Shown piece by piece: positions 1 through 64,000 of a stretch of DNA of 64,000 nucleotides (position 1 is its first letter; every line of letters starts with the position of its first letter). Position numbers and translations under genes: made by a program. The notes beneath the pieces were generated by a model. That model did no database searches, was not told the origin of the DNA, and worked only from the letters and a program-made list of their open reading frames with translations. This stretch comes from Parapedobacter soli (lineage in GTDB: Bacteria; Bacteroidota; Bacteroidia; Sphingobacteriales; Sphingobacteriaceae), in contig NZ_JAMXAY010000005.1 of the NCBI RefSeq assembly GCF_025460835.1, positions 62,001 to 126,000 of the forward strand, in the 5' to 3' direction.

Positions 1-2103
1 AAACTTTTTCAGCTGGGGTTCGAGTACTTTGACTTTTAACGCCCCGGCAGCCCGCATCGCCGCCATGGTAGTGGCTTCATCAGTGCCATCAATAACTTCT
101 TGAAGGCGGCCTAACCCACGGTTTGCTACAACCTGCCGATTCACTGCTGCGTTTTCGATTGCGGCTAATTCGCCGGAAATATCAGACTGTCCTCCGGAAA
201 ACCTTTCCATGGCGACATCCAGCACATCGTTCAGCTCATCTATCCCTCCTCGCTTTCCAATGGCCGATAGCACGTCTTTCCGATACTGCTGCGGAACCTC
301 ACCCTGCTTATACAGCTGTGTTAAAATCGCGATGGCATCGGCACTGGCGGCAGACTTCAACGCGTATGATGTTTTAGCGGGATCGCCGAAATACGTGGGG
401 TCGTTTTTGAGATTCGCGAGCCACTCGGGTTCTAGTTGCCTTAAGGTTTGCCACAATGCGAAGTCTAGGAATTCGTCCATGGGCTGGTCCAATACGTCGA
501 GGGCCGTTTTCGCGGCCGCGGCGGTGTTCAAGTCGCGGAGTGCGATTACGGCTTCAAGGCGTACCTGGGGATGCGTATCGATGACTGCTTTTTGCAGGAC
601 AGCATCTAAGTTGTCCACTTCTTCGTGCCAGAGCTGCAACGACCGCAGCGCCCCGCTCCGCACTTGGTGGCTTTGTGCGTTCAACAGGTCTTCCAACAGC
701 TGGCCATTATACGTGTCAATTGCTTGAAACACCCACAAACCCTCAAGTTTCAATCGCTCGTATTCATCATTTTTACGATTAAGGCCGTCTATCCACTTTT
801 GGAGAGGTGTGGCGACTTCCCCGGCACCCTTTTCTTTCAGCAGCTGCCGTGCTTGCTCACGTGTCCACATCTCCGGCGCCTCCAAAGCTTCTAGAAGGTT
901 TTCAACCGATGCGCCTACCAGTTTCGGTTTCTTCACCATTGCTTTCCGCTTGGCGGTGATGCGCCATATACGGCCCCGTTCCCTATCGCGCCGGGGGTCG
1001 TGGAAATCTACTTCTCCGTGCTGGATAATTGGATTATACCAATCGGCAATGTATATCGCTCCATCGGGCCCTAGGGAAATATCTACCGGCCGGAATGCCA
1101 CATGGTCTGTCCAAAGCAGGTCGGGCATCTGTTTGGACGCGTAGCCGCTACCCTGCTCCTCCAGCTCAAAGCGGTTGACCCTGTTGGCGCGGAAGTCATT
1201 CGTAATCAAGCTTCCTGCCCATGATTCGGGCAGGTGTCTCCCCGATACGATTTCCAACCCCGAGTGTTTGGGCTGACCGGGATTCAGTCCACGGAGTATT
1301 TCTTCGGCACCCGGCGATGCCAGGAAGGTGGCACCTGGGAACGCATAGTTGATCCCTTCCTCTCCGGCCCCATCGGTAAGGAACGATTGGCCATAGCGGT
1401 CGAAGCGCAACCCCCACGGGTTCACCAGGCCCTTTGCGTAAACATCGAGCTCCCGTGTCTGCGGATTGAGCTTCCATACGCCTCCACCCTCCAAGCGCCG
1501 GATTCCCCACGGGGTTTCGACGTGGCTATGGATATAAATCGACTGGTTGAAGTAAAGCCGCCCCTCGGGACCCCACCGGAATGTATGGATGAGGTGGTGG
1601 GTGTCGCCCGTCCCGAATCCGTCTAATATCCTTCTGCGGGTATCCGCTTTGCCGTCGCCGTCCGTATCTGACAGGTGAAGGATTTCCGTAGCATTTGCCA
1701 CGTAAACCCCACCATCACCCGGTAGGATCCCTGTAGGTTGGTTCAGCCCTTCTGCAAAAACAGTAGATTTGTCTGCAACCCCGTCGCCGTCGGTATCTTC
1801 GAGAATGAATACCTTATCGTTGGCCTCTTCCCCCGTTTTAAGGTGCGGATAGGCGGTACTGCTGATTACCCACAAGCGCCCCGCAGCGTCCCAATTCATC
1901 TGAATGGGCTTTGCCACAAGCGGTTCTGATGCAAAAAGGGTTACTTCAAACCCATCAGCAACCTGGAAGGATTGGAGCTCATGCCGGGGATCATCTTCCG
2001 CATACTCGGTGGGCCCATCCGGGCTGGTAGAGCAGGCGGCCAGCATCAGCACCGGTACGGCCAGTAACCTTGGAAAAGACGGCAACACACGCATCAATTT
2101 CAT
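1..2103 (-). CDS. PVC-type membrane-bound dehydrogenase-like lipoprotein (N-terminal 701 residues; runs off the left edge)
   Basis: The frame is open from the ATG at 2103 to base 1 with no stop, so the C-terminus lies outside the window. The N-terminus is a lipoprotein signal with a lipobox (LMLAAC, Cys about residue 23), so the product should be membrane-anchored. Residues about 45-400 read as a beta-propeller of the putative membrane-bound dehydrogenase family (TIGR02604-like): blocks such as DTDGDG, NPWGLRFD and GPDGAIYIADWY recur. Residues about 420-700 are helical and HEAT-like. Known relatives often end in a c-type cytochrome domain (CxxCH), but none is visible in the part present. It is the last gene of a minus-strand run, 30 bp after the SGNH hydrolase, so it probably belongs to the glycan-use locus. 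The substrate is unknown. Confidence 0.75.
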   Translation of the reverse strand, partial: MKLMRVLPSFPRLLAVPVLMLAACSTSPDGPTEYAEDDPRHELQSFQVADGFEVTLFASEPLVAKPIQMNWDAAGRLWVISSTAYPHLKTGEEANDKVFILEDTDGDGVADKSTVFAEGLNQPTGILPGDGGVYVANATEILHLSDTDGDGKADTRRRILDGFGTGDTHHLIHTFRWGPEGRLYFNQSIYIHSHVETPWGIRRLEGGGVWKLNPQTRELDVYAKGLVNPWGLRFDRYGQSFLTDGAGEEGINYAFPGATFLASPGAEEILRGLNPGQPKHSGLEIVSGRHLPESWAGSLITNDFRANRVNRFELEEQGSGYASKQMPDLLWTDHVAFRPVDISLGPDGAIYIADWYNPIIQHGEVDFHDPRRDRERGRIWRITAKRKAMVKKPKLVGASVENLLEALEAPEMWTREQARQLLKEKGAGEVATPLQKWIDGLNRKNDEYERLKLEGLWVFQAIDTYNGQLLEDLLNAQSHQVRSGALRSLQLWHEEVDNLDAVLQKAVIDTHPQVRLEAVIALRDLNTAAAAKTALDVLDQPMDEFLDFALWQTLRQLEPEWLANLKNDPTYFGDPAKTSYALKSAASADAIAILTQLYKQGEVPQQYRKDVLSAIGKRGGIDELNDVLDVAMERFSGGQSDISGELAAIENAAVNRQVVANRGLGRLQEVIDGTDEATTMAAMRAAGALKVKVLEPQLKKF

Positions 2104-2133
2104 CTCAATTATTTTTTAGTTACCCCAGCTATA

Positions 2134-3363
2134 TTATCCCTTCAACGGAGTGAGTTCATATGTTTTAACGGTTGGCTTCCTATGCAGGTTGATTTGGCCT
2201 TCAAGCCAGGTGATGATAAAGTCCATATCCTTAAGGCCCTGCTCGTGCCTACCCTGCTCGTATTGCCTAAAACCCAAGATATAGGTCCGGTTCAACGGAC
2301 GGTACTGCTGGAAGAACAATTCATTCTTCTTGACAATATATTCGCAGAGCCTTTCGGCCCGTTCCTGTGATACTCCGTGGTCTAAAACAATGCCTTTTGC
2401 CCAATCGTCGGCGGAGGCCGTAACTAGCTGCCGCCCGTTTTCGGTTAAGGTGTAAAACCCATCTTTCAATCCGTCTACCCGGACAGACGTCGATGCATTT
2501 GCCGCAGGTTTCACCGAGCCTTTTACCGGTAGTGGGAGGATAGATTCTTCGATGCTGAATGCGATTTTCCCATCCTTATCTGAAATAACCTTGGCCGGGC
2601 CGGAGATTGCCGCTGTGGACCGGGATGCGTTGATGGTTACCGTCGATCCGCGGGGAGACCATCCAAAAGCCTCTTCCAGTACCTGGGCGAGGTAATAATA
2701 GCCGGCATCGTTCAAATGGATCCCGTTATCGAGATAAAAGTCACTTGTGTTTTGGGCCAGGGGCGTATAAAGATCAACGTACTTTTTTTTGCGTTTTGAA
2801 GCGATCGACGAAATCGCCCCAGCATACAGCTTTAAGTTCTCGTTTTGGACAGCCGTGTTTTCCGGACTGCCGGCGAGTTTCACGGGAATGGTTGATAACA
2901 GTATAGTCTGCGCTCCTAGTACGTCGATTGAGTCGATAATTATTTCCAGCCCCTTGGTAAACTCATCGAGTCCTGCTTTCCCCTTTTGGGATTCTACACC
3001 GCCATAAGCAATCAACACATGGTTGGGGGCGGTGCTCCGGATTTGTTGGAACAATTGCTGATAGGCTGTGGGTGGCGTTGTGAACGTGCTACGGGCCTCG
3101 GCGTACACATTGTCGCCAGTCCATCCAAGGTTGCGGAAAGTGAGATCCTTATCGGGCCAGCGGCTAGAAATGGTAAACTCGATGTAGCCGTCCTGTAGCT
3201 CGTTCTCGAAGAGCGAGCCACCTAGGAATAGGATGCGTTCATTTTGTTTGAATTCTAGCGGAGCGGTACTACCCAATCGCTGTGCCGGAAGATCTAAACA
3301 TGTACCGGCGAGCAGTGTGCCGATGATTCCACTGGCAAATAGAAATAACTTTATCTTAAGCAT
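2134..3363 (-). CDS. SGNH/GDSL-type hydrolase, secreted
   Basis: This 409-residue protein has an N-terminal signal peptide (hydrophobic to about residue 28). Residues 35-230 carry an SGNH fold: block I at about 46-52 (LGGSLFEN), a conserved Asn-Gly region (NLGWTGDN), a Gly block (AYGG) and block V DNGIHLNDAGYY with the Asp-His pair at about residues 212-215. Block I reads GGS rather than GDS; the nucleophile Ser is kept. The C-terminal 150 residues form a separate helical segment. Families of this kind are esterases or deacetylases acting on decorated sugars, which fits a locus with a rhamnosidase. The start ATG at 3363 follows 33 bp after the VCBS gene. The substrate is not predictable from sequence. 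Confidence 0.75.
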   Translation of the reverse strand: MLKIKLFLFASGIIGTLLAGTCLDLPAQRLGSTAPLEFKQNERILFLGGSLFENELQDGYIEFTISSRWPDKDLTFRNLGWTGDNVYAEARSTFTTPPTAYQQLFQQIRSTAPNHVLIAYGGVESQKGKAGLDEFTKGLEIIIDSIDVLGAQTILLSTIPVKLAGSPENTAVQNENLKLYAGAISSIASKRKKKYVDLYTPLAQNTSDFYLDNGIHLNDAGYYYLAQVLEEAFGWSPRGSTVTINASRSTAAISGPAKVISDKDGKIAFSIEESILPLPVKGSVKPAANASTSVRVDGLKDGFYTLTENGRQLVTASADDWAKGIVLDHGVSQERAERLCEYIVKKNELFFQQYRPLNRTYILGFRQYEQGRHEQGLKDMDFIITWLEGQINLHRKPTVKTYELTPLKG

Positions 3364-3396
3364 TCGGTATTTGATTAACTAGTTGTTTTTAAAGCT

Positions 3397-4569
3397 TTAC
3401 TCGGTTCCATCATTGAAAAACACCCACAGGCCATCTTTTCCGGCCACGATAACGTCGTTCCTCCCCGTGCCTCTCAGGTCGGCCACCTGCATATAAATGC
3501 CGGTACCTTTGCCCACGCCCGGCGGGCCGTAAGCAATTATATTCTTAACGAATGATCTGCCATCCCAAGTGAAATAGTACAATCCGACATCATCGTACGC
3601 ACCCGGGTCGCCGTCGTTGTGTGCCCGGTAACGTTTACCTGTGATTAATTCCGGCTTTCCATCGCCGGTGATATCGGCCCAGACCAACTCATGGTACTGC
3701 GACGCCGCTTCATCGATCACATGCTTCTTAAAGGACCGCTTGCCCTCGGCATCAATCTGCTGCTCGTACCAATAAATACCATAATTGTGTGCGGTACCGG
3801 CGATTAGGTCATTTTTGCCGTCGCCGTTCAGGTCAGCCACAATGATGGGGATACTGGCATATTGACCCATATCAAAATCGGGGTGAAATACCCATTGGTT
3901 GTCTCCTTTGTTCTCAATCCACCCGTTTTTGACAACGAAGTCGCCCAACCCATCCCCGTTTATATCGCCGAAACCGATTCCGTGACTTTTGTAATCGCCC
4001 ACTTCGTAGCGGACGAATTTTCCGGGTCCTTCGAGTTTGAAATAGTGCAGGGCTGTGTTAGGTGTGTTAGGCACGATTTCCACCACGCCATCGCCATCCA
4101 GGTCCCATCCCCTCACGGTTTCGACATTACCCACTTTGGCGATTTCGTGGGCTGGCCATTCGGCGTTCGTCCCCGGATTTTCGTGCCAACGCAATGCTTC
4201 GCCGAACCAACCGCCGGTAACAAAGTCTATCCGACCGTCCCCGTTCACATCTAAAGGGATGGTCGCAAAGTCGTCGAAATATTCTCCAAATGCCGGCTGT
4301 TGCCCCAATCGATGACGTTTGCGGAAAATGGTGCCGACATCGCCGTTGTTCTTGTAAATAAAATCACCCGACACAAGGTCGGGCCGGCCATCGCCATCCA
4401 CGTCTATTACGCCAACAGACTCAAAGCTCTCAGCAGCGACAAAATACGGCGTAAACGTTACTTTCTGGTGTTGGGCGTACAATATAGAGGCAGTAGCAAC
4501 ACATAGAACCGTGCATAGCCCCGCGACCCGAGCCGCAACGCAACACCTATTATCAAAAAATCTAGACAT
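3397..4569 (-). CDS. FG-GAP/VCBS repeat protein, secreted
   Basis: This is a 390-residue protein with a signal peptide (about residues 12-32, hydrophobic and ending near ILYAQ). At least six Asp-rich loops of the D-x-D/N-G-D-G type recur at regular spacing (DVDGDGRPD, DVNGDGRID, DLDGDGVVE, DINGDGLGD, DLNGDGKND, DITGDGKPE). These are the calcium-binding loops of an FG-GAP/integrin-like beta-propeller. Such proteins are extracytoplasmic and usually bind glycans or serve as scaffolds; no catalytic motif is visible. It sits between the GH78 rhamnosidase and the SGNH hydrolase on the same strand with short gaps, so it is probably co-transcribed and works on the same polymer. Its exact role is unknown. 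Confidence 0.75.
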   Translation of the reverse strand: MSRFFDNRCCVAARVAGLCTVLCVATASILYAQHQKVTFTPYFVAAESFESVGVIDVDGDGRPDLVSGDFIYKNNGDVGTIFRKRHRLGQQPAFGEYFDDFATIPLDVNGDGRIDFVTGGWFGEALRWHENPGTNAEWPAHEIAKVGNVETVRGWDLDGDGVVEIVPNTPNTALHYFKLEGPGKFVRYEVGDYKSHGIGFGDINGDGLGDFVVKNGWIENKGDNQWVFHPDFDMGQYASIPIIVADLNGDGKNDLIAGTAHNYGIYWYEQQIDAEGKRSFKKHVIDEAASQYHELVWADITGDGKPELITGKRYRAHNDGDPGAYDDVGLYYFTWDGRSFVKNIIAYGPPGVGKGTGIYMQVADLRGTGRNDVIVAGKDGLWVFFNDGTE

Positions 4570-4605
4570 ATCCGGCCTTCTTTACTTATGGTTATAAACA
4601 AAAAC

Positions 4606-7419
4606 TCATTCCGCTTGCGCCAAGACATACCTGCCTGGCAACATTTTATAATGCAACAGACCATTTCGTTCCACCAGCTTCTGAATACTAGGGTACCGGC
4701 TGGTATCCACCGCTTCTTCGGGCGTCAATTGCAACAACGCCACGCTATTGGGGGGAACGGTGACTTCCAGCCGCAGCTGGCCGTCTTTACGCGACCATTT
4801 CGACTTGATGGTGCCTACCGGCGATTCAAACGACGCCTGGGCCCAAGTTAAATCTGTCGCAGCGGGCAGTGGTGGGCGGATAATGAATTGTTGGAACCCG
4901 GGGTAATCGGGATTGCGCTTGATGCCTGCTACGCCATCGATATACCAAGCACCGGGATAAAGGTATGAACTGTGCAATAACGAGTGCCCAGGAAGGTCCT
5001 TCTCCCACATCTCCCATATCGTTGTTGCACCATTTTCTTTCATATAACCCCAGCTGGGGTAGGTCGTCTGCGACACCATGCTATAAATCAGGTCGTCCCG
5101 ACCTTCCTCGCGGAGCAGTTTAAAAAGCAGTGCGCCACCTGTGATACCGGCATGGATATGGCCGCCCTTTACGTCAAGGATCTCCTTCTCCAAGCGCTGC
5201 ATCACTTTGTTGCGAAGCGATGCAGGTGGAATGTCAGCCAACAGGGCCGCAGCAAGGTTGGCCATAGATCCATCCGCATAGCTATGATCCGCTGCATTGA
5301 AAAAGCGGGCATGCACCGCTTTGGCCGACGCTTCAGCCTGTGCTTCCCACGCGGATGCTTCGGCTCCACGGCCGGTAACTCGTGCAATTTTTGCCGCCGT
5401 ACGCAAGTTGAACACGTAATAGGCATTATTCAGGCAAAGTGTTTCGGGTTTGTCGTTGTTCATCCCTTCGGCCGTGGCATTGGGCCAAAGCCAGTCGCCC
5501 AGAAAATCCCATTGACCGCCAAACCGTTGCAGCAAATCATCTTTTGTATGCGATTTCAGGAATGCTAACCAACCTTGGATGAGTTCGAAATTATCCTCCA
5601 GTACAAGCCTGTCGCCGTAATGCTGATACATGAACCAGGGTAGCGTAACCACGATTCCACCCCATGCCGGGCCGCCCCCGCCCCAGTAGGTAGGGGCGGT
5701 ATGGGGTAGCACACCGTTATTCAAGAGCCGGCCACTGGTTACCACTTTGCGGGCGTAGTTGGTGTCGAGCATATTACCCACCATGGGCTCCGTACCTTGC
5801 ACATCGCGCCAGTCTTGCATCCATTTGGTATAAAAAGCGCCCAAGTGGTAATTGAACATACCTGTTTCGCTCGTTGCATGGGCATCACCCCCGTACCCCA
5901 TACGCTCACGCTGCGGGCAATCGACAATAAAGCCACCGAGCGACAAGTTCTCAAATGTCCACCGCACCCGATCATATATCCAGTTCTGCAACGTATCCGA
6001 CGATTCAAACTGCGCAGCATTTCCATAATCCGTACGGACCATCCACCCCCGTATATCATTGATATCCGGCGCCACGTCCAATCCTGTAATGGTGATCCAC
6101 CGGCCCGAGCTGTAGTTGAAACGGTTGCGGAATATGCCCTTGCCGGTAGCACCGATCACATACGCACTATGCAGGTTGAACGTCATATCATCCTGTTCCC
6201 GCTCGGAGTACAGGAACCGGATGGTATCGCCTTCTTGTCCCTTCACACCCACTTCCGTCCATCCGGCGAAGTTGACTCCCATGTCTACCCGGTAGGAGCC
6301 GTCGGCCCGTTCTTCGATATTTACGGGGCGGATTTCATCAAATAGTCGGTTGCCCGCTACCAGCTGGGGCGAAAGCGCCAGGTTAGGCGTGTATTCGGTA
6401 GCGGGTTTCCAAGTGGTTTCGTCGCAGGTTGTCTTGTTCCAGTCGGCAATTTCTTTCCGGGCATCCCAAAGTTCACCACCCATATTCCTGAAATCCCACT
6501 TTCCAAGCAGCCGATTGGGGCTGGGGTGCGTTTTCCAAGTAGCATCGGTCACAACGGTCACTACCGGTTGGTCATCATCATTCGGCGATACCTCGTCATA
6601 AATCGCTACTTGTGCAGTCACAATTGGCGTAAGTGGCCGATCCTCGTGGAGGATGTATCCCGGGAAAATCGACCACGAAGTTCCCAGCCAAAGGGCAATC
6701 ACATTGCTGCCGCGTTTGAGTTTATCAGCGATATCGTAGGCGACGTACCGGGCCCGTTTGGTATGGTCGGTTACGGCAGGCGCGAGCACCTCGTCGCCAA
6801 TACGCTCCCCATTAACATACAATTCATGATACCCTACAGAAGCCACTAATATCGTCGCTTTCCCCGGCCGCTTACGAAGCTCCACCGTTTTCCTGAACCA
6901 GGGGTCGGTGATGTTGTTCTCACTCGCCTTGCGATCATATAATTCATCGCTCCCGATCCATTGGGCCTTCCATTCGCCAGGATCGAACAAGCCCGTTGTC
7001 CAATAGGCGGGTTTACTCCATGCCGACACTATTCCCCGCTCATCCTTGACTTGAACTTTCCAATGGTAGGTGCGATCGGAATGTAATTTCTTACCACCGT
7101 ATGCAATATGCTGCATTTGGTCTGAAGTCACCCAGCCGCTATCCCACACATCTCCATTCTCTTTAGCCAAATGCCGAGCGGCTGAGGCCACCAAAATGCG
7201 ATAGGCTGTCTGCCGTTGCCCAAACATGGTGTTGTCTGAGGCTTCCAGCACCCAGCTTAATCGTGGCGACTGTATATTTATTGCGGTCGGATTTTCAAGG
7301 TATTCACAGCGGAGGCCTATTGGAAATACCGAGCTCACCGATTTTGTGGATGCCGATGCGTTCGTCGAAAGAATCACACCAAAAACTGACCATATCAGAA
7401 GCAGTAAGTATCGGTTCAT
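4606..7419 (-). CDS. GH78 alpha-L-rhamnosidase
   Basis: The protein is 937 residues when started at the ATG at 7419, which puts a clean signal peptide (MNRYLLLLIWSVFGVILS) at the N-terminus. A longer in-frame start exists at 7503 but would add 28 residues ahead of the signal. The N-terminal part (PIGLRCEYLENPTAI, SPRLSWVLEA) matches the Ig-like and rhamnosidase N-terminal domains. The (alpha/alpha)6 catalytic domain carries DCPQRERMGYGGDAH and TTIWEMWE, the two conserved GH78 blocks that hold acidic catalytic residues. The enzyme releases terminal alpha-L-rhamnose from plant or bacterial rhamnosides. It lies downstream of the SusD and putative TIM-barrel genes on the same strand and is the best clue to the substrate of the locus. 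Confidence 0.93.
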   Translation of the reverse strand: MNRYLLLLIWSVFGVILSTNASASTKSVSSVFPIGLRCEYLENPTAINIQSPRLSWVLEASDNTMFGQRQTAYRILVASAARHLAKENGDVWDSGWVTSDQMQHIAYGGKKLHSDRTYHWKVQVKDERGIVSAWSKPAYWTTGLFDPGEWKAQWIGSDELYDRKASENNITDPWFRKTVELRKRPGKATILVASVGYHELYVNGERIGDEVLAPAVTDHTKRARYVAYDIADKLKRGSNVIALWLGTSWSIFPGYILHEDRPLTPIVTAQVAIYDEVSPNDDDQPVVTVVTDATWKTHPSPNRLLGKWDFRNMGGELWDARKEIADWNKTTCDETTWKPATEYTPNLALSPQLVAGNRLFDEIRPVNIEERADGSYRVDMGVNFAGWTEVGVKGQEGDTIRFLYSEREQDDMTFNLHSAYVIGATGKGIFRNRFNYSSGRWITITGLDVAPDINDIRGWMVRTDYGNAAQFESSDTLQNWIYDRVRWTFENLSLGGFIVDCPQRERMGYGGDAHATSETGMFNYHLGAFYTKWMQDWRDVQGTEPMVGNMLDTNYARKVVTSGRLLNNGVLPHTAPTYWGGGGPAWGGIVVTLPWFMYQHYGDRLVLEDNFELIQGWLAFLKSHTKDDLLQRFGGQWDFLGDWLWPNATAEGMNNDKPETLCLNNAYYVFNLRTAAKIARVTGRGAEASAWEAQAEASAKAVHARFFNAADHSYADGSMANLAAALLADIPPASLRNKVMQRLEKEILDVKGGHIHAGITGGALLFKLLREEGRDDLIYSMVSQTTYPSWGYMKENGATTIWEMWEKDLPGHSLLHSSYLYPGAWYIDGVAGIKRNPDYPGFQQFIIRPPLPAATDLTWAQASFESPVGTIKSKWSRKDGQLRLEVTVPPNSVALLQLTPEEAVDTSRYPSIQKLVERNGLLHYKMLPGRYVLAQAE

Positions 7420-7511
7420 AACCTCAAGATTAACAAAGTTGGTAAGCCGGTAAAGATAATAGGAAAAGACAAACCTACCATCCTGTTCCGTTATGCGAAC
7501 CAATCAAAATA

Positions 7512-9038
7512 TTATTTTAAAACAAATAATTCACCCCGGCCAGGAGGGATATCGACCGGTAGCGAATTAAGGTTATCACCCCAAATAACTATTTGCCCTG
7601 TTTGATTGTCCAACTTCCCCACTTGAAAAGAATCCATAAGCGTAACCGTGCTTGACGCCGCATTGTCATAATCAGTATTGACCAGCAAAAGCAAGCGCTC
7701 TCCACTGTCGTTATCTTTAAATTCACCTACCAAAAGCCCGCCAGACACTGATTTCAGCAAATCGGAATCCGATAATTTGTCCAAATAATCATCATGTAAT
7801 ATATTACCCGTGTGATAAATTTTTTGTGAAGAAGTGTTCAATAATCTATTTCCGACATGTAAAGTCTCGACGTTAAGCGTTGCAACATCGTTGAATAAAT
7901 GGTTTGGTGTCCCTTCTTCATCAAAAATACCACCAATGGTGTTATAGTAGGAAATGCCCTTGGCACCAAAAGCTAATGCAATATAATTTTGCACCGCAAT
8001 CTGTTCAATGGTAATATCACCGACTTTACCATCTAAAATATCTCCCATCAACTGGGTATATAGCCAAAAAGGAATTTCCCGTTCGATTGCCTTTTTACGT
8101 ATATAGCCCCAATCTTTCCATAATTTGGAATCTTCCAGTTCGACACCTTGTTTTATGTCCTGCTCGTAGACATAATAATTTGTACAAAGGATAGGGGGAT
8201 CAACTACGGACAACAAGTCGTCAATATACCTAGTATACTGCCCATTCTCCCACGTATACGTTGGGCTGTAAGATTGGAGTGTCACGACCAAAAACAATTT
8301 TCCGGGATCGTAACGTTTTAAGAGATCCATATCCCGCCGGACTTGGGCCAACTGCTCTGAAAATGGCTCATCCCAAATATAATACCCGGCAAAAGACCGG
8401 TACTTACTATATCGTTCGACGGCTTCGATAACGCTTGCCGTGGTTGTCTTCGCTATCATTTCGTCGTAGTTCTGAAAACCTCCAAACCTGGAATAGTCTT
8501 GGACAATAACGTTCAAGTCCACATCTTCGGCAATTTGTAGGGCTTGCAAGCTTCCCTCGGGGGTAGTGAAAGTGGTTTCAAAATGTGTGAGATTAGCTTT
8601 TTTCGTGTTTTCCAAAACCTTGCGGTAGTAAGTGGCGGGTCCCCCCGGGACGCCGTGAAATGTGCTTATAACAAAACTTTGCTGGCGAAATGGTCGAGGT
8701 ATACGCTCAGCAACCAGCTCAAACCGGATATCCTTGCCCTGTACAAGAAGCCCGAAGGAGTCGATGTTTTCCAAATCTAACTGTAACTGGTCATTTTCTG
8801 AGTCTGCTAGTTCAACGGCATCAGGGAGCGAGAACAACAGCCGGACATCGGTGATATCCTGGTCTTCATAAAATGTCAGTTTCACCTGCTTTCCCCTATT
8901 ATTAATGTTGATATCAACGACATCAATATTCGTGATATGTATAGCGTCAATAAAAACCGATGCGGCCGGCTCGCCTTTCGTTTTGCTACAGGCAATAGAA
9001 AAATAAAGCACAAATATCAGATTGCCTAATATTTTCAT
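7512..9038 (-). CDS. Putative TIM-barrel glycoside-hydrolase-like lipoprotein
   Basis: From the ATG at 9038 this is a 508-residue protein with a lipobox (LYFSIAC, Cys about residue 17); a longer frame to 9149 would bury the signal. Residues about 30-130 look like a beta-sandwich. Residues about 140-400 alternate strands and helices like a TIM barrel, with a notable YYIWDEP block (Asp-Glu at a strand end) and NYYVYEQD, positions where clan-A-like glycosidases keep acidic residues. I do not recognise a specific CAZy family. It lies directly after the SusD gene and before the GH78 gene, so a surface or periplasmic role on the same glycan is likely. It could instead be a non-catalytic binding protein. 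Confidence 0.6.
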   Translation of the reverse strand: MKILGNLIFVLYFSIACSKTKGEPAASVFIDAIHITNIDVVDININNRGKQVKLTFYEDQDITDVRLLFSLPDAVELADSENDQLQLDLENIDSFGLLVQGKDIRFELVAERIPRPFRQQSFVISTFHGVPGGPATYYRKVLENTKKANLTHFETTFTTPEGSLQALQIAEDVDLNVIVQDYSRFGGFQNYDEMIAKTTTASVIEAVERYSKYRSFAGYYIWDEPFSEQLAQVRRDMDLLKRYDPGKLFLVVTLQSYSPTYTWENGQYTRYIDDLLSVVDPPILCTNYYVYEQDIKQGVELEDSKLWKDWGYIRKKAIEREIPFWLYTQLMGDILDGKVGDITIEQIAVQNYIALAFGAKGISYYNTIGGIFDEEGTPNHLFNDVATLNVETLHVGNRLLNTSSQKIYHTGNILHDDYLDKLSDSDLLKSVSGGLLVGEFKDNDSGERLLLLVNTDYDNAASSTVTLMDSFQVGKLDNQTGQIVIWGDNLNSLPVDIPPGRGELFVLK

Positions 9039-9120
9039 GTTATACAGATTAAAATGGAATATAAGTGTTACGTATGTTTTAAAGTTGGGGTCATCTCGGA
9101 TATGACCCCAACCTCTCATT

Positions 9121-10884
9121 TTACCATCCCGGATTCTGCCAGTCCTCACCTAAAACTGAAATTTCTGTCAACGGAATGGGGAACAATAAATACTTGTCTT
9201 GCCACGAATTCCGCCTGCCTACGACAAAACGCTCGTAGGTAAAAGCATCACCTTCTTTTTCGATCAACATACCCGTAACCAACTTATCGGTCTTATCCAG
9301 TATTTTCCACCGCCGCACATCCCAAACACGCTGCTCTTCTAACGCAAGTTCAACAGCACGCTCTTTCTGGATATAGGCTCGCATTTCTTCCTTAGAGGTA
9401 ATGGTTTGGGGAATAGCTGGCATATGGACGCGATCACGAAGCGGTTTCATGGCCGCGGTAACGTCGGGCCCCGGTCCATTTAATTCGTTTTCGGCTTCTG
9501 CAAGATTTAGGTAGAATTCCCCAAAGCGCATCCGTTTCCAATATGCGCCTAAGAGTATCGGCGCAGGAACCGTTTGATCAAGGAACTTTCTAAGGTAATA
9601 ACCCGTACGGGTATTTCTCCGGCCTCCATTAGGTCTGATCTCGGCTGCTCCACCTACAAATGTTTCAGCTAATGCATCAATGCCTGGAATATAAGCTCCA
9701 TTATAGATCACGGTGGCATAAAACCGGGGATCCCTATTGTCATAAGGGTTTGCTGGATCATAACCACTTCCCGAGACGTAATTCGGCTCCAGATGGTCGT
9801 CGTCCAAATATGGGGTAGCTGGGTCGACGACTGGTAATCCGGTTGTCCGCATATCAAACATATCTACTAACTCCTGGGTAGGACAGCTACCCGCCTTTTC
9901 CATATCACGCTGTGGGAAGCCATTACTGTGATGGGGCCATACCATGGGATACGGGCTCACACTCTCCAGAATAGTCTCTTTGTCCCTTGGAGAAGCACTG
10001 AAGTCTCTGCTATTCAAAAAATAATTCTCAAACGACGCTTCTCCGAGGCTAGGATCATAGTATACTTGGTACCCTCCGTTGGCCGTAAGCAACGATATTC
10101 CTTCACTTGCATAGTCCCTCGCTTTTTCCCATTTGGTCAGGTCATTCTCCGGATTGTATAGCGGACTTGCGGCAAACAATTGGGCTTGGGAGCGCAGCAA
10201 CAGCATAATCGCTTTGGTCATTCTGCTCTTATCGAGGCCGTTCGTTATCCGCCACGGAAAATCTGAAACGTCTTTGACAGCTTGCCAATCGCGATCGATA
10301 AAATCGGCGACTTCTTGAAAGCTCCCTGGTCTTTCCACCGTCGAAAAATCAGTCTGCAGGTCCAAAGGCACCTCCACAATTGGCATAGGACCGTATTTCT
10401 TGCAAAGCTGGACGTAATACCAAGCTCTAAGCACTCTCGCCTCAGCCTTCATCCTTGCCCGGGATCCTTCGTTTATTACTTGCGCATGATCTATATTTTT
10501 CAAAAAAACGTTGCATTTTCTTATTCCAGACCAATACACCCTGAAAATGTTGCCATTGCTGCCAGTCTGGGTGGGATCGTATGTGGGAGATAAGCTCCCC
10601 TGATACCACATCGGAGCAATTAACGGGTCTGGTTCAAAATCATCCGAATCGTGAAAAAGATCGGTAATGCCGCCTAAAAATGCGCCCGAAAAATAATTGA
10701 GGCCGCCTTGATTGACATTCATCTCCGAATAAGCACCGTTGAGATACGCTTCCACCATTTTGGGGTCCTTCCATACGTCTTCCAAAGAAATCCTCCCGTC
10801 GGGCGTAATATCTAAATATTCTTGGCACCCAGCCATCAGGAAAACAAGCTGGGTCATGATAAAAATTTTCTTTACGATTTTCAT
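9121..10884 (-). CDS. SusD/RagB-family starch-binding-like outer-membrane lipoprotein
   Basis: This 587-residue lipoprotein has the lipobox FLMAGC (Cys about residue 20) followed by QEYLDITPDGRISLEDVWKDP, the classic SusD N-terminus. Tetratricopeptide-like helices follow (ARVLRAWYYVQLCKKYGPMPIV is typical). The C-terminal RagB block is present (NLAEAENEL near residue 470, ERAVELALEEQRVWDVRRWK near 520). It ends PLTEISVLGEDWQNPGW, as most family members do. SusD proteins sit on the cell surface as the lid of the SusC channel and bind the oligosaccharide. The gene follows susC by 104 bp on the same strand, and a hairpin lies in that gap. Confidence 0.96.
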   Translation of the reverse strand: MKIVKKIFIMTQLVFLMAGCQEYLDITPDGRISLEDVWKDPKMVEAYLNGAYSEMNVNQGGLNYFSGAFLGGITDLFHDSDDFEPDPLIAPMWYQGSLSPTYDPTQTGSNGNIFRVYWSGIRKCNVFLKNIDHAQVINEGSRARMKAEARVLRAWYYVQLCKKYGPMPIVEVPLDLQTDFSTVERPGSFQEVADFIDRDWQAVKDVSDFPWRITNGLDKSRMTKAIMLLLRSQAQLFAASPLYNPENDLTKWEKARDYASEGISLLTANGGYQVYYDPSLGEASFENYFLNSRDFSASPRDKETILESVSPYPMVWPHHSNGFPQRDMEKAGSCPTQELVDMFDMRTTGLPVVDPATPYLDDDHLEPNYVSGSGYDPANPYDNRDPRFYATVIYNGAYIPGIDALAETFVGGAAEIRPNGGRRNTRTGYYLRKFLDQTVPAPILLGAYWKRMRFGEFYLNLAEAENELNGPGPDVTAAMKPLRDRVHMPAIPQTITSKEEMRAYIQKERAVELALEEQRVWDVRRWKILDKTDKLVTGMLIEKEGDAFTYERFVVGRRNSWQDKYLLFPIPLTEISVLGEDWQNPGW

Positions 10885-10912
10885 CTGTATATAATTTGTT
10901 TTTTTACTCGTG

Positions 10913-10973
10913 ATGAAACTTTAAGATTTATTCATTCCCCGCTGTGCGATTGAATAAATCATGATGGTTTCAT
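10913..10973 (-). promoter_or_regulatory. Inverted repeat in the susC-susD gap
   Basis: Two nested pairs of arms are visible: ATGAAAC (10913-10919) with GTTTCAT (10967-10973), and GATTTATTCA (10925-10934) with TGAATAAATC (10951-10960), a perfect 10-bp stem with a 16-base loop. No T-run follows on the transcribed minus strand, so it is not a standard terminator. It could stabilise or process the mRNA, or lower susD expression relative to susC. The function is inferred. Confidence 0.5.
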
Positions 10974-10988
10974 ATACTCTAATTTTCT

Positions 10989-13900
10989 TTAAAAGACTAC
11001 ATTCACCCCGAAATTGAACATCCGCTGAATGGGGTATGCCAACACCCAGCTTAACTCAGGGTCATATTCTTTGGTCGGAAATTTATCCCAGGTAAGCGGA
11101 TTCAATGCGGTTGCGTATACACGCAAGCTTTGCATTCTCATCTTTGATATCAGGTTGTTGGAAAGCGTATATCCAACCTCAAAACTTTTCAGCCTCAGAT
11201 AAGAAGCATCCCAAATGAAAAATGCGTTTTGGATATGGTTTGCATTGATGGACGACCCCAATGCCGGCCAAGTGATTTCGTCGCCATTTGCTGCACGTTC
11301 CGGTGTCCAAGCTTTCTGATGGATATCAAAAAAGACACTATTTCCCTGACCCACCTCGTAAATGCCGTTGCCGGTATAAGGCCTGGAAACCCTTGATACG
11401 CCTTGTAGTAAGAACGAAATGTCAAAACTTCGATAGTCGACGCTTAACGCACCGCCGAACGTGAATTCGGGGATAGACGAATAAAGGATCGGCGATATGT
11501 CTTCCTCGTTAATCGTACCATCGCCATTCAGATCGATATACTTCAAATCCCCTACCCTTGGCTGTCCGGCTCCAACCTGATAAACCAGCCCCGAGTTATC
11601 AATCTCTTCCTGGCTTCCCCAAAAGCCGTCGGTCAAATATCCAAACTGCTGACCTATCGGAAATCCTTGTTGTTGGTAGCGATAGGCGTAGGTTTCGGGC
11701 CTCATGGGCTCGTCGTTGAAAATCAACTTATTTTTGGCGTAGTTCAGGTTTACCTTGCTGAGTATCGAGAAATTTTGGCTGAACGTTTTCCGATGCCTCA
11801 ATTCGACTTCAAACCCATGATTCTCAACGATACCGATATTTAACGGGGGTAAACCGCTCAAACCTAGGATTTGGGTGAATTGTTGCCTATTAATCAACAT
11901 GTTTTCCGTCTTCTCCCTGTAAAAATCGGCAATTAGGTCTACTTGATTAAAGAGTCCGATTTCTATCCCCACGTTACCCTTTCGGCTCACTTCCCACCTC
12001 AAGTCCGGATTTCCTATAGCGGTCTCTTCGATGAGCTGCCCCCCATACAAACCGGGAATAATACCCCCACCAGTCAACTTCACATCATCTAAGTACAAAA
12101 AGCGGCTGCCGCCTAACCTATCATTACCAACCACACCGTAAGAGCCCCTGAGTTTCAGAAATGATAGTACCGGATTGTTTTGCAAGAAGTTTTCCCTGCT
12201 TACTATCCAGCTTGCCGAAACAGAAGGGAAAAAGCCGAATCTGTTTTTTCTCGAAAATTGCTCCGATCCGTTATACCCTCCGTTGAATTCAGCGAAATAT
12301 TTATTGCCATAACCATAAGTAAGCCTTGAAACAGCTCCAATCACCCTGAACGGCAAACGCTGTCCCTGCAATATCTGTTCTTCTTGTTGGTAAAGCAACA
12401 AAGCAGTCAATGCATGATTGTTGAAATCCCGCTCATAGTTAAGTGAGCCCTGTATATTTAAATACGAAAGGAAATTGGAAGACGAGCTGAGGGCGAGGGG
12501 GGTATTCTCCGTCTGGTCTCGTCTATTATACACGGGTATCTCATTTCCATCTTCATCCTGTCCCACTTCCATAATCCATTGCTGGAATGTTTGGCTGGCA
12601 TTGAGGTGGTAAATTGTGCGGGTATCAAAAGATGCCATTGCCTGTGCAGACAGTCCCTCGGTTATGAAGGTGGAAAGGTCTTGTTTCATGCCATAGGTGG
12701 CAGTCACGTTCGTGCGCTTTTCTTGGGCGTAACCCGATTTGTTTATTATTCCCCAGGGAGGGTTCGAGTCGGACCCCACGTGACCGATTACTTCTCCCTC
12801 CGGTGTCAGCGGCCCCGGCATGATACTGGGGTACGTATAGGTACTGTAGAGTAGCATTAAGTTGTCTGCATTGGGGTTCGGTTTATTTAATATCTCCAAA
12901 TAACCACCGATGTTTAAAAACGCTGTTAGGCTTCGGTTGAGATTAATATCAATATTCGAACGGAAATTATACCTTTTTAACGAACTGGAAGCGTCGTATT
13001 CATCTTGCGAGACCTTCCAGAGGCCGTCCTGTTGCAGTGCGCCCACATTGACAAAGTAGGCCGTTGATCTGGCCTTGCCGCTTACATTCAGGTTAGCCCG
13101 TGTTTGACGGGTGTTATCCTTGACCATCATATCCATCCAGTTGTTGTCCGGATAGATATCGGGCCTGTCTTGCCGCCTAAAGTGTTCGATTACTTCGTCC
13201 GAATACAGCTCGGTCCGACCATCATTCTCCCTTGCTTGGTTTGTCAATGTCACATAATCCAGTGCACCCACGGGTTGTGGGATACGGTTGAATTGCTGGT
13301 AGGCATTCTCGAAAGACAACGAAATTTGTGGCTTTTCACTTTCACCTCTTTTTGTGGTGATGAGTATGACCCCGTTGGCACCTTTCACGCCAAATACCGC
13401 TGTCGACGAAGCGTCTTTCAAAATCGTAACGCTCTCCACTTCATTCGGGTCGATATAGGTTAGCTCACGCGGGACCCCGTCGACTAAAATAAGGGGAGAC
13501 TGCCCGTTCAATGTCCGCACGCCCCTCAAATACAGATTAACTCCCTCTCTTCCGGGTTCCCCAGCATTCTGGATTACCGTTAATCCCGGCAACTTACCGG
13601 CCAGGGAGACCGCGAGGTTGGAAGCAGGGCTTTGCTTGATTTCTTTTGTTTGGATGGATGAAATCGCACCCGTTACCGTTTCTTTCTTTTGGGTTCCGTA
13701 ACCCACCACGACCACCTCTTCCAAATCAGATTCTTCAACCTCCAATACGATATCCAGCGACGTTTGTGTACCTACGACAGCTTCTTGAACAATATAACCT
13801 ACATAACGAAATACTAGTATTTCATTTGAATTGGCTTGGATCTCAAATCGCCCATCGGTATTGGTAGAGGTGCCCCTTGAGGTACCCTTTACGAATACCG

Positions 13901-14393
13901 ATACGCCCGTTAATGGTGTGCCAAGGGAATCGACAACACGCCCTCGAATACTTCGCTGTACCTCTTCGCGTCTTATTGCAGACGAGGGTTTAGTCTCCTT
14001 TTTCGGAACCAAAGTAACGATCCCTCCTTCAATTAGGTAGTCGTAGGGCTGATTTTCAAATACTTGCAAAAGCACCTTCGACACAGCCACATCTTTGATA
14101 TCCAATGTCACCGGATTGGACTCCCTCAAATATTGGTTATTAAACATGAAGTTGTATCCGCTTTGCTGTTGAATTTGTTTCAGCACGTTTTCAAGCGGTG
14201 CGTTCGTTACGCGCAGCGTTATCCGCTGTGCGTAGGTATATGCGGTTACCTGAAACGAGAATACCAATATGAGTATGGCGGTCAATTTCATAATTACTAA
14301 AAACAGAATAATTGGTTTGTTGAACATATGAGTACCTTGCGGCGACTTGACAAGTTTCCCGTCGGCCGCGTCGATACATACTCGATTATACAT
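10989..14393 (-). CDS. SusC/RagA-family TonB-dependent receptor with N-terminal STN domain
   Basis: This 1134-residue outer-membrane receptor starts at the ATG at 14393, preceded by an A-rich AGGA ribosome-binding-like stretch; an alternative ATG is at residue 23. After a signal region there is a secretin/TonB short N-terminal (STN) domain (about residues 50-110, LENVLKQIQQQSGYNFMF). Next come a carboxypeptidase-regulatory-like domain (about 145-225, GRVVDSLGTPLTGVSVF), a TonB-box-like stretch and plug (VVVVGYGTQKKETVTGAISS, about 228-350), and a 22-strand-type barrel to the C-terminal Phe. The STN domain is the part that signals to a FecR partner, which is encoded immediately upstream. It imports the oligosaccharide captured by the SusD partner. 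Confidence 0.96.
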   Translation of the reverse strand: MYNRVCIDAADGKLVKSPQGTHMFNKPIILFLVIMKLTAILILVFSFQVTAYTYAQRITLRVTNAPLENVLKQIQQQSGYNFMFNNQYLRESNPVTLDIKDVAVSKVLLQVFENQPYDYLIEGGIVTLVPKKETKPSSAIRREEVQRSIRGRVVDSLGTPLTGVSVFVKGTSRGTSTNTDGRFEIQANSNEILVFRYVGYIVQEAVVGTQTSLDIVLEVEESDLEEVVVVGYGTQKKETVTGAISSIQTKEIKQSPASNLAVSLAGKLPGLTVIQNAGEPGREGVNLYLRGVRTLNGQSPLILVDGVPRELTYIDPNEVESVTILKDASSTAVFGVKGANGVILITTKRGESEKPQISLSFENAYQQFNRIPQPVGALDYVTLTNQARENDGRTELYSDEVIEHFRRQDRPDIYPDNNWMDMMVKDNTRQTRANLNVSGKARSTAYFVNVGALQQDGLWKVSQDEYDASSSLKRYNFRSNIDINLNRSLTAFLNIGGYLEILNKPNPNADNLMLLYSTYTYPSIMPGPLTPEGEVIGHVGSDSNPPWGIINKSGYAQEKRTNVTATYGMKQDLSTFITEGLSAQAMASFDTRTIYHLNASQTFQQWIMEVGQDEDGNEIPVYNRRDQTENTPLALSSSSNFLSYLNIQGSLNYERDFNNHALTALLLYQQEEQILQGQRLPFRVIGAVSRLTYGYGNKYFAEFNGGYNGSEQFSRKNRFGFFPSVSASWIVSRENFLQNNPVLSFLKLRGSYGVVGNDRLGGSRFLYLDDVKLTGGGIIPGLYGGQLIEETAIGNPDLRWEVSRKGNVGIEIGLFNQVDLIADFYREKTENMLINRQQFTQILGLSGLPPLNIGIVENHGFEVELRHRKTFSQNFSILSKVNLNYAKNKLIFNDEPMRPETYAYRYQQQGFPIGQQFGYLTDGFWGSQEEIDNSGLVYQVGAGQPRVGDLKYIDLNGDGTINEEDISPILYSSIPEFTFGGALSVDYRSFDISFLLQGVSRVSRPYTGNGIYEVGQGNSVFFDIHQKAWTPERAANGDEITWPALGSSINANHIQNAFFIWDASYLRLKSFEVGYTLSNNLISKMRMQSLRVYATALNPLTWDKFPTKEYDPELSWVLAYPIQRMFNFGVNVVF

Positions 14394-14530
14394 AAAAATC
14401 CTTTTTTAGGCACAATCCACTTCAGTTTTCTCATCTGAAATCGTTAGATTTCAAATAGCTTTTAGTAGTTTTGTACCGTTAGGTTAACGATTTAGTTATT
14501 TAAATGGTTACGATTGTTATGCCTGATTAC

Positions 14531-14557
14531 GCCGAAAGTGGTAATGACACTTTCGGC
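14531..14557. promoter_or_regulatory. Perfect 10-bp hairpin between fecR-like and susC genes
   Basis: GCCGAAAGTG (14531-14540) pairs perfectly with CACTTTCGGC (14548-14557) around a 7-base loop. A T-run (CTTTTTG) follows only on the plus strand, so it has terminator form for plus-strand transcription although no plus-strand gene precedes it. For the minus-strand sigma-fecR-susC transcript it would be a hairpin without a U-tract, possibly a boundary that separates regulator and receptor levels. The remainder of 14394-14587 shows no gene. Confidence 0.5.
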
Positions 14558-14587
14558 CTTTTTGCCTGGCATTGTGGGCTTATTGTA

Positions 14588-15799
14588 TTACTTTCTGCTT
14601 ACGATAATCCTCCTTCCTTTACGTTCGAATGTTAACGGTGTATTTAACTCAATCACTTCAAGAATCTCAGAGAGCATCACATTGCGCGATAGCGAGCCCC
14701 AAAGTTCGATGTCTTCGGCCAGCTCCCGGTGCTCAAAGGATACGTCATACCACCTTTCTATTTTTCTGATTACCAATGGTAGGGGTTCGCTATAGAACAC
14801 AAATCTGCCGTCTTTCCATGCTACATAATCGCTGGCATCGACCTCAGTTACGTGTATATGGCCATCTTCAAATGCGGCCTGCTGACCCGGCTTTAGCCCA
14901 ACGGATTTTACAGATAGCCCAGCTGTGGCGGTTTGGCTTGCAACCTCAACGGACCCTTCTACCAGCGTGGTGGTTACCCGTACTTCATCTCGATACGCAT
15001 TGACGTTAAATTCGGTACCCAAAACTTTGACTACCTGTCCGTTACTTTTCACCAAAAAAGGTTGATGGGCATCCTTTGCGACCTCAAAATACCCTTCGCC
15101 ATCCAGCTCCACTTCCCGTGTATCTCCAGTAAACTGCGTGGGATAGCGCAACATGGACGCCGCATTGAGCCACACATTCGTGCCATCCGGCAATATAATT
15201 TGGTATTGCCCCCCTTTCGGGGTTGACAAGGACATGGTTGCTGCCATCGGTGAGACCGTGGTTTGGTTATTGCTCCGTTGAGCACCACTAATCGGTTGTT
15301 GATTTACAACGACTTCTGTTCCATCCGTGTATTTAATTCCATCCTCCACAGTAATACCGCGCTGTGCCGTGTTGAGGTCAATGGTCCGACCATCGGGTAA
15401 CGTGAGCCTAGCTTGGTTGCTGCCCGGTGCGATATCGGCGAATTGGGATACGGGAGCCTGCAATCCATCCGGGGATTTGAGATAGAAATAGGTACCTCCT
15501 GCCATGATGATCAACGCAGCTGCGGCAACACGCAGCCAATGTCCGCTCGTCCACCTCTTTGATTGACCGGACGATACGGTCCTTGCAATGATCCGCCGCT
15601 CCGCGCGATCGGCCATAGCTCTTACCAACAACTCGTCCGGAGTTTCAGCCACATGATCCAGCGCCTGTTTGATTAGCGGTGTCAGATCATCACCTACTTC
15701 CGAATGCTCAAAGTAATGCAACAGGTCCTGCAACTCTTCCGGGCTGATCTGATTATTCAGGTATTTTTGAAACAGGGTCGTGATGGGGGCCTTCTTCAC
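14588..15799 (-). CDS. FecR-family anti-sigma factor
   Basis: The 403-residue protein must start at the GTG at 15799, because an in-frame stop lies a few codons upstream and no ATG is available. The cytoplasmic N-terminal helices (residues 1-80) would bind the sigma factor. One membrane span lies at about residues 88-107 (WLRVAAAALIIMAGGTYFYL). The periplasmic FecR domain follows (about 190-300, STPKGGQYQIILPDGTNVWL, GEGYFEVAKD, LGTEFNVNAY), then a C-terminal STN-like DUF4974 region (FERKGRRIIV). It should relay the substrate signal from the STN domain of the SusC receptor downstream to the sigma factor encoded upstream. Confidence 0.94.
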   Translation of the reverse strand: MKKAPITTLFQKYLNNQISPEELQDLLHYFEHSEVGDDLTPLIKQALDHVAETPDELLVRAMADRAERRIIARTVSSGQSKRWTSGHWLRVAAAALIIMAGGTYFYLKSPDGLQAPVSQFADIAPGSNQARLTLPDGRTIDLNTAQRGITVEDGIKYTDGTEVVVNQQPISGAQRSNNQTTVSPMAATMSLSTPKGGQYQIILPDGTNVWLNAASMLRYPTQFTGDTREVELDGEGYFEVAKDAHQPFLVKSNGQVVKVLGTEFNVNAYRDEVRVTTTLVEGSVEVASQTATAGLSVKSVGLKPGQQAAFEDGHIHVTEVDASDYVAWKDGRFVFYSEPLPLVIRKIERWYDVSFEHRELAEDIELWGSLSRNVMLSEILEVIELNTPLTFERKGRRIIVSRK

Positions 15800-15905
15800 A
15801 ATCTTTTTTCAAGCTTATACGCTGATAGCAGGAAAACCAGATGCTCTATTCCGGAAATAAAATCAGACAAACAATTAATACACTGATATACAGAATGTTA
15901 ATTTT

Positions 15906-16508
15906 TTATGAAATTCCGTATAATATCGTATTCAACACGAGAAGCATGCCTAACTCGGCATGTGTAGTCAAATACTGTCTCAAAAAGCTATTGGCCTTTC
16001 GGATGTGGTCATTTACGGTACCGGGGCTGATGTTTAACAGTTGGCTTACCTCTTCGTAGCTTTTTGATTCCAATTTACACAATCTGAATACTTCCCGTCT
16101 TTTTGGCGGCAGCAGATCAATTGCGTGATAGAGTTCGGTTCTCGTCTCTGACGAAATCAGCAATTCTTCAACGTGCGAATAGATTCCGGAGACAGCAGTC
16201 TGCAAATACTGTTGTATCCGTTTATCTTTCGCAGCCTTCCGGAATGTATCCCGAATGAGGTTTTCCCCGATGCGGAACAGGTATGATTTGATGGACTGCT
16301 CCGGGTCTATTTGTTCCCTGCGAATCCATAGCCGTACAAATAACTCTTGCAGTAATTCTTCAGCCAGTTCACTAGATTTGAGTATCCTGAGAAAGTTACC
16401 CGCGAGCCTTAGCTTATACCGATGATATATTTCCACAAACGCATCATGGTCACCTGCCCGTAATTGTTCGAGTAAATGCCGTTCGTCGCTATGGTTTTGA
16501 GAAATCAA
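15906..16508 (-). CDS. ECF RNA polymerase sigma factor (FecI-like)
   Basis: The 200-residue protein has region 2 at about residues 22-90 (DAFVEIYHRYKLRLAG, AEELLQELFVRLW, SYLFRIGENLIRD) and region 4 at about 125-180 (LPPKRREVFRLCKLESKSYEEVSQLLNISPGTVNDH). The length is normal for the RpoE/FecI group of Bacteroidota. The only plausible initiator is TTG at 16508; there is no in-frame ATG before the conserved LLEQLRAGD block. The FecR gene follows 106 bp downstream on the same strand. The expected role is to transcribe the susC-susD operon when the receptor is occupied. Confidence 0.95.
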   Translation of the reverse strand: MISQNHSDERHLLEQLRAGDHDAFVEIYHRYKLRLAGNFLRILKSSELAEELLQELFVRLWIRREQIDPEQSIKSYLFRIGENLIRDTFRKAAKDKRIQQYLQTAVSGIYSHVEELLISSETRTELYHAIDLLPPKRREVFRLCKLESKSYEEVSQLLNISPGTVNDHIRKANSFLRQYLTTHAELGMLLVLNTILYGIS

Positions 16509-16789
16509 CTTATATCGGTTTATATGCGGTAAAGATTAAAACTTTTTCCAAGATTGCAAAATCATGTGGTACAATTGGCTATAATCCGCAATACATCTTT
16601 GTCAATATATCTTCCGATCACACACCAACAAGATGCAGGCTCATTCAAAAGTACGCTAAAGAAAACACACAACTATCCTGCACCATCGGGTCATACTGGA
16701 AGTAGTCGCTCGGCAGCTTGCTTTTTTGCAATACCGCCACCCCATTAGTTAAAAAAATTTGTCAATACACCAAAAAAGACTGCAGACGG

Positions 16790-16828
16790 ACCGGGCTGTT
16801 TCCTTAGGTGGAAGCAGCCCGGTTTTTA
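16790..16828 (+). terminator. Strong orphan rho-independent terminator
   Basis: CCGGGCTG (16791-16798) pairs with CAGCCCGG (16815-16822), and TTTCC/GGAAG extends the stem to 13 pairs around a 6-base loop. TTTTTA follows on the plus strand. No plus-strand protein gene lies upstream: the neighbouring sigma gene is read the other way. The 391-base gap 16509-16900 holds nothing else that I can assign. It may end a small RNA starting about 16600-16700 or act as a leader attenuator for the gene at 16901. Confidence 0.75.
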
Positions 16829-16900
16829 TAGTAATGGGCGAATGTGTGTTGGCCGTATCCGAGTTTTTGATTATCTTAGCCTGTCACCAACAATTTCCTC

Positions 16901-17581
16901 ATGTTTCGAATCGTATTCTTCGGATTGACGCTATTGTTGTGCGAACATTTGGGCGCTCAAGAGTTATGTCAGTACAAACAAAACAAAACCATACCCCTAG
17001 CCATTGAAGAACCCGTGCTACGGGCATTGTCTTATTATCCGGAGCTGAAAGAAACATCCATCCAGTTTGTTTTCACCGACAAGTTGAAAAAATCCATTAT
17101 GGCTGCCAGGCCTATCGTGGGATCGTTATTTAAGAAACAGGAAAACCGAAAATATAAAGTACTAATCAACCCCGCTTTCAAGTTGGACTATGGCGCCGAG
17201 TCAATAACCCGCATCCCTGATAGCGTGATGATTGGCTGGCTGGGGCATGAGCTGGGCCATATTATGGATTATGAGCGGAGAAGTACTTTGGGTATTATAG
17301 GGATGGGTATCTCCTATTCCTTATCGCGGAACTACGTCCGGAAGGCCGAACGGGTGGCAGATGGCAACGCCGTCAATCGCCGAATGGGGGCCTACTTGAT
17401 TGCTAAAAAATCATTCATCCTGCACCACCCGGAACTACCACAGGGTTATCGCGACAAAATCGAAGCATTATACCCTTCACCCGATGACATCAGTAAATTG
17501 ATAGCAGATTTAGATGCTGAAAATTCGGTATATGAGGGCGAGGAGGAAACAAGTGAAGAAAGTATACCGGGTATTAGCTAA
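16901..17581 (+). CDS. Secreted zinc-metallopeptidase-like protein (HExxH)
   Basis: The 226-residue protein has a short signal peptide (FRIVFFGLTLLLCEHLGA). The motif HELGH at about residue 116 (GWLGHELGHIMDYERR), followed about 35 residues later by ERVAD, has the HExxH...ExxxD layout of M48-type gluzincins. There are no long membrane spans, so it is periplasmic or outer-membrane associated rather than HtpX-like. A Glu-rich C-terminal tail (EGEEETSEES) ends just before the next gene's start. No substrate can be named. The start ATG at 16901 has no convincing ribosome site, as is common in this phylum. Confidence 0.65.
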   Translation: MFRIVFFGLTLLLCEHLGAQELCQYKQNKTIPLAIEEPVLRALSYYPELKETSIQFVFTDKLKKSIMAARPIVGSLFKKQENRKYKVLINPAFKLDYGAESITRIPDSVMIGWLGHELGHIMDYERRSTLGIIGMGISYSLSRNYVRKAERVADGNAVNRRMGAYLIAKKSFILHHPELPQGYRDKIEALYPSPDDISKLIADLDAENSVYEGEEETSEESIPGIS

Positions 17582-17606
17582 CTTAGCCGCCACGAAATAC
17601 CTTGAT

Positions 17607-19028
17607 ATGCTACGATTACTACTACCCGTCTGCTTTTTATGGCTGTCGACTCCCACAAATGCCCAATCCTTAGCACAGCGAATAGCCAACGGGTTCCGTA
17701 CATTTGAAACACACGAAAGTTTGGCCAACGGAACGGCATCGCTAACTGTTATCAATGCAAAAACCGGCGATGTGGTATTTGCTAAAAACGAAAAAATCGG
17801 AATGGCCAGCGCCTCGACACTGAAGACAGTAACAGCAGCTACCGCCTACTACACGTTGGGCGCAACACACACCTTCGAGACCATACTCTATTATACGGGA
17901 ACAATAGACGCTTCGGGCACCTTAACAGGGGATCTTGTCATCCAAGGGTCTGGCGATCCGTCGCTCGGTAGCGACCGCTTCCCGCAAACTGCCGAAACCG
18001 AACTGTTGGCGGCCTGGGTAAATGCCGTGCAGGATCATGGTATCCGCAAAATCGAGGGGCGGATCATTGCCGACGACCGGTTATACAACGGCCAAACGGC
18101 ACCGGGTGGGTGGACGTGGCGAGACATGGGCAACTATTACGGCGCCGGTGTCTCCGCGCTCAACTGGCGTGAAAACGCAGTCGGCATCAACTTCACAGCA
18201 GGGGCATCGCCAGGAGCCCCTACGCGGCTGGGAAGTACTACAGCCGATTTGGGTTATTTGCAACTGGTAAATGAAACAACAACAGGCGACCGCGGCACAG
18301 GTGATCGTGTATACGCATTTTCAGCACCGTATTCGAGCCGTATTTACCTCCGGGGAACATACGGTATCGACATTAAAAAAACCATTTACCTCGCTCTGCC
18401 CGACGGGGCTTATGACGCTGCGTATCAATTGCAAAATGCGCTACAACGGAATGGAATCGATGTGAGTGGGCAGCCAACCACCAGCCACCTGCTGCTGCTC
18501 GCCGGTAGCTCGGCTCCGAGTGGCGGGACTACCATTTATACCCACCGTTCCCCCACGCTAAACGAACTGATTTATTGGTTCAACCAAAAGAGCATCAATC
18601 TATACGGCGAAGCCCTCTTGTTGGCCATAGCACAAGCACAGGATCAGTTGGGAAAAACAGATACACAAACGGGAGCAGAATTACTCGGGGAGTTTTGGTC
18701 GACAAAGCTTGGGCTTCCTGCTGAAGAACTTAAAATCATGGATGGTAGCGGCCTCTCGCCAGAAAACCGGATTACCACCAATGCTCTTGCGCGCATACTG
18801 GCGTCTGTTAAAGGGGAACCTTGGTTTGCTGGCTTTTTTGAAAGCTTGCCCACCTATAACGGAATGAAAATGAAAAGTGGAACAATCAGCGGAGTGCTGG
18901 GTTATGCCGGATACCAAACCAGCAAGGATGGTACCCCACTCGTGTTTGCCCTACTGGTGAACAACTATAACGGACCGGCAACTCCAATGAGGCAGCGGAT
19001 GTTTCGGCTACTGGATGTGCTTAAATGA
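17607..19028 (+). CDS. dacB: D-alanyl-D-alanine carboxypeptidase/endopeptidase, PBP4 type (S13)
   Basis: Started at the ATG at 17607, the protein is 473 residues with a signal peptide ending near TNAQ; in-frame codons further upstream overlap the previous gene and lack a signal. The S13 catalytic motifs are all present: SxxK (SASTLK, about residue 72), SxN (KSINLYGE, about 332) and KSG (MKSGTISG, about 426). The long insert between SxxK and SxN is typical of PBP4. The enzyme trims and cleaves peptidoglycan cross-links in the periplasm. It begins 25 bp after the metallopeptidase-like gene, so the two may be co-transcribed. Confidence 0.93.
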   Translation: MLRLLLPVCFLWLSTPTNAQSLAQRIANGFRTFETHESLANGTASLTVINAKTGDVVFAKNEKIGMASASTLKTVTAATAYYTLGATHTFETILYYTGTIDASGTLTGDLVIQGSGDPSLGSDRFPQTAETELLAAWVNAVQDHGIRKIEGRIIADDRLYNGQTAPGGWTWRDMGNYYGAGVSALNWRENAVGINFTAGASPGAPTRLGSTTADLGYLQLVNETTTGDRGTGDRVYAFSAPYSSRIYLRGTYGIDIKKTIYLALPDGAYDAAYQLQNALQRNGIDVSGQPTTSHLLLLAGSSAPSGGTTIYTHRSPTLNELIYWFNQKSINLYGEALLLAIAQAQDQLGKTDTQTGAELLGEFWSTKLGLPAEELKIMDGSGLSPENRITTNALARILASVKGEPWFAGFFESLPTYNGMKMKSGTISGVLGYAGYQTSKDGTPLVFALLVNNYNGPATPMRQRMFRLLDVLK

Positions 19029-19050
19029 GCAAGGATGAAAGATAAAGTAT

Positions 19051-19058
19051 TACCTTTG
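19051..19058 (+). promoter_or_regulatory. Candidate -7 promoter element TAccTTTG for malic enzyme
   Basis: TACCTTTG matches the Bacteroidota housekeeping -7 consensus TAnnTTTG, 46 bases before the ATG at 19105 and just after the dacB stop. I see no clear -33 TTTG. It suggests that the malic enzyme and ruvA genes have their own promoter. Confidence 0.55.
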
Positions 19059-19104
19059 CACTGGCTTGCCACTGAAAACCCACGAAAGCGAAAAAATCAA
19101 AAAA

Positions 19105-21399
19105 ATGAACAAAACGAATCGGAAGCATGACGCCCTGGACTATCACGCTAAAGGGAGGCCGGGTAAAATCGCCGTTGTACCTACGAAACCTACCCAATCA
19201 CAACGGGACCTCTCACTGGCCTACTCTCCCGGCGTTGCTGAACCCTGCCTGCGGATCGCTGAAAATAAGGAAAACGCATACAAGTACACCGCAAAAGGCA
19301 ATCTGGTTGCAGTAATCAGTAATGGAACGGCAGTACTTGGACTGGGCGACATTGGTCCGGTAGCAGGTAAGCCGGTGATGGAGGGCAAGGGCTTATTGTT
19401 CAAAATCTTCGCCGACATAGACGTATTCGACATTGAGCTCGACACCAAAGATGTGGATGAGTTTGTGCGCATTGTAAAATGCCTAGAACCTACCTTTGGC
19501 GGCGTCAACCTGGAGGATATCAAAGCGCCGGAATGCTTCGAAATTGAACGTAGGCTCAAAGAAGAGTTAAACATCCCGGTGATGCACGACGACCAGCACG
19601 GTACGGCGATTATCTCCGGCGCAGCGCTCATCAACGCTTGTGCCCTCCAAAAAAAGAAACTGGACAAGGTGAAGATTGTGGTGAACGGAGCAGGCGCGGC
19701 AGCCATCTCTTGCGCACGGATGTACGTGGCATTGGGTGCACGGAAAGAAAATATCGTCATGCTTGACAGCAAGGGCTGTATCCACATTGACCGGCCGAAC
19801 CTCGACGCTATAAAAGCCGAGTTTGCAACCGATGAAAAAGTGGATACGTTGGCAGGTGCGCTAAAGGGTGCCGACGTATTCATCGGCCTGTCTAAAGGCG
19901 ATGTGGTTACGGCTGAAATGCTCAAGACCATGGCTAAAAACCCAATTGTATTTGCCATGGCAAATCCAGATCCGGAAATTGCGTACCCCTTGGCCGTGAA
20001 AACACGCAAAGATGTGATTATGGCCACGGGCCGGTCCGATTATCCAAATCAGGTTAATAACGTATTAGGATTCCCTTACATCTTCCGCGGAGCATTAGAC
20101 GTTCGCGCCACCGCTATCAATGAAGAAATGAAGATTGCGGCGGTAATGGCTATCGCCGAGCTGGCCAAACAACCGGTCCCTGAAACGGTAAACCAAGCTT
20201 ATGATGCCCAAAACTTGAAATTCGGTCCCGATTATATAATCCCCAAACCTACCGACCCACGGCTCATTACCGAGGTGGCTCCCGCAGTGGCACAGGCAGC
20301 CATCGACTCCGGCATAGCACGCAAAACCATTGCCGATTGGGACAAATACCGGGAGGAACTCCGGCAGCGCTTAGGGCAGGACGACCGCATCATGCGGAAG
20401 CTGAGCGACGTCGCAAAACTTAATCCCAAACGGGTCGTTTTTACGGAAGCCGACAACTACAAAACGCTCCGCGCAGCTCAAATCGTGAAGGAAGACGGAA
20501 TAGCGACACCCATTTTACTGGGCAATAAAAAGAAAATACAGGAGCTGATTGACGACAACCTACTCGAGCTGGCCGACGTGCTTATTATCGACCCGCTGGA
20601 AGAGAAAGGTAGCCCTCGTTTCCAGAACTATGTCGATTTTCTATATACCAAACGGCAACGGCGTGGGGTATCTTACCTAGATGCGCAAAAACTCATGCTC
20701 GACCGGAATTATTTCGGTGCAAGCATGGTGCAGTTTGGCGAAGCCGACACGCTCATCTCCGGGCTTACCAAAAATTACGGGACAGCCATCCGGCCGGCAC
20801 TGCACGTAATCGGCACACAGCCGGGGAGCAAATTGGCCGGGATGTATATGATGCTCACCGCCAAGGGGCCGGTATTTTTCGGCGATACCACCATCAATGC
20901 CAACCCCACGGCTGAAGAGCTCGTAGACATCACCGTACTGCTCCACGATGCAGTGCAGAAAATGAGTATTACCCCACGCATCGCCTTGCTTTCCTACTCC
21001 AATTTCGGCTCGAATAGCGGCGACGTGCCCGATAAGGTCCGCAAAGCGGCACAGATACTCCACGAAACACATCCGGAAATAATCGTCGATGGCGAGATGC
21101 AGGCAAATTTTGCGATGAACAGCGAATTGTTGGCGTCAAACTTCCCGTTCAGCACGTTGAAAGGAACCCCGGCAAACACCTTGGTATTCCCAAATCTAGA
21201 ATCGGGCAATATCGCTTATAAACTACTGCAAGAAATCGGTGGATCGGAAGCCGTGGGGCCCATCCTGTTGGGCATGAACAAGCCAATGCACGTACTGCAA
21301 CTCGATAGCTCCGTGCGCGAAATCGTCAATATGGTCACCATCGCCGTCGTCGATGTCCAATCTAGAGAACCCGTGATAACAAAACAAAAAAAGAAGTGA
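19105..21399 (+). CDS. maeB: NADP-dependent malic enzyme with C-terminal phosphotransacetylase-like domain
   Basis: The protein is 764 residues from the ATG at 19105; a TTG 39 bases earlier is less likely. Residues about 15-155 are the malic N-terminal domain (SLAYSPGVAEPCL, NGTAVLGLGDIG). Residues about 160-400 are the NAD(P)-binding domain (DDQHGTA, VVNGAGAAA, ANPDPEI, GRSDYPNQVNN). Residues about 430-760 resemble phosphate acetyl/butyryltransferase (VFTEADNYKTLRAA, FGDTTINANPTAE, LANTLVFPNLESGNIAYK-like end). This is the MaeB multidomain architecture; the last domain is normally regulatory. It converts malate to pyruvate, CO2 and NADPH in the cytoplasm, complementing the PEP carboxylase at 60036. 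Confidence 0.95.
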   Translation: MNKTNRKHDALDYHAKGRPGKIAVVPTKPTQSQRDLSLAYSPGVAEPCLRIAENKENAYKYTAKGNLVAVISNGTAVLGLGDIGPVAGKPVMEGKGLLFKIFADIDVFDIELDTKDVDEFVRIVKCLEPTFGGVNLEDIKAPECFEIERRLKEELNIPVMHDDQHGTAIISGAALINACALQKKKLDKVKIVVNGAGAAAISCARMYVALGARKENIVMLDSKGCIHIDRPNLDAIKAEFATDEKVDTLAGALKGADVFIGLSKGDVVTAEMLKTMAKNPIVFAMANPDPEIAYPLAVKTRKDVIMATGRSDYPNQVNNVLGFPYIFRGALDVRATAINEEMKIAAVMAIAELAKQPVPETVNQAYDAQNLKFGPDYIIPKPTDPRLITEVAPAVAQAAIDSGIARKTIADWDKYREELRQRLGQDDRIMRKLSDVAKLNPKRVVFTEADNYKTLRAAQIVKEDGIATPILLGNKKKIQELIDDNLLELADVLIIDPLEEKGSPRFQNYVDFLYTKRQRRGVSYLDAQKLMLDRNYFGASMVQFGEADTLISGLTKNYGTAIRPALHVIGTQPGSKLAGMYMMLTAKGPVFFGDTTINANPTAEELVDITVLLHDAVQKMSITPRIALLSYSNFGSNSGDVPDKVRKAAQILHETHPEIIVDGEMQANFAMNSELLASNFPFSTLKGTPANTLVFPNLESGNIAYKLLQEIGGSEAVGPILLGMNKPMHVLQLDSSVREIVNMVTIAVVDVQSREPVITKQKKK

Positions 21400-21409
21400 G
21401 GCAACTGCT

Positions 21410-21991
21410 ATGTACGAATACCTAAGTGGCAAACTGGCATATAAAGCGCCTACACATGTAGTGCTCGACGTGGGTGGTATTGGGTACCATGTCCATATTT
21501 CACTACACACCTATTCGCAGATAAAAGACCACGAGCAATGCAAGTTGTTCATCAGCTTTCAGGTGCGTGAAGATGCCCATACCCTTTATGGGTTTGCGGA
21601 AGAGGGCGAACGCCGGCTATTCGAGCACCTGATTTCCGTGTCGGGCATCGGGCCAAACACCGGGCGGATGATCCTCTCTTCAATCACACCCGAAGAGATT
21701 CAATCAGCCATCATCCAAGGAAATGCACCGCTTATCCAGCGCATTAAAGGAATAGGCCCAAAAACCGCACAACGTCTCGTACTTGAGTTGCAAGACAAAC
21801 TCAAGAAACAGGGACCAGACGCATTGATAGCCGTACACCACCAGCAAAGCATACCGGAAGAAGCACTGAGTGCGTTGATTATGCTGGGATTTGCTCGTGC
21901 ACAGGCCGAAAAAGTATTGGCCGGCGTCTTCCAGGGCAATCCCAGTTTAACGGTGGAGGCCCTCATCAAAGAAGCATTGAAGAAACTTTAA
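21410..21991 (+). CDS. ruvA: Holliday junction branch-migration protein RuvA
   Basis: This is a standard 193-residue RuvA. Residues 1-62 form the OB-fold (MYEYLSGKL, VVLDVGGIGYHVHIS). Residues about 70-140 hold tandem helix-hairpin-helix motifs (LISVSGIGPNTGRMIL and RIKGIGPKTAQRLVLELQDKL). The C-terminal domain (about 148-193, EEALSALIMLGFARAQAEKVL) contacts RuvB. The tetramer binds the four-way junction while RuvB drives migration. It starts 10 bp after the malic enzyme stop, so the two share a transcript; sprA follows 64 bp later, an arrangement common in this phylum. Confidence 0.97.
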   Translation: MYEYLSGKLAYKAPTHVVLDVGGIGYHVHISLHTYSQIKDHEQCKLFISFQVREDAHTLYGFAEEGERRLFEHLISVSGIGPNTGRMILSSITPEEIQSAIIQGNAPLIQRIKGIGPKTAQRLVLELQDKLKKQGPDALIAVHHQQSIPEEALSALIMLGFARAQAEKVLAGVFQGNPSLTVEALIKEALKKL

Positions 21992-22055
21992 GGTTTTTTA
22001 TATAAATTGGCCGCGTAAAAGGCAGTAATTTCAAGGTACTAAACGAAGCATCTAT

Positions 22056-25000
22056 TTGGAAAGGACAATACGATTTCGCTTTTTGTTGCTCTTATTACCC
22101 TTTCTGGTTGTCCTAAATAACCAAGCAGTGGGGCAAGCGCTCGATTCGCTCGGTCGCGATAGTATAAAACTACGGTATCCGCTGAACGACCTCCCTTTCC
22201 TTAACCTATACCAGAAAAAACAACCCTTCGATCTGGGGCTCCCATCAAACATCGAGCGTGAAGTTGTATTCGATCCGGTAACGCGCCAATATGTTATCCG
22301 TGAAAAACTAGGCAGCCGACTCTATCGCCCCCCGCAGTACCTCACCCTCGATGAGTATCAAGAATATGAGAGTAACCTATTGAAACGGAACTACTGGCGT
22401 GAGCTTTCGGATCGACAGCTCACCAATTACCGGCAGGACCGGCTAATCCCGACGATTTACGTGCAAAGTGAGGCCTTCGAAAAAATCTTCGGCAGCAATA
22501 CCATCGATATTATCCCGCGTGGCAGTGCCGATATCAGTATCATGGCGCAACACAACAAAAACGCCAACCCGATGTTCAACGAACGGCAGCGTAGGCAGTG
22601 GGGGTTCGACTTCGACCAACGCATCCAGATGAACCTGACCGGGCAAATAGGTGACCGGCTGAAGCTAACAACCAACTACAATACCGAAGCGCAGTTCGAT
22701 TTTGAAAACCAGATCCGGCTGGACTACACCGGTAAAGACGACGATATCATCAAACGAATTGAGCTGGGGAATGTAAGCATGCCACTCAACACCACGCTCA
22801 TTAATGGCACACAAGCCCTTTTCGGCCTTAAAACGCAATTGCAGTTTGGCCGGTTGAATGTTACGGGTATCTTCTCCCAACAACGGTCGCAACAACGGGA
22901 AATCACCATAAAAAATGGTGCACAGGAAAGTGAGTTCGCACTGAAGGCCGATGAATATGAAGACAACCAGCACTATTTCTTAGCGCAGTATTTCCGGGAG
23001 AATTTTAACAGGGCCATGGCACTGGCCCCTATTATAACTACCGACGTAAACATTACCCAAATTGAGGTCTGGATAAGTAACCGCAGCAATGCGGTTGACG
23101 ACTCAAGGGACGTGCTGGCTTTGATGGACCTAGGGGAATACCAACCTTTTAACACAGCGCTTATCAGCCCCGGGAATACACGCTACCCATCTACGGGGAT
23201 TCCCGGTGAACCCGTACAATGGTACTCCAATACGCTCTTGCAAGTACTGCCAGCCGATGCACGGCTCACCCAATCCAGCGGGGCACAACAGTTTTTCCAA
23301 GGTAACGGCGCCAATGACAACTACGCGAAGCTGACTTATGCGCGGAAGCTCCGTGAAGGAACAGAATACACTGTGAACCGTCGATTGGGCTTTATCTCGC
23401 TCAACATGCCGCTCAATAACGACCAAGTACTGGCCGTAGCCTATCGTTATACCGCCGGTGGCCGCGAATACCAGGTAGGTGAATTTTCGACCGACGTACC
23501 TGTTACTCCCTCGCAACCCCAAATGCTGGTCACCAAATTGCTGAAAAACGAAAAACTCAAAACCAACCTGCCAATATGGGACCTGATGATGAAGAACATC
23601 TATTCCATCGGTGCCTATGGGGTAGGCCAAAATAACTTCAGGTTCAATATTTTCAGAATAGAAGACGAAAGCGGTGTGGAACGGCCAGCGATGTATGAGG
23701 GGCAAAACACACAAAACAAGTTATGGATACAAATTACCGGCCTCGACCGGCTGAACCCCCAGAATGCACAACAACCCGATGGTTATTTCGACTTCCTCCC
23801 CGATATTACCATCGATCCCGAACGGGGTCGCATCATGTTCCCCTTGGTAGAACCTTTCGGCAGCGACCTCGCCAGCCAGTTTATGCCGGGGGCAGAACAG
23901 GAGCTTATCGACAAGTACACCTACCAAGCACTGTATGACTCTACCAAGGTAATTGCACAGCAGTATTTCCCCAACCAAAACCGATACCTCATCAAAGGAT
24001 CTTACGAATCGGAGGTGGGCACCGAATTCCAATTGGGTGCCATTAATGTGCCCCGCGGGTCGGTACAGGTCTTCGCCGGTCCTGCCCCCTTACAGGAGGG
24101 GGTTGACTTCATTGTCGATTACGACATCGGCCGTGTACGGATTTTGAACCAAGCGTTGTTACAATCCGGACAGCCGATCCGGATCAAGATGGAAAACAAC
24201 CAGCTGTTCGGTCTACAACAACGCACCATGCTAGGGGGAAGGCTAGATTACGCGGTAAACGATAAATTGCATTTAGGCGGCACAATCATGAACCTAACCG
24301 AGCGGCCGCTGACCCAAAAAGTGAATATCGGTGAAGAGCCTGTATCCAACACGATGTGGGGCCTCGACCTTTCCTACAATTCGCCTTCTCGGTGGCTCAC
24401 GCGGATGGTAGATAAGATTCCCTTCCTAGACACCAAAGAGCCGTCGTCTATCTCGTTCTACGGCGAATTTGCCCAATTGTTGCCGGGCCATCCCCGGGCA
24501 CTCAATTTTGCCGGAACACGTAGCGGCATCACCTATGTCGACGACTTCGAAAACAGTAGGTCGTTTATCGATATCAAAGGTGCGTACAACTGGCAGTTGT
24601 CCGGTACACCGCAGTTATTCCCAGAAGCCCAATTGATGGACGACCTCCAGTATGGATTCAATCGGGCACGCTTTGCTTTTTATAACATCGATCCCATTTT
24701 CTATCGGGACATCAACCTCACACCGAAAAACATCAGCCGTTCAGAACTGTCCAACCACCGGGTGCGCGAGGTATTGGAACAGGAGGTATTCCCCTTAAGG
24801 GAATCGACCACAGGACTACCTATTTACCTGTCGACACTGGATTTAGCATTCTACCCAACCATACGCGGCCCATACAACTATACGACTACAGGCGTCAATC
24901 CCGATGGGACGCTAGCCAATCCCCGCAGTCGGTGGGGTGGGATGTTCCGGAAAATCGACGCTCCGGATTTCGAGGCACAGAATATCGAGTTTGTGGAGAT

Positions 25001-28000
25001 ATGGATGATGGATCCTTTCTTGACGAATCCCAATTCAGACGGAGGCGATCTGTATCTGAACTTGGGGAATATTTCGGAAGACATTCTGAAAGATGGACGA
25101 AAAGCTATGGAGAATGGCATGTCACCTTCGGGAGACCTCTCCCAAATTGATGAAACCAACTGGGGCCGCGTACCGCGCAATCAACCCGTCATCCAAGCTT
25201 TTGACAACGACCCGGTAGCGCGTGCCCGCCAAGATATTGGCTTGGACGGCCTCAGTGATGCCGACGAACGTGAATTCCATAGCGACTTCCTAAGCCGCAT
25301 ACAGGGCTTGCTCACATCGGCTGCAGCCAGTGAATTGGTATCCGACCCATCAGGCGACAACTTCCAGTACTTCCGCGGACCGGAACTCGACAACCTGAAT
25401 GCAGGCATCCTAAAACGCTACGAACGGTTCAACGGGCCGGAAGGCAACTCCAAAACCCCTGAGCAGTCCGTGGGCGTGGAAACCTCGGCATCGACTCTAT
25501 TACCCGACGGGGAAGACATCAACCGCGACAACAACATGAACGAGAACGAGGAATACTACCAATACCGAATATCCATCCGCCCCCAGGATATGCAGGTAGG
25601 GAAGAACTTCATCTCAGACATGCATACAGCAGAAGTAGAACTTCGCAACGGGCGCAAAGATCAAGTGAAATGGTACCAACTGCGTATTCCATTAAACCAA
25701 TTTGAGGACCGGGTAGGCGATATCCGCGATTTCAAATCCATCCGATTCGCCCGCATGTTTATGACAGGCTTCGCCGACACTGCCGTGATCCGATTCGCGC
25801 AGCTGCAGTTGGTACGGGGGGAATGGCGCCGGTATAACGCCGAAGAAGATAATGCAAAAGTCATCGCCGACCCAAGCATGGGCGTTGTTCCGGTCGATAA
25901 CTCCACCCTTGAAGTTGCCGCTGTAAACATCGAACAGAACGGTAATCGGCAACCCATACCTTATGTGGTGCCTCCAGGTATCGAGCGGCAACTCGACTGG
26001 GGCAACCTCAACAATAACGTACAGCTCAACGAGCAATCACTATCGCTCGAGGTCAAAAACCTACGTGACGGCTATGGCCGTGCGGCATACCGCACCGCTA
26101 CCAACGACTTCAGGGCGTACGGACGTCTCGAAATGTTCATCCACGCAGAAGCAGCAGTTGGCCAATCTCTACAACATGGCGATTTCCGTGCCTTTATAAG
26201 GATAGGCACGGACGACAGGTACAACTACTACCAGTACGACATGCCGCTGAGCGTAACCCAACCGGGCACCCAAGACCCGGAACTGATTTGGCCGGAAGAA
26301 AACCGGATGAATATACGGATAGCCATTTTCCAGGAAGCCAAGGAAGCACGTAACAAAGCAATGCTCAATGGCCAACCATGGCCCTACAACGAGCCGTTTA
26401 CCTTCTTCGATGGTGAAAATAGGGTAACTATCCTAGGTCAACCCGATATCAGCAAGGTACGCTTCTATATGCTAGGTGTAATGAACTCCCTGCGGGGTAG
26501 CGAGGTGAGTACACCAAGCGACGACGGGTTGGATAAATCCGGCCTCTTCTGGTTCAATGAGCTGCGGCTTACCGATTTTGATGACAAAGGTGGGTGGGCC
26601 GTCAGCGCACGGGTGAATGCCCAGCTGGCAGACTTTGCCAATGTCACGGTATCAGGGAGTAAAAGCACAATCGGTTTCGGTTCCATCGAACAGCGCATTG
26701 GCGAGCGGAGCCGCAGCGATGACCTGTACCTCGATTTGGTGACCAACGCCGAGCTCGGGAAATTTTTCCCAGCTGATTATGGCTTACGGATACCGTTATT
26801 CTTTAGCTATACCCGACAAGTAGGCACCCCCGAATACAACCCACTGATACCCGATATCGAGCTTAATAGTGCGTTGGCCAATCTATCGCGTAACCAGCGG
26901 GACTCACTACTGCGCGCCACCCAAGATTTTACTACGCGCAAAAGCTTCAACCTAACCAACGTACGTAAGATACGTACCAACATTGAAAAGCCGGTGCGAC
27001 CGTGGGATATCGAGAATTTCAGTGCTACCTACGCCTATTCACAGCATTATCACCGCGATTACCTAACCGAGGTCGCCCTACAGAAAAACTACCGCGCGGC
27101 ACTTGACTATACGTTTACCAGCAGTGATGACCTTATGTTTGAGCCGTTCAAAAAATGGATTAAAAACAAACACCTGGGTATTCTTAGCGATTTCAATTTC
27201 AACCTGATGCCTTCGTTGCTCAACTTCCGGATTGATGTAAACCGCATATACAACGAAAATACACTACGCACCAATAATTCGGCAGACAATTTCCTGCCGG
27301 CGATGGGCACATTGTACAATAAGAACTTTTCAATGAACCGGATTTATGGCATCAGTTGGAACCTATCTAAATCGCTGAAACTTGATTTCAATGCCACAAA
27401 TTACGCAATTGTAGATGAGCCGGATGGCCGATTGAACGGGCTGAAGCGAGACACGCTGTGGGAAAACTTCTGGCGGCTCGGCCGCACCACAGACTACAAC
27501 CACATGGTTAACATCACCTACACGCTCCCAATCCACAAACTACCGGGACTGGACTGGGTGAATGTAGATACACGCTATGGGACACAGTTCAACTGGCAAA
27601 CCGAACCCCTGCTATCGATGCTCAGTGAAGACATTAATATGGGCAACAGTATCCAGAACTCACGCACCATCCAGGTAAACCCTACATTCAACATGGTTGG
27701 CTTGTATAATAAATTCGGGTTTATCCGCAACAATACCGGACTGGATGCCAGCGGCACAGCAGCTTTTCTTACCGGCCTGCTAACGAGCGTCAAGAATATC
27801 AATGCCGCGTATACGCGCGTACAGAACACCTTTTTGCCAGGATACACGCCGCAGACCAACGTACTGGGATATGACTTCGACCTTAATGCCCCCGGTTGGG
27901 GCTTCCTTTTCGGGAGTCAGCGCGATATCCGCCAACGCGCCGCAGAGAACGGATGGATTACAACAGACACACTGCAAACGCAGCTGTATATGACGGCCCT

Positions 28001-29096
28001 CACGGAAGACCTATCTATCCGCGCAATAGTGGAGCCCATTCGCGACTTGAATATCGAACTAACGGCCGTAAAACTGGATAACCAAAATTACACCACTTCC
28101 TTCCAATACTCGGCAGGCTCCGGCAATTTCCAAAGCCTTACTCCCGTCACTACGGGGAACTACAGCATTTCGTACCTAACTATCGGGACAGCCTTCAAGG
28201 ATCACGAAGCGTTATTCCAACAGTTTGAACGAAACCGGCAGACAATCTCCACCAGGCTCGGAAAACTCAACCCGAACTCACTGGGACAAACAGGGGCGTA
28301 TGCAGATGGCTACGGCCAAACCGCGCAAGACGTAGTGGTTAATGCCTTCTTGGCGGCTTACCGCGGAAAGGATGCTGAACGCTTTAAGCTCGGTGGCTTC
28401 CCGGATATTCCCATTCCCAACTGGAATGTCACCTACAGCGGATTGAACAACGTCCCCCTATTCAGTGAGTTTATAACGTCGCTGATATTACGTCACGGCT
28501 ACAATACCCGATACTCAATCAATGGCTATAATTCGCTGATCCGGTACGATGAGGCCGGCGGCTTCCCCTCAATACGGGATGCCAACGAGAACTTCCTTCC
28601 CGAACTCCAGTTCCAGCAGGTGTCGATCTTCGAGCAATTCACACCGCTGATCGGTTTTGATGCACGGTTTAGGAACAATCTCACGATGAACGCGGAATAC
28701 CGAAGGGCCCGTACCTTGAATCTCAGCTTGCAGAATAGTCAGTTGGCCTTGCTTACGGACCAGTCGATTGTCTTCGGCGCCGGTTATCGTGCCACCGGTT
28801 TCCAGATGCCATTCGGTTGGTTTAGTGGTGTCCGCTTGAACAATGACCTCAACTTCCGATTGGATATCTCGCTCAACGACCTAAAAACGCTGGTATATCG
28901 TTCAGACATCAACGAATCGGAGGTATCGGCTGGAAACAAGAGCATCTCTTACCGCCCTTCGGTAGATTATGTAATCAACCAACGGTTCAATATCCGCCTT
29001 TTCTTCGATAGCAACTCGGTACGGCCTTACACGTCGCAGACATTTGCGACCTCGTATGCGAACTTCGGATTTAATTTGAGGCTGATGTTGCAGTGA
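22056..29096 (+). CDS. sprA: Type IX secretion/gliding translocon protein SprA
   Basis: This is a giant 2346-residue outer-membrane protein. The only usable initiator is TTG at 22056: an in-frame TAA lies 30 bases upstream and no ATG lies between. It gives a good signal peptide (FRFLLLLLPFLVVLNNQAVG). The sequence is Asn/Gln/Tyr-rich with many beta-strand repeats and typical SprA blocks (SADISIMAQHNKNANPM, FDFDQRIQMNLTGQIGDRL, GTRSGITYVDDFENSRS). It ends with a barrel strand (YANFGFNLRLMLQ). In Flavobacterium the homologue is known to form the very large translocon pore of the type IX system. The length is close to the family norm (about 2400), so the gene looks intact. It secretes adhesins and enzymes with C-terminal sorting domains. 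Confidence 0.96.
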   Translation: MERTIRFRFLLLLLPFLVVLNNQAVGQALDSLGRDSIKLRYPLNDLPFLNLYQKKQPFDLGLPSNIEREVVFDPVTRQYVIREKLGSRLYRPPQYLTLDEYQEYESNLLKRNYWRELSDRQLTNYRQDRLIPTIYVQSEAFEKIFGSNTIDIIPRGSADISIMAQHNKNANPMFNERQRRQWGFDFDQRIQMNLTGQIGDRLKLTTNYNTEAQFDFENQIRLDYTGKDDDIIKRIELGNVSMPLNTTLINGTQALFGLKTQLQFGRLNVTGIFSQQRSQQREITIKNGAQESEFALKADEYEDNQHYFLAQYFRENFNRAMALAPIITTDVNITQIEVWISNRSNAVDDSRDVLALMDLGEYQPFNTALISPGNTRYPSTGIPGEPVQWYSNTLLQVLPADARLTQSSGAQQFFQGNGANDNYAKLTYARKLREGTEYTVNRRLGFISLNMPLNNDQVLAVAYRYTAGGREYQVGEFSTDVPVTPSQPQMLVTKLLKNEKLKTNLPIWDLMMKNIYSIGAYGVGQNNFRFNIFRIEDESGVERPAMYEGQNTQNKLWIQITGLDRLNPQNAQQPDGYFDFLPDITIDPERGRIMFPLVEPFGSDLASQFMPGAEQELIDKYTYQALYDSTKVIAQQYFPNQNRYLIKGSYESEVGTEFQLGAINVPRGSVQVFAGPAPLQEGVDFIVDYDIGRVRILNQALLQSGQPIRIKMENNQLFGLQQRTMLGGRLDYAVNDKLHLGGTIMNLTERPLTQKVNIGEEPVSNTMWGLDLSYNSPSRWLTRMVDKIPFLDTKEPSSISFYGEFAQLLPGHPRALNFAGTRSGITYVDDFENSRSFIDIKGAYNWQLSGTPQLFPEAQLMDDLQYGFNRARFAFYNIDPIFYRDINLTPKNISRSELSNHRVREVLEQEVFPLRESTTGLPIYLSTLDLAFYPTIRGPYNYTTTGVNPDGTLANPRSRWGGMFRKIDAPDFEAQNIEFVEIWMMDPFLTNPNSDGGDLYLNLGNISEDILKDGRKAMENGMSPSGDLSQIDETNWGRVPRNQPVIQAFDNDPVARARQDIGLDGLSDADEREFHSDFLSRIQGLLTSAAASELVSDPSGDNFQYFRGPELDNLNAGILKRYERFNGPEGNSKTPEQSVGVETSASTLLPDGEDINRDNNMNENEEYYQYRISIRPQDMQVGKNFISDMHTAEVELRNGRKDQVKWYQLRIPLNQFEDRVGDIRDFKSIRFARMFMTGFADTAVIRFAQLQLVRGEWRRYNAEEDNAKVIADPSMGVVPVDNSTLEVAAVNIEQNGNRQPIPYVVPPGIERQLDWGNLNNNVQLNEQSLSLEVKNLRDGYGRAAYRTATNDFRAYGRLEMFIHAEAAVGQSLQHGDFRAFIRIGTDDRYNYYQYDMPLSVTQPGTQDPELIWPEENRMNIRIAIFQEAKEARNKAMLNGQPWPYNEPFTFFDGENRVTILGQPDISKVRFYMLGVMNSLRGSEVSTPSDDGLDKSGLFWFNELRLTDFDDKGGWAVSARVNAQLADFANVTVSGSKSTIGFGSIEQRIGERSRSDDLYLDLVTNAELGKFFPADYGLRIPLFFSYTRQVGTPEYNPLIPDIELNSALANLSRNQRDSLLRATQDFTTRKSFNLTNVRKIRTNIEKPVRPWDIENFSATYAYSQHYHRDYLTEVALQKNYRAALDYTFTSSDDLMFEPFKKWIKNKHLGILSDFNFNLMPSLLNFRIDVNRIYNENTLRTNNSADNFLPAMGTLYNKNFSMNRIYGISWNLSKSLKLDFNATNYAIVDEPDGRLNGLKRDTLWENFWRLGRTTDYNHMVNITYTLPIHKLPGLDWVNVDTRYGTQFNWQTEPLLSMLSEDINMGNSIQNSRTIQVNPTFNMVGLYNKFGFIRNNTGLDASGTAAFLTGLLTSVKNINAAYTRVQNTFLPGYTPQTNVLGYDFDLNAPGWGFLFGSQRDIRQRAAENGWITTDTLQTQLYMTALTEDLSIRAIVEPIRDLNIELTAVKLDNQNYTTSFQYSAGSGNFQSLTPVTTGNYSISYLTIGTAFKDHEALFQQFERNRQTISTRLGKLNPNSLGQTGAYADGYGQTAQDVVVNAFLAAYRGKDAERFKLGGFPDIPIPNWNVTYSGLNNVPLFSEFITSLILRHGYNTRYSINGYNSLIRYDEAGGFPSIRDANENFLPELQFQQVSIFEQFTPLIGFDARFRNNLTMNAEYRRARTLNLSLQNSQLALLTDQSIVFGAGYRATGFQMPFGWFSGVRLNNDLNFRLDISLNDLKTLVYRSDINESEVSAGNKSISYRPSVDYVINQRFNIRLFFDSNSVRPYTSQTFATSYANFGFNLRLMLQ

Positions 29097-29127
29097 TGGC
29101 ACACGCCGATGCTCCCGCATGCTACTT

Positions 29128-30639
29128 CTATTTCAACAACGAGACCCGGTACAGGTCTCTCCGGCGATCCACGAGGTTTTTCACGGTACCGTATTGGTTT
29201 ACCTCTTTCAAGAGATTGAGATCCACGTCCACTACCAGCACCATCTCTGTATTCGGTGTGGCCTCCGCTTTGATGGCGTTTGTGGGGAATGCAAAATCCG
29301 AGGGGGTGAACACAGCCGATTGCGCGTACTGGATATCCATGTTATTGACACGGGGTAAATTGCCCACAGCCCCTGCGATGGCCACATAACATTCATTTTC
29401 TATTGCACGTGCCTGCGCACAATTTCTCACCCGCACATAGCCATTCTGGGTGTCCGTCAAAAACGGAACAAACAAAATCTGCATCCCCTGGTCGGCTAGG
29501 ATCCTACCCAACTCGGGAAACTCCACGTCGTAGCAAATCAATATACCGATCTTTCCGCAATCCGTGTCAAAAACGCCGACCTCGTTGCCGCCCTGCATTC
29601 CATAATACTTCGTTTCATTAGGCGTAATGTGCACCTTGTGGTACTCCTCTGTTTTACCATTGCGCTGGCAAAGGAACGACACGTTATAGAGCCGGCCATC
29701 GTCTTCAACCAAAGGCATGGTACCGGCAATGATGTTGACATTATACGATACGGCAAATTCCTGGATACGCTGTTTTATCTCCTCGGTCATGGCCGCTAAT
29801 TCGCGCATAGCCTCCGTTGTTGGCAGGTGATTAAATGGTTCCATCAACGGCGTATTGAAAAACTCGGGGAAAAGGGCAAAATCAGCACCATACCCACTCA
29901 CCGCATCCACAAAAAATTCCACTTGGTCATAGAATGCCTGCACATCTTTAAACGTACGCATCTGCCATTGCACCAGCCCTAGCCGGATGGTCTGCTTAGA
30001 AGGCGACGACGCTTTGGTCTTGGGCTCGTAGTAGATGTTGTTCCACTCCAACAATGTGGCATACTCCCTCGACTCCGTGTCGCCCGGCAGGTAATTTTTC
30101 AGTATTTTCTTCACATGGAAGTCGTTCGCCAGCTGGAATGTCAACACGGGGTCGTACACTTCTTTCTGCTTCACTTTCTCAATATACTCCTTGGGTGTCA
30201 GTTCGTCGGCATACTCGTGGTATTTGGGCAAACGGCCACCCAATAAAATCCCTTTCAGGTTCCAGTGCTCACAGAGTTGCTTACGGGCATCATACAGCCG
30301 CCTACCCAAACGTAAATCCCGGTATTCGGGATGCACAAAAGCTTCGATACCATACAATACGTTTCCTTCGGGATCATGGGTTGAGAACGTTCCGCCCGCG
30401 ATGATTTCGCGGTATGTATCGGTGATATCTGTTTTTTTCGTATCGATAATGATAGTTAGCGCACAGGCTACTACCCGACCATCCACTTCCACGCAAAGCT
30501 GGCCCTCTGGAAATAAGCCGATCAAATCCTTGATGTTCGTTCGCGTCCATAGGCTCCCGATACCTCCGTAAGCCTGATTCATCGAATCAACCAGGTCATT
30601 ATAATCTTTTAGCGACAAGTTCCTGACTTGGATATTCAT
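29128..30639 (-). CDS. GNAT acetyltransferase-carbon-nitrogen hydrolase fusion protein
   Basis: This is a 503-residue two-domain protein. Residues 1-170 form a GNAT N-acetyltransferase domain (AFVHPEYRDLRLGRRLYDARKQLCE is the acetyl-CoA pyrophosphate loop). Residues about 220-500 form a nitrilase/carbon-nitrogen hydrolase domain. The Glu-Lys-Cys triad is visible in FPEFFNTP (Glu), YHKVHITPNE (Lys) and ICYDVEFPE (Cys). The fused architecture is known and widespread in Bacteroidota; its substrate is uncharacterised, probably an amide or N-acyl metabolite. It converges on sprA with only 31 bp between the stops. Confidence 0.93.
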   Translation of the reverse strand: MNIQVRNLSLKDYNDLVDSMNQAYGGIGSLWTRTNIKDLIGLFPEGQLCVEVDGRVVACALTIIIDTKKTDITDTYREIIAGGTFSTHDPEGNVLYGIEAFVHPEYRDLRLGRRLYDARKQLCEHWNLKGILLGGRLPKYHEYADELTPKEYIEKVKQKEVYDPVLTFQLANDFHVKKILKNYLPGDTESREYATLLEWNNIYYEPKTKASSPSKQTIRLGLVQWQMRTFKDVQAFYDQVEFFVDAVSGYGADFALFPEFFNTPLMEPFNHLPTTEAMRELAAMTEEIKQRIQEFAVSYNVNIIAGTMPLVEDDGRLYNVSFLCQRNGKTEEYHKVHITPNETKYYGMQGGNEVGVFDTDCGKIGILICYDVEFPELGRILADQGMQILFVPFLTDTQNGYVRVRNCAQARAIENECYVAIAGAVGNLPRVNNMDIQYAQSAVFTPSDFAFPTNAIKAEATPNTEMVLVVDVDLNLLKEVNQYGTVKNLVDRRRDLYRVSLLK

Positions 30640-30742
30640 AACACCTATGAATTAACAATTCCCACTATAGGAATCCAGTGTTAAACGTAATGAATCATTT
30701 TGAGTGTTGCAAGTACTTTACGGCAAGCTACCGGCTATCCGG

Positions 30743-30967
30743 TCAGTCGAGTTCATCGTATTCTCCCCGTAACGCATACCACCCAAATATACATAGCCCA
30801 CCCGTAATGATGGGCATGAGGATAAACGTGTATATGATGGCCGGCACCAAATCTTCCGACCGACCACTGGAAAACTCGGGGATTGCCTGGCTTACAATCA
30901 GGTAATAACCCGACACCAGGCCGAGGGCAATCCACACAACACCTAAAATCCGTTTTACTTTGTTCAT
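30743..30967 (-). CDS. Small two-span membrane protein (possibly DUF6814-like)
   Basis: This 74-residue protein has two hydrophobic segments, about residues 6-27 (ILGVVWIALGLVSGYYLIV) and 41-64 (LVPAIIYTFILMPIITGGLCIFG), joined by a polar loop, with an acidic tail (GEYDELD). It starts 2 bp after the stop of the MHS transporter gene on the same strand, so it is almost certainly co-translated and may be a transporter partner. I associate this pairing with a small family of unknown function in Sphingobacteria, from memory and unconfirmed. Confidence 0.65.
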   Translation of the reverse strand: MNKVKRILGVVWIALGLVSGYYLIVSQAIPEFSSGRSEDLVPAIIYTFILMPIITGGLCIFGWYALRGEYDELD

Positions 30968-30969
30968 CT

Positions 30970-32550
30970 TTAGTGTACGTTTTGATTCTTATTTCTCAAA
31001 TAAAGCAACCCGATGACGAAACTCACACCCCCGATGATAATCGGGTACCAAAGTCCGGCCAGATGCGGCTTTTCATATAACAACGTATTGCCGGAGGCAA
31101 GTGCGTTTTCATTGGCAAATTGGGCCGTTGTAACCAAGTACGTGGCCACCGCGGGGAGCAGCCCCCCGAAAATACCATTGCCGATGTGGTAAGGCAGCGA
31201 CATCGACGTGTATCGGATACGGACGGGGAACATTTCCACCAGAAATGCCGCTATGGGCCCATACACCATCGTAACGTAAAGCACCAAAATAAACACCATG
31301 AATACCAGCGACGCGAACGTCCCCGGCCCGACGTGGATATGTGCCGCGGACGTGGGTGTTAGGTATTCCGCTTGGCCGGCCACTTTCACTTCCTCCTGCA
31401 CCAGCCTATGCACAGACCCGTCGGTGAAAAAGCGCTCTACGGTGGTGATCCGCAATGAGTCTCCCGTTTCTCCGTGACTATCCACATGTTGCCGGATGGC
31501 GTGTTTTTCCACCAACTCCTGTTTATTTGCCGTATCGGTCAATTGATAGATACGGTCAAATATCGGGCGGTAAGTAAGGATAGCTAACAACATACCGGCC
31601 AACATTACCGGCTTTCGACCTACCTTATCAGACAACCACCCGAAAAACACAAAAAAGCCTGTTCCTGCCAGTAGCGCGGCGCCGATTATGTAGTTGGTTT
31701 GGTCGAAATCGACCTTACATACGCTCTGCAGGAAAGAAAGGGCATAAAATTGTCCGGTATACCAAATAACCCCCTGCCCCATCGTGGCACCAAACAGCGC
31801 AAGTAATACAAACTTGAAATTATATTTCTTTCCAAACGACTCGCGCAATGGATTCGCGGTCGTTTTCCCTTCACTTTTGGCTTTCTTAAACAACGGCGAT
31901 TCATCCATGTTCCGGCGGATAAAGTACGATATCACCACCATAACCGATGAAACCAGGAACGGCAAGCGCCAACCCCAGTCGTCGAACGCTTCGGCAGACA
32001 TACTGCCCTTGGTAAGCATGATTACAGCCAGCGAGATAAACAATCCGAATGTGGCCGTGGTCTGTATCCAAGATGTACGGTAACCCCGCTTATCCGGTTC
32101 GGAATGTTCCGCTACGTAGGTAGCGGCGCCGCCATACTCACCACCGAGGGCAAGTCCCTGCAATAACCGCAACAGCAACACGATAATCGGTGCAGCGAAC
32201 CCGATAGTCTCATAACCAGGAACAAGCCCGATGGCACAGGTGGCCAAGCCCATGACCAATAGCGTAACCAGAAACGTGTACTTACGACCGATGATGTCGC
32301 CAAGGCGCCCGAAAAACAGCGCCCCAAAGGGCCTGACGACAAAACCTGCTGCAAAGGTAGCAAGGGTAGATAGGAATGCTGCTGTAGGATTATCAGGAGG
32401 AAAGAATTTGGTGGAGATAACGATGGCTAAACTGCCGAAAATGTAAAAATCATACCATTCGATAAGTGTGCCCAATGACGACGCGCCAATAACTTTCCAC
32501 AGGTTCTTTTTGTGGGCAGCTACGCCGGCGGTAGAAGAAGATTCTTGCAT
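30970..32550 (-). CDS. MFS transporter, metabolite:H+ symporter (MHS) family
   Basis: The 526-residue integral membrane protein has about 12 spans. The MHS signature is clear near the N-terminus: GTLIEWYDFYIFGSLA (about residues 23-38), then GRLGDIIGRKYTF (loop 2-3), QGLALGGEYGGAATYVAEH and WLSDKVGRKPVM (loop 8-9). A long hydrophilic insert (about residues 345-425) separates two late spans; such inserts occur in Bacteroidota members. Relatives take up osmolytes, dicarboxylates or other small acids with protons; the substrate cannot be called. A small membrane protein gene follows 2 bp downstream. Confidence 0.9.
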   Translation of the reverse strand: MQESSSTAGVAAHKKNLWKVIGASSLGTLIEWYDFYIFGSLAIVISTKFFPPDNPTAAFLSTLATFAAGFVVRPFGALFFGRLGDIIGRKYTFLVTLLVMGLATCAIGLVPGYETIGFAAPIIVLLLRLLQGLALGGEYGGAATYVAEHSEPDKRGYRTSWIQTTATFGLFISLAVIMLTKGSMSAEAFDDWGWRLPFLVSSVMVVISYFIRRNMDESPLFKKAKSEGKTTANPLRESFGKKYNFKFVLLALFGATMGQGVIWYTGQFYALSFLQSVCKVDFDQTNYIIGAALLAGTGFFVFFGWLSDKVGRKPVMLAGMLLAILTYRPIFDRIYQLTDTANKQELVEKHAIRQHVDSHGETGDSLRITTVERFFTDGSVHRLVQEEVKVAGQAEYLTPTSAAHIHVGPGTFASLVFMVFILVLYVTMVYGPIAAFLVEMFPVRIRYTSMSLPYHIGNGIFGGLLPAVATYLVTTAQFANENALASGNTLLYEKPHLAGLWYPIIIGGVSFVIGLLYLRNKNQNVH

Positions 32551-32659
32551 ATATAATTTTGATAACTGGTCAAAAAATATCCCATTCGTTCATAAATGGG
32601 ACACCATGCGACTAAAGTAATTACAATTATCCAATCCTGACGGCAAAAATTTAAAAAAT

Positions 32660-33418
32660 TTATAATTTCGACGCACTTTGATTGTCAATATACAAGATAG
32701 CATTGCGGTGCGACCGTAGCACGGTAGACGGGTACACTGGCGTAATATCCTCCTGCAGGGTATGGCGGACCGCATCGGCCTTGTTAAGACCGGGCACCAT
32801 ACAGAAAACATAATCTGCTGCCATCAATGCAGGGATCGTCAGCGTTAGCGCATGCGTCGGAACGTCCGTAATCGCGTCAAAACACTTGTCGTTTACCTGC
32901 TGCTGGCGGCAAGCCATATCCAAATCGACCACTTTCACCCAGGCCGGGTCGCTAAAATCTGCCACATGCGGATCGTTAAAGGCAATATGGCAATTCTCAC
33001 CGATTCCCATGCAAACAACATCAATCGGGTATATCTGCATCAACTCCGTGTAGCGCTTGCATTCATCGGCAGCATCCGTGGCATTGCCGTCCAAATAGTT
33101 GGCCGACCGCAATGGGACCCTGTCAAACAACCGTACCTTAAGGAAGTTGCCGAATCGCTGCGTGGCATCGGCAGGCAGGCCCACATATTCATCCATGTGG
33201 AATGCGTTCACACGCCTCCAGTCGATATCGTCGCGGCTTGCAAGTGCTTCCAGAAATTCATTCTGAGAGGGTGCTGCCGCAAAAACCATGTTGACAGCCG
33301 GTTGTTCAGCTAATAATCGGAGCATGGTATCAGCAACTTCTACGGCTGCTGCCTTACCCATGGTGGTACGATCATCAAATTGCTTGACAAGCAATGAATC
33401 TACTTCTCTATGCCTCAT
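32660..33418 (-). CDS. nagB: Glucosamine-6-phosphate deaminase
   Basis: The 252-residue protein has the NagB fold: a phosphate/substrate loop AAAPSQNEFLEAL (about residues 47-59), FHMDEYVGL (about 73-81, catalytic Asp) and GIGENCHIAFNDP (about 138-150, catalytic His, Asp in place of the common Glu). In most family members the last block is GIGxNGHIAFNEP; here Gly is replaced by Cys and Glu by Asp, so activity or specificity may differ. The reaction converts glucosamine-6-phosphate to fructose-6-phosphate and ammonia. The gene starts 7 bp after nagA on the same strand and ends the operon. Confidence 0.88.
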   Translation of the reverse strand: MRHREVDSLLVKQFDDRTTMGKAAAVEVADTMLRLLAEQPAVNMVFAAAPSQNEFLEALASRDDIDWRRVNAFHMDEYVGLPADATQRFGNFLKVRLFDRVPLRSANYLDGNATDAADECKRYTELMQIYPIDVVCMGIGENCHIAFNDPHVADFSDPAWVKVVDLDMACRQQQVNDKCFDAITDVPTHALTLTIPALMAADYVFCMVPGLNKADAVRHTLQEDITPVYPSTVLRSHRNAILYIDNQSASKL

Positions 33419-33425
33419 TTTCTTC

Positions 33426-34655
33426 TCACCTTACAGTTTCTCCATGATGGGTACCGGAAGCAACTTCGCTGGCGCTATGGATGATCTCCCCCTTTATCAT
33501 GGTCATTTTAACGTTTATATTTTCATCAAACCGCACAATATCCGCCTGCTTTCCGGTTACCAAGGTTCCGATGGAACGATCCACGCCTAGGATACGTGCC
33601 GGTGTGGCGGTCATCATCCGTACTGCGTCAACGAGCGGTATGCCGGCTTCTTTCACTATTGTTCGCACCAAGCGGTCAGTGGTTGCGGTGCTACCCGCAA
33701 ACGCTGACCGGTCGGGTAGCTTGGCCACTCCCTCTTCCACCAATACGTCCATCCCATCGGTCAGGCTACCTAATATGCTCGGTCCCTCGGGCATGGCCGC
33801 AGCACGCATCGCATCGGTAATCAAAGCAATTCGGTCTGCACCTTTTATCTTGTAGACCAACCTGAGTAACTCCGAAGGCAAATGCCTACCGTCGGCAATG
33901 ATTTCTACATCCATCTCATCGATGAGAAAAGCACTTTCTACCACGCCCCCATAGCGAAAGGCATTTCGCCTTGTTACGCCCAACATTGCCGAATATAAAT
34001 GTGTAACCAACGAATAGCCGTGTTCGAAAGCTTGGATGGCATCGCTGTACAACGCATCCGTGTGGGCAATCGACGGCAATATACCCCGCCCGCGCAACAC
34101 ATCACCGAAAGGTATGGCCCCGTTACGTTCGGGAGCAACGCTCCAGCGTGCAATCGACGATGAACTATTCAGTATTTCAAGGTACTCGGCAGGATCAGGA
34201 TCGCGGATATAACGCGGGTCTTGTGCACCCCGCTGGTCCATCGCGAAATAAGGGCCCTCGATATGCACACCCAAAAACCTTGCTCCCTTCGTATTCTTCA
34301 CCGCCGCCCGCTCATACGTATCAAGTAATCGGATAATCTCAGCCTTGGTGCTGGTCAGTGTAGTAGGCAGCATCGCAGTGGTACCAAACCGCACGTGTGT
34401 TTCGGCAACTTTTAAGAATGCGTTGATATCGTTGTCCATGACATCCGAACCGCCGCCACCGTGCACATGGATATCGATAAACCCCGGCGATATATAGTCG
34501 CCTTCAACATCCATAACCTCGGCTCCGGAGATTGCGATTTCCCCTTCGCTTACGGTCTCGATCTTACCATCGGAAATCAACAGCTGGCCGTTTCGAATCA
34601 TCCGATAAGGCGTGATGATATTACCGTTTATAATCTTTAAATATTTTTTTGACAT
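33426..34655 (-). CDS. nagA: N-acetylglucosamine-6-phosphate deacetylase
   Basis: From the ATG at 34655 the protein is 409 residues; codons further upstream overlap the transporter gene. The amidohydrolase features are in order: metal motif HVHGGGG (about residue 62), GVHIEGPYF (about 130, metal Glu), IAHTDA and VTHLYSAM (metal His residues), ITDAMRAAA (about 275, catalytic Asp). The enzyme removes acetate from GlcNAc-6-phosphate, feeding NagB directly downstream. The transporter gene ends 1 bp upstream, so translation is probably coupled. No N-acetylglucosamine kinase is present in the window. Confidence 0.94.
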   Translation of the reverse strand: MSKKYLKIINGNIITPYRMIRNGQLLISDGKIETVSEGEIAISGAEVMDVEGDYISPGFIDIHVHGGGGSDVMDNDINAFLKVAETHVRFGTTAMLPTTLTSTKAEIIRLLDTYERAAVKNTKGARFLGVHIEGPYFAMDQRGAQDPRYIRDPDPAEYLEILNSSSSIARWSVAPERNGAIPFGDVLRGRGILPSIAHTDALYSDAIQAFEHGYSLVTHLYSAMLGVTRRNAFRYGGVVESAFLIDEMDVEIIADGRHLPSELLRLVYKIKGADRIALITDAMRAAAMPEGPSILGSLTDGMDVLVEEGVAKLPDRSAFAGSTATTDRLVRTIVKEAGIPLVDAVRMMTATPARILGVDRSIGTLVTGKQADIVRFDENINVKMTMIKGEIIHSASEVASGTHHGETVR

Positions 34656-34656
34656 G

Positions 34657-35973
34657 TTACCACTTTCTAAGTTTGTGCCCCCACATGGCATAATAAATCA
34701 AATAGAGGTAGCAGGGGAACAGCACCCAATACGCTTCCCGCAGCCCCACCGTATCCGCAAAATACCCATACACCATAGGCAGTATGGCATTGCCACACAA
34801 CCCCATGATCAGCAGGGATGCGCCTACTTTCGTGAAGCGGCCTAGCCCATCGATAGCAAGCGGCCAAATACCTGCCCAGGTAAGGGAATTGGGGATTCCT
34901 AAAAGGACAATAAACCAAATGGAGATATCCGTTCGATGCCCAAACAAACTTACCTCGCCGCGCGTAAAAACAATCAACAGCGAAAGTACCGCTCCCATCA
35001 CGGTAACCACACGCAGCATATTCTTCTGGCTTATCCAACGCGGTATAACGGATATGCCCAGCACGTAGCCTACAATGGCCATCCCTAAGGTATAGGAAGG
35101 GAAAACCTTAGCCTCAATCAGCGACACCCCCATCGATCCTGCATAATTGATGATTGTGTCTATGGAAATAACCTGGGCACCCACATGGATAAAGATGGCC
35201 ACTGCGCCCAATAGTAAATGCGGGAACTGGAAAATCGATGTTTTGCCATGATTCGCCAACGATACCTCTTCCGATTCTTCCTCTGTGTCGATTTCGGGCA
35301 ACGGAGAATAACGTACGCCGACCCCGATAAGCAACAAGGCGATTCCAACAACCGTATACGGTGTGATAACCCGGGCAATGAGCTCGTCGAGAGCAGCCGA
35401 ACGGGCCACTTCAGTCATCGACTCCAGGCTATCAAAAAGGGCCTGGTCTGTGGGCCGAAGCACTGCCGCCGCGAAAAGCAAAGGTGCTACAATACCTGCA
35501 AATTTATTACAGATACCCATGATGCTGATGCGCTGGGCTGCCCGTTCTTTCGGCCCTAGAATGGTAATGTATGGATTGGCAGCAGTTTGCAGGATAGCCA
35601 GTCCCACACCGATGGTAAACAATCCGATGAGGAATATCTCGTATGTGCGCGTCATTGCCGCCGGCACAAAGATAAAGGCCCCTAAGCTCAGTGCAAAAAA
35701 GCCCACCATCATCCCCTTTTTAAAACCAACGGCTTTCAATAAATAAGACGACGGCACGGACATGACGAAATAGGCAATGTAAAAGGCGAATGCAACGAGA
35801 TAGGATTGGAAATGGGTGAGTTCACACGCGATTTTAAAATACGGAATAAGGATGGCGTTGATCCACGACAGGAAGCCGAAGATGAAAAACATTCCGGCAA
35901 TAATGACAATGGATATGGTGGTATCGCGCCGTGAGAGCGACGCGACAGCTACTTTGGTACTTGATGTTGCCAT
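34657..35973 (-). CDS. Sugar MFS transporter (FucP/NagP-like)
   Basis: The protein is 438 residues from the ATG at 35973. This start avoids overlap with the upstream oxidoreductase gene; a start at 36018 would add 15 residues. About 12 membrane spans are visible. It resembles the fucose:H+ symporter group: FFIFGFLSWINAILIPYFK near the N-terminus, QTAANPYITILGP (about residues 130-142) and GLCGNAILPMVYGYFAD (about 390-406). Because it sits in one operon with nagA and nagB, N-acetylglucosamine or a related amino sugar is the best substrate guess, entering unphosphorylated. Confidence 0.9.
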   Translation of the reverse strand: MATSSTKVAVASLSRRDTTISIVIIAGMFFIFGFLSWINAILIPYFKIACELTHFQSYLVAFAFYIAYFVMSVPSSYLLKAVGFKKGMMVGFFALSLGAFIFVPAAMTRTYEIFLIGLFTIGVGLAILQTAANPYITILGPKERAAQRISIMGICNKFAGIVAPLLFAAAVLRPTDQALFDSLESMTEVARSAALDELIARVITPYTVVGIALLLIGVGVRYSPLPEIDTEEESEEVSLANHGKTSIFQFPHLLLGAVAIFIHVGAQVISIDTIINYAGSMGVSLIEAKVFPSYTLGMAIVGYVLGISVIPRWISQKNMLRVVTVMGAVLSLLIVFTRGEVSLFGHRTDISIWFIVLLGIPNSLTWAGIWPLAIDGLGRFTKVGASLLIMGLCGNAILPMVYGYFADTVGLREAYWVLFPCYLYLIYYAMWGHKLRKW

Positions 35974-35983
35974 TGGAATCCGC

Positions 35984-37339
35984 TTAAATTGTTGGTTCCC
36001 ATCCGCGCTCGTATTCACGGCGCCATAACCTCATTGCTTTTCTATTGTGTAGAATATGACCATTGGATGGATCGGTCTCAAGCATCCCACCGTTGCGTTG
36101 TGCGATATTTCCAAGTTGCACCAATAAGGTGCTGATATGCCCGCTTTTGATATCCGATGCTAGCTGGCCACCATTTTTGATGACATCGAAGAAGTTTTGG
36201 ATGTGGATGGCATCCAAGGCCTGTGAGGGGCTGGTCAGATTCCGCGCGTCGATGGCCAGGTCGTTTTTCACTTCTTTCACCAGTTTCCCTTTAAGATCAT
36301 ACACTTTATATGCGTTGCCCCCATCAATTTGCAGCGCGCCATTCTCCCCATAAAAAATGACTCCCACGCTAGAGCCTTCTATCGGTATACCATTGCAGCT
36401 CCTACCCTCCCAGGTAATCATGCTCTTATCGGCAAACTCCAGGTTGATGACTTGGGTATCGGGAGTTTCCCAATCATCCTGGTAGCGGTAGCGGCCACCT
36501 GTAGACGTCACTTTGGTAGGGTAATCTACCTGCAAGCCCCAGCGGGCAAGGTCGACCATGTGGGTGCCGTTATTCAGCGCTTCGCCCGTACCCCAGTGCC
36601 AGAACCAATGCCAGTTGTAATGGATGACATTGTCTTTGAACGCTCGGCGCGGAGCGGGGCCTTGCCATAAATCGTAGTTCAGCCAGCTGGGTACGGGTCC
36701 CGCCTTACCGACACCGATGGAAGCCCTGTTATTGGTATACCAGGTTTTGGCAAAATAAGTCCTGCCGATGATACCGTTATGCAGTTCATGGATGGCCTGT
36801 GCAACATTAGGCCACGACCGCCGCTGGTTCCCCATCTGGATGACGTTGCCATACTTCTGCTGGGCAGCCACCAGCAGCTCACCTTCGTGGGGGTTATGGC
36901 TCGCAGGCTTTTCGAGGTACACATGTTTGCCGGCTTGCGATGCCAAAATAGCTGCCGGTGCATGCCAATGGTCCGGAGTGGCCACTACGAGCGCATCGAA
37001 GTCCTTTTTTTCCAGCAGTTTCCTGATGTCTTCTTCTATTTTCGGGCGGTTACCTTGTTTGTCTTCCACCTGCTTGGCACATTTATCGGCTGCGCGGGAA
37101 TCCACATCGCATATATAAGCTATTTCACAGTTGGGCTGTAACGAAAAGTTATTGGCAAGTGCCAGGCCACGTGCATTGACACCCATCACTGCCACCCGTA
37201 TACGTTCGTTTGCACCCATGATATTTGCGTAGCCCCTTGCACTGAAGGCCGGCAAGACACTGCCAAACGAGAGCGCCGTCGCACCGACAACCGCCTTTTT
37301 AATAAAGGTTCTTCTTGAATCAATTGGTTTTTCCATCAT
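35984..37339 (-). CDS. Gfo/Idh/MocA-family oxidoreductase with Tat-like leader
   Basis: This 451-residue protein opens with a twin-arginine leader (SRRTFIKKAVVGATALSFG), so a folded, cofactor-loaded enzyme is probably exported. The Rossmann region at about residues 45-130 (RIRVAVMGVNARG, DALVVATPDHWHAPAA) is followed by the EKP motif (YLEKPASHNP, about 143) with the conserved Lys. GGRYRYQDDWETPDTQ is a block shared with secreted oxidoreductases. It is the first gene of the operon to the transporter, nagA and nagB, and a perfect palindrome stands 77 bp ahead of it. Relatives include glycosidases that use NAD by a redox mechanism and sugar dehydrogenases. The role here is not certain. Confidence 0.9.
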   Translation of the reverse strand: MMEKPIDSRRTFIKKAVVGATALSFGSVLPAFSARGYANIMGANERIRVAVMGVNARGLALANNFSLQPNCEIAYICDVDSRAADKCAKQVEDKQGNRPKIEEDIRKLLEKKDFDALVVATPDHWHAPAAILASQAGKHVYLEKPASHNPHEGELLVAAQQKYGNVIQMGNQRRSWPNVAQAIHELHNGIIGRTYFAKTWYTNNRASIGVGKAGPVPSWLNYDLWQGPAPRRAFKDNVIHYNWHWFWHWGTGEALNNGTHMVDLARWGLQVDYPTKVTSTGGRYRYQDDWETPDTQVINLEFADKSMITWEGRSCNGIPIEGSSVGVIFYGENGALQIDGGNAYKVYDLKGKLVKEVKNDLAIDARNLTSPSQALDAIHIQNFFDVIKNGGQLASDIKSGHISTLLVQLGNIAQRNGGMLETDPSNGHILHNRKAMRLWRREYERGWEPTI

Positions 37340-37415
37340 ATTTTATCCTGTTTATTATTGCCTAACGTACCGAACCAACAATCGGCTTACCCTTCAAAAA
37401 CGGGCCTATAAATGT

Positions 37416-37433
37416 TTCGTGTACGTACACGAA
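37416..37433. promoter_or_regulatory. Palindromic operator, candidate LacI-family site (copy 1)
   Basis: TTCGTGTACGTACACGAA is an 18-bp perfect palindrome in the 167-bp leader of the oxidoreductase-transporter-nagAB operon. On the minus strand a near-consensus -7 element (TAtcTTcG) runs into it, so a bound protein would block transcription. The central 14 bp recur exactly at 40496. The rest of 37340-37506 has no gene. Confidence 0.75.
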
Positions 37434-37506
37434 GATATAAAATAAAATTAATTTCCGTGTATTTTATTTGTTTTATTTGAGCGTCCGTGTCCCGTGCCTA
37501 CCCAGA

Positions 37507-38949
37507 TTACGGCAACCGCCTTATGCGGAGGTTCCTGAATGAAGCCCGATCTCCATGGTCTTGTAGAAGAATATGGCCGGACTTGGCCTCGCCATACCCT
37601 TCCTGATAGTCATTGAATTTCGTTTGCCCAACGCGTTCCCTGAATATATCCGACGTCCTGTTATAGCGCAATATGCAGCGCCCATTGAGCCAATGTTCCA
37701 CCTGGTCGCCTTGAGCGATAATTTTAGCTTGGTTCCACATTCCCGGCCGATGCAACACTTTGTCTTCGGGTGCAAATAAAAGGTATAATGAACCCGTGCT
37801 TGTTTCCGGACTTTTGCCATCAATAACCGATTCGTGTTTGAAATCGTCAATCAGCTGGTATTCCGGGCCATTCAAAACCGATTTACCCTTTGCCGTTTTC
37901 AATGGTGCCACAAAATACTTCAACCCGGTATTGGCGGAATCGCTGAGCATAAAATCAAACACCAACTCAAAGTCCGAAAATTGCTCGCGCGTGATGATAT
38001 CCCCGCCTTTCCTGCCGGGTAGGACGGTGAGTATTCCATCTGCGGCCTGCCATCCTTCGTCGGGAAAACGGTCGCCGCGGATACTTCGCCACCTTATATT
38101 CGGGTCGTTGCCCCCCAACAACTGCTCCCATCCCTCTGGGTCTGCCGCAGTGGGCGACGGTGCTTCGGCAAGCTGCTGTAATGTGAGCATACCGTCGGCA
38201 AAACGCCGACCGAGTTCCGATGCGGAGGGGCTATCGAAATGGGTGCCGTCGCCCAGGTGCCATAGTCCTTCCGACGACACCACCGCTGTACACGGCACCG
38301 CATCGGGTAGGTTTGTTAGTTCTTCATTGATCAGCTGATAGCTTTTACGATATCTCGCCAATTGACCTACTACGAAAGGCAGGGTCGGATTACCCACCAG
38401 TGTGCGAACGCGACCGACAAGCATTTCTAACTTTTCAAGGTATACGCTTGCCGATGCCGGATTACTATCACCCTCACCCTGATGCCATATAACCCCTTTG
38501 ATTATGCCAGCCGCCATCGCTTTGGTTATCCTCGTCACGGCATCATCATACGGATGCGTATTGGTGCTTTCGTCATAAGCCCCCGGGGCCCATTTAGCGA
38601 TTGACGTTCCCCCCACCGCGCAGGGCACCAGTCCGATGACCGCGTCGGGATAGGCGTCGGCCATGGCCGTTCCGAAAGCCAAACCCGGGCCAACACCGAC
38701 TACTTTAGGCTTATCGAAATGAAGTGGGTGCTTGGCGGGTACCCATTCGCCGGTCTGGCCCAGCGTCATAACCCGCGGATGGCCTTGCTTCGCATAATAG
38801 TCGGTCACTTCTCCGCGGCCCGCCATGTTTGACTGCCCCATCAGAAGATAGATATGCATCGCTTCGATTGGCTTCTGCTGTGAGCGTACGTTAGTAACGG
38901 CACCCCCGAAAAATAGGCAAAAACAACTCGCGAAAAACAGCTTATTCAT
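37507..38949 (-). CDS. Sialate O-acetylesterase domain fused to DUF1080
   Basis: This secreted 480-residue protein (signal to about residue 23) has two domains. Residues about 28-250 form the SASA/SGNH esterase domain: YLLMGQSNMAGRGE carries the nucleophile Ser (about 40), WHQGEGDSNP is block III, and GDGTHFDSPS holds the Asp-His pair. Residues about 275-480 are a DUF1080 (3-keto-disaccharide hydrolase-type, laminin-G-like sandwich) domain with FSDFELVFDFMLSDSANTG and HILLQDHGDRASFRNLRIR. The fusion suggests deacetylation coupled to hydrolysis or binding of a modified sugar. DUF1080 proteins are often encoded beside Gfo/Idh oxidoreductases, as here. Confidence 0.88.
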   Translation of the reverse strand: MNKLFFASCFCLFFGGAVTNVRSQQKPIEAMHIYLLMGQSNMAGRGEVTDYYAKQGHPRVMTLGQTGEWVPAKHPLHFDKPKVVGVGPGLAFGTAMADAYPDAVIGLVPCAVGGTSIAKWAPGAYDESTNTHPYDDAVTRITKAMAAGIIKGVIWHQGEGDSNPASASVYLEKLEMLVGRVRTLVGNPTLPFVVGQLARYRKSYQLINEELTNLPDAVPCTAVVSSEGLWHLGDGTHFDSPSASELGRRFADGMLTLQQLAEAPSPTAADPEGWEQLLGGNDPNIRWRSIRGDRFPDEGWQAADGILTVLPGRKGGDIITREQFSDFELVFDFMLSDSANTGLKYFVAPLKTAKGKSVLNGPEYQLIDDFKHESVIDGKSPETSTGSLYLLFAPEDKVLHRPGMWNQAKIIAQGDQVEHWLNGRCILRYNRTSDIFRERVGQTKFNDYQEGYGEAKSGHILLQDHGDRASFRNLRIRRLP

Positions 38950-38976
38950 ATTTGTAATAGTCTTTTTCTGATACCC

Positions 38977-39207
38977 TTATGTGTGAGATTCTTGACTTTC
39001 GATATCCGATGCTTCCAGTTCATGGTGTGCTTTTAGCATGGCGATAAACGCAGGGCGGAGCCGGATACCCTGTTCGGTGCAGTACCGTAATATATCGTTG
39101 CCAAGTCTCGAATTTATATGATTATACATCACCATTTTATTAATATGGACCACGCCCGCAAGATACAGTAAATCCGGCCGGTTTTGCGCATTGATTTGCG
39201 GTGCCAA
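38977..39207 (-). CDS. Short open frame of uncertain status
   Basis: This is a 76-residue frame that can only start at TTG (39207). It contains RPDLLYLAGVVHINKMV and GNDILRYCTEQGIRLRPAF, which look protein-like, but I recognise no family. The same frame stays open without a start codon back to 39414, passing through the oxidoreductase fragment in another phase. It may be the displaced tail of a broken gene rather than an independent protein. Confidence 0.3.
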   Translation of the reverse strand: MAPQINAQNRPDLLYLAGVVHINKMVMYNHINSRLGNDILRYCTEQGIRLRPAFIAMLKAHHELEASDIESQESHT

Positions 39208-39233
39208 GAATAAGCAATTGGAAAACGTGGTAC

Positions 39234-39386
39234 CTAATGCACGCCTCCGCCCCGGCTCCCGAACCCAATAATTCCTATGTTCAATGGAGGTGGCTGATGA
39301 GACAACACCCTCTTTGACGGTAAGCTCGCCAAAGTCATCCCTGCCAACCCGTAAATTCCTCTTTTTAAAAAAAATCGCCTTTCCAT
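39234..39386 (-). pseudogene. N-terminal fragment of a Gfo/Idh/MocA oxidoreductase
   Basis: An ATG at 39386 opens a 50-codon frame ending in TAG at 39234. It encodes a Tat-like leader (ERRFFLKRGIYGLAGMTLAS) followed by LNIGIIGFGSRGGGVH, the first strand and GxGxxG nucleotide loop of a Gfo/Idh/MocA oxidoreductase. Functional members run 330-450 residues, so this copy is truncated immediately after the dinucleotide loop; no continuation is found in either other frame. It lies between two intact genes (37507 and 39401), beside an intact paralogue, and is best explained as a decayed duplicate. Confidence 0.75.
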
Positions 39387-39400
39387 TGCAGCTGCCGATA

Positions 39401-40414
39401 CTAACTAACGTGTTTTAACACCACCGCTTTCCCTCCCTGCCGTTTGCTTTCGTCGGCAGCGGCCATAAAGGCGAAAATCTCCAACGTCTCTGCGGGATCG
39501 ACAGGCGGCACACCGGTTTCGAAAAATTCGACAATCTTATAAAGTAGTGACGTGTAACCCTGGTGCTTTGCTATCGGCACATGTCCTTTTTCACCGTGAA
39601 CAATTCCACCATAGTCGCGGTGTCCCGTGCGTGTGCCCCGGAATGTGCCGATACGTCCATCGTTCCATGTCCCCACAACAATGTCCGTACCCTCATTATG
39701 CGTACGTGATACGCTCACACAACCCGTACCCATAACGGCATAAAGCATCTCTACCCCATGGATACCGTACCAAAACAGATCCGGATGTGTCGGCTCAATA
39801 ACCGCGGGACTGTAAGTGTCAGCACCCGTGACTTTACCAATCAGTTCGCCCGACCGGATTGCCGCTATGTTTTCTGTATATCGCAGTGATGAGGATGAAA
39901 ATACCGGCACAGTATGCTGTTCGGCAGCCTTAAAGATTGCTAGCGCATCTTCTAGGGAAGCCGCAATCGGCTTATCGATAAATAGTCGTTTGCCTGTCCT
40001 AATCACGGGCAAAGCCTGTTCCAAATGCAACCTTCCATCATTGGTTTCCAGCAGCACCACATCCACCTGTGCCAATAATGCATCGATTGAATCTACGATG
40101 GCTACGCCATACTTTTTGACATCCGCTATATACCCCGGTATGCGCTTTGCACTACTCTCAATCGTCCGGCTCCCATACGGATAGGCGGCAATGACCTTAT
40201 AGCCCTTTAGCTTCACATCAGGCATATCCGCGTTTAATGCCTTCGTAAACGCCACACTATGCGACGTATCCAGCCCAATAATGCCGACACGTTTACCTGT
40301 TGCATGGCGCATGGGGGTGCTACGGCCAAATACATCCAATCCGCTCATTGTCAAACCGACGCCTGACAAGGCTGCCGTCTTAATAAATGCTCTTCTATTT
40401 GATTTCATCATCAT
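39401..40414 (-). CDS. Gfo/Idh/MocA-family oxidoreductase with Tat-like leader
   Basis: The 337-residue protein starts MMMKSNRRAFIKTAALSGVG, a twin-arginine leader. The Rossmann strand and loop are RVGIIGLDTSHSVAFTK (about residues 42-58), where the usual GxGxxG is altered to GLDTSH, a variant seen in a subgroup of these proteins. DVVLLETNDGRLH (about 113-125) and the IDKPIAAS motif (Lys about 143) follow. The C-terminal alpha/beta domain includes TDIVVGTWNDGRIGTFRG. It is likely exported and sugar-related. The palindrome at 40496 is 81 bp ahead and the LacI gene 264 bp ahead on the same strand. Confidence 0.87.
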   Translation of the reverse strand: MMMKSNRRAFIKTAALSGVGLTMSGLDVFGRSTPMRHATGKRVGIIGLDTSHSVAFTKALNADMPDVKLKGYKVIAAYPYGSRTIESSAKRIPGYIADVKKYGVAIVDSIDALLAQVDVVLLETNDGRLHLEQALPVIRTGKRLFIDKPIAASLEDALAIFKAAEQHTVPVFSSSSLRYTENIAAIRSGELIGKVTGADTYSPAVIEPTHPDLFWYGIHGVEMLYAVMGTGCVSVSRTHNEGTDIVVGTWNDGRIGTFRGTRTGHRDYGGIVHGEKGHVPIAKHQGYTSLLYKIVEFFETGVPPVDPAETLEIFAFMAAADESKRQGGKAVVLKHVS

Positions 40415-40495
40415 CGTGTGATCGTTTTTTTAACCTATTGTTGTTTATTTGCGTTATCTGACAGATAAGCCACGTTAACACTCACTAATCACAAG

Positions 40496-40509
40496 CGTGT
40501 ACGTACACG
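40496..40509. promoter_or_regulatory. Palindromic operator, candidate LacI-family site (copy 2)
   Basis: CGTGTACGTACACG is a perfect 14-bp palindrome, identical to the core at 37418-37431. It lies in the 264-bp gap between the LacI-type gene and the oxidoreductase gene starting at 40414. Two identical 14-mers three kilobases apart, both just upstream of minus-strand oxidoreductase genes, are unlikely by chance. No gene is visible in 40415-40678. Confidence 0.75.
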
Positions 40510-40678
40510 ATACGAATAGTGGCGTTATCTTGTTATATAATATCTGCATGAACACGAGATTTATCCTTGTTTATAATCGTTATTGCGGTAACGTACCCGC
40601 TAAGTACGTCATTATATTTAGCAGTTCCAAATTATTTATGAAAAAATTACGGTGGCGGTTTAAGCAGTTATGAATGGA

Positions 40679-41752
40679 TCAGTTTTTATAAAAGGCAACG
40701 TTCTCACTCGTTATGATGTCAATGGGCATATATTGTTCTTTGGTAACCTCCTTCCCTGCAATGACATGTTGAAACAAAGTCGTTATTCCAGCATAGCCCT
40801 GTTCCTCCGGTTTCTGGCCGATCAAAAAATCGATGGTACCTTTTTTAAGGAAATCAACATTCTCCGCTATCAGGTCATACCCCACGAGAATGGATTGTAT
40901 ATCCGATTGCCTATCCAAATATTTGGCCACATTCCGTACCCTCGAATTAGTGACAAAGAATGCCGCTATATCGGGATGCTGCTTTAAACAGCCCGTCAAC
41001 GCATCAGCGATTGCTTTGTCTGTTGTATTCGTGATATCTATTTTCTCTATTTGGATATGGTTGTCTTTTCTATTTGTTTCCTCAATATATGCACGAAACC
41101 CTTCCTCTTTCCGCAGCAAATGGTGGTATGCATCGATTTCTTTGGAGATATTTACGATAAGTACCTTCCCTTGCTTCAACCCAAACCTTACTAGCTGGCC
41201 TCCGAGGCGCCCGCTTTTGAATAGATGCGGGCCGATGTAGGCAAGTCCCTTTGTGCCGGGCATATCCGAATTGATGAACACAAAGGGCAGTTTTCTCAAC
41301 TCGCACGCCGTTACGAATTCACGTGCTTCATCCACAAAAGAGGGGGCTAAGACAACCCCATGGAACGCTCCATCTAAAACTGCTGTGGCCTGTGTTTTGA
41401 AAGATTGCTTGTCATTAAGGTCGAAGAGGAACAGCTCCAGTTGGATACCATATTGTTTGATTTCGTGATACGCACGCTCCGCGCCTTTGCGGTGTGCCTC
41501 CCAATAATCGGTTTCCCGCGCATTGGGAATAAGTACCGCAAATCGATTGATTTTCTTAGAAGCCAACCTACTTGCCAATATATTCGGCTGAAAACCTATC
41601 TCTTCGATGATCTGGTTAATCTTATCCCGGGTAGCATCTGACACTCCCTTTCGATTATGGATCACCCGATCCACTGTTGCTATCGACACATTTGCTCTCC
41701 TGGCAATTTCCTTTACGCCCGAAAGCTCTTGTGTCGTATTTTTCTTTTTCAT
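40679..41752 (-). CDS. LacI-family transcriptional regulator
   Basis: The 357-residue regulator has an N-terminal helix-turn-helix and hinge (about residues 13-70: VKEIARRANVSIATVDRVIHNRKGVSDATRDKI, then LASRLASKKINRFAVLIPN). A periplasmic-binding-protein-like effector domain follows (about 70-350). The effector is probably a sugar or sugar derivative. Two identical palindromes at 37416 and 40496 lie in front of the neighbouring oxidoreductase operons and are the obvious candidate operators. A -7-like element stands 22 bases ahead of the ATG at 41752. Confidence 0.92.
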   Translation of the reverse strand: MKKKNTTQELSGVKEIARRANVSIATVDRVIHNRKGVSDATRDKINQIIEEIGFQPNILASRLASKKINRFAVLIPNARETDYWEAHRKGAERAYHEIKQYGIQLELFLFDLNDKQSFKTQATAVLDGAFHGVVLAPSFVDEAREFVTACELRKLPFVFINSDMPGTKGLAYIGPHLFKSGRLGGQLVRFGLKQGKVLIVNISKEIDAYHHLLRKEEGFRAYIEETNRKDNHIQIEKIDITNTTDKAIADALTGCLKQHPDIAAFFVTNSRVRNVAKYLDRQSDIQSILVGYDLIAENVDFLKKGTIDFLIGQKPEEQGYAGITTLFQHVIAGKEVTKEQYMPIDIITSENVAFYKN

Positions 41753-41774
41753 ATCGCTGCCACTGATGGAGGGC

Positions 41775-41782
41775 CAAAGTTA
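41775..41782 (-). promoter_or_regulatory. Candidate -7 element TAacTTTG of the LacI-type gene
   Basis: Read on the minus strand, TAACTTTG fits the TAnnTTTG consensus and ends 22 bases before the ATG at 41752. No good -33 box is visible. It supports separate transcription of the regulator from the broken SGNH gene upstream. Confidence 0.45.
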
Positions 41783-41811
41783 ACCGATTTGTCCCGGTTT
41801 AGAAATCGTAA

Positions 41812-42339
41812 TCAAATTCCATACTTCTTTAATATCTTCACTACGGCGGGGCGTATCTTCTCCAGCATACGGTCGAAGCCGAGGTCGTCGGGGTGGGTGC
41901 CGTCTGTAGTGGCTTCATGTTTTGCACAAGTGTATAATTCGTTGCATTCGTTTGTTGCCGGTCGCGCTACACCGGCATATTGCCATTTACCGCCGCGTTT
42001 AATATAAAGGTCCAGCCCTTCAAAAGCGATGGCCGTCATATTATTCCCCGGTCCCCGCGAACTTGTGCACCATTTTGCTGCAATTTCAGTACTATTGGTA
42101 CGGAAGCTGATGGCCAATCCGGCAGAATGGGTCAGCAATCGCTTTACCGTGGGCGGCATCGCCGGAAAAGCCGCCGTATCCAAACGGTGGAAGAAAGGCC
42201 CTCCCGCCAATGATTTACCGATAAGCGTAAGTTGCCGGGCATCCGTATAATGCAGTGTATCGGCTTCTCGGGCAAAGGCACACTCCACTACGCCAATGAA
42301 AACCCTGCATACCAGCAGGTAGTTAATTGCTCTTATCAT
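41812..42339 (-). pseudogene. SGNH hydrolase gene with an internal in-frame deletion
   Basis: The frame encodes 175 residues where relatives have roughly 350-380. The N-terminal part (signal peptide, TLIGKSLAGGPFFHRLDTAAF, GLDLYIKRGGKWQYAGVARP) is the lectin-like N-terminal domain of a known SGNH esterase group. It is followed within about 17 residues by DGTHPDDLGF, which is block V of the esterase, and a normal C-terminus (VKILKKYGI). The whole block I-III region, including the GDS serine, is missing while the frame is kept. The junction lies near 41915-41960. A product could be made, but it should lack esterase activity. Confidence 0.72.
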
Positions 42340-42542
42340 ACTATTATTTCAGCTTCTAATCGTCGCTAAAAGTAAGAAAACTTTAAGTACATGACAAGGC
42401 TCGGTAACGGGCCATGCGACCGTCATGCAACTGCAACGCTGGCACCGGGCTTTGCCTCCCGGCGGTTCTTCCACCGACTCCTTTAGTTTTCATGCGCGGA
42501 GGGGTTCGGGTCATGCCGCACCGCGTCCGGGATATACCCAAC

Positions 42543-42752
42543 TGGTTTCATGTCGCACCGAAATGGGTTCAGGTTACACCGGCATGGTTTCATCTCGCAT
42601 CCACATGGGCTGATGTCGCACCCACATGGGTTCAGGTTACACCGGCATGGTTTCATCTCGCACCCACATGGGCTCATGTCGCATCCGCATGGGTTCATGT
42701 CGCATCCGCACGGGTTCAGGTTAAGCGGACATGGACCCAGGTTAAGCCGGAC
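42543..42752. repeat. 21-bp minisatellite, ten units
   Basis: Ten head-to-tail 21-bp units run from 42543 to 42752. In the plus frame they encode heptads of the form W-x-(Q/H)-V/L-(T/A)-P/S-x; in the minus frame they encode Cys-rich heptads (NPCGCDM-like). Units 2-4 (42564-42626) and 5-7 (42627-42689) repeat almost exactly, giving a 63-bp higher-order period. A plus-strand frame of 134 codons (42414-42818) contains the array but has no recognised domain, and both strands are open, so coding status is doubtful. GC-rich sequence that looks like decayed units continues toward 43170. Confidence 0.8.
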
Positions 42753-43330
42753 ACAGTTCGGCCAGACATGCACTTAAACCGGCTACGTTCCATAAGGGTT
42801 CGGATGGGCTTCACCTGACCTCCTTTTGGTTCATCCCTGATCCGGCCGGGCGCACAAACAAACCGGCGGCATTCCGCCCCATATCGGATCTGTTCCGCGT
42901 TGACCCATGGCTGTTCCAACTTAATCCAAAATAACCTAATCGTAATCCAGCCCGGTGTAACCTAGTCCCGAGATGACCTCTCACCGACCCAAGACGACGT
43001 CACCGCAATCCCCCCGACGTACAGCCGAATCCGGCTACGCTCCGCATGAACCGCTTTCAGTTCCACATGGATCGTTGTCCATTCGAGCCGAACCTGGTCC
43101 GGCACCAACCGGGTTCGGGTAGCAGAGGGATGGAACCGGGTTGCACTGCAATGGGTCTGAGCCGGTGTTTCCCGAACTCGTTATGGTGTTTCCCGAACCT
43201 AATGATCGGGTATGTGAGACCTTTTACTATAGTGTGGGTGATAAAGAAAAGCAATACCGGCAAATCGACAATACCCCATACTTTATTGACCTCAGAATGT
43301 AAAAAATTGCCAGCTTCACTGTTACCATCC
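42753..43330. other. Gene-poor degenerate sequence
   Basis: No intact gene is visible. Up to about 43170 the sequence is rich in GGTTCGG/CCGAACC and TAACCT-like words, reading as worn copies of the minisatellite to the left. At 43183-43302 a 39-codon plus frame ends FYYSVGDKEKQYRQIDNTPY, which looks like the tail of a lost gene but is not recognised. The stretch behaves as a decayed accessory zone. Confidence 0.4.
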
Positions 43331-43438
43331 TTAAAACTGGAGTTTGGCAGCTTCAACGAGCTGAAATCGGTGTATGGTCAGGCCAGTATAGTTGGTAACA
43401 GTAGGGTGATATTCAACATCAAGGGAAACGAGTTCCGA
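43331..43438 (+). pseudogene. HigB-type toxin fragment
   Basis: Within a longer spurious plus-strand frame, the codons at 43331-43438 encode LKLEFGSFNELKSVYG followed by QASIVGNSRVIFNIKGNEFR. This is the central core of Bacteroidota HigB-family mRNA interferases (SFNELK...ASIVGN.RVIFNIKGN.YR). The normal N-terminus and the C-terminal strand with the THAEYDK-type motif are both absent, and no HigA antitoxin follows. About 40 bases later the same frame reads MAKPFAVDTNVLIYQ (43478-43522), which resembles the first strand of a PIN-domain toxin, but that match is short and tentative. The region looks like debris of toxin-antitoxin loci. Confidence 0.6.
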
Positions 43439-43740
43439 GCGGATTCTCCTTTGACCGGGACGAAGCCAATGACTACGATGGCTAAACCTTTTGCAGTGGA
43501 CACCAACGTGCTAATATACCAGCGGGCCACCCCGGTACAAATCGCCCGAATTATTTTAATCAATCGGATTTAGGGCCAAATACCACGATTATCCGTTTCG
43601 AGACCGATGTTCGATTAACATCGGCGAATCTGCTGACCAAGATGGGACCCGACCACGGGCCGGCTTAAACTGGATTCTTTGCGGGGGTGATTTGTGTCAA
43701 TTTGAACATTTTTGCATCATTTTTGTTAAATTACTTGCAA

Positions 43741-43766
43741 TTGTGTCATTTAAGTGTGTATGTTTG
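43741..43766 (+). promoter_or_regulatory. Bacteroidota promoter of the HEPN-containing pair
   Basis: TTG at 43741-43743 and TATGTTTG at 43759-43766 fit the -33 (TTG/TTTG) and -7 (TAnnTTTG) elements with a 15-base gap between them. The start codon at 43814 lies 47 bases downstream. This is one of the clearest promoters in the accessory region. Confidence 0.55.
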
Positions 43767-43813
43767 CGACATCTCATGTATAACATTTTGCCATTGTTCA
43801 TTGAGAATATCTT

Positions 43814-44350
43814 ATGACCGAAGACAACATTTCACCTACAAGAGGTACTGCTCAATTTAACGATTATCTTGTTAAGTACAAGGATCAAGCGAGGAAGGAA
43901 AAAGTAAATAATTTCTATCATGTTGATGTCGTCGCTGATGCCTATAATCAAGGGTTCAGTGACGGGGAACAGAAAGGTAGAAAAGAATTCATTGACGAAC
44001 TCGTGAAAAGTACGACCGAACGATTTACCCAACAGGCTAATCAGGTGTATATACTAACTAATGTTGCTGTATCTCATCTTCAAAAACATGGATACAAGGT
44101 CAATGCTTTTTTTATAAACATTGCTCATCTAAATCCTAAGGCACTCATTGCTGTTGATGGTGATTTGTTATTGGATGATGCATTTGTTGAGTTGTCTTAT
44201 TCAAAGCTGTTTGAGTTAAAAAAGATTTTCACCAAACTATTTGATTGCACTTTAGATATTGGGTTAATTTCGTACGATAACCTTGACAGGGATGCACTCA
44301 AAGAGGATCGGTTCGATTATTCTGAATTTATCGGTGCTATTAATGAGTAG
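43814..44350 (+). CDS. Unknown protein encoded upstream of a HEPN-like gene
   Basis: This 178-residue soluble protein has no signal peptide or membrane span. The N-terminal half is polar and helical (YNQGFSDGEQKGRKEFIDELVKSTTERF). The C-terminal half alternates strands and helices (VNAFFINIAHLNPKALIAVDGDLLLDDAFVELSYSKL, then TLDIGLISYDNLDRD) and ends KEDRFDYSEFI. I recognise no family. The strand-rich acidic C-terminal half could be a nucleotidyltransferase-like fold, but that is a guess based on its HEPN partner. It has its own promoter and overlaps the next gene by 8 bp, so the two are translated as a unit. Codon use is AT-richer than in the flanking core genes, suggesting transfer. Confidence 0.6.
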   Translation: MTEDNISPTRGTAQFNDYLVKYKDQARKEKVNNFYHVDVVADAYNQGFSDGEQKGRKEFIDELVKSTTERFTQQANQVYILTNVAVSHLQKHGYKVNAFFINIAHLNPKALIAVDGDLLLDDAFVELSYSKLFELKKIFTKLFDCTLDIGLISYDNLDRDALKEDRFDYSEFIGAINE

Positions 44351-44738
44351 GAAGCGAGAACATGGTGAAAGGAATTTCGAGCTTTCTGAACTTCTTCATG
44401 AGGGAAAGAAATATTACGACTGGGTGGTTACTACTTGTTTTTATGCTGCTATTCATTTTGTAGAAGACGTTTTATTACCATGTGAGATTAATGGTAGTAG
44501 CTGCAAGACAATCTCCGATGTCAAATCAGCGTACAAAATGCAAGGTCGACATTCTGCGAGGGAAAGACTTGTATGTGAAAAAATGGATTTGCAGACTGCA
44601 GTCAAATATAAGTGGCTTGATGATAAATCTAGGTATTCAAGATATACCACCTATAAGGTTACCCCAACTGAAGCCGATAAGGCCAGGGAATACACTAGAC
44701 AGATCCAAAACAGATGCTACGACGTAAACCAAACTTAA
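44343..44738 (+). CDS. HEPN-like small protein
   Basis: The 131-residue all-helical protein starts at the ATG at 44343, inside the end of the preceding gene (ATGAGTAG overlap). ELLHEGKKYYDWVVTTCFYAAIHFVEDVLLP, GRHSARERLV and KYKWLDDKSRYSRYTTYKV follow the pattern of HEPN proteins with a YDW...YAAxH helix, a H-x3-R element and a terminal SRxxRY element. The classical RNase motif R-x4-6-H is not seen, so nuclease activity cannot be assumed. Gene pairs of this type are often toxin-antitoxin or antiphage modules; the partner here is unknown. A terminator follows 26 bp downstream. Confidence 0.6.
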   Translation: MSRKREHGERNFELSELLHEGKKYYDWVVTTCFYAAIHFVEDVLLPCEINGSSCKTISDVKSAYKMQGRHSARERLVCEKMDLQTAVKYKWLDDKSRYSRYTTYKVTPTEADKAREYTRQIQNRCYDVNQT

Positions 44739-44760
44739 AATAAGTGGACGGAATTATTAT

Positions 44761-44970
44761 AAAACAAAACCCCATCAACCTAATGACGGGGTTTTGTTCG
44801 TTTTTAAGGATTTTGCGGTTCCACTATAAGTAATATTAAAATTCCAGTTATCCCAAGTCGGTAAACACCCGCTCAATTCGCCCCACAATTCGCTCCAACA
44901 GCACAAAACAAAATAGCAACCAACTGAAAAACAATTGATTGCTTTGTGAAGCAGTCGGGATGACAGGATT
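44761..44970 (+). mobile_element. Right-end remnant of an older, related integrative element
   Basis: This 210-bp stretch parallels the right end of the intact element (52334-52531). The order is a 31-bp identical block containing a terminator (44761-44791 versus 52334-52364), a worn arm site (44879-44898 versus 52440-52459, 15 of 20 bases equal), a shared CAACTGAAAA tract, and the 17-bp tRNA-end core (44954-44970 versus 52515-52531). The gap from arm site to core is 55 bases in both. It therefore marks the end of a second element, whose last genes would be the HEPN pair. Confidence 0.75.
44764..44805 (+). terminator. Rho-independent terminator after the HEPN-like gene
   Basis: ACAAAACCCC (44764-44773) pairs with GGGGTTTTGT (44788-44797), with TCA/TGA closing further inside, and TTTTT follows at 44801. 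The same hairpin, with a weaker downstream arm, recurs at 52337-52370 after the last gene of the intact element. Confidence 0.8.
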
Positions 44971-45029
44971 GGCTACGTCGCGCTATCCCCGCACTAAAGG
45001 CCGCAGCCATCCTTGAGGTGGGGAGGTCT

Positions 45030-45153
45030 CAACTAAAAAACGCCTGCTCTACGTGCCTGTGACTTTTACTGTTTTTCCACTCGCTCAAACGAGCTTGGCT
45101 CGCTTTAAAAACAGTAAAAGCCCTCCACCTACTTGCGGAGAGCTTTTTAGTTG
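45030..45153. repeat. Nested inverted repeat near the left attachment site
   Basis: The outer arms are CAACTAAAAA (45030-45039) and TTTTTAGTTG (45144-45153). The inner arms, perfect over 14 bp, are CTTTTACTGTTTTT (45063-45076) and AAAAACAGTAAAAG (45107-45120); between them CTCGCTCAAACGAG can fold again. The whole 124-bp unit is noncoding and ends exactly at the 13-bp core copy at 45154. It could be a structured RNA, a recombination substrate or a small non-autonomous insertion. Confidence 0.6.
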
Positions 45154-45166
45154 GTCGGGATGACAG
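45154..45166 (+). repeat. Third, partial copy of the tRNA-end core
   Basis: GTCGGGATGACAG repeats the first 13 bases of the attachment core exactly 200 bp to the right of the copy at 44954. A further TGAACC seven bases on also fits the tRNA T-arm. It may be the true left end of the intact element, leaving 44971-45153 as a separate insert. Confidence 0.6.
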
Positions 45167-45282
45167 TTCTTGAACCTTTTATTTTCATAGTCGCTAACAT
45201 TAACCTAAAATAGGCCAATACACCTTTTAAACGCATATTTTGTTAACACGTGTAAACCAATGTTAATAAAAACATCACATTT

Positions 45283-45304
45283 ACAGCCCCACAAATAGCC
45301 CCAC
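45283..45304 (+). repeat. Candidate integrase arm site, left
   Basis: A 22-bp sequence made of two AGCCCCAC words 12 bp apart. An identical 22-mer lies at 52438-52459 near the right end. Paired 8-bp words near both ends of a tyrosine-integrase element are what an N-terminal arm-binding domain would contact. The function is inferred. Confidence 0.6.
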
Positions 45305-45319
45305 AAAATTTATAATGTG

Positions 45320-45327
45320 TATATTTG
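45320..45327 (+). promoter_or_regulatory. Candidate -7 element of the integrase gene
   Basis: TATATTTG fits TAnnTTTG and ends 23 bases before the integrase ATG at 45351. It starts 15 bp after the arm site, so integrase bound at the arm could repress its own promoter. Confidence 0.5.
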
Positions 45328-45350
45328 CTATACGTTTTAAAATTCGACTT

Positions 45351-46712
45351 ATGGCATTGAAAACAACTTTCGAGTTGCGCCGGGATACGGCCAACAAAAA
45401 GGGAGAACACCCGGTTACCCTGATTGTATGGGTTGCAGGGAACCGCCGTAAGCTATCCACCGGGATTACTCTGCTGCCGGAGCAATGGGATAGCGAAAAC
45501 CAACAAGCCGTTTACATCAACCGCAAAGAGGCTAAAAGGCTATTGCCCAACATGAACCCGGACACATTGCCGTACAATGACGACATAAACCGCATCAATA
45601 AGGAATTGCGTTCAATTGCCGATGAAGTATCGGACATTGCCACGAAGTTTGAGATTGACCGTATCGCTTATACCGTTGAGGATGTTATCAGCGAATTTAA
45701 AACACGACGGAAACCCCAAGCCCAAAAGGTTGACCCTAAACACTACCTTGTCGACTTCATCGATCAATATGTTAATGACGTAAGAGCCACGCGCAACGAG
45801 GGTACGGTCAAAGTCTACATAACGACACGTAACCATATTGATGACTATGAAAAGCACAAGCGGCAAAGGATAACGATGGAAAGCGCGGGATACGGTTTTT
45901 TGCAGGCGTTCTACAATTATCTGATTGAGGAAAAAGGACAGATCAACGTTACCGCAGCAAAACAGATAACAACCGTCAAAACGTTTCTTTCCTTCGCCCG
46001 GAAACATGGCCACACGATAAACCAGACTTACCACGACTTCACCGTCAAGCGTGAAACGCTGGAAGTCATTGCACTGACCGAAAATGAGTTTCTGACACTG
46101 TACAATCTTGATTTAACCGGGGATGGTAAGGTATTGATACAGTCCGAACCGAAAGCCCTTTACATTTCACTAAACGCATTGGCTAAGGTTAGGGACGTGT
46201 TTTGTTTTTCATGCGTCACCGGGTTGCGGTATTCAGACCTTGCGCAATTGCGCCGTGAACACATCAAGAACGGCTACATACGGTTGACCGTCACTAAGAC
46301 CAAAGAACCCATTGAAATACCGTTGACGGCTTACGCAGCCGAAATACTGGCTAAGTACCCAAACCGGATAAAGATATTGCCTGTAATCAGTAGCCAAAAA
46401 TTCAATGCCTATCTGAAAGCCTTATGCAGGTATGCCGGGATAAATGAGGAAATTGAGATAGTACGCTACAAGGGTGCAAAACGCTATGCGGTAGTTTATC
46501 CCAAGTATGAATTGATAAGCGCCCACACCGGGCGCAAGACGTTCGCAACCCTATCACTCGAAAAGGGGTTGAACGCAGAGGAGGTAATGAGCATCACCGG
46601 GCATAAAAGCTATGCGAGCTTCAAAAGGTACGTGAAGGTCACACAAGAACGCAAAAAAGCGGTAATGGTTAAGGCGTGGGGTGCGCCGGAAACGATGAAA
46701 AAAGTAGACTAA
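45351..46712 (+). CDS. Tyrosine recombinase / integrase
   Basis: The protein is 453 residues from the ATG at 45351; an earlier in-frame start adds 12 unconserved residues and overlaps the promoter. The N-terminal arm-binding-like domain (about residues 1-90) contains FELRRDTANKKGEHPVTL and GNRRKLSTGITLLPEQWD. The core-binding SAM-like domain is at about 120-230. The catalytic domain (about 250-445) has the Arg in TGLRYSDL (about R293), a Lys in TKTKEPIEIPL, HTGRKTFATL (about H392 and R395), GHKSYASFKRY and the Tyr nucleophile (about Y427). All catalytic residues are present. It should carry out integration and excision at the tRNA-Pro core. Confidence 0.95.
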   Translation: MALKTTFELRRDTANKKGEHPVTLIVWVAGNRRKLSTGITLLPEQWDSENQQAVYINRKEAKRLLPNMNPDTLPYNDDINRINKELRSIADEVSDIATKFEIDRIAYTVEDVISEFKTRRKPQAQKVDPKHYLVDFIDQYVNDVRATRNEGTVKVYITTRNHIDDYEKHKRQRITMESAGYGFLQAFYNYLIEEKGQINVTAAKQITTVKTFLSFARKHGHTINQTYHDFTVKRETLEVIALTENEFLTLYNLDLTGDGKVLIQSEPKALYISLNALAKVRDVFCFSCVTGLRYSDLAQLRREHIKNGYIRLTVTKTKEPIEIPLTAYAAEILAKYPNRIKILPVISSQKFNAYLKALCRYAGINEEIEIVRYKGAKRYAVVYPKYELISAHTGRKTFATLSLEKGLNAEEVMSITGHKSYASFKRYVKVTQERKKAVMVKAWGAPETMKKVD

Positions 46713-46722
46713 AATAAACCTT

Positions 46723-46950
46723 ATGATGAAAGACAACAACGAACTGGACAGGTTAAAGAATGAACTATTTGCACGGCTGGAGGAACTCGATGACATGAAA
46801 ACAAGGTTGATTCAAAGGAATGATCAGCTTATCAATGCTAATAAAAAGATTGAGAATTTAAGAAAAGTGATAATGAACCTTACGGAGGGCAAACGAGGGT
46901 GTGTGGGTACTGACTTTCTAAACCTTAGAATGAAACATAATTTGAATTGA
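46723..46950 (+). CDS. Small coiled-coil protein of unknown function
   Basis: The 75-residue, highly charged protein contains a heptad-like helix (about residues 5-50, LDRLKNELFARLEELDDMKTR and INANKKIENLRKVI) and a short basic tail. I recognise no family. It lies 11 bp after the integrase gene and just before the next unknown gene, so it is probably co-transcribed with them. It could be a small partner or regulator of its neighbour. Confidence 0.55.
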   Translation: MMKDNNELDRLKNELFARLEELDDMKTRLIQRNDQLINANKKIENLRKVIMNLTEGKRGCVGTDFLNLRMKHNLN

Positions 46951-46955
46951 TTGAG

Positions 46956-47798
46956 ATGGGAAAGAAACTACTTACAGACGATTACAATGAGATTGTAAAG
47001 GGCGCGTTTAAGATTGATGAAAGCGATTTTCACAACTATTACCTGAATATCGTAAACGAGCATTACGAAAGCAATAACGATATTGCGGAAAAACTGATTG
47101 AATTTGTCGAAAAATGGGCAGACGGTTTTAGGGGTTACGTGATAGACCACGACAATGCGATTCTATCCTATGATAGGTTCAAAGCATGGAACGCGGGAGG
47201 TTTATTTTTTCCATTACCCAACAACCTAAGTCAACAACTGGGGATAATTCGACAGGTAAATAAACCATTCTTTGACGGTCAAATAGAGCAAATAGAGCGC
47301 ATAAAAACATTAATTGAGTTGAGGGAACTCCAAAAGAAACTTGAAAGCCTTGCACCTAAAATCGTTGTTAATGCGACAAACGAGTTATGTCCTTATAATG
47401 GGGAGCTTGACTTTGAAAAAATTAATGAGCGGAAACGGATACTGGATTTGGTGACAATGAAATTTGACGAAGGTAAACGAAAGCCTAAAAACAATGACAA
47501 AGTGCCAAACGGTGCGCAATGGGCGGTGATATTTCACTACGCACACAAAAGCGGCGGTTTGCCTGACGCTACCAATGATGACGATAGAATAAAAGCTTTC
47601 ATAGATGATCACGAAATCAGTCAAACGTTTAAGTATCTACGTAAGGAATACTACGATGCAAAGAAAAAAATTGATGACGATTGCAGTTTTTCAATAGCGA
47701 AATTGGAAGCCGTCATTCATTACTTGAAAAGCATGTATCCAAACGGCGCAACGCTTGCGGAAAATGATATGGCCCACATAAAAAGTATGCAAGAATAG
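46956..47798 (+). CDS. Unknown element-borne protein, mostly helical
   Basis: From the ATG at 46956 this is 280 residues with no membrane span; a TTG three codons earlier is possible. The N-terminal two thirds are helical and charged. The C-terminal part (about residues 185-275: PNGAQWAVIFHYAHKSGGLPDATNDDDRIKAFID..., FKYLRKEYYDAKKK) resembles a domain often seen in proteins next to Bacteroidota integrases, recalled from memory. Its position between integrase and excisionase suggests either element regulation or cargo such as a defence protein. No catalytic motif is evident. Confidence 0.55.
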   Translation: MGKKLLTDDYNEIVKGAFKIDESDFHNYYLNIVNEHYESNNDIAEKLIEFVEKWADGFRGYVIDHDNAILSYDRFKAWNAGGLFFPLPNNLSQQLGIIRQVNKPFFDGQIEQIERIKTLIELRELQKKLESLAPKIVVNATNELCPYNGELDFEKINERKRILDLVTMKFDEGKRKPKNNDKVPNGAQWAVIFHYAHKSGGLPDATNDDDRIKAFIDDHEISQTFKYLRKEYYDAKKKIDDDCSFSIAKLEAVIHYLKSMYPNGATLAENDMAHIKSMQE

Positions 47799-47876
47799 TC
47801 GCCCTTTACCGAAGCCGAGAAAAAAAATAAAATTTTTCTTTCTGATATTCAATCATTTGAAACTATTTTCTTGCCA

Positions 47877-47900
47877 GTAACCCGTTAGTTACCGGGTTAC
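47877..47900. promoter_or_regulatory. Inverted repeat upstream of the excisionase-primase operon
   Basis: GTAACCCG (47877-47884) and CGGGTTAC (47893-47900) form perfect 8-bp arms around TTAGTTAC, which itself repeats part of the arm. It lies 45 bp before the ATG of the excisionase-like gene in a 146-bp gap that is otherwise A+T-rich. It could be an operator or a binding site for replication or excision proteins. Confidence 0.55.
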
Positions 47901-47944
47901 CCTTTACTTGTTTTGACCCATTGTTAATTCAAAATGTAAAAACA

Positions 47945-48223
47945 ATGGAACAAGTATTTTTTAATGTACCCTTAAGCAAACTGGAACCCGTGTTTAAGGG
48001 ATGGGTGCGTGATTGCCTAAATGAACGTACCGTGGAGGAACAAACCACACCAGAAATAATAGACGGTGACGAACTAATCAAGAAACTTGGGATTACCCGG
48101 CAAACATTGTTACGTTGGCGAAAGCAAAACCGCATCCCTTACGTACAGGCCGGGAGCGTCATCCGCTATGATTTAAACAAGGTTATTAAAGCCTTAGAAA
48201 ACAAGAAAGGGGGTGCCAGATGA
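47945..48223 (+). CDS. Excisionase-like helix-turn-helix protein
   Basis: The 92-residue protein carries a MerR/excisionase-type helix-turn-helix (HTH_17 style) at about residues 40-90: IIDGDELIKKLGITRQTLLRWRKQNRIPYVQAGSVIRYDLNKVI. In related elements such proteins act as excisionase or transcriptional activator. The start at 47945 is preferred over an in-frame codon 24 bases earlier. It overlaps the next gene by 4 bp (ATGA), the first of a chain of overlapping genes leading to the primase. Confidence 0.8.
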   Translation: MEQVFFNVPLSKLEPVFKGWVRDCLNERTVEEQTTPEIIDGDELIKKLGITRQTLLRWRKQNRIPYVQAGSVIRYDLNKVIKALENKKGGAR

Positions 48224-48507
48224 CAACCCCTAACAATAACTTTCAAGGACAGGGCAAAGATAGCAATCACAGCGTGCAAAAGCGAATTTTCGCAGCCTAT
48301 TTGCGCCGGAAAACAGCCACCTGCACAATGGTTGCAGAGGATACCGGGATACGGCAGAAATGCCTGACCAGATACAAACGCGAGATGCAGCGCATGGGCT
48401 TGCTGGAAGTGGTTTTCACAGCTCCATGTAAGTATACCGGGCGCGTAGCTCAATACCTCACCACCAATCCGGCACTTATCCAGTCACTGAAAGGAGGTAA
48501 GCGATGA
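48220..48507 (+). CDS. Small winged-helix-like protein
   Basis: The 95-residue basic protein contains SVQKRIFAAYLRRKTATCTMVAEDTGIRQKCLTRYKREMQRMGLLEVV (about residues 18-64), which has the spacing of a winged helix-turn-helix with a following wing. Proteins like it commonly sit between excisionase and primase genes in Bacteroidota elements. It overlaps its neighbours on both sides by 4 bp. Control of replication or copy state is a reasonable guess. Confidence 0.65.
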   Translation: MTTPNNNFQGQGKDSNHSVQKRIFAAYLRRKTATCTMVAEDTGIRQKCLTRYKREMQRMGLLEVVFTAPCKYTGRVAQYLTTNPALIQSLKGGKR

Positions 48508-48695
48508 GGTCACATAAAAAATGGGCGCACCGACATACGGGCGACATGACCCAGCTTATGCGCTACCTGAAAAGGCTCCCTATGTTACCCAACATCGGCG
48601 AGCCGGGTATCAACCGCCTTGCCAAACAATGGGACACCGCACGGGATAAGGTTTATGGTTTAATCACAAAAGTTTTGAGCGATGGAAGCTATTAA
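48504..48695 (+). CDS. Very small basic protein
   Basis: This 63-residue protein is rich in Arg, Lys and His (KKWAHRHTGDMTQLMRYLKRL). The second half (GINRLAKQWDTARDKVYGLI) could form a helix-turn-helix. It overlaps the preceding gene by 4 bp and the primase gene by 14 bp, so its expression is tied to the replication operon. No family is recognised. Confidence 0.55.
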   Translation: MRSHKKWAHRHTGDMTQLMRYLKRLPMLPNIGEPGINRLAKQWDTARDKVYGLITKVLSDGSY

Positions 48696-50238
48696 GATAA
48701 ACCCGGCATTTGATGACCTTATCAACCCGGAAACAATCATCAACCACATGGAGCAACTTAAAAGCATTAGCCCATCAATGCCCCATGCTGAAATATTGCA
48801 TCAACTGATAGAACAGATTGAACCGCTGGATTTTGAAGTATTGGCGTTTCCACAGGCCAAACAATTAAGGGAACAGCTGGAAAGGGCAACGCACGGAAGC
48901 GATGAAGCGAAGGACATTCAAAAGCAACTGGACGGCCTGAAACTGAACCTTAAACATTATTTGGTTTTGTCCGTTGAAAACGCGCTAATGTTAGCCGAAA
49001 AAAACCGTTGGGGCTTGTGCAAAAACCACGATTTTATTTACCTCTACAATGGAACCTATTGGGCCGACATTGACAAAGAGACATTCCAGAAGTTTTTGGG
49101 TGAAGCAGCCGAAAAAATGGGCGTAACCAAGTTTTCAGCAAGGTTTTACCAATTTCGGGAACAGCTTTTCAAACAATTCCTTGCAACCGCTTATTTGCCC
49201 ACACCGGAAGGCAACAAGGATAAGGTACTGATTAACCTACTCAACGGAACATTTGAAATAAGCCCGCAGGGAACGAAGCTAAGGCCGTTCGACCGCAACG
49301 ACTTCATTACATACCAATTACCTTTTGAATACGACCCGACAGCCAAAGCGCCTTTGTTTGAAGCATACCTAAACCGGGTATTGCCTGACAAAGAACGTCA
49401 ACGGGTATTGGCCGAGTACTTAGGTTTTGTTTTCATCAAGCACGGCAGTAACGCATTAAAAGAGGAAAAAGCCCTTATCCTGTACGGTACGGGCGCAAAC
49501 GGTAAAAGCGTATTCTTTGAAGTTGTCAACGCCTTGTTGGGTACGGATAACATTAGCAGCTATTCATTACAGAGCCTGACCAATGATAACGGGTATTTCC
49601 GGGCAAAGCTGGCTAACAAGTTGGTCAATTACGCAAGTGAGATTAACGGCAATTTGGAAGCGTCCATTTTCAAACAATTGGTATCTGGTGAACCCGTTGA
49701 AGCCCGCTTACCTTATGGCCAGCCTTTCATCTTGAAGCAGTACGCCAAACTGATTTTCAATTGTAATGAATTGCCCAAAGACGTTGAACATACAAACGCC
49801 TATTTCAGGAGGTTTTTAATCATCCCGTTTGATGTTACTATTCCCGAACACGAACAGGATAAAAGCCTACATACAAAGATCATTGAAAACGAGCTATCAG
49901 GCGTATTCAATTGGGTATTGCAAGGACTTAACAGGTTGCTGGAGCAAAAGAAGTTTTCAGATTGTGAAGCAGCCCAACAAGCCGTTGAACAATACAAAAT
50001 TGAAAGTAACAGCGTACAGATGTTTTTGAATGAAAACGAATACAAAGGCAGTTTAACCAATTACAAGTTAATAAAAGACCTGTACCCGGAATATAGAGCC
50101 TTTTGTATTGATGACGGAATGACACCTTTCAAAAAGACCAATTTCATAAAACAGTTACGGGCTTTGAGTTTGGTTGTAGATAGGGTTTCACAAAACCAAT
50201 TGGCGGTTTTTATTGAAGCACCGGGACTAAGTTTTTAA
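48682..50238 (+). CDS. P4-type DNA primase-helicase (D5/SF3 helicase)
   Basis: The 518-residue protein has a D5-type N-terminal region (about residues 90-250: LINLLNGTFEI, DFITYQLPFEYDP, YLGFVFIKHGSN). The superfamily 3 helicase domain follows (about 255-420). Walker A is GTGANGKS (about 269-276); further motifs include LANKLVNYASEING, KQLVSGEPVEARLPYG and LIFNCNELPKDVEHTNAYFRRFLIIPFD. The C-terminal region (about 440-510) resembles the D5 DNA-binding winged helix. It would unwind and start replication at the element's origin after excision, as the alpha protein does for satellite phage P4. It lacks an obvious toprim domain, which may be supplied by the next gene. Confidence 0.9.
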   Translation: MEAIKINPAFDDLINPETIINHMEQLKSISPSMPHAEILHQLIEQIEPLDFEVLAFPQAKQLREQLERATHGSDEAKDIQKQLDGLKLNLKHYLVLSVENALMLAEKNRWGLCKNHDFIYLYNGTYWADIDKETFQKFLGEAAEKMGVTKFSARFYQFREQLFKQFLATAYLPTPEGNKDKVLINLLNGTFEISPQGTKLRPFDRNDFITYQLPFEYDPTAKAPLFEAYLNRVLPDKERQRVLAEYLGFVFIKHGSNALKEEKALILYGTGANGKSVFFEVVNALLGTDNISSYSLQSLTNDNGYFRAKLANKLVNYASEINGNLEASIFKQLVSGEPVEARLPYGQPFILKQYAKLIFNCNELPKDVEHTNAYFRRFLIIPFDVTIPEHEQDKSLHTKIIENELSGVFNWVLQGLNRLLEQKKFSDCEAAQQAVEQYKIESNSVQMFLNENEYKGSLTNYKLIKDLYPEYRAFCIDDGMTPFKKTNFIKQLRALSLVVDRVSQNQLAVFIEAPGLSF

Positions 50239-50261
50239 CGCAAATAAAAAAGGTTTTTTCA

Positions 50262-51707
50262 ATGAGTAACTTTAATAACTTTAGTAACCAACCCCACCGA
50301 TACAGTTTAGAAAAAGGCAGTAAAAAGCACCATTGCCCCGACTGTAACAAAAAGACGTTTGTACTGTATATTGATACAGAAACAGGCGACCACTTACCCG
50401 AACAGTACGGACGTTGCGACCGTGAAAGTAAATGTTCATACCACCTCAACCCTTATTCAGACGGTTACGCAAAAGCAATTTGGGAACAGGAACAGGGCAA
50501 CCGTTCGGAATTACCGAACAAATGGAAACCCCAACAAAAAAAGAAAGCACCACGGCCCGAACCTCAACCCGTTTACTTTGACTTTGATACATTCAAACAG
50601 ACATTGCAGCCCGAGCGCTATGTAATTAATACGTTCATCCAAAACCTGCTAAGCCGGGTACAATTTCCCTTTGGAGTTGATGAGGTCACAAAGGTTATCG
50701 AGCTGTACAGACTTGGTACGGTGGCCAATGGCTACAGAGCCGGAGCCGTCACCTTTCCGTTTATTGACGTTGGGGGTAACGTTAGGGCCATACAAGTAAA
50801 ACAATTTGACGAACACAACCACACCACAGGTACGGACTTTTTACACTCCATCATCGAGAAACATCACACCCGTAACAACAAGCCGTTGCCCGATTGGCTG
50901 GAAGCATACACAAGGCAGGATAAACGAATTTCCTGTTTATTTGGCGAACACCTTTTAAGCAAGTACCACAGCAACCCCGTTGCATTAGTTGAAGCCCCAA
51001 AAACAGCCGTTTACGGTACATTGTATTTTGGTTTGCCTGAAACACCTGAAAGCCTTATTTGGTTGGCAGTTTACAACAAAAGCAGTTTTTCATTTGACAA
51101 GCTGAAAGTATTACAAGGGCGTTTTGTTTATGTATTTCCCGACCTTTCAAAAGACGGTAACACCTTCAAAGAATGGGAAACCAAAGCCAAAGAATATGAA
51201 AGCCGTTTACCCGGTACACGCTTTATATTTTCGGACTTACTGGAGCAGTTAGCACCTGAACGGGACAAAAGCGAAGGCAACGACCTTGCAGACTATTTAA
51301 TAAAACAGGATTGGCGACTATTCAGGAAACGGAATATTCAGGAACAACCACCACAGCCCGAACCTGAAAAAGTTACTAAAGTTACTAAAGTTACCCCCCA
51401 ACAAAACATTATTTTTTCACACGTTGAACCATTGCCAAAAGTTGAGGTATTCAAAACTGAACGAATTGAACAGCCCCAAAACTGGAGCAATGATATTGCA
51501 GAATTTGAAAACTACTTTGCAAGTATTGAACTACCAACCCAACCCATAAAGCTGAACAGGTGCAGCACAATAACGGATTGTTCCCTATTCATTGAAAGCC
51601 ACTTTGCCACCTTGAAAGCGAACAACAGTAAACGGACATTCTTACCCTACCTCAACCGCCTGCAGGAGCTGAAACGCATTTTAATTTCATCCCCTGTATC
51701 ACGTTAA
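50262..51707 (+). CDS. Zinc-finger/toprim-like replication protein (DUF6371-like)
   Basis: The 481-residue protein has an N-terminal zinc-finger-like region with CPDCNKKTF and CDRESKCSYH (about residues 26-66). A long middle domain (about 95-350) includes VTFPFIDVGGNVRAIQVKQFDE, a VALVEAPKTAVYG strand (toprim-like Glu) and FVYVFPDLSKDGNTFKEWE (Asp-rich strand). I read it as the primase half of the system and as similar to DUF6371 proteins. The C-terminal 130 residues are Pro/Glu/Thr/Val-rich (KVTKVTKVTP repeat) and look disordered. It follows the primase-helicase by 23 bp. Confidence 0.72.
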   Translation: MSNFNNFSNQPHRYSLEKGSKKHHCPDCNKKTFVLYIDTETGDHLPEQYGRCDRESKCSYHLNPYSDGYAKAIWEQEQGNRSELPNKWKPQQKKKAPRPEPQPVYFDFDTFKQTLQPERYVINTFIQNLLSRVQFPFGVDEVTKVIELYRLGTVANGYRAGAVTFPFIDVGGNVRAIQVKQFDEHNHTTGTDFLHSIIEKHHTRNNKPLPDWLEAYTRQDKRISCLFGEHLLSKYHSNPVALVEAPKTAVYGTLYFGLPETPESLIWLAVYNKSSFSFDKLKVLQGRFVYVFPDLSKDGNTFKEWETKAKEYESRLPGTRFIFSDLLEQLAPERDKSEGNDLADYLIKQDWRLFRKRNIQEQPPQPEPEKVTKVTKVTPQQNIIFSHVEPLPKVEVFKTERIEQPQNWSNDIAEFENYFASIELPTQPIKLNRCSTITDCSLFIESHFATLKANNSKRTFLPYLNRLQELKRILISSPVSR

Positions 51708-51734
51708 AACTTCTTAATTATTTAGGTTTGCATT

Positions 51735-52328
51735 ATGGGAAGACCACACACATTGCCGGATTTGTATGACAGCGTTTTAAGGCTTAGGCTTGCGTTGTTG
51801 AAGCGTGACGGCTATTTTAAACCCAATATCCGTAGATCGGGCATTGTCACTTGGCATGACAGGTACGGTGAAAAGCGTGCGAGCATTTCCATTGAAACCA
51901 ATACCCTATCTGACGATGGGCATTATATCGAACTGGATTACAGGTATGGGGGCGATACCCGTAAGTACAGGGTATACATTACCTATCAGCCGTCAAATCT
52001 TGGAAAGGGATTGATACCTTATTTCGTCTGCCCGCAGACAGGGAAGCGATGCCGGATACTTTACAGTATTGGCGGTTATTTCCTGCACCGGGAAGCGTTC
52101 AACCATGCCATGTATGAGTGCCAGACGCAAAGCAAAAGGTACAGGGATTTAGAACGGCTTTATGGCGCACATTTACGACTGGACAGTAATTATGAAAAAC
52201 TTCACAAAAAACATTTTATGAAGTATTATGCCGGGAAGCCGACAAAGCGATACCAAAAAATATTGAGGGAAATACAACGCGGCGAAAGCGTGCCATACCA
52301 AGAAGTGGAGCGGGCGATGATTATGTAA
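51735..52328 (+). CDS. Unknown element-borne protein with possible zinc-binding core
   Basis: The 197-residue basic protein contains VCPQTGKRCRILYSIGGYFLHREAF...YECQTQSKR (about residues 98-140), a Cys-rich strand pair of a kind seen in small proteins of Bacteroidota and proteobacterial mobile elements. The N-terminus (MGRPHTLPDLYDSVLRLRLALLKRDGYFKP) is helical. It is the last gene of the element and is followed by the conserved terminator repeat. The function is unknown; nucleic-acid binding is plausible. Confidence 0.6.
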   Translation: MGRPHTLPDLYDSVLRLRLALLKRDGYFKPNIRRSGIVTWHDRYGEKRASISIETNTLSDDGHYIELDYRYGGDTRKYRVYITYQPSNLGKGLIPYFVCPQTGKRCRILYSIGGYFLHREAFNHAMYECQTQSKRYRDLERLYGAHLRLDSNYEKLHKKHFMKYYAGKPTKRYQKILREIQRGESVPYQEVERAMIM

Positions 52329-52333
52329 GAAGC

Positions 52334-52364
52334 AAAACAAAACCCCATCAACCTAATGACGGGG
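52334..52364 (+). repeat. 31-bp block identical to 44761-44791 (terminator hairpin)
   Basis: All 31 bases match the copy after the HEPN-like gene. It contains the CCCC-TCA/TGA-GGGG hairpin; the downstream T-run is weaker here (CTTCGTACGTTTT). It ends the element's operon and, with the core and arm site, defines a conserved right-end module. Confidence 0.75.
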
Positions 52365-52437
52365 CTTCGTACGTTTTAAAATACCTTGCGGCACTGGAAC
52401 AAAGATAGCACATTTCTTTGACCTGAAAACAGTCAAA

Positions 52438-52459
52438 ACAGCCCCACAAATAGCCCCAC
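52438..52459 (+). repeat. Candidate integrase arm site, right
   Basis: Identical to the 22-mer at 45283-45304. It ends 55 bases before the attachment core at 52515, the same spacing as in the older right end at 44898/44954. Confidence 0.6.
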
Positions 52460-52515
52460 TACCAAAAACAAAAACAGCAAACAACTGAAAACCAATCGAT
52501 TGCTGCTTAATTATG

Positions 52516-52589
52516 TCGGGATGACAGGATTCGAACCTGCGGCCTCTTCGTCCCGAACGAAGCGCGCTACCGGGCTGCGCTACATCCCG
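52516..52589 (-). tRNA. tRNA-Pro (anticodon CGG)
   Basis: On the minus strand the 74-base sequence folds as a cloverleaf: acceptor CGGGATG/CATCCCG with discriminator A, D-arm with AGCGCAGCCCGGTAGCGCG, anticodon stem CTTCG/CGAAG around TTCGGGA (anticodon CGG, reading CCG), and T-arm with GGTTCGAATCC. CCA is not encoded. Its 3' end is the insertion site of the integrative element to the left and remains intact. Confidence 0.96.
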
Positions 52590-52707
52590 TTCCACTGGTA
52601 ACGTGGGTGTGCAAAAGTATTACTTTCTTCTCAAAAATGAAAGCTCGAATTCATTCTAAAATGTATCGCTGACCAATTCCCCCCTAGTCAAAAACTCAAA
52701 ACATTTC

Positions 52708-52736
52708 TTGCATATTCAGACTTTTATTTAACTTTG
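52708..52736 (+). promoter_or_regulatory. Promoter of the membrane protein-regulator operon
   Basis: TTG (52708-52710) and TAACTTTG (52729-52736) fit the -33 and -7 elements with an 18-base gap. The start codon is 20 bases downstream at 52756. The -7 region continues as ACTTT...AAAGT, a looser version of the palindrome at 53706, so it may also be an operator for the regulator encoded in this operon. Confidence 0.65.
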
Positions 52737-52755
52737 AAAAAAAAAGTACTTTTAA

Positions 52756-53379
52756 ATGAAAACGAAACAGGACTACATCGGAGACATCGCGGAAATCCGT
52801 TCGATGATGGAGCGGACCTCTAAGTTTCTGTCGCTCTCCGGGTGGGCGGGGGTAATGGCTGGTATCTATGCAATCGCTGCAGTTTATCTGGCTTACACAG
52901 TCCTTGGTTTTAATCCCGGGGGCATCACTTATGGCACCGCCCCGGCAAATCCGGCGCCAGCCCTCCCTCAGCTTCTCACTTTGGCCATCGGCACGTTGCT
53001 ACTCGCCGTTGGCACCGCAGTTTTCCTATCCCACCGGAAATCGAGCAAACGGGGTGAAAACCTTTGGAATAGCACATCCCGCCGCATGGTCACCACGATG
53101 ATTATTCCGCTAGTTACGGGCGGCGTATCTATCCTGATTTTGCTATCGTACGGATTAGTTGGACTGGCCGCACCTCTTTCCTTGATTTTCTATGGACTCG
53201 CCCTCTATAGCGCCGGCAACTTCACCTATAGCGCGGTTAAGTGGTTAGGGGGTATTGAAATTACACTTGGGCTTATCGGCCTTGGCTTTATTAGTTACGG
53301 ATTAATTTGCTGGACCATCGGCTTCGGTTTGCTGCATATCGTTTATGGCATCTATATCTATTATCGTTTCGAGAAGTGA
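52756..53379 (+). CDS. Integral membrane protein, about six spans
   Basis: The 207-residue protein begins MKTKQDYIGDIAEIRSMMERTSKFLSLSGW, a soluble helix followed by about six hydrophobic spans (for example ILILLSYGLVGLAAPLSLIF and GLGFISYGLICWTIGFGL). No enzyme motif is present. It overlaps the winged-helix regulator by 4 bp (GTGA), and the DUF4153 membrane protein follows, an arrangement I recall as common in Sphingobacteria. The role may be envelope sensing. Confidence 0.75.
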   Translation: MKTKQDYIGDIAEIRSMMERTSKFLSLSGWAGVMAGIYAIAAVYLAYTVLGFNPGGITYGTAPANPAPALPQLLTLAIGTLLLAVGTAVFLSHRKSSKRGENLWNSTSRRMVTTMIIPLVTGGVSILILLSYGLVGLAAPLSLIFYGLALYSAGNFTYSAVKWLGGIEITLGLIGLGFISYGLICWTIGFGLLHIVYGIYIYYRFEK

Positions 53380-53675
53380 AATTAGCAATAGACGGATTAT
53401 ATAAGGCATTCGAAAGCCGGGTGAGGCTTGGCATCATGTCGGCATTGGCCGTTAACGATACGCTCGACTTCAACGCGCTGAAAGAGTTTTTAGGTGTCAC
53501 CGACGGGAATCTGGCGAGCCATATCAAGGCATTGGAAAAGGAGCAATTCATCGGCGTAAACAAGTCGTTCGTAGGAAAGAAACCGAATACACAATATCAT
53601 ATAACAGCGGAGGGCAAAACTGCATTCAACAGACACCTGAAAGCACTGGAACAACTAATCGAATCACAGAAATAA
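53376..53675 (+). CDS. Winged-helix transcriptional regulator
   Basis: The 99-residue regulator starts at the GTG at 53376, which overlaps the previous stop by 4 bp. It is a compact winged helix-turn-helix: LYKAFESRVRLGIMSALAVNDTLDFNALKEFLGVTDGNLASHIKALEKEQFIGVNKSFVGKKPNTQYHIT, with the recognition helix at about residues 40-55 and the wing near KKPNTQYHIT. It is of MarR/ArsR-like size without a ligand domain. The candidate target is the palindrome AACTTTGA-AAA-TCAAAGTT at 53706, directly downstream and ahead of the DUF4153 gene, and its looser copy at the operon promoter. Confidence 0.82.
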   Translation: MKLAIDGLYKAFESRVRLGIMSALAVNDTLDFNALKEFLGVTDGNLASHIKALEKEQFIGVNKSFVGKKPNTQYHITAEGKTAFNRHLKALEQLIESQK

Positions 53676-53705
53676 TGACGTTAGAAAGGGACCATCACCC
53701 CCATA

Positions 53706-53724
53706 AACTTTGAAAATCAAAGTT
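53706..53724. promoter_or_regulatory. Palindrome upstream of the DUF4153 gene, candidate operator
   Basis: AACTTTGA (53706-53713) and TCAAAGTT (53717-53724) are perfect 8-bp arms around AAA. The left arm overlaps a -7-like AAACTTTG. It lies 35 bp before the start at 53760 and 30 bp after the winged-helix regulator gene. A related ACTTT/AAAGT arrangement is present at 52731-52748. Confidence 0.65.
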
Positions 53725-53759
53725 CTTTTTATAAAAACAATCACATAATCCACATACAA

Positions 53760-55001
53760 ATGAAAACGGAAATCTGCACCCACCTCAACAACCCCGTGCA
53801 ATTGGAAATATTATACCGCACAAACCGTGCGGCATTCAAGCAATCGTTCAATGACCTGCTTCCAACCCTCAAGGGTAATATCATTGCCGAGTGTTGGGAC
53901 GCGCGGTTGAATTATACGGGCCGAACCATCGATCGAAGTACCCGAATGGACCTGATATTTATCACCGTCGCAGCTATTACCCTAGGCTTCATTGGCCAAT
54001 TTCCCACGGTGTTCGGCATCGATAGCGATTTCTTCTACTCCCGGAACATCGGCTTCATGGTTTTCCCACCTTTAACGATGTACTTTGCATGGAAACATCG
54101 CCTACCAGCGGCAAAAATTGCTTTCCTATTCGGTGCAATGCTTATCTGCTTGCTTTTCATCAACCTAATGCCAGATATTCCAACGAGCGACACGGTTGTA
54201 TTATCATGCTTCCACCTCATACTTATACTGTGGTCTATATTGGGTATTGCGTTCGTAGGCAGCACCCGCGACAGGAGCGAACAGCGGATCCGGTTTCTCA
54301 CATACAACGGCGACCTATTGGTGATGATGGCGCTTATCTCCATGGGCGGTGCTATCCTTTCGGGCATCACCGTCAACTTGTTCTCGGCAATCGGGTTTAA
54401 CATTGAAGAGGCCTATTTCCGTTATGTCGGGATCACAGGCGCAGTCGCAATACCCTTGGTTGCCACCTACCTGATCCGGTCCAACCCCCAGCTAGTCGGA
54501 AAAATCTCACCGATTATCGCACGGATATTCTGCCCGCTGGTATTGGCAATGCTTATCATCTTCCTCCCTGCCATGGTTTACGGTGGGAAAGACCCTTATA
54601 CCGATAGGGAGTTCCTGCTGATTTTCAACATCCTATTAATTGGCGTAATGGCCATTATCTTCTTTTCCATCGCCGGTACTTCAGACCGCGCCCGAAGGCG
54701 TACGGAAGTATGGGTGATCACATTACTTGCCATTGTGACAGTTGTTGTCAATGCTGTGGCCCTCTCCGCCATCCTTTTCCGCATCACCGAATGGGGGATT
54801 ACACCCAACAGGGTAGCTGTACTCGGTGCCAATTTATTGGCTATAGTAAACCTCTTGCTGGCAATCGTCCAGCTTTTCAGTGTACTACGGGGCAGTGCAC
54901 CGATAGATAAAGTCCAAAATGCCGTTGCACGGTACCTGCCCGTTTATTGCCTGTGGGCCATTGCTGTGACGTTCATATTCCCGCTGGTATTTGGGTGGTG
55001 A
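53760..55001 (+). CDS. DUF4153-type integral membrane protein
   Basis: The 413-residue protein has about 10-11 membrane spans after a soluble N-terminal segment of about 65 residues. Short polar loops carry VGSTRDRSEQRIRFLTYNGD and IAGTSDRARRRTEVW; the overall pattern (NLFSAIGFNIEEAYFRYVGI in mid-protein) fits the DUF4153 family. The family function is unknown. It stands behind a winged-helix regulator and a palindromic site, so it is probably inducible. The gap to the tRNA-Leu contains a weak inverted repeat (AAAAAGAGGCCGCCTTTTT, 55055-55075) that may end transcription. Confidence 0.75.
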   Translation: MKTEICTHLNNPVQLEILYRTNRAAFKQSFNDLLPTLKGNIIAECWDARLNYTGRTIDRSTRMDLIFITVAAITLGFIGQFPTVFGIDSDFFYSRNIGFMVFPPLTMYFAWKHRLPAAKIAFLFGAMLICLLFINLMPDIPTSDTVVLSCFHLILILWSILGIAFVGSTRDRSEQRIRFLTYNGDLLVMMALISMGGAILSGITVNLFSAIGFNIEEAYFRYVGITGAVAIPLVATYLIRSNPQLVGKISPIIARIFCPLVLAMLIIFLPAMVYGGKDPYTDREFLLIFNILLIGVMAIIFFSIAGTSDRARRRTEVWVITLLAIVTVVVNAVALSAILFRITEWGITPNRVAVLGANLLAIVNLLLAIVQLFSVLRGSAPIDKVQNAVARYLPVYCLWAIAVTFIFPLVFGW

Positions 55002-55100
55002 GCCGCGGAAAAAGCACAGTTGCACCCGGGGGTAAGGTAGGCAGTAATACAAATAAAAAGAGGCCGCCTTTTTGAGACAGCCCCTAAGATTCCTGTGCCG

Positions 55101-55183
55101 TGCGGAAGAGCAGATTCGAACTGCCACGCCCTTAGGGCGCCACCCCCTCAAGATGGTGCGTCTACCAATTTCGCCACTTCCGC
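55101..55183 (-). tRNA. tRNA-Leu (anticodon GAG)
   Basis: On the minus strand an 83-base class II tRNA is visible: acceptor GCGGAAG/CTTCCGC with discriminator A, D-arm TGGCGAAATTGGTAGACGCA, anticodon stem CCATC/GGTGG around TTGAGGG (anticodon GAG, reading CUC), a long variable arm GCGCCCTAAGGGCGT, and T-arm AGTTCGAATCT. CCA is not encoded. No element is inserted here. Confidence 0.96.
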
Positions 55184-55222
55184 AAGAGGATTTGCTGGTG
55201 CAAACTTAGAGATTTTTTTTCT

Positions 55223-56128
55223 TTATTCAAGCTTTTTTTCTTCCAAGCTCTCCGTCACGGAGTTATCGATAAGCGTTTGGATAATTCCGTCGGCTAATCC
55301 GACCCTCGGAACGATAATCTGCCGCAACCGACCCGCTTTCATCAGTGTCAGGAAAATTTCACACGCGGGGATAATCACATCGGCACGGTCGTGATTCAAT
55401 CCGAGAACATTGATGCGATCTTTCAACGAAAAAGAGTTCAGGTACTGGTACAACGATTTCAGCTTAGTGAATGAAATGGGCTTGTCTTCTTTGTTGTTGT
55501 TCGCTAGTCTCGACAGTTTATTGATATTGCCCCCGGTACCGATACCATACACGGCCTTGAATTCCTTCGTATGGGTCTTCACCCACGTCCGCATCTCATC
55601 CCATGTCTCCTCACGGTCTTGGTTATCCAGTATACGGATTGTCCCGACGTTGAATGATGCCGAAGCAACCAGCTTGGAATCAGCAAATACCGATAGCTCT
55701 GTACTACCTCCTCCCACATCGATATACAGGTATGCTTTATTGTTGTTGAGGTGTTGTTCAATACGACTGTTGTAGATAATCCTGGCCTCTTCCCTTCCAT
55801 CGATAATTTTCAGGTCTATACCTGCACCATTGATGACGTCCAATAGCGAGGCGCCGTTGACTGCCTCTCGCATAGCAGATGTCGCGCAAGCCATGTATTT
55901 GCTCACCTTGTAAACGTCCATCAAATTCCGGAATGCGGCCATCGTTTTCACCAAGTCCTCCGCTTTCGGTTCGGAAATGCGCCTGTCGATGAACGCGTCA
56001 TCGCCCAATCTCAAAGGCACCCGTACCAGCGTGTTTTTTTTAAACGATATGACGTCGTCGTTCCGGATAATGTCGGCTATTAAAAGCCGAACTGCGTTAG
56101 ATCCAATGTCTATTGCTGCGTATCTCAC
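55223..56128 (-). CDS. ppx: Ppx/GppA-family phosphatase (exopolyphosphatase)
   Basis: The 301-residue protein has the ASKHA-type fold of Ppx/GppA. AAIDIGSNAVRLLIAD (residues 4-19) is the first phosphate loop. ATSAMREAVNG (about 84-94), GREEARIIYNSR (about 116-127) and DVGGGSTELSVF (about 140-151, the second phosphate loop with conserved Glu) follow. The length matches the short, single-domain Ppx of Bacteroidota. It removes terminal phosphate from polyphosphate, or acts on pppGpp. The gene begins 7 bp after the ppk1 stop on the same strand, so synthesis and breakdown of polyphosphate are encoded together. Confidence 0.93.
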   Translation of the reverse strand: MRYAAIDIGSNAVRLLIADIIRNDDVISFKKNTLVRVPLRLGDDAFIDRRISEPKAEDLVKTMAAFRNLMDVYKVSKYMACATSAMREAVNGASLLDVINGAGIDLKIIDGREEARIIYNSRIEQHLNNNKAYLYIDVGGGSTELSVFADSKLVASASFNVGTIRILDNQDREETWDEMRTWVKTHTKEFKAVYGIGTGGNINKLSRLANNNKEDKPISFTKLKSLYQYLNSFSLKDRINVLGLNHDRADVIIPACEIFLTLMKAGRLRQIIVPRVGLADGIIQTLIDNSVTESLEEKKLE

Positions 56129-56135
56129 TTTTCTG

Positions 56136-58202
56136 TCAAGATTTATATTTAAGGTAATTATAGATATCCTCTTGCGCCCGGTGCTTGATCTTGCTTTTCA
56201 CACCGATATAGCGGTTATTGTTCGACTGGTTGATTTCCCTGGCTTTAGTATTATCCCGCAATTGGATATTGATGATATCCCGGATTTCTTTCCTAATCTG
56301 TACATCCACAATCGGGAAAGCAACCTCTACCCTGCGGTCGATATTGCGTGTCATCAAATCGGCCGACGACAGGTAAATCAGCTCATCGCCACCATTGCCG
56401 AAAATCCAAACCCGCGCGTGCTCCAGATAGCGGTCCACGATGCTCCTCACCGTTATCCTTTCGCTGAAACCTGCCTGCCCCGGCACCAAACAGCACATCC
56501 CCCGTACGATAAGTTGAATGGTTACGCCGGCATTGCTGGCGTCATAGAGCTTCTGTATCATCTCCTCATCCGACAGGCTGTTCATCTTCAGGATCATGTA
56601 TGCTTTTTTTCCCGACTTGGCCACTTCTATCTCGTTGGCAATGAGCTGATACAACCGGGGGCGTGTCCCCAGGGGTGAGGCAATAATCGATTTGTAATCG
56701 CGGTGAAAAACCTGCTTCTCCAGACCTTTGAAAAGACGCTTCAAGTCTCTGGTAATTGCAGGGTCTACCGTAAACAGGCTATGGTCGCAATAACTTTTCG
56801 CCGTCTTCTCGTTGAAATTGCCCGTGGCAAGATTCGCGTAATACGCCAATCCGCCTTTTTCGCGGCGCGTAACCAGGCACACCTTAGCGTGTACCTTATA
56901 TTGCACGACACCGATATTGACGTTAACCCCTCCGTCCTCCAATTTATTGCGCCAGTATATATTTGCTTCCTCATCAAACCGGGCCTTCAATTCAAGTAAG
57001 CAATTAACCTTTTTGCCATTTTGCGCAGCGTTAATCAATGCGTTGATCACGCTCGAGTTCTCGGCCAACCGATAAAGGCAGATATTGATTTCCTGCACCT
57101 TGGGATCGATGGCCGCCTCTCGGAGAAAGTGTACGATATAATCGAACGACTGGTACGGTAGACTGACCAAGTAGTCTCGCTGTGCCATTTGGCTGAATAT
57201 ACTCCGGCCAAGGTCCATGTTATTGACCCGCAATTGGGACACTGGAGGATATTCCAACTCCGATCCGCCAACATTAGGGAAATCGATGAAATCTTTAAAG
57301 TTATGGTACCGTCCGCCGGGTATTAATGCATCCGGGTCCAGCTGCATCCGGCTAACCAAATAATTCAGTGTATCGATCGGGATATCGCTGTCATACAACA
57401 ACCGCATGGGCCGTCCTTTATCCCTGCGTTGTAAACTATGCATGAGTGCGTCGACGAACTTTTCACTCATATTAGGATCGATATCCAACTCGGCATCACG
57501 CGTAAGCTGTATGCTGTGGGCTTCGATGGTATCGTACTCAAAAATAAAGAAAAGATCGTCTAGGCAATACCTGATAATGTCGTCTAGCAGGATAATGAAC
57601 TTCAGTCCATTATTTTCGGGCAGGATGAGAAAGCGAGAAATAATCGGGCTGGGTATCTCTACCAACGCATGCTTTACCTTTTTCCGGAACGTCAACTTAA
57701 CGATGAAGTAGATATGTCTGTCCTTAAGCTCCGGAAACGGGGTTGTCGGATCCGCTCCTTCCAACATAATGGGTACCAATGCGGGGAGTATCTGGCGCCT
57801 GAAATAATCACGCACATACGCACCCCTACCTACATTCAGCTGCTGCTCATTGATGATAAATATTTTCTGCGCCTCAAGCTCTTTGATGATTTCCTGTTCA
57901 TAAAGATAATCGAAACGCTTTTCGAGGCGGACTACCGTATTTTTGATTTCATTTAGGATTTTCTTGGGATTGAACCCAAGCATGGTCTTGGCTTTGTTGT
58001 TGATATCTACCAACCGGTTGAGCGTGGCCACCCTCACCCGATAAAACTCATCCAGATTGGACGAGAAAATCGCCAAAAACCGAAGCCGTTCAACAAGCGG
58101 CACCGTTTTGTCAGAAGCTTCCTGCAGCACCCGCTCGTTAAAATACAACCAGCTTATCTCACGATTTATAAGGGGATATTTATGCTTCACTACTGCTATC
58201 AT
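56136..58202 (-). CDS. ppk1: Polyphosphate kinase 1
   Basis: The protein is 688 residues from the ATG at 58202; an earlier in-frame start adds 12 residues that do not resemble the family. The N domain begins PLINREISWLYFNERVLQEA, the usual opening. The catalytic half includes ELKARFDEEANI, the autophosphorylated His in YKVHAKVCLVTR (about residue 430), LFTVDPAITRD, and a second conserved block HARVWIFGNGGDELIYLSSADLMTRNIDRRVEV (about 580-612). It makes polyphosphate from ATP at the membrane. It forms an operon with the ppx gene downstream. Confidence 0.96.
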   Translation of the reverse strand: MIAVVKHKYPLINREISWLYFNERVLQEASDKTVPLVERLRFLAIFSSNLDEFYRVRVATLNRLVDINNKAKTMLGFNPKKILNEIKNTVVRLEKRFDYLYEQEIIKELEAQKIFIINEQQLNVGRGAYVRDYFRRQILPALVPIMLEGADPTTPFPELKDRHIYFIVKLTFRKKVKHALVEIPSPIISRFLILPENNGLKFIILLDDIIRYCLDDLFFIFEYDTIEAHSIQLTRDAELDIDPNMSEKFVDALMHSLQRRDKGRPMRLLYDSDIPIDTLNYLVSRMQLDPDALIPGGRYHNFKDFIDFPNVGGSELEYPPVSQLRVNNMDLGRSIFSQMAQRDYLVSLPYQSFDYIVHFLREAAIDPKVQEINICLYRLAENSSVINALINAAQNGKKVNCLLELKARFDEEANIYWRNKLEDGGVNVNIGVVQYKVHAKVCLVTRREKGGLAYYANLATGNFNEKTAKSYCDHSLFTVDPAITRDLKRLFKGLEKQVFHRDYKSIIASPLGTRPRLYQLIANEIEVAKSGKKAYMILKMNSLSDEEMIQKLYDASNAGVTIQLIVRGMCCLVPGQAGFSERITVRSIVDRYLEHARVWIFGNGGDELIYLSSADLMTRNIDRRVEVAFPIVDVQIRKEIRDIINIQLRDNTKAREINQSNNNRYIGVKSKIKHRAQEDIYNYLKYKS

Positions 58203-58350
58203 GGGCCGCCATAAGTTACACACGGCCAATAATAACAATGCAACGTTTCGTTAAGGTTAAGTGCGAGTTAATTCACCATAACCAAACCTTGTATTGAATC
58301 CGGTCGCAACTTACAACCGCGTGGAACGAATACTCTGTAATACCATAATA

Positions 58351-59382
58351 TCAACCATTCCAGGCCTGCTGTTCGAGGATTTCCAACTGCCAACGTATTT
58401 CCTCTTCTTTCACTGGGAAAGGCTCATCCAATCGTATCTGCGCATACACTGCATTAAACAGGTCATTATAGTCACCCTTGAGTGCCTCGCTGTAATGTAT
58501 CTCCCGGTCACCATTGGGTTTCATCAGTGTAATCAACCCCTCCTTGCCTGGAGGCTCTATACCATAATCGGCGGCTTTCGGCGACATGCCCGCCTGCAGC
58601 TGGTCTTCTTGCACATCTGCCCTTACTTTCTGGAACGACCCCTTGGTGCCATGCAGCACGAAAGCAGGCAGCGGGTTGGCAACCAACAAACTCGCATGCA
58701 CAAAAACCGTCAGCCCCTTAGCGTAGCTGAGCACGAGTGTAGCAAAATCGTCTACCTCGGAACCTTCCCTATGGGCAGCGACAATCTTGATGCTTTTTTT
58801 GGGTTTGCCGAATAATGCGATTACCTGATCAAGGAGGTGCGGACCCAAATCGTACAGCACACCGCTTGCCGGGATGGGGAGTTCTTTAAAAATCTTAGGG
58901 CCTTTCTCCGGACGGTACCGGTCAAACCTGACGTGCAGCTCGATGGGTTCCCCAACCGTCTTCCGCTCCACTACCTGCTTAAGCAACTTAAAATCGCTAT
59001 CCCACCGCCTGTTTTGAAAAACCATGACGTACTTACCCACTTTCCTGCTCAAGTCAAATATCTCCTGTGCTTCTTTGCTGGTAGGAGCAAAAGGTTTCTC
59101 CACCAAAATATGCTTGCCGGCATTCAAGGCCTGCTTAGCAAATTCTACGTGGGTATTATTCGGCGTGTTGACGATAACAAGCTCGATGGCCTCATCATTC
59201 AGCAAATCATCCACCGAGTCATAGCTGATGATATCAGGATAACGTTGCTGTGCACGTTTCTCACTCCGCTCAACGACAGCACGCAATTCAAACCGCGTTT
59301 TCTGGCTCATGAACGGTGCATGGAACACGCGCCCCGACATCCCGTATGACAATATACCTGTGATTATACTCTTCTTCGGCAT
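58351..59382 (-). CDS. Cytoplasmic Gfo/Idh/MocA-family oxidoreductase
   Basis: The 343-residue protein has no Tat leader, unlike the three other members in this window. The Rossmann domain (about residues 6-125) starts ITGILSYGMSGRVFHAPF, a variant of the GxGxxG loop typical of the YdgJ/IolX-like subgroup (SYGMSGRVFHAPF). LVIVNTPNNTHVEFAKQAL and the VEKPFAPTSKEA motif (Lys about residue 96) follow. VFQNRRWDSDF (about 120) and GVLYDLGPHLLDQ (about 180) are subgroup hallmarks. It probably oxidises a sugar or inositol-like polyol with NAD(P). It lies alone between ppk1 and the DUF4142 gene. Confidence 0.92.
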   Translation of the reverse strand: MPKKSIITGILSYGMSGRVFHAPFMSQKTRFELRAVVERSEKRAQQRYPDIISYDSVDDLLNDEAIELVIVNTPNNTHVEFAKQALNAGKHILVEKPFAPTSKEAQEIFDLSRKVGKYVMVFQNRRWDSDFKLLKQVVERKTVGEPIELHVRFDRYRPEKGPKIFKELPIPASGVLYDLGPHLLDQVIALFGKPKKSIKIVAAHREGSEVDDFATLVLSYAKGLTVFVHASLLVANPLPAFVLHGTKGSFQKVRADVQEDQLQAGMSPKAADYGIEPPGKEGLITLMKPNGDREIHYSEALKGDYNDLFNAVYAQIRLDEPFPVKEEEIRWQLEILEQQAWNG

Positions 59383-59399
59383 CGCTGATCTGATTTATA

Positions 59400-59957
59400 T
59401 CAATGATGGGCGCTGTGGTCTTGCTGCCCACCGGCAGCTGCAAAAACAGCTTTCACAGCAGGCAACTTTTCCTCGACATAATCCTGAAGCTGCTTACTCG
59501 TATTACGGCTTACACGGCTAAATTGATCGATAATGGCCGCCTGCTCGTGCTGGACATGCGCGATGTATGCCGCGTTGTCAAACGTTCCCAGCGTATCGGA
59601 CTCGAAATGATCGGCTGCGGCGAACTGTGCCGTACCGGGATGGGGCAGTAAAACAAAGAAGTCTGCAGCAAGATCTTCCAGCTCAGCGGCTATCGGCTCG
59701 TATGTTTCAATGACCTTTGCAGCCAAATCCTTAGCTTGGGCAGAAGCGGCGCCTGCTTGCACATACTGTGCTAACTGCGTCTCGAACTGGGCTTTTTCAT
59801 GTACCGTTTTAAAAAAAACAAACCCTTCTGTGTCAACTTTAGTCTCGTCATTATAAAGGGTGCTCCTGCTTACCTGTTCGCCGGAGGGCCTCGCACAAGA
59901 ACCCAAAACCAACACCGCTAGTGATGCGGCAGCTAAAAAGTTATTTTTTGCGTTCAT
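59400..59957 (-). CDS. DUF4142-like lipoprotein
   Basis: The 185-residue lipoprotein has the lipobox VLVLGSC (Cys about residue 21). Two helical hairpins follow (VHEKAQFETQLAQYVQAGAASAQAKDLAAKVIE... and AAYIAHVQHEQAAIIDQFSRVSRNTSKQLQDYVEEKLPAVKAV), the four-helix ferritin-like layout of DUF4142. The C-terminus is His-rich (DHSAHH). The role is unknown, possibly periplasmic metal binding or stress protection. It ends 17 bp before the oxidoreductase start on the same strand. Confidence 0.8.
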   Translation of the reverse strand: MNAKNNFLAAASLAVLVLGSCARPSGEQVSRSTLYNDETKVDTEGFVFFKTVHEKAQFETQLAQYVQAGAASAQAKDLAAKVIETYEPIAAELEDLAADFFVLLPHPGTAQFAAADHFESDTLGTFDNAAYIAHVQHEQAAIIDQFSRVSRNTSKQLQDYVEEKLPAVKAVFAAAGGQQDHSAHH

Positions 59958-59980
59958 TCAAATAATTGTTTTCGTTGCAA

Positions 59981-59988
59981 CAAACTTA
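59981..59988 (-). promoter_or_regulatory. Candidate -7 element TAagTTTG of the DUF4142 gene
   Basis: Read on the minus strand, TAAGTTTG fits the Bacteroidota consensus 23 bases before the ATG at 59957, with TTTG (60009-60012) about 20 bases further upstream as a -33 element. The oxidoreductase gene 17 bp past the lipoprotein may share it. Confidence 0.55.
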
Positions 59989-60035
59989 GCGAAAATTGCG
60001 TTACACATCAAAAATATTGTGATTATCGGTAAGAG

Positions 60036-62612
60036 CTAGGCCAGGTTCCGCCCGGCATTCACCACCCCATAGATGGTACGGGTAATCAATTTTGAAAACA
60101 CTTCGCTCTCGCTCTCACTCAAATTACCCGCCCTCAGTTTACGGATGGCATAATGCTGGATAATCAACAACGGCAACACGATCTTCTCCCGTATTGCAAT
60201 TGACTCGCGCTCCACGGGATAATTCTCCATCAGCACGGAGGTGTCACTAAGTTTCAGCACGTACTTGGTGGTCCGTTCAAACTCATCGCGCATCTTCCTC
60301 CAAAAATCGCCATAGACTTCATCGTCTTGGATATATGACGTCAAATCAAAATTTGACTTCGACATCGACATCATGCAGTTGTCGATAATGGTCTGAAACA
60401 TCCGCGATGTTTCGTAAAGTTCTTTCACCTGCTCCCATTTGCCAGCCTTTTCGACTTCTTCCAATGCAGTGCCCACTCCGTAAAACCCGGGGATGTTCTG
60501 CTTCAGTTGGCTCCATGACGTCACGAAACTAATGGCACGCAAATCTTCCAGGCGCAACTCCCTATCCGAGTTCCGTTTTACCGGCCTACTGCTGATATTG
60601 ATCTGCGACAGGAATTTGAGCGGGCTCAACCGTTCGAGGTACTTGAGAAACAGCGGGTCGTGGCGTAGTGCCAGGAATTGATCGTGGCTTATTTGCGCCA
60701 TGTATTCAATCAATTCCTTTTTCTCAGCAGATAGCGTATCGCCGCTCTGCTGCTCGAGATGCGACGTGAGCCCGGCGTGCATCAACTGCTCAATGTTATA
60801 CTGCGCGGTATCTAACGACCCATATTGGCTACTGATTGTTTGGCCCTGGATGGTCAACTGGATGTGGTCGTTCGCAATTTCTTTACCCATGGAGGCGTAG
60901 AAGCGCTGTGTTTTTCCTCCGCCCCGGGCTGGGGGCCCACCCCGGCCATCGAAAAACACCAAGTCGATGTCATATTTCCGTGCCATAGCGGTAAGCTCTA
61001 TTTTGGCTTTATAAATCGACCAGTTCGCCATGAGGTAACCGCCGTCTTTCGTGCTGTCCGAGAAGCCCAGCATGATGGTCTGCTTATTACCGCGCCGCTT
61101 AAGGTGCGAGGCATATACACTATGCTTGTACAGGGTTTCCATCACGTCTGCCGCGCGCTTGAGGTCGTCAACCGTTTCAAAGAGCGGCACGAAATCAATA
61201 TACAATGCGTCCTTCCGCCATCCGCTCCATAAAAAGAGCTCCATCAGTTCCAGCATATCGGATGCCTGTTGGCAATTGCTGATAATAAACCGCTGCGCGG
61301 CCCGTTCGCCGCCCGAACGTTGGATATCTTTGATAAGCCGTATTACCTGCAACGTATCGGCCACCAGGGCAGGTGCTTCTTCGCCAACGGATAAGTCATG
61401 TTCCACAAACGTCATATCCTCTTGTTTACCGTCTTCATCAAGCTTGTCGAAGTCAGCAGCCATCGCCAATTTACCCGCATGTGCCTCTCGCAGGTAGGCG
61501 TGGGTTTGCCGAAGGACACTGCTATCCTGCCTGAGGTCAAGCGTAGCGAAAAAGCAACCGAATGTCCGCACCTTGCGCAACAAATCATCCACCAGTTCCA
61601 CGAACAGACCGTCGTGATAATCGTTCAGCACCCGCTTAATCTCCTTAAGGTTATGGATGATTACCGGCTTCACATTGTCGGGATTCTCGGGCGGATTAAA
61701 GCTATTTTCGTAAATCAAATCCTGAAGAGCATCCATGTATTTCTCAACGCCCTTAAACGTAAGGCGCCGTTTGAGTGTCCGGAAATCACGGTAATAACAC
61801 CTGAACAGCACGGTGCGGAGCAATAGCGCAACACGTTTAGTGCTTTCCACGGTAACGTTGGGATTTCCATCACGATCACCACCGGGCCAGAACCCCAGTT
61901 CGACCAATTGGCTTCCCTCATCCACCGAGAGATCGAACTCATCGTCGAATTTTGACTGTATAGCTGAAGCTACATGGTAAAAAACATTTTCGAGAAACCA
62001 AGCCAGACTCACCGCCTCATCTACCGGCGTCGGCTTGTTCTTATTCAAAAAGGGCGTCTTACCCAACTGCTGCAGCAAGAGGTGGATGTTATGGATATCG
62101 TTTTTCTTCAATGCTTCTGTCAGATCGGTAATGATTGCCAATACCGGTCCGGGATAGAATTGTGTGGGATGGGCTGTAAGCACCAGCCGCACCGAAAAAT
62201 CGTTCAATTTCTCTATCAGTTTGGCCCGGAGTTCTTTGTTGGTTTCCGTTTCCTTAAATACAGAATCCAACAGGCCCGCTTCGTCAGAGCGCCCTGTTTT
62301 TTTGAACGCCGCATCCTCAATGGCGTCGAAAAGCACCACCTGCCGCTCGATATACTGAATGATCCTGAACAGCAGGTCTATTCGGTCTGACTCTCGGACA
62401 TATTGCGCATATTGCCCAAAAAAGCTCTCAATAATAGCCTCGGGGTTTAACTTATCGGCAACGCCGCGTTCACAATGCGTGGTAAAGAAAGGCAGCAGCG
62501 TCCCCGTATGTTTCACCTGGTAAAATGGCAGCGTCATAAACAGGCTGTTGAACAACTCGAAACGGGTGAGCACTTCGCTTTCGAAGACTGCTTGTTTTTT
62601 ACTTAAATTCAT
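60036..62612 (-). CDS. ppc: Phosphoenolpyruvate carboxylase
   Basis: The protein is 858 residues from the ATG at 62612; an in-frame TTG 42 bases earlier is less likely. The conserved blocks occur in order: LTAHPTQFYPG (catalytic His, about residue 145), FWPGGDRDGNP (about 240), GFSDSTKDGGYLMANW (about 525), FFDGRGGPPARGGG (catalytic Arg/Gly loop, about 565) and SRPVKR (about 670). The C-terminus reads NAGRNLA where most enzymes end in RNTG, a mild deviation at an active-site tail. It fixes bicarbonate onto PEP to give oxaloacetate. Confidence 0.95.
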   Translation of the reverse strand: MNLSKKQAVFESEVLTRFELFNSLFMTLPFYQVKHTGTLLPFFTTHCERGVADKLNPEAIIESFFGQYAQYVRESDRIDLLFRIIQYIERQVVLFDAIEDAAFKKTGRSDEAGLLDSVFKETETNKELRAKLIEKLNDFSVRLVLTAHPTQFYPGPVLAIITDLTEALKKNDIHNIHLLLQQLGKTPFLNKNKPTPVDEAVSLAWFLENVFYHVASAIQSKFDDEFDLSVDEGSQLVELGFWPGGDRDGNPNVTVESTKRVALLLRTVLFRCYYRDFRTLKRRLTFKGVEKYMDALQDLIYENSFNPPENPDNVKPVIIHNLKEIKRVLNDYHDGLFVELVDDLLRKVRTFGCFFATLDLRQDSSVLRQTHAYLREAHAGKLAMAADFDKLDEDGKQEDMTFVEHDLSVGEEAPALVADTLQVIRLIKDIQRSGGERAAQRFIISNCQQASDMLELMELFLWSGWRKDALYIDFVPLFETVDDLKRAADVMETLYKHSVYASHLKRRGNKQTIMLGFSDSTKDGGYLMANWSIYKAKIELTAMARKYDIDLVFFDGRGGPPARGGGKTQRFYASMGKEIANDHIQLTIQGQTISSQYGSLDTAQYNIEQLMHAGLTSHLEQQSGDTLSAEKKELIEYMAQISHDQFLALRHDPLFLKYLERLSPLKFLSQINISSRPVKRNSDRELRLEDLRAISFVTSWSQLKQNIPGFYGVGTALEEVEKAGKWEQVKELYETSRMFQTIIDNCMMSMSKSNFDLTSYIQDDEVYGDFWRKMRDEFERTTKYVLKLSDTSVLMENYPVERESIAIREKIVLPLLIIQHYAIRKLRAGNLSESESEVFSKLITRTIYGVVNAGRNLA

Positions 62613-62954
62613 ACGAAAATAATTATTGATTATATCGTTTACTTTTCCATTCAACCGTACCGGCAGTTGCCTGACACCAATCTGAAAACGGATAAAAACG
62701 AATATAGGGAATGTTGACCAATACCTCCGCGGTTTTCGGGCTCCTCATATATCAAAAGCTAACCAAACGGCCAAATATATAAATAATCACCCAACAATCA
62801 GCTTGTTTTATTGCAAAAACACCAAAAAAATCAGACACAAAATAAAAAAAAGACAATTAACCCTTTCCATCATTTTTCTTAATAACAGAAGCTTGAATGT
62901 CGTCCTTTTATCACAATCCTTTTACTTACCTTTGCGCTTACCATCCTTCTGTGC
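62613..62954. other. Divergent intergenic region between ppc and the FUSC-type gene
   Basis: This 342-bp A+T-rich gap separates two divergent genes. No gene or RNA is visible. TACCTTTG at 62927-62934 is a good -7 element for the rightward gene, 20 bases before its ATG. I find no equally good element for ppc. Short A-runs near 62820-62860 may mark an UP-like or bent segment. Confidence 0.5.
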
Positions 62955-64000
62955 ATGAGTAAGGCCAAAGATATCCAGAATTTTTTTTACAGCCAGTATT
63001 TCTCTGACGGCCTGCGAATCACCTTTGGCACCATTGTACCTGCGTTGGTTTTTTCAGCGTTTGGCAATCTCCAAACCGGTATCATCGTTTCTTTGGGCGC
63101 AATGGCAGTCGGTTTGTCAGATAGCCCGGGGCCGGTGCATCATCGGCGTAATGGCATGCTTTTCTGTACCCTGTCGGTTTCGGTTGCCGCCATTGTCACC
63201 ACCCTTGTCAACGGCGTCCCTGCACTCCTGGCCATCACCCTGATGGCACTATCTTTCCTGTTTTCCATGTTTTCGGTGTATGGCGCCCGCGCATCATCGG
63301 TGGGTACCATGGCGATCTTGGTCATGGTGCTCAGCATCGGAGCCGCCGACGACCCGTCATTGAATATCTTCAGCCATCTGCTCTATATCCTTATCGGCTG
63401 TGTGTGGTATATGCTATTGAGCCTTTCATTACATCAGGTGAGGCCATACCGCCAAGCCCAGCAGGAGCTTGCGGAATCGATTTTAAATGTAGCTGATTAC
63501 ATCCGAATCAAAGCCAACTTCTACACGGTTGATGTCGACTTCGAAAAGAATTACCGCACGTTGATCGACCAGCAAATCACCGTAAGCACCCACCAAGATA
63601 ATGTCCGCGACCAGCTGTTCAGGGGCAAGCGCAAAATTAAAGACACCACCGAAATCGGCCGGCTGCTCATCCTCATCTTTTCCGATATCATCGATCTTTT
63701 CGAGCAGAGCATGGCCACGCATTACGATTATGATTCGATTAGGGAGCAATTTGGTTCCACGGGCGTATTGCAGCAATTCCACATCACCATCCGCCGAGTC
63801 GGCAACGAGCTCGAGCACCTGTCTTATCAAATCAACGCCAACAAAAAGCCAAAGGCATTATACAACTTCAAAACGGACTTAGAGCGGATACGTTCGGCTA
63901 TAGACACCATAGAAAAAACCCAGCAACTCAATGTATTGCCGCTCCGGAAAATACTCATCAACATCCGTAACCTGGTACAGCGCATCAACTCGTTGTATAG
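62955..64000 (+). CDS. FUSC-family membrane protein (N-terminal 348 residues; runs off the right edge)
   Basis: An ATG at 62955 opens a frame that stays open to the window end. The N-terminus (MSKAKDIQNFFYSQYFSDGLRITFGTIVPALVFSAFGNLQTG) enters about six spans grouped at residues 20-165, including IVSLGAMAVGLSDSPGPVHHRRNGM, the conserved FUSC/YccS core block. A long cytoplasmic helical region follows (about 175-348, YNFKTDLERIRSAIDTIE). The second membrane half expected in YccS/YhfK-like proteins lies outside the window. Relatives are thought to export aromatic acids or other small molecules. It has its own candidate promoter. Confidence 0.82.
   Translation, partial: MSKAKDIQNFFYSQYFSDGLRITFGTIVPALVFSAFGNLQTGIIVSLGAMAVGLSDSPGPVHHRRNGMLFCTLSVSVAAIVTTLVNGVPALLAITLMALSFLFSMFSVYGARASSVGTMAILVMVLSIGAADDPSLNIFSHLLYILIGCVWYMLLSLSLHQVRPYRQAQQELAESILNVADYIRIKANFYTVDVDFEKNYRTLIDQQITVSTHQDNVRDQLFRGKRKIKDTTEIGRLLILIFSDIIDLFEQSMATHYDYDSIREQFGSTGVLQQFHITIRRVGNELEHLSYQINANKKPKALYNFKTDLERIRSAIDTIEKTQQLNVLPLRKILINIRNLVQRINSLY

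Follow-up and report, generated by a model that had tools for sequence, protein, structure and literature searches.

The 3' ends of tRNA genes are classic landing sites for phages and genomic islands. In the window analysed here, a stretch of 64,000 nucleotides from Parapedobacter soli, two copies of one type of right end lie beside a single tRNA-Pro(CGG) gene, which raises the question of how both came to be there. The sequence-only reading, which was made before our analysis, had missed a third copy of the attachment core: GTCGGGATGACAG occurs at 45154–45166, exactly 200 bp to the right of the copy at 44954, and is directly followed by TTCTTGAACCT. This third core changes the interpretation of the locus. 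When up to one mismatch is allowed, the 13-bp core has four copies in the window, compared with 0.09 expected by chance. We favour, with a probability of roughly 70%, two separate insertions at cores 200 bp apart: an older one, now a relic, at 44954, and a later one, the intact element, at the core of the tRNA.

The limits of the intact element were examined through its integrase. The DNA upstream of each of 15 related integrases (38–51% identical) was read for the anatomy of attL. A common order was seen in nearly all: first a terminator hairpin, then a tRNA-end core that runs into a TTGAACCT-like sequence, about 120 bp, two arms, and the integrase. A Sphingobacterium micropteri prophage, whose integrase is 48% identical, has the same order. 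The window matches it with the core at 45154 and the arms at 45286 and 45298. Because the window fits the attL order of the integrase family at this position, we assign 45154–52514 to the intact element, which is thus predicted to span 7.36 kb and not to begin at 44954. Direct repeats of the tRNA 3' end bound this interval (45154–45177 and 52515–52538, 20/24 identical), and ARAGORN found the tRNA intact at its right edge. The attachment sites and genes are as follows:

52515–52589, minus strand: tRNA-Pro(CGG), the attachment gene, with its 3' end at 52515 (Rfam tRNA, 67.7 bits)
52515–52531: attR core of the intact element, the last 17 bp of the tRNA (core identity)
45154–45177: attL core, 13 bp equal to the tRNA end and 20/24 identical overall, followed by TTGAACCT-type sequence (15 integrases; locus L026)
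45286–45304, plus strand: left arm-type repeats, GCCCCAC twice (repeat search)
45351–46712, plus strand: tyrosine integrase (Phage_integrase, Phage_int_SAM_5, Arm-DNA-bind_5)
46956–47798, plus strand: element gene without a family (Pfam, NCBIfam)
47945–48223, plus strand: HTH_17/excisionase-like DNA-binding protein (Pfam, NCBIfam)
48220–48507, plus strand: small element gene without a family
48504–48695, plus strand: small element gene without a family
48682–50238, plus strand: P4-type phage/plasmid primase-helicase (TIGR01613, D5_N, DUF5906)
50262–51707, plus strand: protein with Zn-ribbon, DUF6371 and DUF6965 (Pfam, NCBIfam)
51735–52328, plus strand: last element gene, without a family (in 8 other genomes of 301)

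The integrase adjoining attL matched PF00589 (E = 1.6e-14) in addition to Arm-DNA-bind_5, and the primase-helicase reached 181 bits against TIGR01613 (E = 1.8e-53; cut-off 108.7). The protein with Zn-ribbon, DUF6371 and DUF6965 is probably primase-like. No relaxase family was recognised among the element's genes with Pfam or NCBIfam. Excision of the intact element is probable, as is its replication by means of the P4-type primase-helicase. Where relatives of the last gene occur together with a D5 helicase (L080, L082), the integrase is a different one and no tRNA is close by, so these loci are uninformative about the right end.

If the intact element starts at 45154, the 200 bp between the two cores belong to something else, and two further features are needed:

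44954–45153, minus strand: structured tRNA-flank unit of about 200 bp, now displaced by the intact element (model R1, covariation)
44954–44970: second attachment core, repeating the tRNA end; it forms the far edge of the unit and adjoins the old right end

Empty sites, which the sequence-only reading had named as support for insertion, were indeed found in relatives. In G005 and G066, and similarly in G003, the unit lies directly behind tRNA-Pro(CGG) at the 200-bp spacing, with no element between them. Left of the distal core these relatives have a plain terminator-like stretch, whereas the window has a right end with terminator, arms and spacing. A covariance model of the unit (R1) was built from 21 copies, and 44954–45153 scored 154.5 bits against it (E = 5.8e-34). 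With this model the unit was found at six places in the genome of P. soli and in 25 of 80 relatives, some of which belong to other families of the class. In a further sample of the phylum, 6 of 61 genomes had it, P. soli itself being counted. The RNA genes that bear it are those for tRNA-Ser, tRNA-Leu(GAG), tRNA-Pro, tmRNA and, once, tRNA-Arg. The distribution is patchy, and tandem arrays occur behind tmRNA and tRNA-Ser. An RNA gene could be assigned to 49 units; 45 of these begin within −3 to +5 nt of its 3' end, and for most the distance is 0–2 nt.

The structure of the unit is conserved in the tRNA-sense orientation. Compensatory changes were seen in 27 of 44 pairs, and the covariation score was 0.382, compared with 0.167 in shuffled alignments and at most 0.10 when the structure was slid. 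On its inner side the outer stem also matches the T-stem of the host gene, which indicates that the unit is co-adapted to each tRNA type. The tail of the unit copies its own RNA gene (permutation P = 1e-4): among the 36 usable cases, it matched the 3' end of the adjacent RNA at a mean of 10.7 of 15 bases, versus 7.2 when compared with other classes of gene. Agreement in the acceptor part has a bimodal distribution: 13 of the 36 tails reach at least 7/8. Since unit tails copy the end of the neighbouring RNA, the presence of a 17-bp core at 44954 can be explained without an element. An Rfam search of the unit returned only tRNA, tmRNA and weak, sub-threshold matches to unrelated families, and nothing relevant on tRNA-flank repeats was found in the literature that was covered. 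The unit is apparently an undescribed family of conserved structured repeats behind tRNA and tmRNA genes. Model R1 misses the variant flank of the tmRNA in G014; by eye only, this flank resembles the unit at L153.

The unit could be explained without any part in integration, as a transcribed 3' trailer for tRNA processing or expression whose copy of the core the old element met by accident. The conserved structure with its compensatory changes in tRNA sense fits this explanation, as does a hairpin resembling an intrinsic terminator immediately behind the tRNA. However, the likely terminator precedes most of the unit, and only about six RNA genes of P. soli bear a unit. We regard a trailer as a possibility to be taken seriously, if not as the probable answer. 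Alternatively, the unit itself could be a tiny non-autonomous integrative element that is moved by integrases in trans, with the far core as an ordinary attL scar. Direct repeats of the 3' end of the adjacent RNA do bound the unit, and its patchy occurrence and tandem arrays would suit such an element. The match of the outer stem to the T-stem of each host tRNA type and the start of most units within 0–2 nt of the RNA end argue against it, and we consider a mini-element unlikely.

Two separate insertions also require that the DNA to the left of 44954 is the remnant of an element. The features concerned are:

44761–44791: terminator block of the old right end, 31 bp (identity and pairwise alignment)
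44880–44898, plus strand: decayed arm repeats of the old right end (alignment, arm spacing)
52334–52364: terminator block of the intact right end, 31 bp (sequence identity)
52441–52459, plus strand: right arm-type repeats of the intact element, GCCCCAC twice (repeat search)

An ordered module of terminator, arm and core had been described for both right ends, and we could reproduce it. The 31-bp blocks (44761–44791 and 52334–52364) and the 17-bp cores (44954–44970 and 52515–52531) are identical at every base. The arm pairs lie at 44880/44892 in the old end, where the second copy has decayed, and at 52441/52453 in the intact end, and the gap from arm to core is 55 bases in both. In a pairwise alignment, 128 of 184 bases match (E = 2e-25), and a search of the whole genome with the right end found two places only (E = 1.9e-19). 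Because of the identical blocks, the 128/184 match and the restriction to two copies in the genome, the likeness is far from chance. As DNA, the module is almost confined to P. soli. The homology and the preserved spacing uphold the view that a second element of this type left 44761–44953 behind as its decayed right end. Near the locus, to the left of 43814, neither a left end of the old element nor a remnant of its integrase nor a copy of the core (up to three mismatches) was found.

Directly inside the old right end, as the sequence-only reading had stated, lies a pair of genes, with a degraded toxin gene to its left:

43046–43573, plus strand: degraded HigB-type toxin fragment (PF09907, E = 1.3e-8, residues 98–131)
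43814–44350, plus strand: upstream gene of the pair, 178 aa, without a family
44343–44738, plus strand: HEPN protein (PF05168); its start overlaps the end of the upstream gene (ATGAGTAG)

By eye, a PIN-like motif was noticed in the degraded HigB region.

The second gene of the pair had been called HEPN-like, and this is borne out by a match to PF05168 above the cut-off (E = 7e-5). Its predicted structure (pLDDT 92) has HEPN proteins as best PDB matches, with a probability of 1.00 and TM scores of 0.62–0.67, but with weak E-values of 0.03–0.05. The Rx4-6H motif is absent from the protein, as the invariant residues H7, H70, R73, R100, Y101 and Y104 do not form it. HEPN proteins lacking Rx4-6H can still be toxic, according to a survey of the superfamily (PMC3710099). 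The upstream partner matched no Pfam or NCBIfam family and no PDB protein by sequence, and an MNT nucleotidyltransferase was not recognisable in it by any of the three. Its predicted fold had no PDB match better than E = 0.02 and no recognisable antitoxin fold. Assignments of the partner to an MNT/HEPN complex or a KH-like fold were considered and set aside, as the matches were weak. PADLOC had no model for the pair, and tblastn gave no match of the HEPN protein to phage sequences or of the partner to plasmid sequences. A scan for related loci with the upstream protein as single query found none; with an alignment, two were found.

The two genes are kept together in seven other genomes or phage contigs. 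The pair is rare: it was present in 3 other genomes of 301 in the family, with two further clear cases among 295 genomes of the class, and was absent from all eight congeners. Its neighbourhoods point mainly to mobile elements or defence. It adjoins the integrase of the S. micropteri prophage, immediately precedes a phage terminase in an IMG/VR contig, adjoins tmRNA in G014, and lies near DpnII in G015; in a Bacteroidales MAG its neighbours include AbiE, HigBA and a PDC-S31 gene. In G609 it has an ordinary chromosomal setting. The sequence-only reading had counted the pair at a different locus as evidence against its role as right-end cargo. Such loci without the right end do exist, yet this is what mobile cargo would predict. 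Judged by these contexts, the pair appears as a rare, mobile cargo, and our best guess is that it may act as a toxin–antitoxin or abortive-infection module.

Exchangeable cargo had also been expected in the slot at the right end, and two further loci agree with this. The congener G007 has a Fic gene with 37 bp of the right-end terminator (92% identical) immediately behind it, and next come two copies of an arm-like repeat, ACCGACAAC, and a tRNA-end core; this slot is close to Abi_alpha and a second integrase. In P. soli itself, an insert of 946 bp separates tRNA-Ser(GCT) from its unit. It is bounded by tRNA-Ser ends, the second of them imperfect (13/18), and holds an antitoxin-like gene and a PIN toxin (E = 2e-16). 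The Fic gene in G007 and the PIN pair behind tRNA-Ser support exchangeable, toxin-like cargo that outlives its carrier.

These observations bear on the idea that 44761–44953 arose from the intact right end by partial duplication or conversion, which would make the HEPN pair a chromosomal neighbour and no cargo. An identical 31-bp block in an otherwise diverged sequence would fit a conversion tract, and no further part of an old element was found. On the other hand, the sequence outside the block has diverged by about 30% while the arm-to-core geometry is preserved, the pair is missing from the congeners and present elsewhere in a phage contig and a prophage, and analogous relics with other toxins are known in G007 and P. 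soli. We therefore regard a duplication as improbable. It is at least as hard to credit that both elements used one tRNA core in tandem, with 44954 as old attR and intact attL at once: the 17 bp at 44954 do equal the tRNA end, and the old right end adjoins them with unchanged spacing, but the 200 bp after 44954 are found behind tRNA-Pro in element-free relatives, the attL anatomy and arm spacing of the integrase family fit 45154, and the 13-bp copy there would be left without explanation.

The single shared attachment site of the sequence-only reading is thus replaced by two sites 200 bp apart, with the intact element starting at 45154. Its tandem insertion at the tRNA is also not needed as the source of the core at 44954, as this copy at the edge of the unit is present in element-free relatives. 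Under two separate insertions, the tyrosine integrases of both elements would recognise the 3' end of tRNA-Pro(CGG). Before any insertion, the unit of about 200 bp would have lain directly behind the tRNA and, with the last 17 bp of the gene repeated at its far edge, provided two cores 200 bp apart. As element-free relatives carry the unit, the older element most likely entered the second site inside it, the distal core at 44954. It would then have decayed to its right end (terminator, arm remnant and core) and the two-gene HEPN cargo; with its left end and integrase gone, it can no longer excise. Later, we infer, the intact 7.36-kb element entered the core of the tRNA itself, and crossover within the 13–17-bp core would have restored the tRNA at 52515 and left the core copy at 45154. 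The HEPN module would be exchanged among mobile elements and persist in the chromosome after loss of its carrier.

Whether tRNA-Pro(CGG) is a hotspot, as had been proposed, was assessed in ten relatives. An integrase profile, which other integrase types may escape, found no tyrosine integrase in the 3' flanks of the tRNA that were retrieved from them, and the proposal was not sustained. In congeners the gene at 52756 in the right flank is conserved, and tRNA-Pro does not lie beside it. Elements between a unit and a tRNA-end core occur elsewhere: G080 has one at a Pro core (L118) and another at a Ser core (L143), and a further one lies in G111 (L153).

A conserved structured flank with a second landing sequence would account for tandem and relic insertions next to the same tRNA. 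More generally, and with less than even confidence, we suggest that the structured Bacteroidota repeats at the 3' ends of tRNA-Pro, tRNA-Ser, tRNA-Leu and tmRNA genes carry a distal hairpin that extends a mimic of the T-arm and may regenerate the gene end; integrative elements could then use this spare site and deposit toxin–antitoxin cargo there while the tRNA itself stays untouched. Such a flank would also allow the idea of spare or decoy attachment sites to be tested. The relics, in turn, show which genes outlast their carrier, namely small toxin–antitoxin-like genes (HEPN, PIN, Fic).

Compared with known systems, the intact element resembles P4-like and PICI satellites and tRNA-targeted elements in its arm-binding tyrosine integrase, excisionase-like HTH protein and P4-type primase-helicase, and in that it inserts at the 3' end of a tRNA and restores the gene. 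It differs from the satellites in that no packaging or helper-interaction gene was recognised and in that its host is a member of the Bacteroidota. For the unit, the closest known parallel is the set of repeats downstream of E. coli tyrT (rtT RNA), units of about 180 bp behind a tRNA that each copy the tRNA 3' end. Our unit likewise lies behind a tRNA and carries such a copy; in contrast, it matches no Rfam family by sequence and occurs behind many tRNA types and tmRNA, in several families of another phylum. The HEPN pair is like HEPN-MNT modules (PMC3710099) in its two overlapping genes, partner first and HEPN second, and in its mobile and defence-associated contexts, whereas its partner is not a recognisable nucleotidyltransferase and Rx4-6H is missing. 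SGI1 uses a second attB besides its primary one and forms arrays at one locus (PMC2297512). The locus described here would be similar in the use of a secondary site, which in this case is separated from the first by 200 bp and belongs to a conserved unit with a copy of the tRNA end. Tandem elements at a tRNA that carry defence-like cargo are of a known kind; what is new here is the revision to two attachment sites, together with a structured unit as the source of the second.

A structured repeat family of about 200 bp lies immediately 3' of tRNA-Ser, tRNA-Pro, tRNA-Leu and tmRNA genes. The copies listed for Parapedobacter soli are as follows.

44954-45153: ~200-bp unit, copy in the window
C101:139591, C96:9826, C89:80977, C90:89702, C101:58714 (contig:position): ~200-bp unit, other copies in the same genome

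In some genomes the unit is also found in tandem arrays (contig C95 of relative G022; C1:43320-43990 of relative G014). By eye, the G014 tmRNA flank adjoining a HEPN pair (L025 10955-11147) resembles a variant of the unit; the covariance model R1 did not detect the unit in this flank.

Behind the P. soli tRNA-Ser(GCT), gene and unit are separated by a 946-bp insert (L187 1069-2014, contig C101), which carries a PIN_3 toxin gene and an antitoxin-like gene and is bordered on both sides by tRNA-Ser 3' ends, the second copy being imperfect. In a congener (L220 8554-9736, G007 contig C25), a Fic gene is directly followed by the same terminator block as the right ends in the window, and arm-like repeats and a core matching a tRNA end are present as well. 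This locus also has Abi_alpha and another, second integrase gene close by.

Another HEPN pair adjoins a 1349-aa NTPase-like protein (L219 10204-14253), which matched no family in Pfam or PADLOC and is possibly a defence gene. Left of the HEPN pair in the window, 21-bp direct repeats form an array (42494-42745, nine registered copies). At 43046-43573, a PIN-like N-terminus, judged by eye, is fused to a degraded HigB toxin fragment, and at locus L139 an intact HigBA pair was found near a HEPN pair.

What the first reader, a model, noticed from the sequence alone, without database searches (positions are those of the whole stretch)
43814..44738. Unrecognised two-gene module: unknown protein overlapping a HEPN-like protein
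The two genes overlap by 8 bp, have a clear promoter upstream and a strong terminator downstream, and are more A+T-rich than the core genome. The second product has the YDW...YAAxH and SRxxRY layout of HEPN-type helical bundles but no R-x4-6-H RNase motif. The first is an unfamiliar alpha/beta protein. Compact, self-contained, two-gene HEPN units on mobile elements are frequently toxin-antitoxin or antiphage systems, and this pair fits none that I can name.
Basis: inference. Interest (0 to 1): 0.65.

Follow-up and report, generated by a model that had tools for sequence, protein, structure and literature searches.

The report
Mobile HEPN pair with uncatalogued partner
Two small overlapping genes form a mobile pair, found together in dozens of bacteria and some phages, that looks like a toxin and its controlling partner; the partner belongs to a protein family absent from every family library searched, and it lacks the enzyme active site that known partners of such toxins use.

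Summary
ORF1 (43814-44350, 178 aa) and ORF2 (44343-44738, 131 aa) overlap by 8 bp, are A+T-rich (37.5% G+C against 49.1%) and end in a strong terminator; the promoter claim is weak. ORF2 passes the Pfam HEPN (PF05168) cut-off. ORF1 matches no Pfam, NCBIfam, PADLOC or PHROG family. The pair is real and conserved: 76 of 80 testable HEPN relatives have an ORF1 homologue directly upstream (Bacteroidota and several other phyla; four phage-type contigs), the two proteins co-vary (mirror-tree r = 0.75), and only about 1% of Bacteroidota genomes carry it. In the window it sits at the right end of a tRNA-Pro integrative element, beside a second element with a related right end. ORF1 is modelled (pLDDT 88) as a 55-residue helix plus a small alpha/beta domain. 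Its weak fold matches include MntA antitoxins and ribosomal KH domains, but the nucleotidyltransferase motif is absent in the family, so the known AMPylation mechanism is not expected. ORF2 lacks Rx4-6H but keeps the motif arginine and an invariant upstream histidine. Best reading: a mobile toxin-antitoxin or abortive-infection module, HEPN effector plus non-enzymatic partner. Toxicity, RNase activity and binding are inferred, not shown.

The parts
43759..43766 (+). Possible Bacteroidota-type -7 element TATGTTTG
   Evidence: Pattern match only; TAnnTTTG occurs at chance frequency in the window
43814..44350 (+). ORF1, 178 aa, uncatalogued family; proposed antitoxin / regulatory partner: long helix (37-91) plus beta-beta-alpha-beta domain; most relatives end in a DG[FY] motif (DRF in the window copy)
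   Evidence: No match in Pfam, NCBIfam, PADLOC or PHROGs; 73-member family alignment A3; AlphaFold2 pLDDT 87.9
44343..44738 (+). ORF2, 131 aa, HEPN-domain protein; proposed toxin/effector
   Evidence: Pfam PF05168 E = 7.2e-5, 23.4 bits, above cut-off 22; 69-member alignment A4 with invariant N11, D26, W27, T30, T31, F33, Y34, H70; R100 and Y101 in 99%
44343..44350 (+). 8-bp start/stop overlap (ATGAGTAG) coupling the two genes
   Evidence: Direct reading; +8 is the commonest spacing in the family, 12 of 78 loci
44763..44798 (+). Intrinsic terminator hairpin, shared with the right end of the neighbouring element
   Evidence: z = -3.8; homologous stretch at 52334-52391
44761..44970 (.). Element right end: terminator to att core, homologous to 52334-52531
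   Evidence: Direct repeats D1 (77%) and D2 (86%); alignment A9
44954..44970 (+). att core GTCGGGATGACAGGATT, identical to the 3' end of tRNA-Pro(cgg) at 52515-52531
   Evidence: Exact match; 0.15 matches expected by chance for up to 3 mismatches; tRNA 52515-52589
45315..52328 (+). Neighbouring integrative element (tyrosine integrase, HTH, D5_N/DUF5906 primase-helicase, DUF6371 protein, cargo ORF)
   Evidence: Pfam matches; bounded by att 44954 and tRNA-Pro 52515

Best explanation
A mobile two-gene toxin-antitoxin or abortive-infection module. Step 1 (shown): the two genes overlap and travel together between genomes and phages. Step 2 (inferred): ORF1 is made first and binds ORF2 through its long helix and small alpha/beta domain, holding it inactive by contact, not by AMPylation. 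Step 3 (inferred): ORF2, a HEPN protein probably working as a dimer like other HEPNs, is the effector. It would cut or bind RNA using the retained motif arginine (R100) with an alternative histidine (invariant H70, or H38) and tyrosines Y101/Y104. Step 4 (inferred): loss or displacement of ORF1, by loss of the element or by phage infection, frees ORF2, which halts growth. It works like a HEPN/MNT toxin-antitoxin pair, but with a partner that carries no nucleotidyltransferase active site.
For: HEPN domain. Upstream homologue in 76 of 80 loci by iterative HMM. Small freestanding unit, with gaps on both sides in most loci. Co-variation r = 0.75, maximum 0.10 in 1000 permutations; r = 0.66 without the window's clade. 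Sporadic spread: 1 of 9 genomes of its genus, about 1% of the phylum, several phyla. Both genes in four viral contigs, with phage-type genes beside them. Element-end location. Effector-like pattern: invariant polar residues in HEPN, none in the faster-evolving ORF1. Antitoxin-first order as in HEPN/MNT dyads, and alternative-histidine HEPNs (AbiV, AF0298), are described in PMC3710099. Several Foldseek hits of ORF1 are MntA antitoxin chains (5yep_A named as Mnt antidote).
Against: No toxicity, RNase or binding data. The window's HEPN lacks Rx4-6H, so it may be non-catalytic. Fold matches of ORF1 never reach E < 0.001, and KH/uS3 domains score as well as MntA. Profile-profile comparison of ORF1 with MNTs is null (probability 0.2%). 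Neighbouring genes are mostly ordinary. The two fused homologues (L079, L083) are damaged genes and are not used as evidence of a working fusion.
Confidence: 0.58

Rival explanations
1. Phage-sensing defence pair: ORF1 is the sensor or adaptor that recognises a phage product or nucleic acid and switches on the HEPN effector, without a classical toxin-antitoxin addiction function.
For: Pairs in phages and elements; scattered defence genes such as DpdF, DarG, PsyrT, a type IIG enzyme and a mads_3 protein among sampled neighbours; uS3 KH-like fold matches would fit nucleic-acid sensing.
Against: No strong defence-island enrichment, no background control; gene order and co-variation fit an antitoxin equally well.
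Confidence: 0.2
2. A divergent Class II HEPN/MNT (type VII) system: ORF1 is still an active nucleotidyltransferase that AMPylates ORF2 at Y101 or Y104.
For: PF05168 HEPN with conserved tyrosine and no RX4H is exactly the toxin of Class II pairs (PMC7641770); MntA chains among the fold matches.
Against: GSx10DxD absent: the one loose regex hit of 73 is at the N-terminal tip of L003 and not in the alpha/beta domain, against 29 of 29 MNT controls; hhalign probability 0.2%.
Confidence: 0.07
3. A non-toxic RNA-binding regulatory pair: an inactive HEPN plus a KH-like protein that regulates host or element RNA, as proposed for MtlR-type HEPNs.
For: Rx4-6H absent in the window's copy; best Foldseek hits to ORF1 are uS3 KH domains (E = 0.02).
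Against: Strictly invariant polar residues including H70, and R100 in 99%, suggest a retained active site; the sporadic mobile spread fits conflict genes better.
Confidence: 0.12

Closest known systems
HEPN/MNT (HepT/MntA) type VII toxin-antitoxin, Class I
   Same: Two small adjacent genes, one a HEPN protein, the partner commonly upstream; mobile and sporadic; a weak fold resemblance of ORF1 to MntA (5yep_A, 6m6v_A, 7aer_A)
   Different: HEPN belongs to PF05168, not DUF86/NTase_sub_bind; no RX4HXY; ORF1 lacks GSX10DXD and shows no sequence similarity to MNTs
Class II HEPN/MNT (PF05168/PF01909), untested biochemically (PMC7641770)
   Same: PF05168 HEPN without RX4H but with a conserved tyrosine; two-gene module
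   Different: Class II partners keep GSX10DXD; none of the 73 ORF1 homologues has it in the alpha/beta domain
HEPN families with an alternative active site: AbiV and AF0298-type HEPN-T (PMC3710099)
   Same: Motif arginine kept, motif histidine lost, another conserved histidine N-terminal to it (H70 invariant here)
   Different: No ORF1-like partner described in the passages read; position of H70 relative to R100 in space not measured here
HEPN-T family Cpin_6617 (PMC3710099, Table 1)
   Same: Bacteroidota-linked HEPN-T without Rx4-6H
   Different: Known only from that table; identity with this family could not be tested, and no ORF1-like partner is listed there

Membership tests
HEPN superfamily (Pfam PF05168) | Profile match above the curated cut-off | tested here: met
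   P0002: 23.4 bits, cut-off 22, E = 7.2e-5 over residues 6-123; 15 of 69 relatives match at E < 0.1
HEPN superfamily (Pfam PF05168) | All-helical bundle of four to five helices | tested here: met
   AlphaFold2 model of the fused homologue L079: HEPN part is helices 163-177, 181-203, 233-244, 246-264 with one short hairpin, pLDDT above 90 over most of it; that copy lacks the C-terminal end, and no listed fold hit was to a HEPN chain
HEPN RNase toxins | Rx4-6H motif | tested here: not met
   Window protein has R100-Y-T-T-Y-K; about ten of 69 relatives keep R-x4/6-H at this place
HEPN with alternative active site (AbiV/AF0298 type) | Motif arginine plus another conserved histidine N-terminal to it | tested here: met
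   R100 99%, H70 100%, H38 94%; spatial proximity not measurable here
HEPN/MNT type VII toxin-antitoxin | Partner with nucleotidyltransferase motif GSX10DXD | tested here: not met
   No placed motif in 73 ORF1 proteins, 29 of 29 in MNT controls
HEPN/MNT type VII toxin-antitoxin | Partner homologous to minimal nucleotidyltransferases | tested here: inconclusive
   hhalign probability 0.2%; Foldseek matches to MntA at E 0.026-0.1, not significant
HEPN/MNT type VII toxin-antitoxin | Toxin motif RX4HXY | tested here: not met
   Absent from the window protein
Two-gene toxin-antitoxin module | Two small adjacent or overlapping genes that stay together and spread horizontally | tested here: met
   Overlap, 76 of 80 linkage, sporadic spread
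Two-gene toxin-antitoxin module | One product toxic, the other neutralises it | not testable with these tools
   Needs expression experiments
Named anti-phage defence systems (PADLOC-DB 2.0.0) | Match to a system's protein models | tested here: not met
   No match for P0001 or P0002 at E up to 10; only stray weak hits among HEPN relatives

The most novel reading that the evidence does not exclude
An undescribed class of HEPN module in which the toxin is held by a non-enzymatic partner, possibly a nucleotidyltransferase that has lost its active site, so that control is by binding instead of AMPylation, and in which the HEPN uses a non-canonical Arg/His site.
Probability: 0.35. Interest if true: 0.66.

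Novelty: new variant of a known kind. Interest (0 to 1): 0.5.

Why it matters
HEPN/MNT pairs are described as the most abundant toxin-antitoxin kind, and the known way of silencing the toxin is AMPylation by the partner. A conserved, mobile HEPN pair whose partner has no nucleotidyltransferase site would show that the same toxin fold can be controlled differently. It also gives a testable set of dozens of loci for HEPNs that lack the standard RNase motif, whose activity is an open question in the HEPN literature (PMC3710099, PMC7641770).

Tried and rejected
ORF1 as a sequence-level MNT: rejected. Plasmids: no match for ORF1, ORF2 or two diverse HEPN relatives; annotated phages: no match for ORF2. 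Passenger gene of an IS1595-type transposon: transposases abut or lie near the pair in seven loci, but no terminal inverted repeats bracket both, so not claimed. Fused homologues as proof of interaction: L083 (same as L007/G342) lost its 5' part and L079 has an in-frame stop; both are damaged, neither was mended, and L079 was folded only over its open part. Fold search of the L079 model gave no HEPN chain and nothing significant. The first mixed alignment for the fusion mis-split and was replaced. Four distant HEPN loci have other short upstream genes with no detectable similarity to ORF1. Two weak ORF1 hits: one lies in a 221-aa protein that resembles the YggS family (recalled, not tested), the other has internal stops.

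Full report
Observation. They are A+T-rich and followed by a strong terminator hairpin. The promoter is not convincing.

What the proteins are. ORF2 passes the Pfam HEPN cut-off. ORF1 matches nothing in Pfam, NCBIfam, PADLOC or PHROGs, and no Pfam family is shared by more than three of its 73 relatives even at E < 0.1. Neither alignment finds a solved relative by sequence.

The pair elsewhere. Among 100 relatives only three genomes have either gene, the same three in both searches, and always as a pair. A scan of about 85,000 species genomes with the HEPN alignment returned 79 loci. Of 80 upstream proteins that could be tested, 76 are ORF1 homologues by iterative HMM; in the other four another short gene precedes the HEPN gene. 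An overlap of 8 bp is the commonest spacing. Because these loci were fetched with the HEPN, the reverse was tested in 396 genomes of the phylum: ORF1 hits above noise occur only next to the HEPN gene. The HEPN rows come mostly from Bacteroidota but also from Planctomycetota, Fibrobacterota, Ignavibacteriota, Delongiibacteriota, Peregrinibacteriota and Patescibacteria records (binned genomes may hold foreign contigs). Distances in the two families correlate at r = 0.75.

Mobility. In the window the pair lies directly before a copy of the tRNA-Pro 3' end (44954-44970) that bounds an integrase/primase element ending at the intact tRNA at 52515. The stretch from terminator to att after the pair is homologous to the right end of that element. 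So the pair occupies the right-end cargo place of a related element inserted at the same tRNA, of which the left part was not found. This reconstruction is inference from the repeats. Four viral contigs carry both genes, with phage-type genes nearby: tail lysozyme, recombination exonuclease, primosomal protein, and an integrase with a ParB-like gene. IS1595-type transposases adjoin seven loci, but no bracketing repeats were found. Neighbours include some defence genes but are mostly ordinary.

Structure. ORF1 is predicted with good confidence (pLDDT 87.9) as a 55-residue helix followed by beta-beta-alpha-beta-alpha-beta. No fold match is significant. The best are uS3 KH domains and, at similar E-values, MntA antitoxins from HEPN/MNT complexes (chain identity), with nucleotidyltransferases and S3-like proteins in the viral library. 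The nucleotidyltransferase motif is absent throughout the family and the sequence profiles do not match. The fused homologue L079 gives a confident two-domain model, but without coordinates or error maps no interface can be claimed.

Active site. HEPN invariants are N11, D26, W27, T30, T31, F33, Y34 and H70, with R100 and Y101 at 99%, H38 94%, H7 and Y104 90%. This is the pattern discussed for AbiV and AF0298-type HEPNs, where the motif histidine is gone but another histidine upstream may serve (PMC3710099). Class II HEPN/MNT toxins likewise lack RX4H and keep a tyrosine, but their partners keep GSX10DXD (PMC7641770).

Mechanism. Shown: linkage, co-variation, mobility, HEPN membership, absence of the nucleotidyltransferase motif. 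Inferred: ORF2 is the toxic RNase or RNA binder, ORF1 neutralises or gates it by contact, and release follows loss of the module or infection. The literature searches found no description of this pair, but only open-licence papers were searched.

Noticed in passing
window 44880-45320 and 52334-52531: Three att-like copies (44954, 45154, 52515) and repeated element right ends suggest tandem or successive insertions at one tRNA-Pro gene.
   Followed up: partly
window 51735-52328: 197-aa cargo ORF of the neighbouring element, in the same right-end position as the HEPN pair; no Pfam match.
   Followed up: no
window 42536-42718: Tandem array with 21-bp period (about nine copies) left of the pair.
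   Followed up: no
L019, L059, L065, L074, L084, L142, L144: IS1595-type transposase genes abut or lie within about 1 kb of homologous pairs, in some cases a few bases from the HEPN stop codon.
   Followed up: partly
L099 595-2337, L100 1129-2877: Large proteins of the same genome (about 580 aa) that carry HEPN domains; L099 also contains nucleotidyltransferase-like stretches.
   Followed up: no
L008/L136, L135, L078, L082, L086: More distant HEPN genes are also preceded by short genes that by eye have a beta-beta-alpha-beta pattern but no detectable similarity to ORF1; possibly a wider set of such pairs.
   Followed up: partly

Follow-up and report, generated by a model that had tools for sequence, protein, structure and literature searches.

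What is the large foldback that lies between two copies of an attachment core, next to an integrase gene, in the window analyzed here (64,000 nt of the Parapedobacter soli genome), and does it belong to the integrase element or to the chromosome? A first-pass annotation had described a nested inverted repeat adjoining a core, and we confirmed each part of that description. The repeat covers 124 bp (45030-45153) and adjoins the core GTCGGGATGACAG at 45154, its 10-bp outer arms read CAACTAAAAA (45030-45039) and TTTTTAGTTG (45144-45153), its 14-bp inner arms (45063-45076 and 45107-45120) are 100% complementary and 30 nt apart, and the core is found exactly at 44954 and 45154, 200 bp apart. We found a third exact copy of GTCGGGATGACAG at 52515 and a further match with a mismatch at 54426, where 0.09 matches are expected by chance and 0/100 shuffles reached four. 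No ORF of at least 80 aa overlaps 44954-45153. Folded as RNA, the minus strand of 45020-45166 gave a z score of -3.37, with 0/200 shuffles as good; a longer stretch of the window copy that includes a second hairpin folded less remarkably (z -1.9), and the idea of a plus-strand RNA (z -0.88 for the foldback) was dropped.

The core at 52515 is the 3' end of a tRNA-Pro(CGG) gene called by ARAGORN on the minus strand, and the 17-bp copy at 44954 corresponds to nucleotides 58-74 of this tRNA. On the tRNA strand, 45154 is followed by ...CATCCCGA-CCA-ACTAAAAAGC and then by an intrinsic-terminator-like hairpin (45147-45116). When 45154-52514 was removed in silico and 45153 joined to 52515, an intact 77-nt tRNA-Pro with CCA was regenerated, with the foldback directly behind it. 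Since this junction restores the tRNA, the integrated element, termed element A, ends at 45154 and the foldback is a chromosomal tRNA tail; the left boundary, earlier called ambiguous, is thus fixed. The features of the locus are as follows.

52515-52589, minus strand: tRNA-Pro(CGG) (ARAGORN; Rfam tRNA, 67.7 bits)
52515-52527, minus strand: attR core of element A, the last 13 nt of tRNA-Pro(CGG)
45154-52514, plus strand: integrated element A, about 7.4 kb (7.36)
45354-46712: tyrosine recombinase with arm-binding domain, element A
47921-48223: HTH protein, element A
48682-50238: P4-type primase, element A
50262-51707: DUF6371/zinc-ribbon protein, element A
45283-45304, plus strand: left copy of ACAGCCCCACAAATAGCCCCAC, identical at 22/22 positions to its partner at 52438-52459
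45154-45166, minus strand: original tRNA 3' end displaced by element A, with attL core CTGTCATCCCGAC (from in silico element removal)
44971-45153, minus strand: tRNA-tail unit of 183 nt, beginning with the CA that completes CCA and ending at the duplicate tRNA end
44954-44970, minus strand: duplicate of tRNA-Pro nucleotides 58-74, AATCCTGTCATCCCGAC (the first core of the first-pass annotation)
44761-44953, plus strand: right end of element B, a second element related to element A and adjoining the duplicate core, with 69-70% identity between the two right ends

The junctions show that the 17-nt copy supplies another tRNA end, 200 bp downstream of the first one, that element A sits between the tRNA and the unit, and that the right end of the related element B lies on the duplicate. 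The ACAGCCCCACAAATAGCCCCAC pair is probably an integrase arm site. Two relatives (G003 and G005) carry the unit at tRNA-Pro(CGG) with nothing in between. With the 207-aa neighbor gene as a synteny anchor, tRNA-Pro was found beside it in 0/29 relative loci.

Across 207 positions, 44761-44966 shares 69% identity with the right end of element A, core included (52334-52527); the duplicate core is therefore where another element of this kind, or a remnant of one, ends. No further core with at most one mismatch was found to the left in the window, so that the placement of element B on the duplicate rests on one junction; element B may be a remnant whose left partner is undetectable in the window. 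Two overlapping reading frames at 43814-44738, without a Pfam, NCBIfam, or PADLOC match, are probably cargo of this left element. A defense-gene reading of the unknown ORFs was rejected, as 0/6 matched PADLOC. Farther left, a 21-bp tandem repeat of 8.7 copies (42536-42718) generates low-complexity reading frames that overlap each other, on both strands.

The foldback is part of a chromosomal unit of about 183 nt behind tRNA-Pro(CGG), and this unit is a member of a dispersed family of tRNA and tmRNA tails. The 187 bp between the cores have three partial relatives in the same genome and matches in 8/59 other genomes, those in G047 and G051 being short, without a tRNA, and probably due to chance. 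Copies behind tRNA-Ser(TGA), Ser(GGA), Leu(GAG), Pro(TGG/GGG/CGG), and tmRNA align over their whole length. We built a covariance model, R1, from 15 copies that all lie behind a tRNA or tmRNA (that of the window behind the displaced end), leaving out L002, L048, L050, L051, and L055 (no adjacent gene called) and L058 (internally deleted). R1 was then used to search genomes with no tRNA criterion; at most six candidates were scored per genome, and copy numbers are therefore lower bounds. Matches were found in 106/399 genomes of the bacterial family, and the window's own unit, one of the 15 builders, matched at 44964-45151 on the minus strand (144.4 bits). We retained 142 matches of at least 54.9 bits, setting aside duplicate places (L197 and L233), antisense matches, and some dozen of the weakest entries listed. 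Evaluation of their surroundings revealed that 94/142 start at most 8 nt from an intact tRNA or tmRNA (Ser, 67; Pro, 15; Leu(GAG), 6; tmRNA, 4; Lys, 2). Forty of the remaining 48 lie behind a tRNA-end-like 17-mer, compared to 13/480 random positions; the others are six tandem copies in tmRNA arrays, one copy cut by a contig end, and one orphan.

We also looked beyond the family. A search of 395 genomes of the phylum, including the window's own, yielded matches in 16. There were 25 matches outside the own genome, of which we read 18; 14 of these lie at most 12 nt from a tRNA called by ARAGORN, with Leu(TAA), Lys, Cys, and Arg among the neighbors, while by eye L291, L292, and L296 have a tRNA T-arm or a tandem copy next to them and L288 has neither. 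A scan with a DNA pattern returned 39 stretches, 13 in Parapedobacter or Olivibacter and 26, candidates by pattern only, in unrelated groups. Several copies depart from the simple arrangement: a unit in the window's own genome lies 946 bp behind tRNA-Ser(GCT), with a tRNA-end-like fragment before it (L093, 2215-2365), and six shortened tandem units, mostly 131 bp apart, follow the tmRNA of G022 (L058, C95, 975-1733). A second unit type, or a fragment of one, GGATGAGAACCC(GCAGGGTTCGA), occurs behind tRNA-Ser and tmRNA (L281, L269, L271, L278, and L302); this GGATGAGAACCC type resembles the E. coli rtT sequence GGATGAGAA..GGTTCGA.

Rfam searches assigned none of the units scanned to a known family. 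In the window from 44000 to 53500 (E of at most 1), they returned only the tRNA and a sub-cutoff rnk leader outside the unit, and across 17 loci (E of at most 0.1), no family reached its cutoff on a unit. Sub-cutoff matches on units (Leu_leader in L060, sX4 in L225, and mir-325 in L149) were taken as chance, and Plastid-psbl-rps4 matches were read as the antisense of tRNAs. Nine relative loci (L161 being also among the 17) gave one weak RtT match within a unit at E of at most 1 (L163, 26.3 bits). None of the titles and abstract openings retrieved from the open-access literature described such tRNA-tail units; tRNA ends are reported as insertion hotspots (PMC10589994).

We then analyzed the architecture of the unit. 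On the tRNA strand, it opens with the CA that completes CCA, followed by the first strand of P1, P2 with a T-run, P3, P4, and the closing strand of P1; thereafter come a pyrimidine-rich linker, P5 (GGCTGCGG..CGCAGCC), and tRNA nucleotides 58-74 again. P4, a small hairpin, appears in single-sequence folds and is absent from the consensus. In the window, the other helices are located as follows.

45030-45153, minus strand: P1, the outer stem enclosing the foldback, arms 45030-45039 and 45144-45153; covarying helix 1
45116-45147, minus strand: P2, an intrinsic-terminator-like hairpin followed by a T-run, directly behind the tRNA
45063-45120, minus strand: P3, a long hairpin with 14-bp arms; covarying helix 3
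44965-45013, minus strand: P5, the GGCTGCGG..CGTAGCC hairpin with the tRNA-specific clamp AGGAT/ATCCT, from the alignment; covarying helix 6

A terminator consensus scan found two sites of the P2 kind in 1201 bp, with 1.2 expected. The fold itself is strongly conserved by paired changes: 26 of the 45 consensus pairs changed on both sides, a result reached by 0/500 shuffles and compared to 4 to 11 pairs in slid controls, and 93.9% of the consensus cells were paired (81.2% when shuffled, at most 51.7% when slid). On average, the arms of a copy also fit each other better than they fit those of other copies, with mean energies of -13.9 versus -6.2 kcal/mol for P1 and -15.1 versus -6.8 kcal/mol for P3; none of 10,000 permutations, which ignore relatedness, was as good, and in 9/15 copies, for P1 and likewise for P3, no other copy provided a better partner.

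The unit is moreover fitted to its tRNA at two places. The clamp of P5 reads GGGAT, AGGAT, or CAGAT according to the tRNA, complementary to the T-stem strand of that same tRNA, and all five pairs form in 81/138 copies, compared to 428/6900 shuffles. The GGGAT clamp is present in 58 of the 86 ATCCC copies (2 fit ATCCT), AGGAT in 16 of the 20 ATCCT copies (3 fit ATCCC), and CAGAT in 4 of the 6 ATCTG copies (1 fits ATCCC). The second place is the 17-mer at the tail, which matches at least 15/17 letters of nucleotides 58-74 of its own tRNA in 41/94 copies, a level that the best 17-mer of another isotype reaches in 1/94. Some other isotype fits the tail better than its own in 32/94 copies, with 7 ties; we read the copies that fit another isotype better as decayed.

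Presence and absence of the unit vary among tRNAs. In the window's own genome, the tails of tRNA-Leu(GAG) (55100-55183), Pro(GGG), and Pro(TGG), the last by eye, are without a unit, and relatives carry units behind all three. G215 has units behind tRNA-Ser(GCT), and 11 orthologues of this locus, at least 81% identical over the upstream flank and the tRNA, gave no R1 match at E of at most 1 and by eye have a plain terminator. In one of the unit-free orthologues (L253, from G174), a further tRNA-Ser-like 3' end occurs about 100 nt behind tRNA-Ser(GCT). Single pairs point to units having been exchanged from one tRNA to another: the units behind Ser(GGA) in G000 (L004) and behind Ser(TGA) in G004 (L054) are 83% identical, compared to 69% for two units that both lie behind Ser(TGA) (L003 and L054). 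Mean identity was 0.657 for the same tRNA in different genomes (10 pairs) and 0.584 for different tRNAs in the same genome (13 pairs), which favors vertical inheritance at many loci. Insertion of elements between a tRNA and its unit, as in the window, recurs: an integrase arm-binding domain lies beside a tRNA-Ser-like fragment at L002, and several other units have only a tRNA fragment before them. An ISL3-type transposase gene was found between two units at L231, and similar sequence abuts the 3' end of a unit at L204; the L231 transposase was considered as a helper or autonomous version and rejected, since in our reading an IS has landed there within an array of units.

We propose that a palindromic DNA unit would insert at the 3' end of a tRNA and would thereby duplicate nucleotides 58-74 of whichever tRNA is hit. 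Such a unit may be tolerated, as CCA is rebuilt and a terminator comes with it. Arrays would then result from tandem duplication on the spot, and the duplicate tRNA end would offer an extra attachment site for tRNA-targeting recombinases. As a whole, the explanation by a chromosomal tail unit, its presumed spread, and an extra attachment site is in our view probably correct; for the spread of the unit as palindromic DNA that inserts at the tRNA end and duplicates nucleotides 58-74 of its target, we see the case as evenly balanced. Against this explanation stand that no transposase or helper was identified and that no movement was observed; the group averages, the G215 repeat that runs beyond the tRNA end, the 32/94 tails with a better fit to another isotype, the single junction behind element B, and the further tRNA-Ser-like end at L253 also count against it. 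The first-pass suggestion of a small insertion between two cores came close, although what was called a core is a tRNA 3' end and the insertion concerns the tail of the tRNA gene, not the integrase element.

Two other readings deserve weight, each of which we regard as rather unlikely. The units could have arisen by tandem duplication only, with slippage or gene conversion of the tRNA 3' end and its trailer, and template switching to produce the arms, nothing being mobile. Arrays such as that of the G022 tmRNA, with its mostly 131-bp steps, agree with this, as do the group averages, which favor inheritance of a unit at one and the same tRNA. At G215 and L060, repetition does not stop at the tRNA end but continues into the arm and terminator, as expected of a plain tandem duplication. 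However, a closely similar P5 (GGCTGCGG..GTGCGGGG..CGCAGCC) is found at Ser, Leu, Pro, and tmRNA tails, and P5 must therefore either have moved from locus to locus or have been converted among tRNAs that are unlike each other.

The second of these readings, on which we place no greater confidence, is that the unit is a functional noncoding RNA, a trailer transcribed with the tRNA or tmRNA and processed out, whose fold would be under selection as RNA. E. coli rtT has been reported to be transcribed with its tRNA and processed out, and an sRNA, RttR, is annotated at that locus. The strong covariation, the fixed position behind a tRNA or tmRNA, and the tmRNA tails of G000 and G005, which keep P1 by paired changes, all speak for such a role, as does the better folding of the foldback itself on the tRNA strand than on the opposite one. 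Over 60 distinct units, however, the tRNA strand had the lower z score in 31 (mean, -5.99 versus -5.85), and thus there is no general strand preference such as G-U pairs would give an RNA. Owing to the T-run after the first hairpin, most transcripts would be expected to end before the rest of the unit, and by eye, units follow just 3 of the 43 tRNA and tmRNA tails listed for the window's genome. Equal folding of both strands, together with the early terminator, argues for maintenance as DNA. Of the first-pass idea of a structured RNA made from the end of the element, the structured RNA may hold, but not its making from that end; for an origin-type structure, also raised at that stage, nothing was found in support.

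A function of the foldback as an end of the integrase element is very improbable: its place between a core copy and the integrase suggested this, but cutting the element out at 45154 restores the tRNA, units occur in relatives where no element is present, the nearest integrase homologue (L040, 46% identity, among 59 other related genomes) has by eye an ordinary terminator hairpin before its tRNA-Ser-like core, and R1 found no unit in 4/4 homologous integrase loci, so that, contrary to the element function first considered, the foldback does not serve the element. More distant relatives of this integrase were found at two loci in viral contigs (19% identity).

Among known systems, E. coli rtT (tyrT/tyrV; RF00391, RtT) is the closest in layout, as it also lies directly behind a tRNA and its tRNA-end copy starts at A58. 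At tyrT/tyrV, we counted six 19-nt copies of the tRNA-Tyr end from A58, two of which are the genes' own ends, in steps of 175, 119, 178, 178, and 178; the 10-nt GGGGAAGGAT, complementary to the copy, is present in 3/5 intervals, namely, the three of 178 bp, and absent from the other two. In contrast, sequence and fold differ, and several tRNA species and tmRNA carry units here, whereas E. coli was examined at tRNA-Tyr only. RtT copies are in tandem while the window has one unit, although relatives do have tandem copies. The RF00391 model, which scores four E. coli copies, had no match in the window from 44000 to 53500 (E of at most 1) and two weak matches in 301 genomes of the family (best, 28.1 bits; cutoff, 45), both ending in a tmRNA-like tail copy and one lying behind a tmRNA called by ARAGORN. 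The unit is thus of the rtT kind by architecture and not a member of RtT by the model.

Integrative elements that use tRNA ends (tyrosine-recombinase islands) likewise repeat part of the tRNA 3' end at their far end, like attL and attR; the unit has its own two direct repeats of this kind at 45154 and 44954. The unit differs from them in its size of about 180 nt and in having neither a gene nor a recombinase of its own, the integrase being that of element A, and an intact copy fits the local tRNA whatever its isotype. With MITEs and REP-type repeats the unit shares that it is short, noncoding, dispersed, palindromic, and found in local arrays, but it lies in one orientation at tRNA and tmRNA 3' ends, has a 17-nt repeat derived from the tRNA, and is without an identified helper. 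As for a target duplication of the MITE type, the 17-nt copy reaches at least 15/17 in 41/94, and no autonomous partner was identified. The end boxes of integron attC sites are RYYYAAC and GTTRRRY; by reading only, the foldback ends TCTCAAC and GTTGGTC do not fit them, and an attC site was rejected.

For decades, the tandem repeats that follow E. coli tyrT have stood as an oddity of one locus. Units of the same architecture, found in one bacterial family behind Ser, Pro, Leu, Lys, and tmRNA genes and elsewhere in the phylum, in scattered members, at further tRNAs, make this oddity a class open to comparison, dating, and testing. They also illustrate how spare attachment sites of the tRNA-end type can come about, a point to bear in mind when the limits of integrated elements are drawn; in the present case, one limit could have been placed 200 bp off. 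More speculatively, and we consider this doubtful, the units may constitute a widespread mobile class without genes, of which rtT would be a known yet unrecognized case and whose members would insert behind tRNA genes through base pairing of a short clamp with the T-stem strand of the target. If true, members of this class would duplicate nucleotides 58-74 of their target, restore CCA and a terminator, and seed attachment sites for larger elements.
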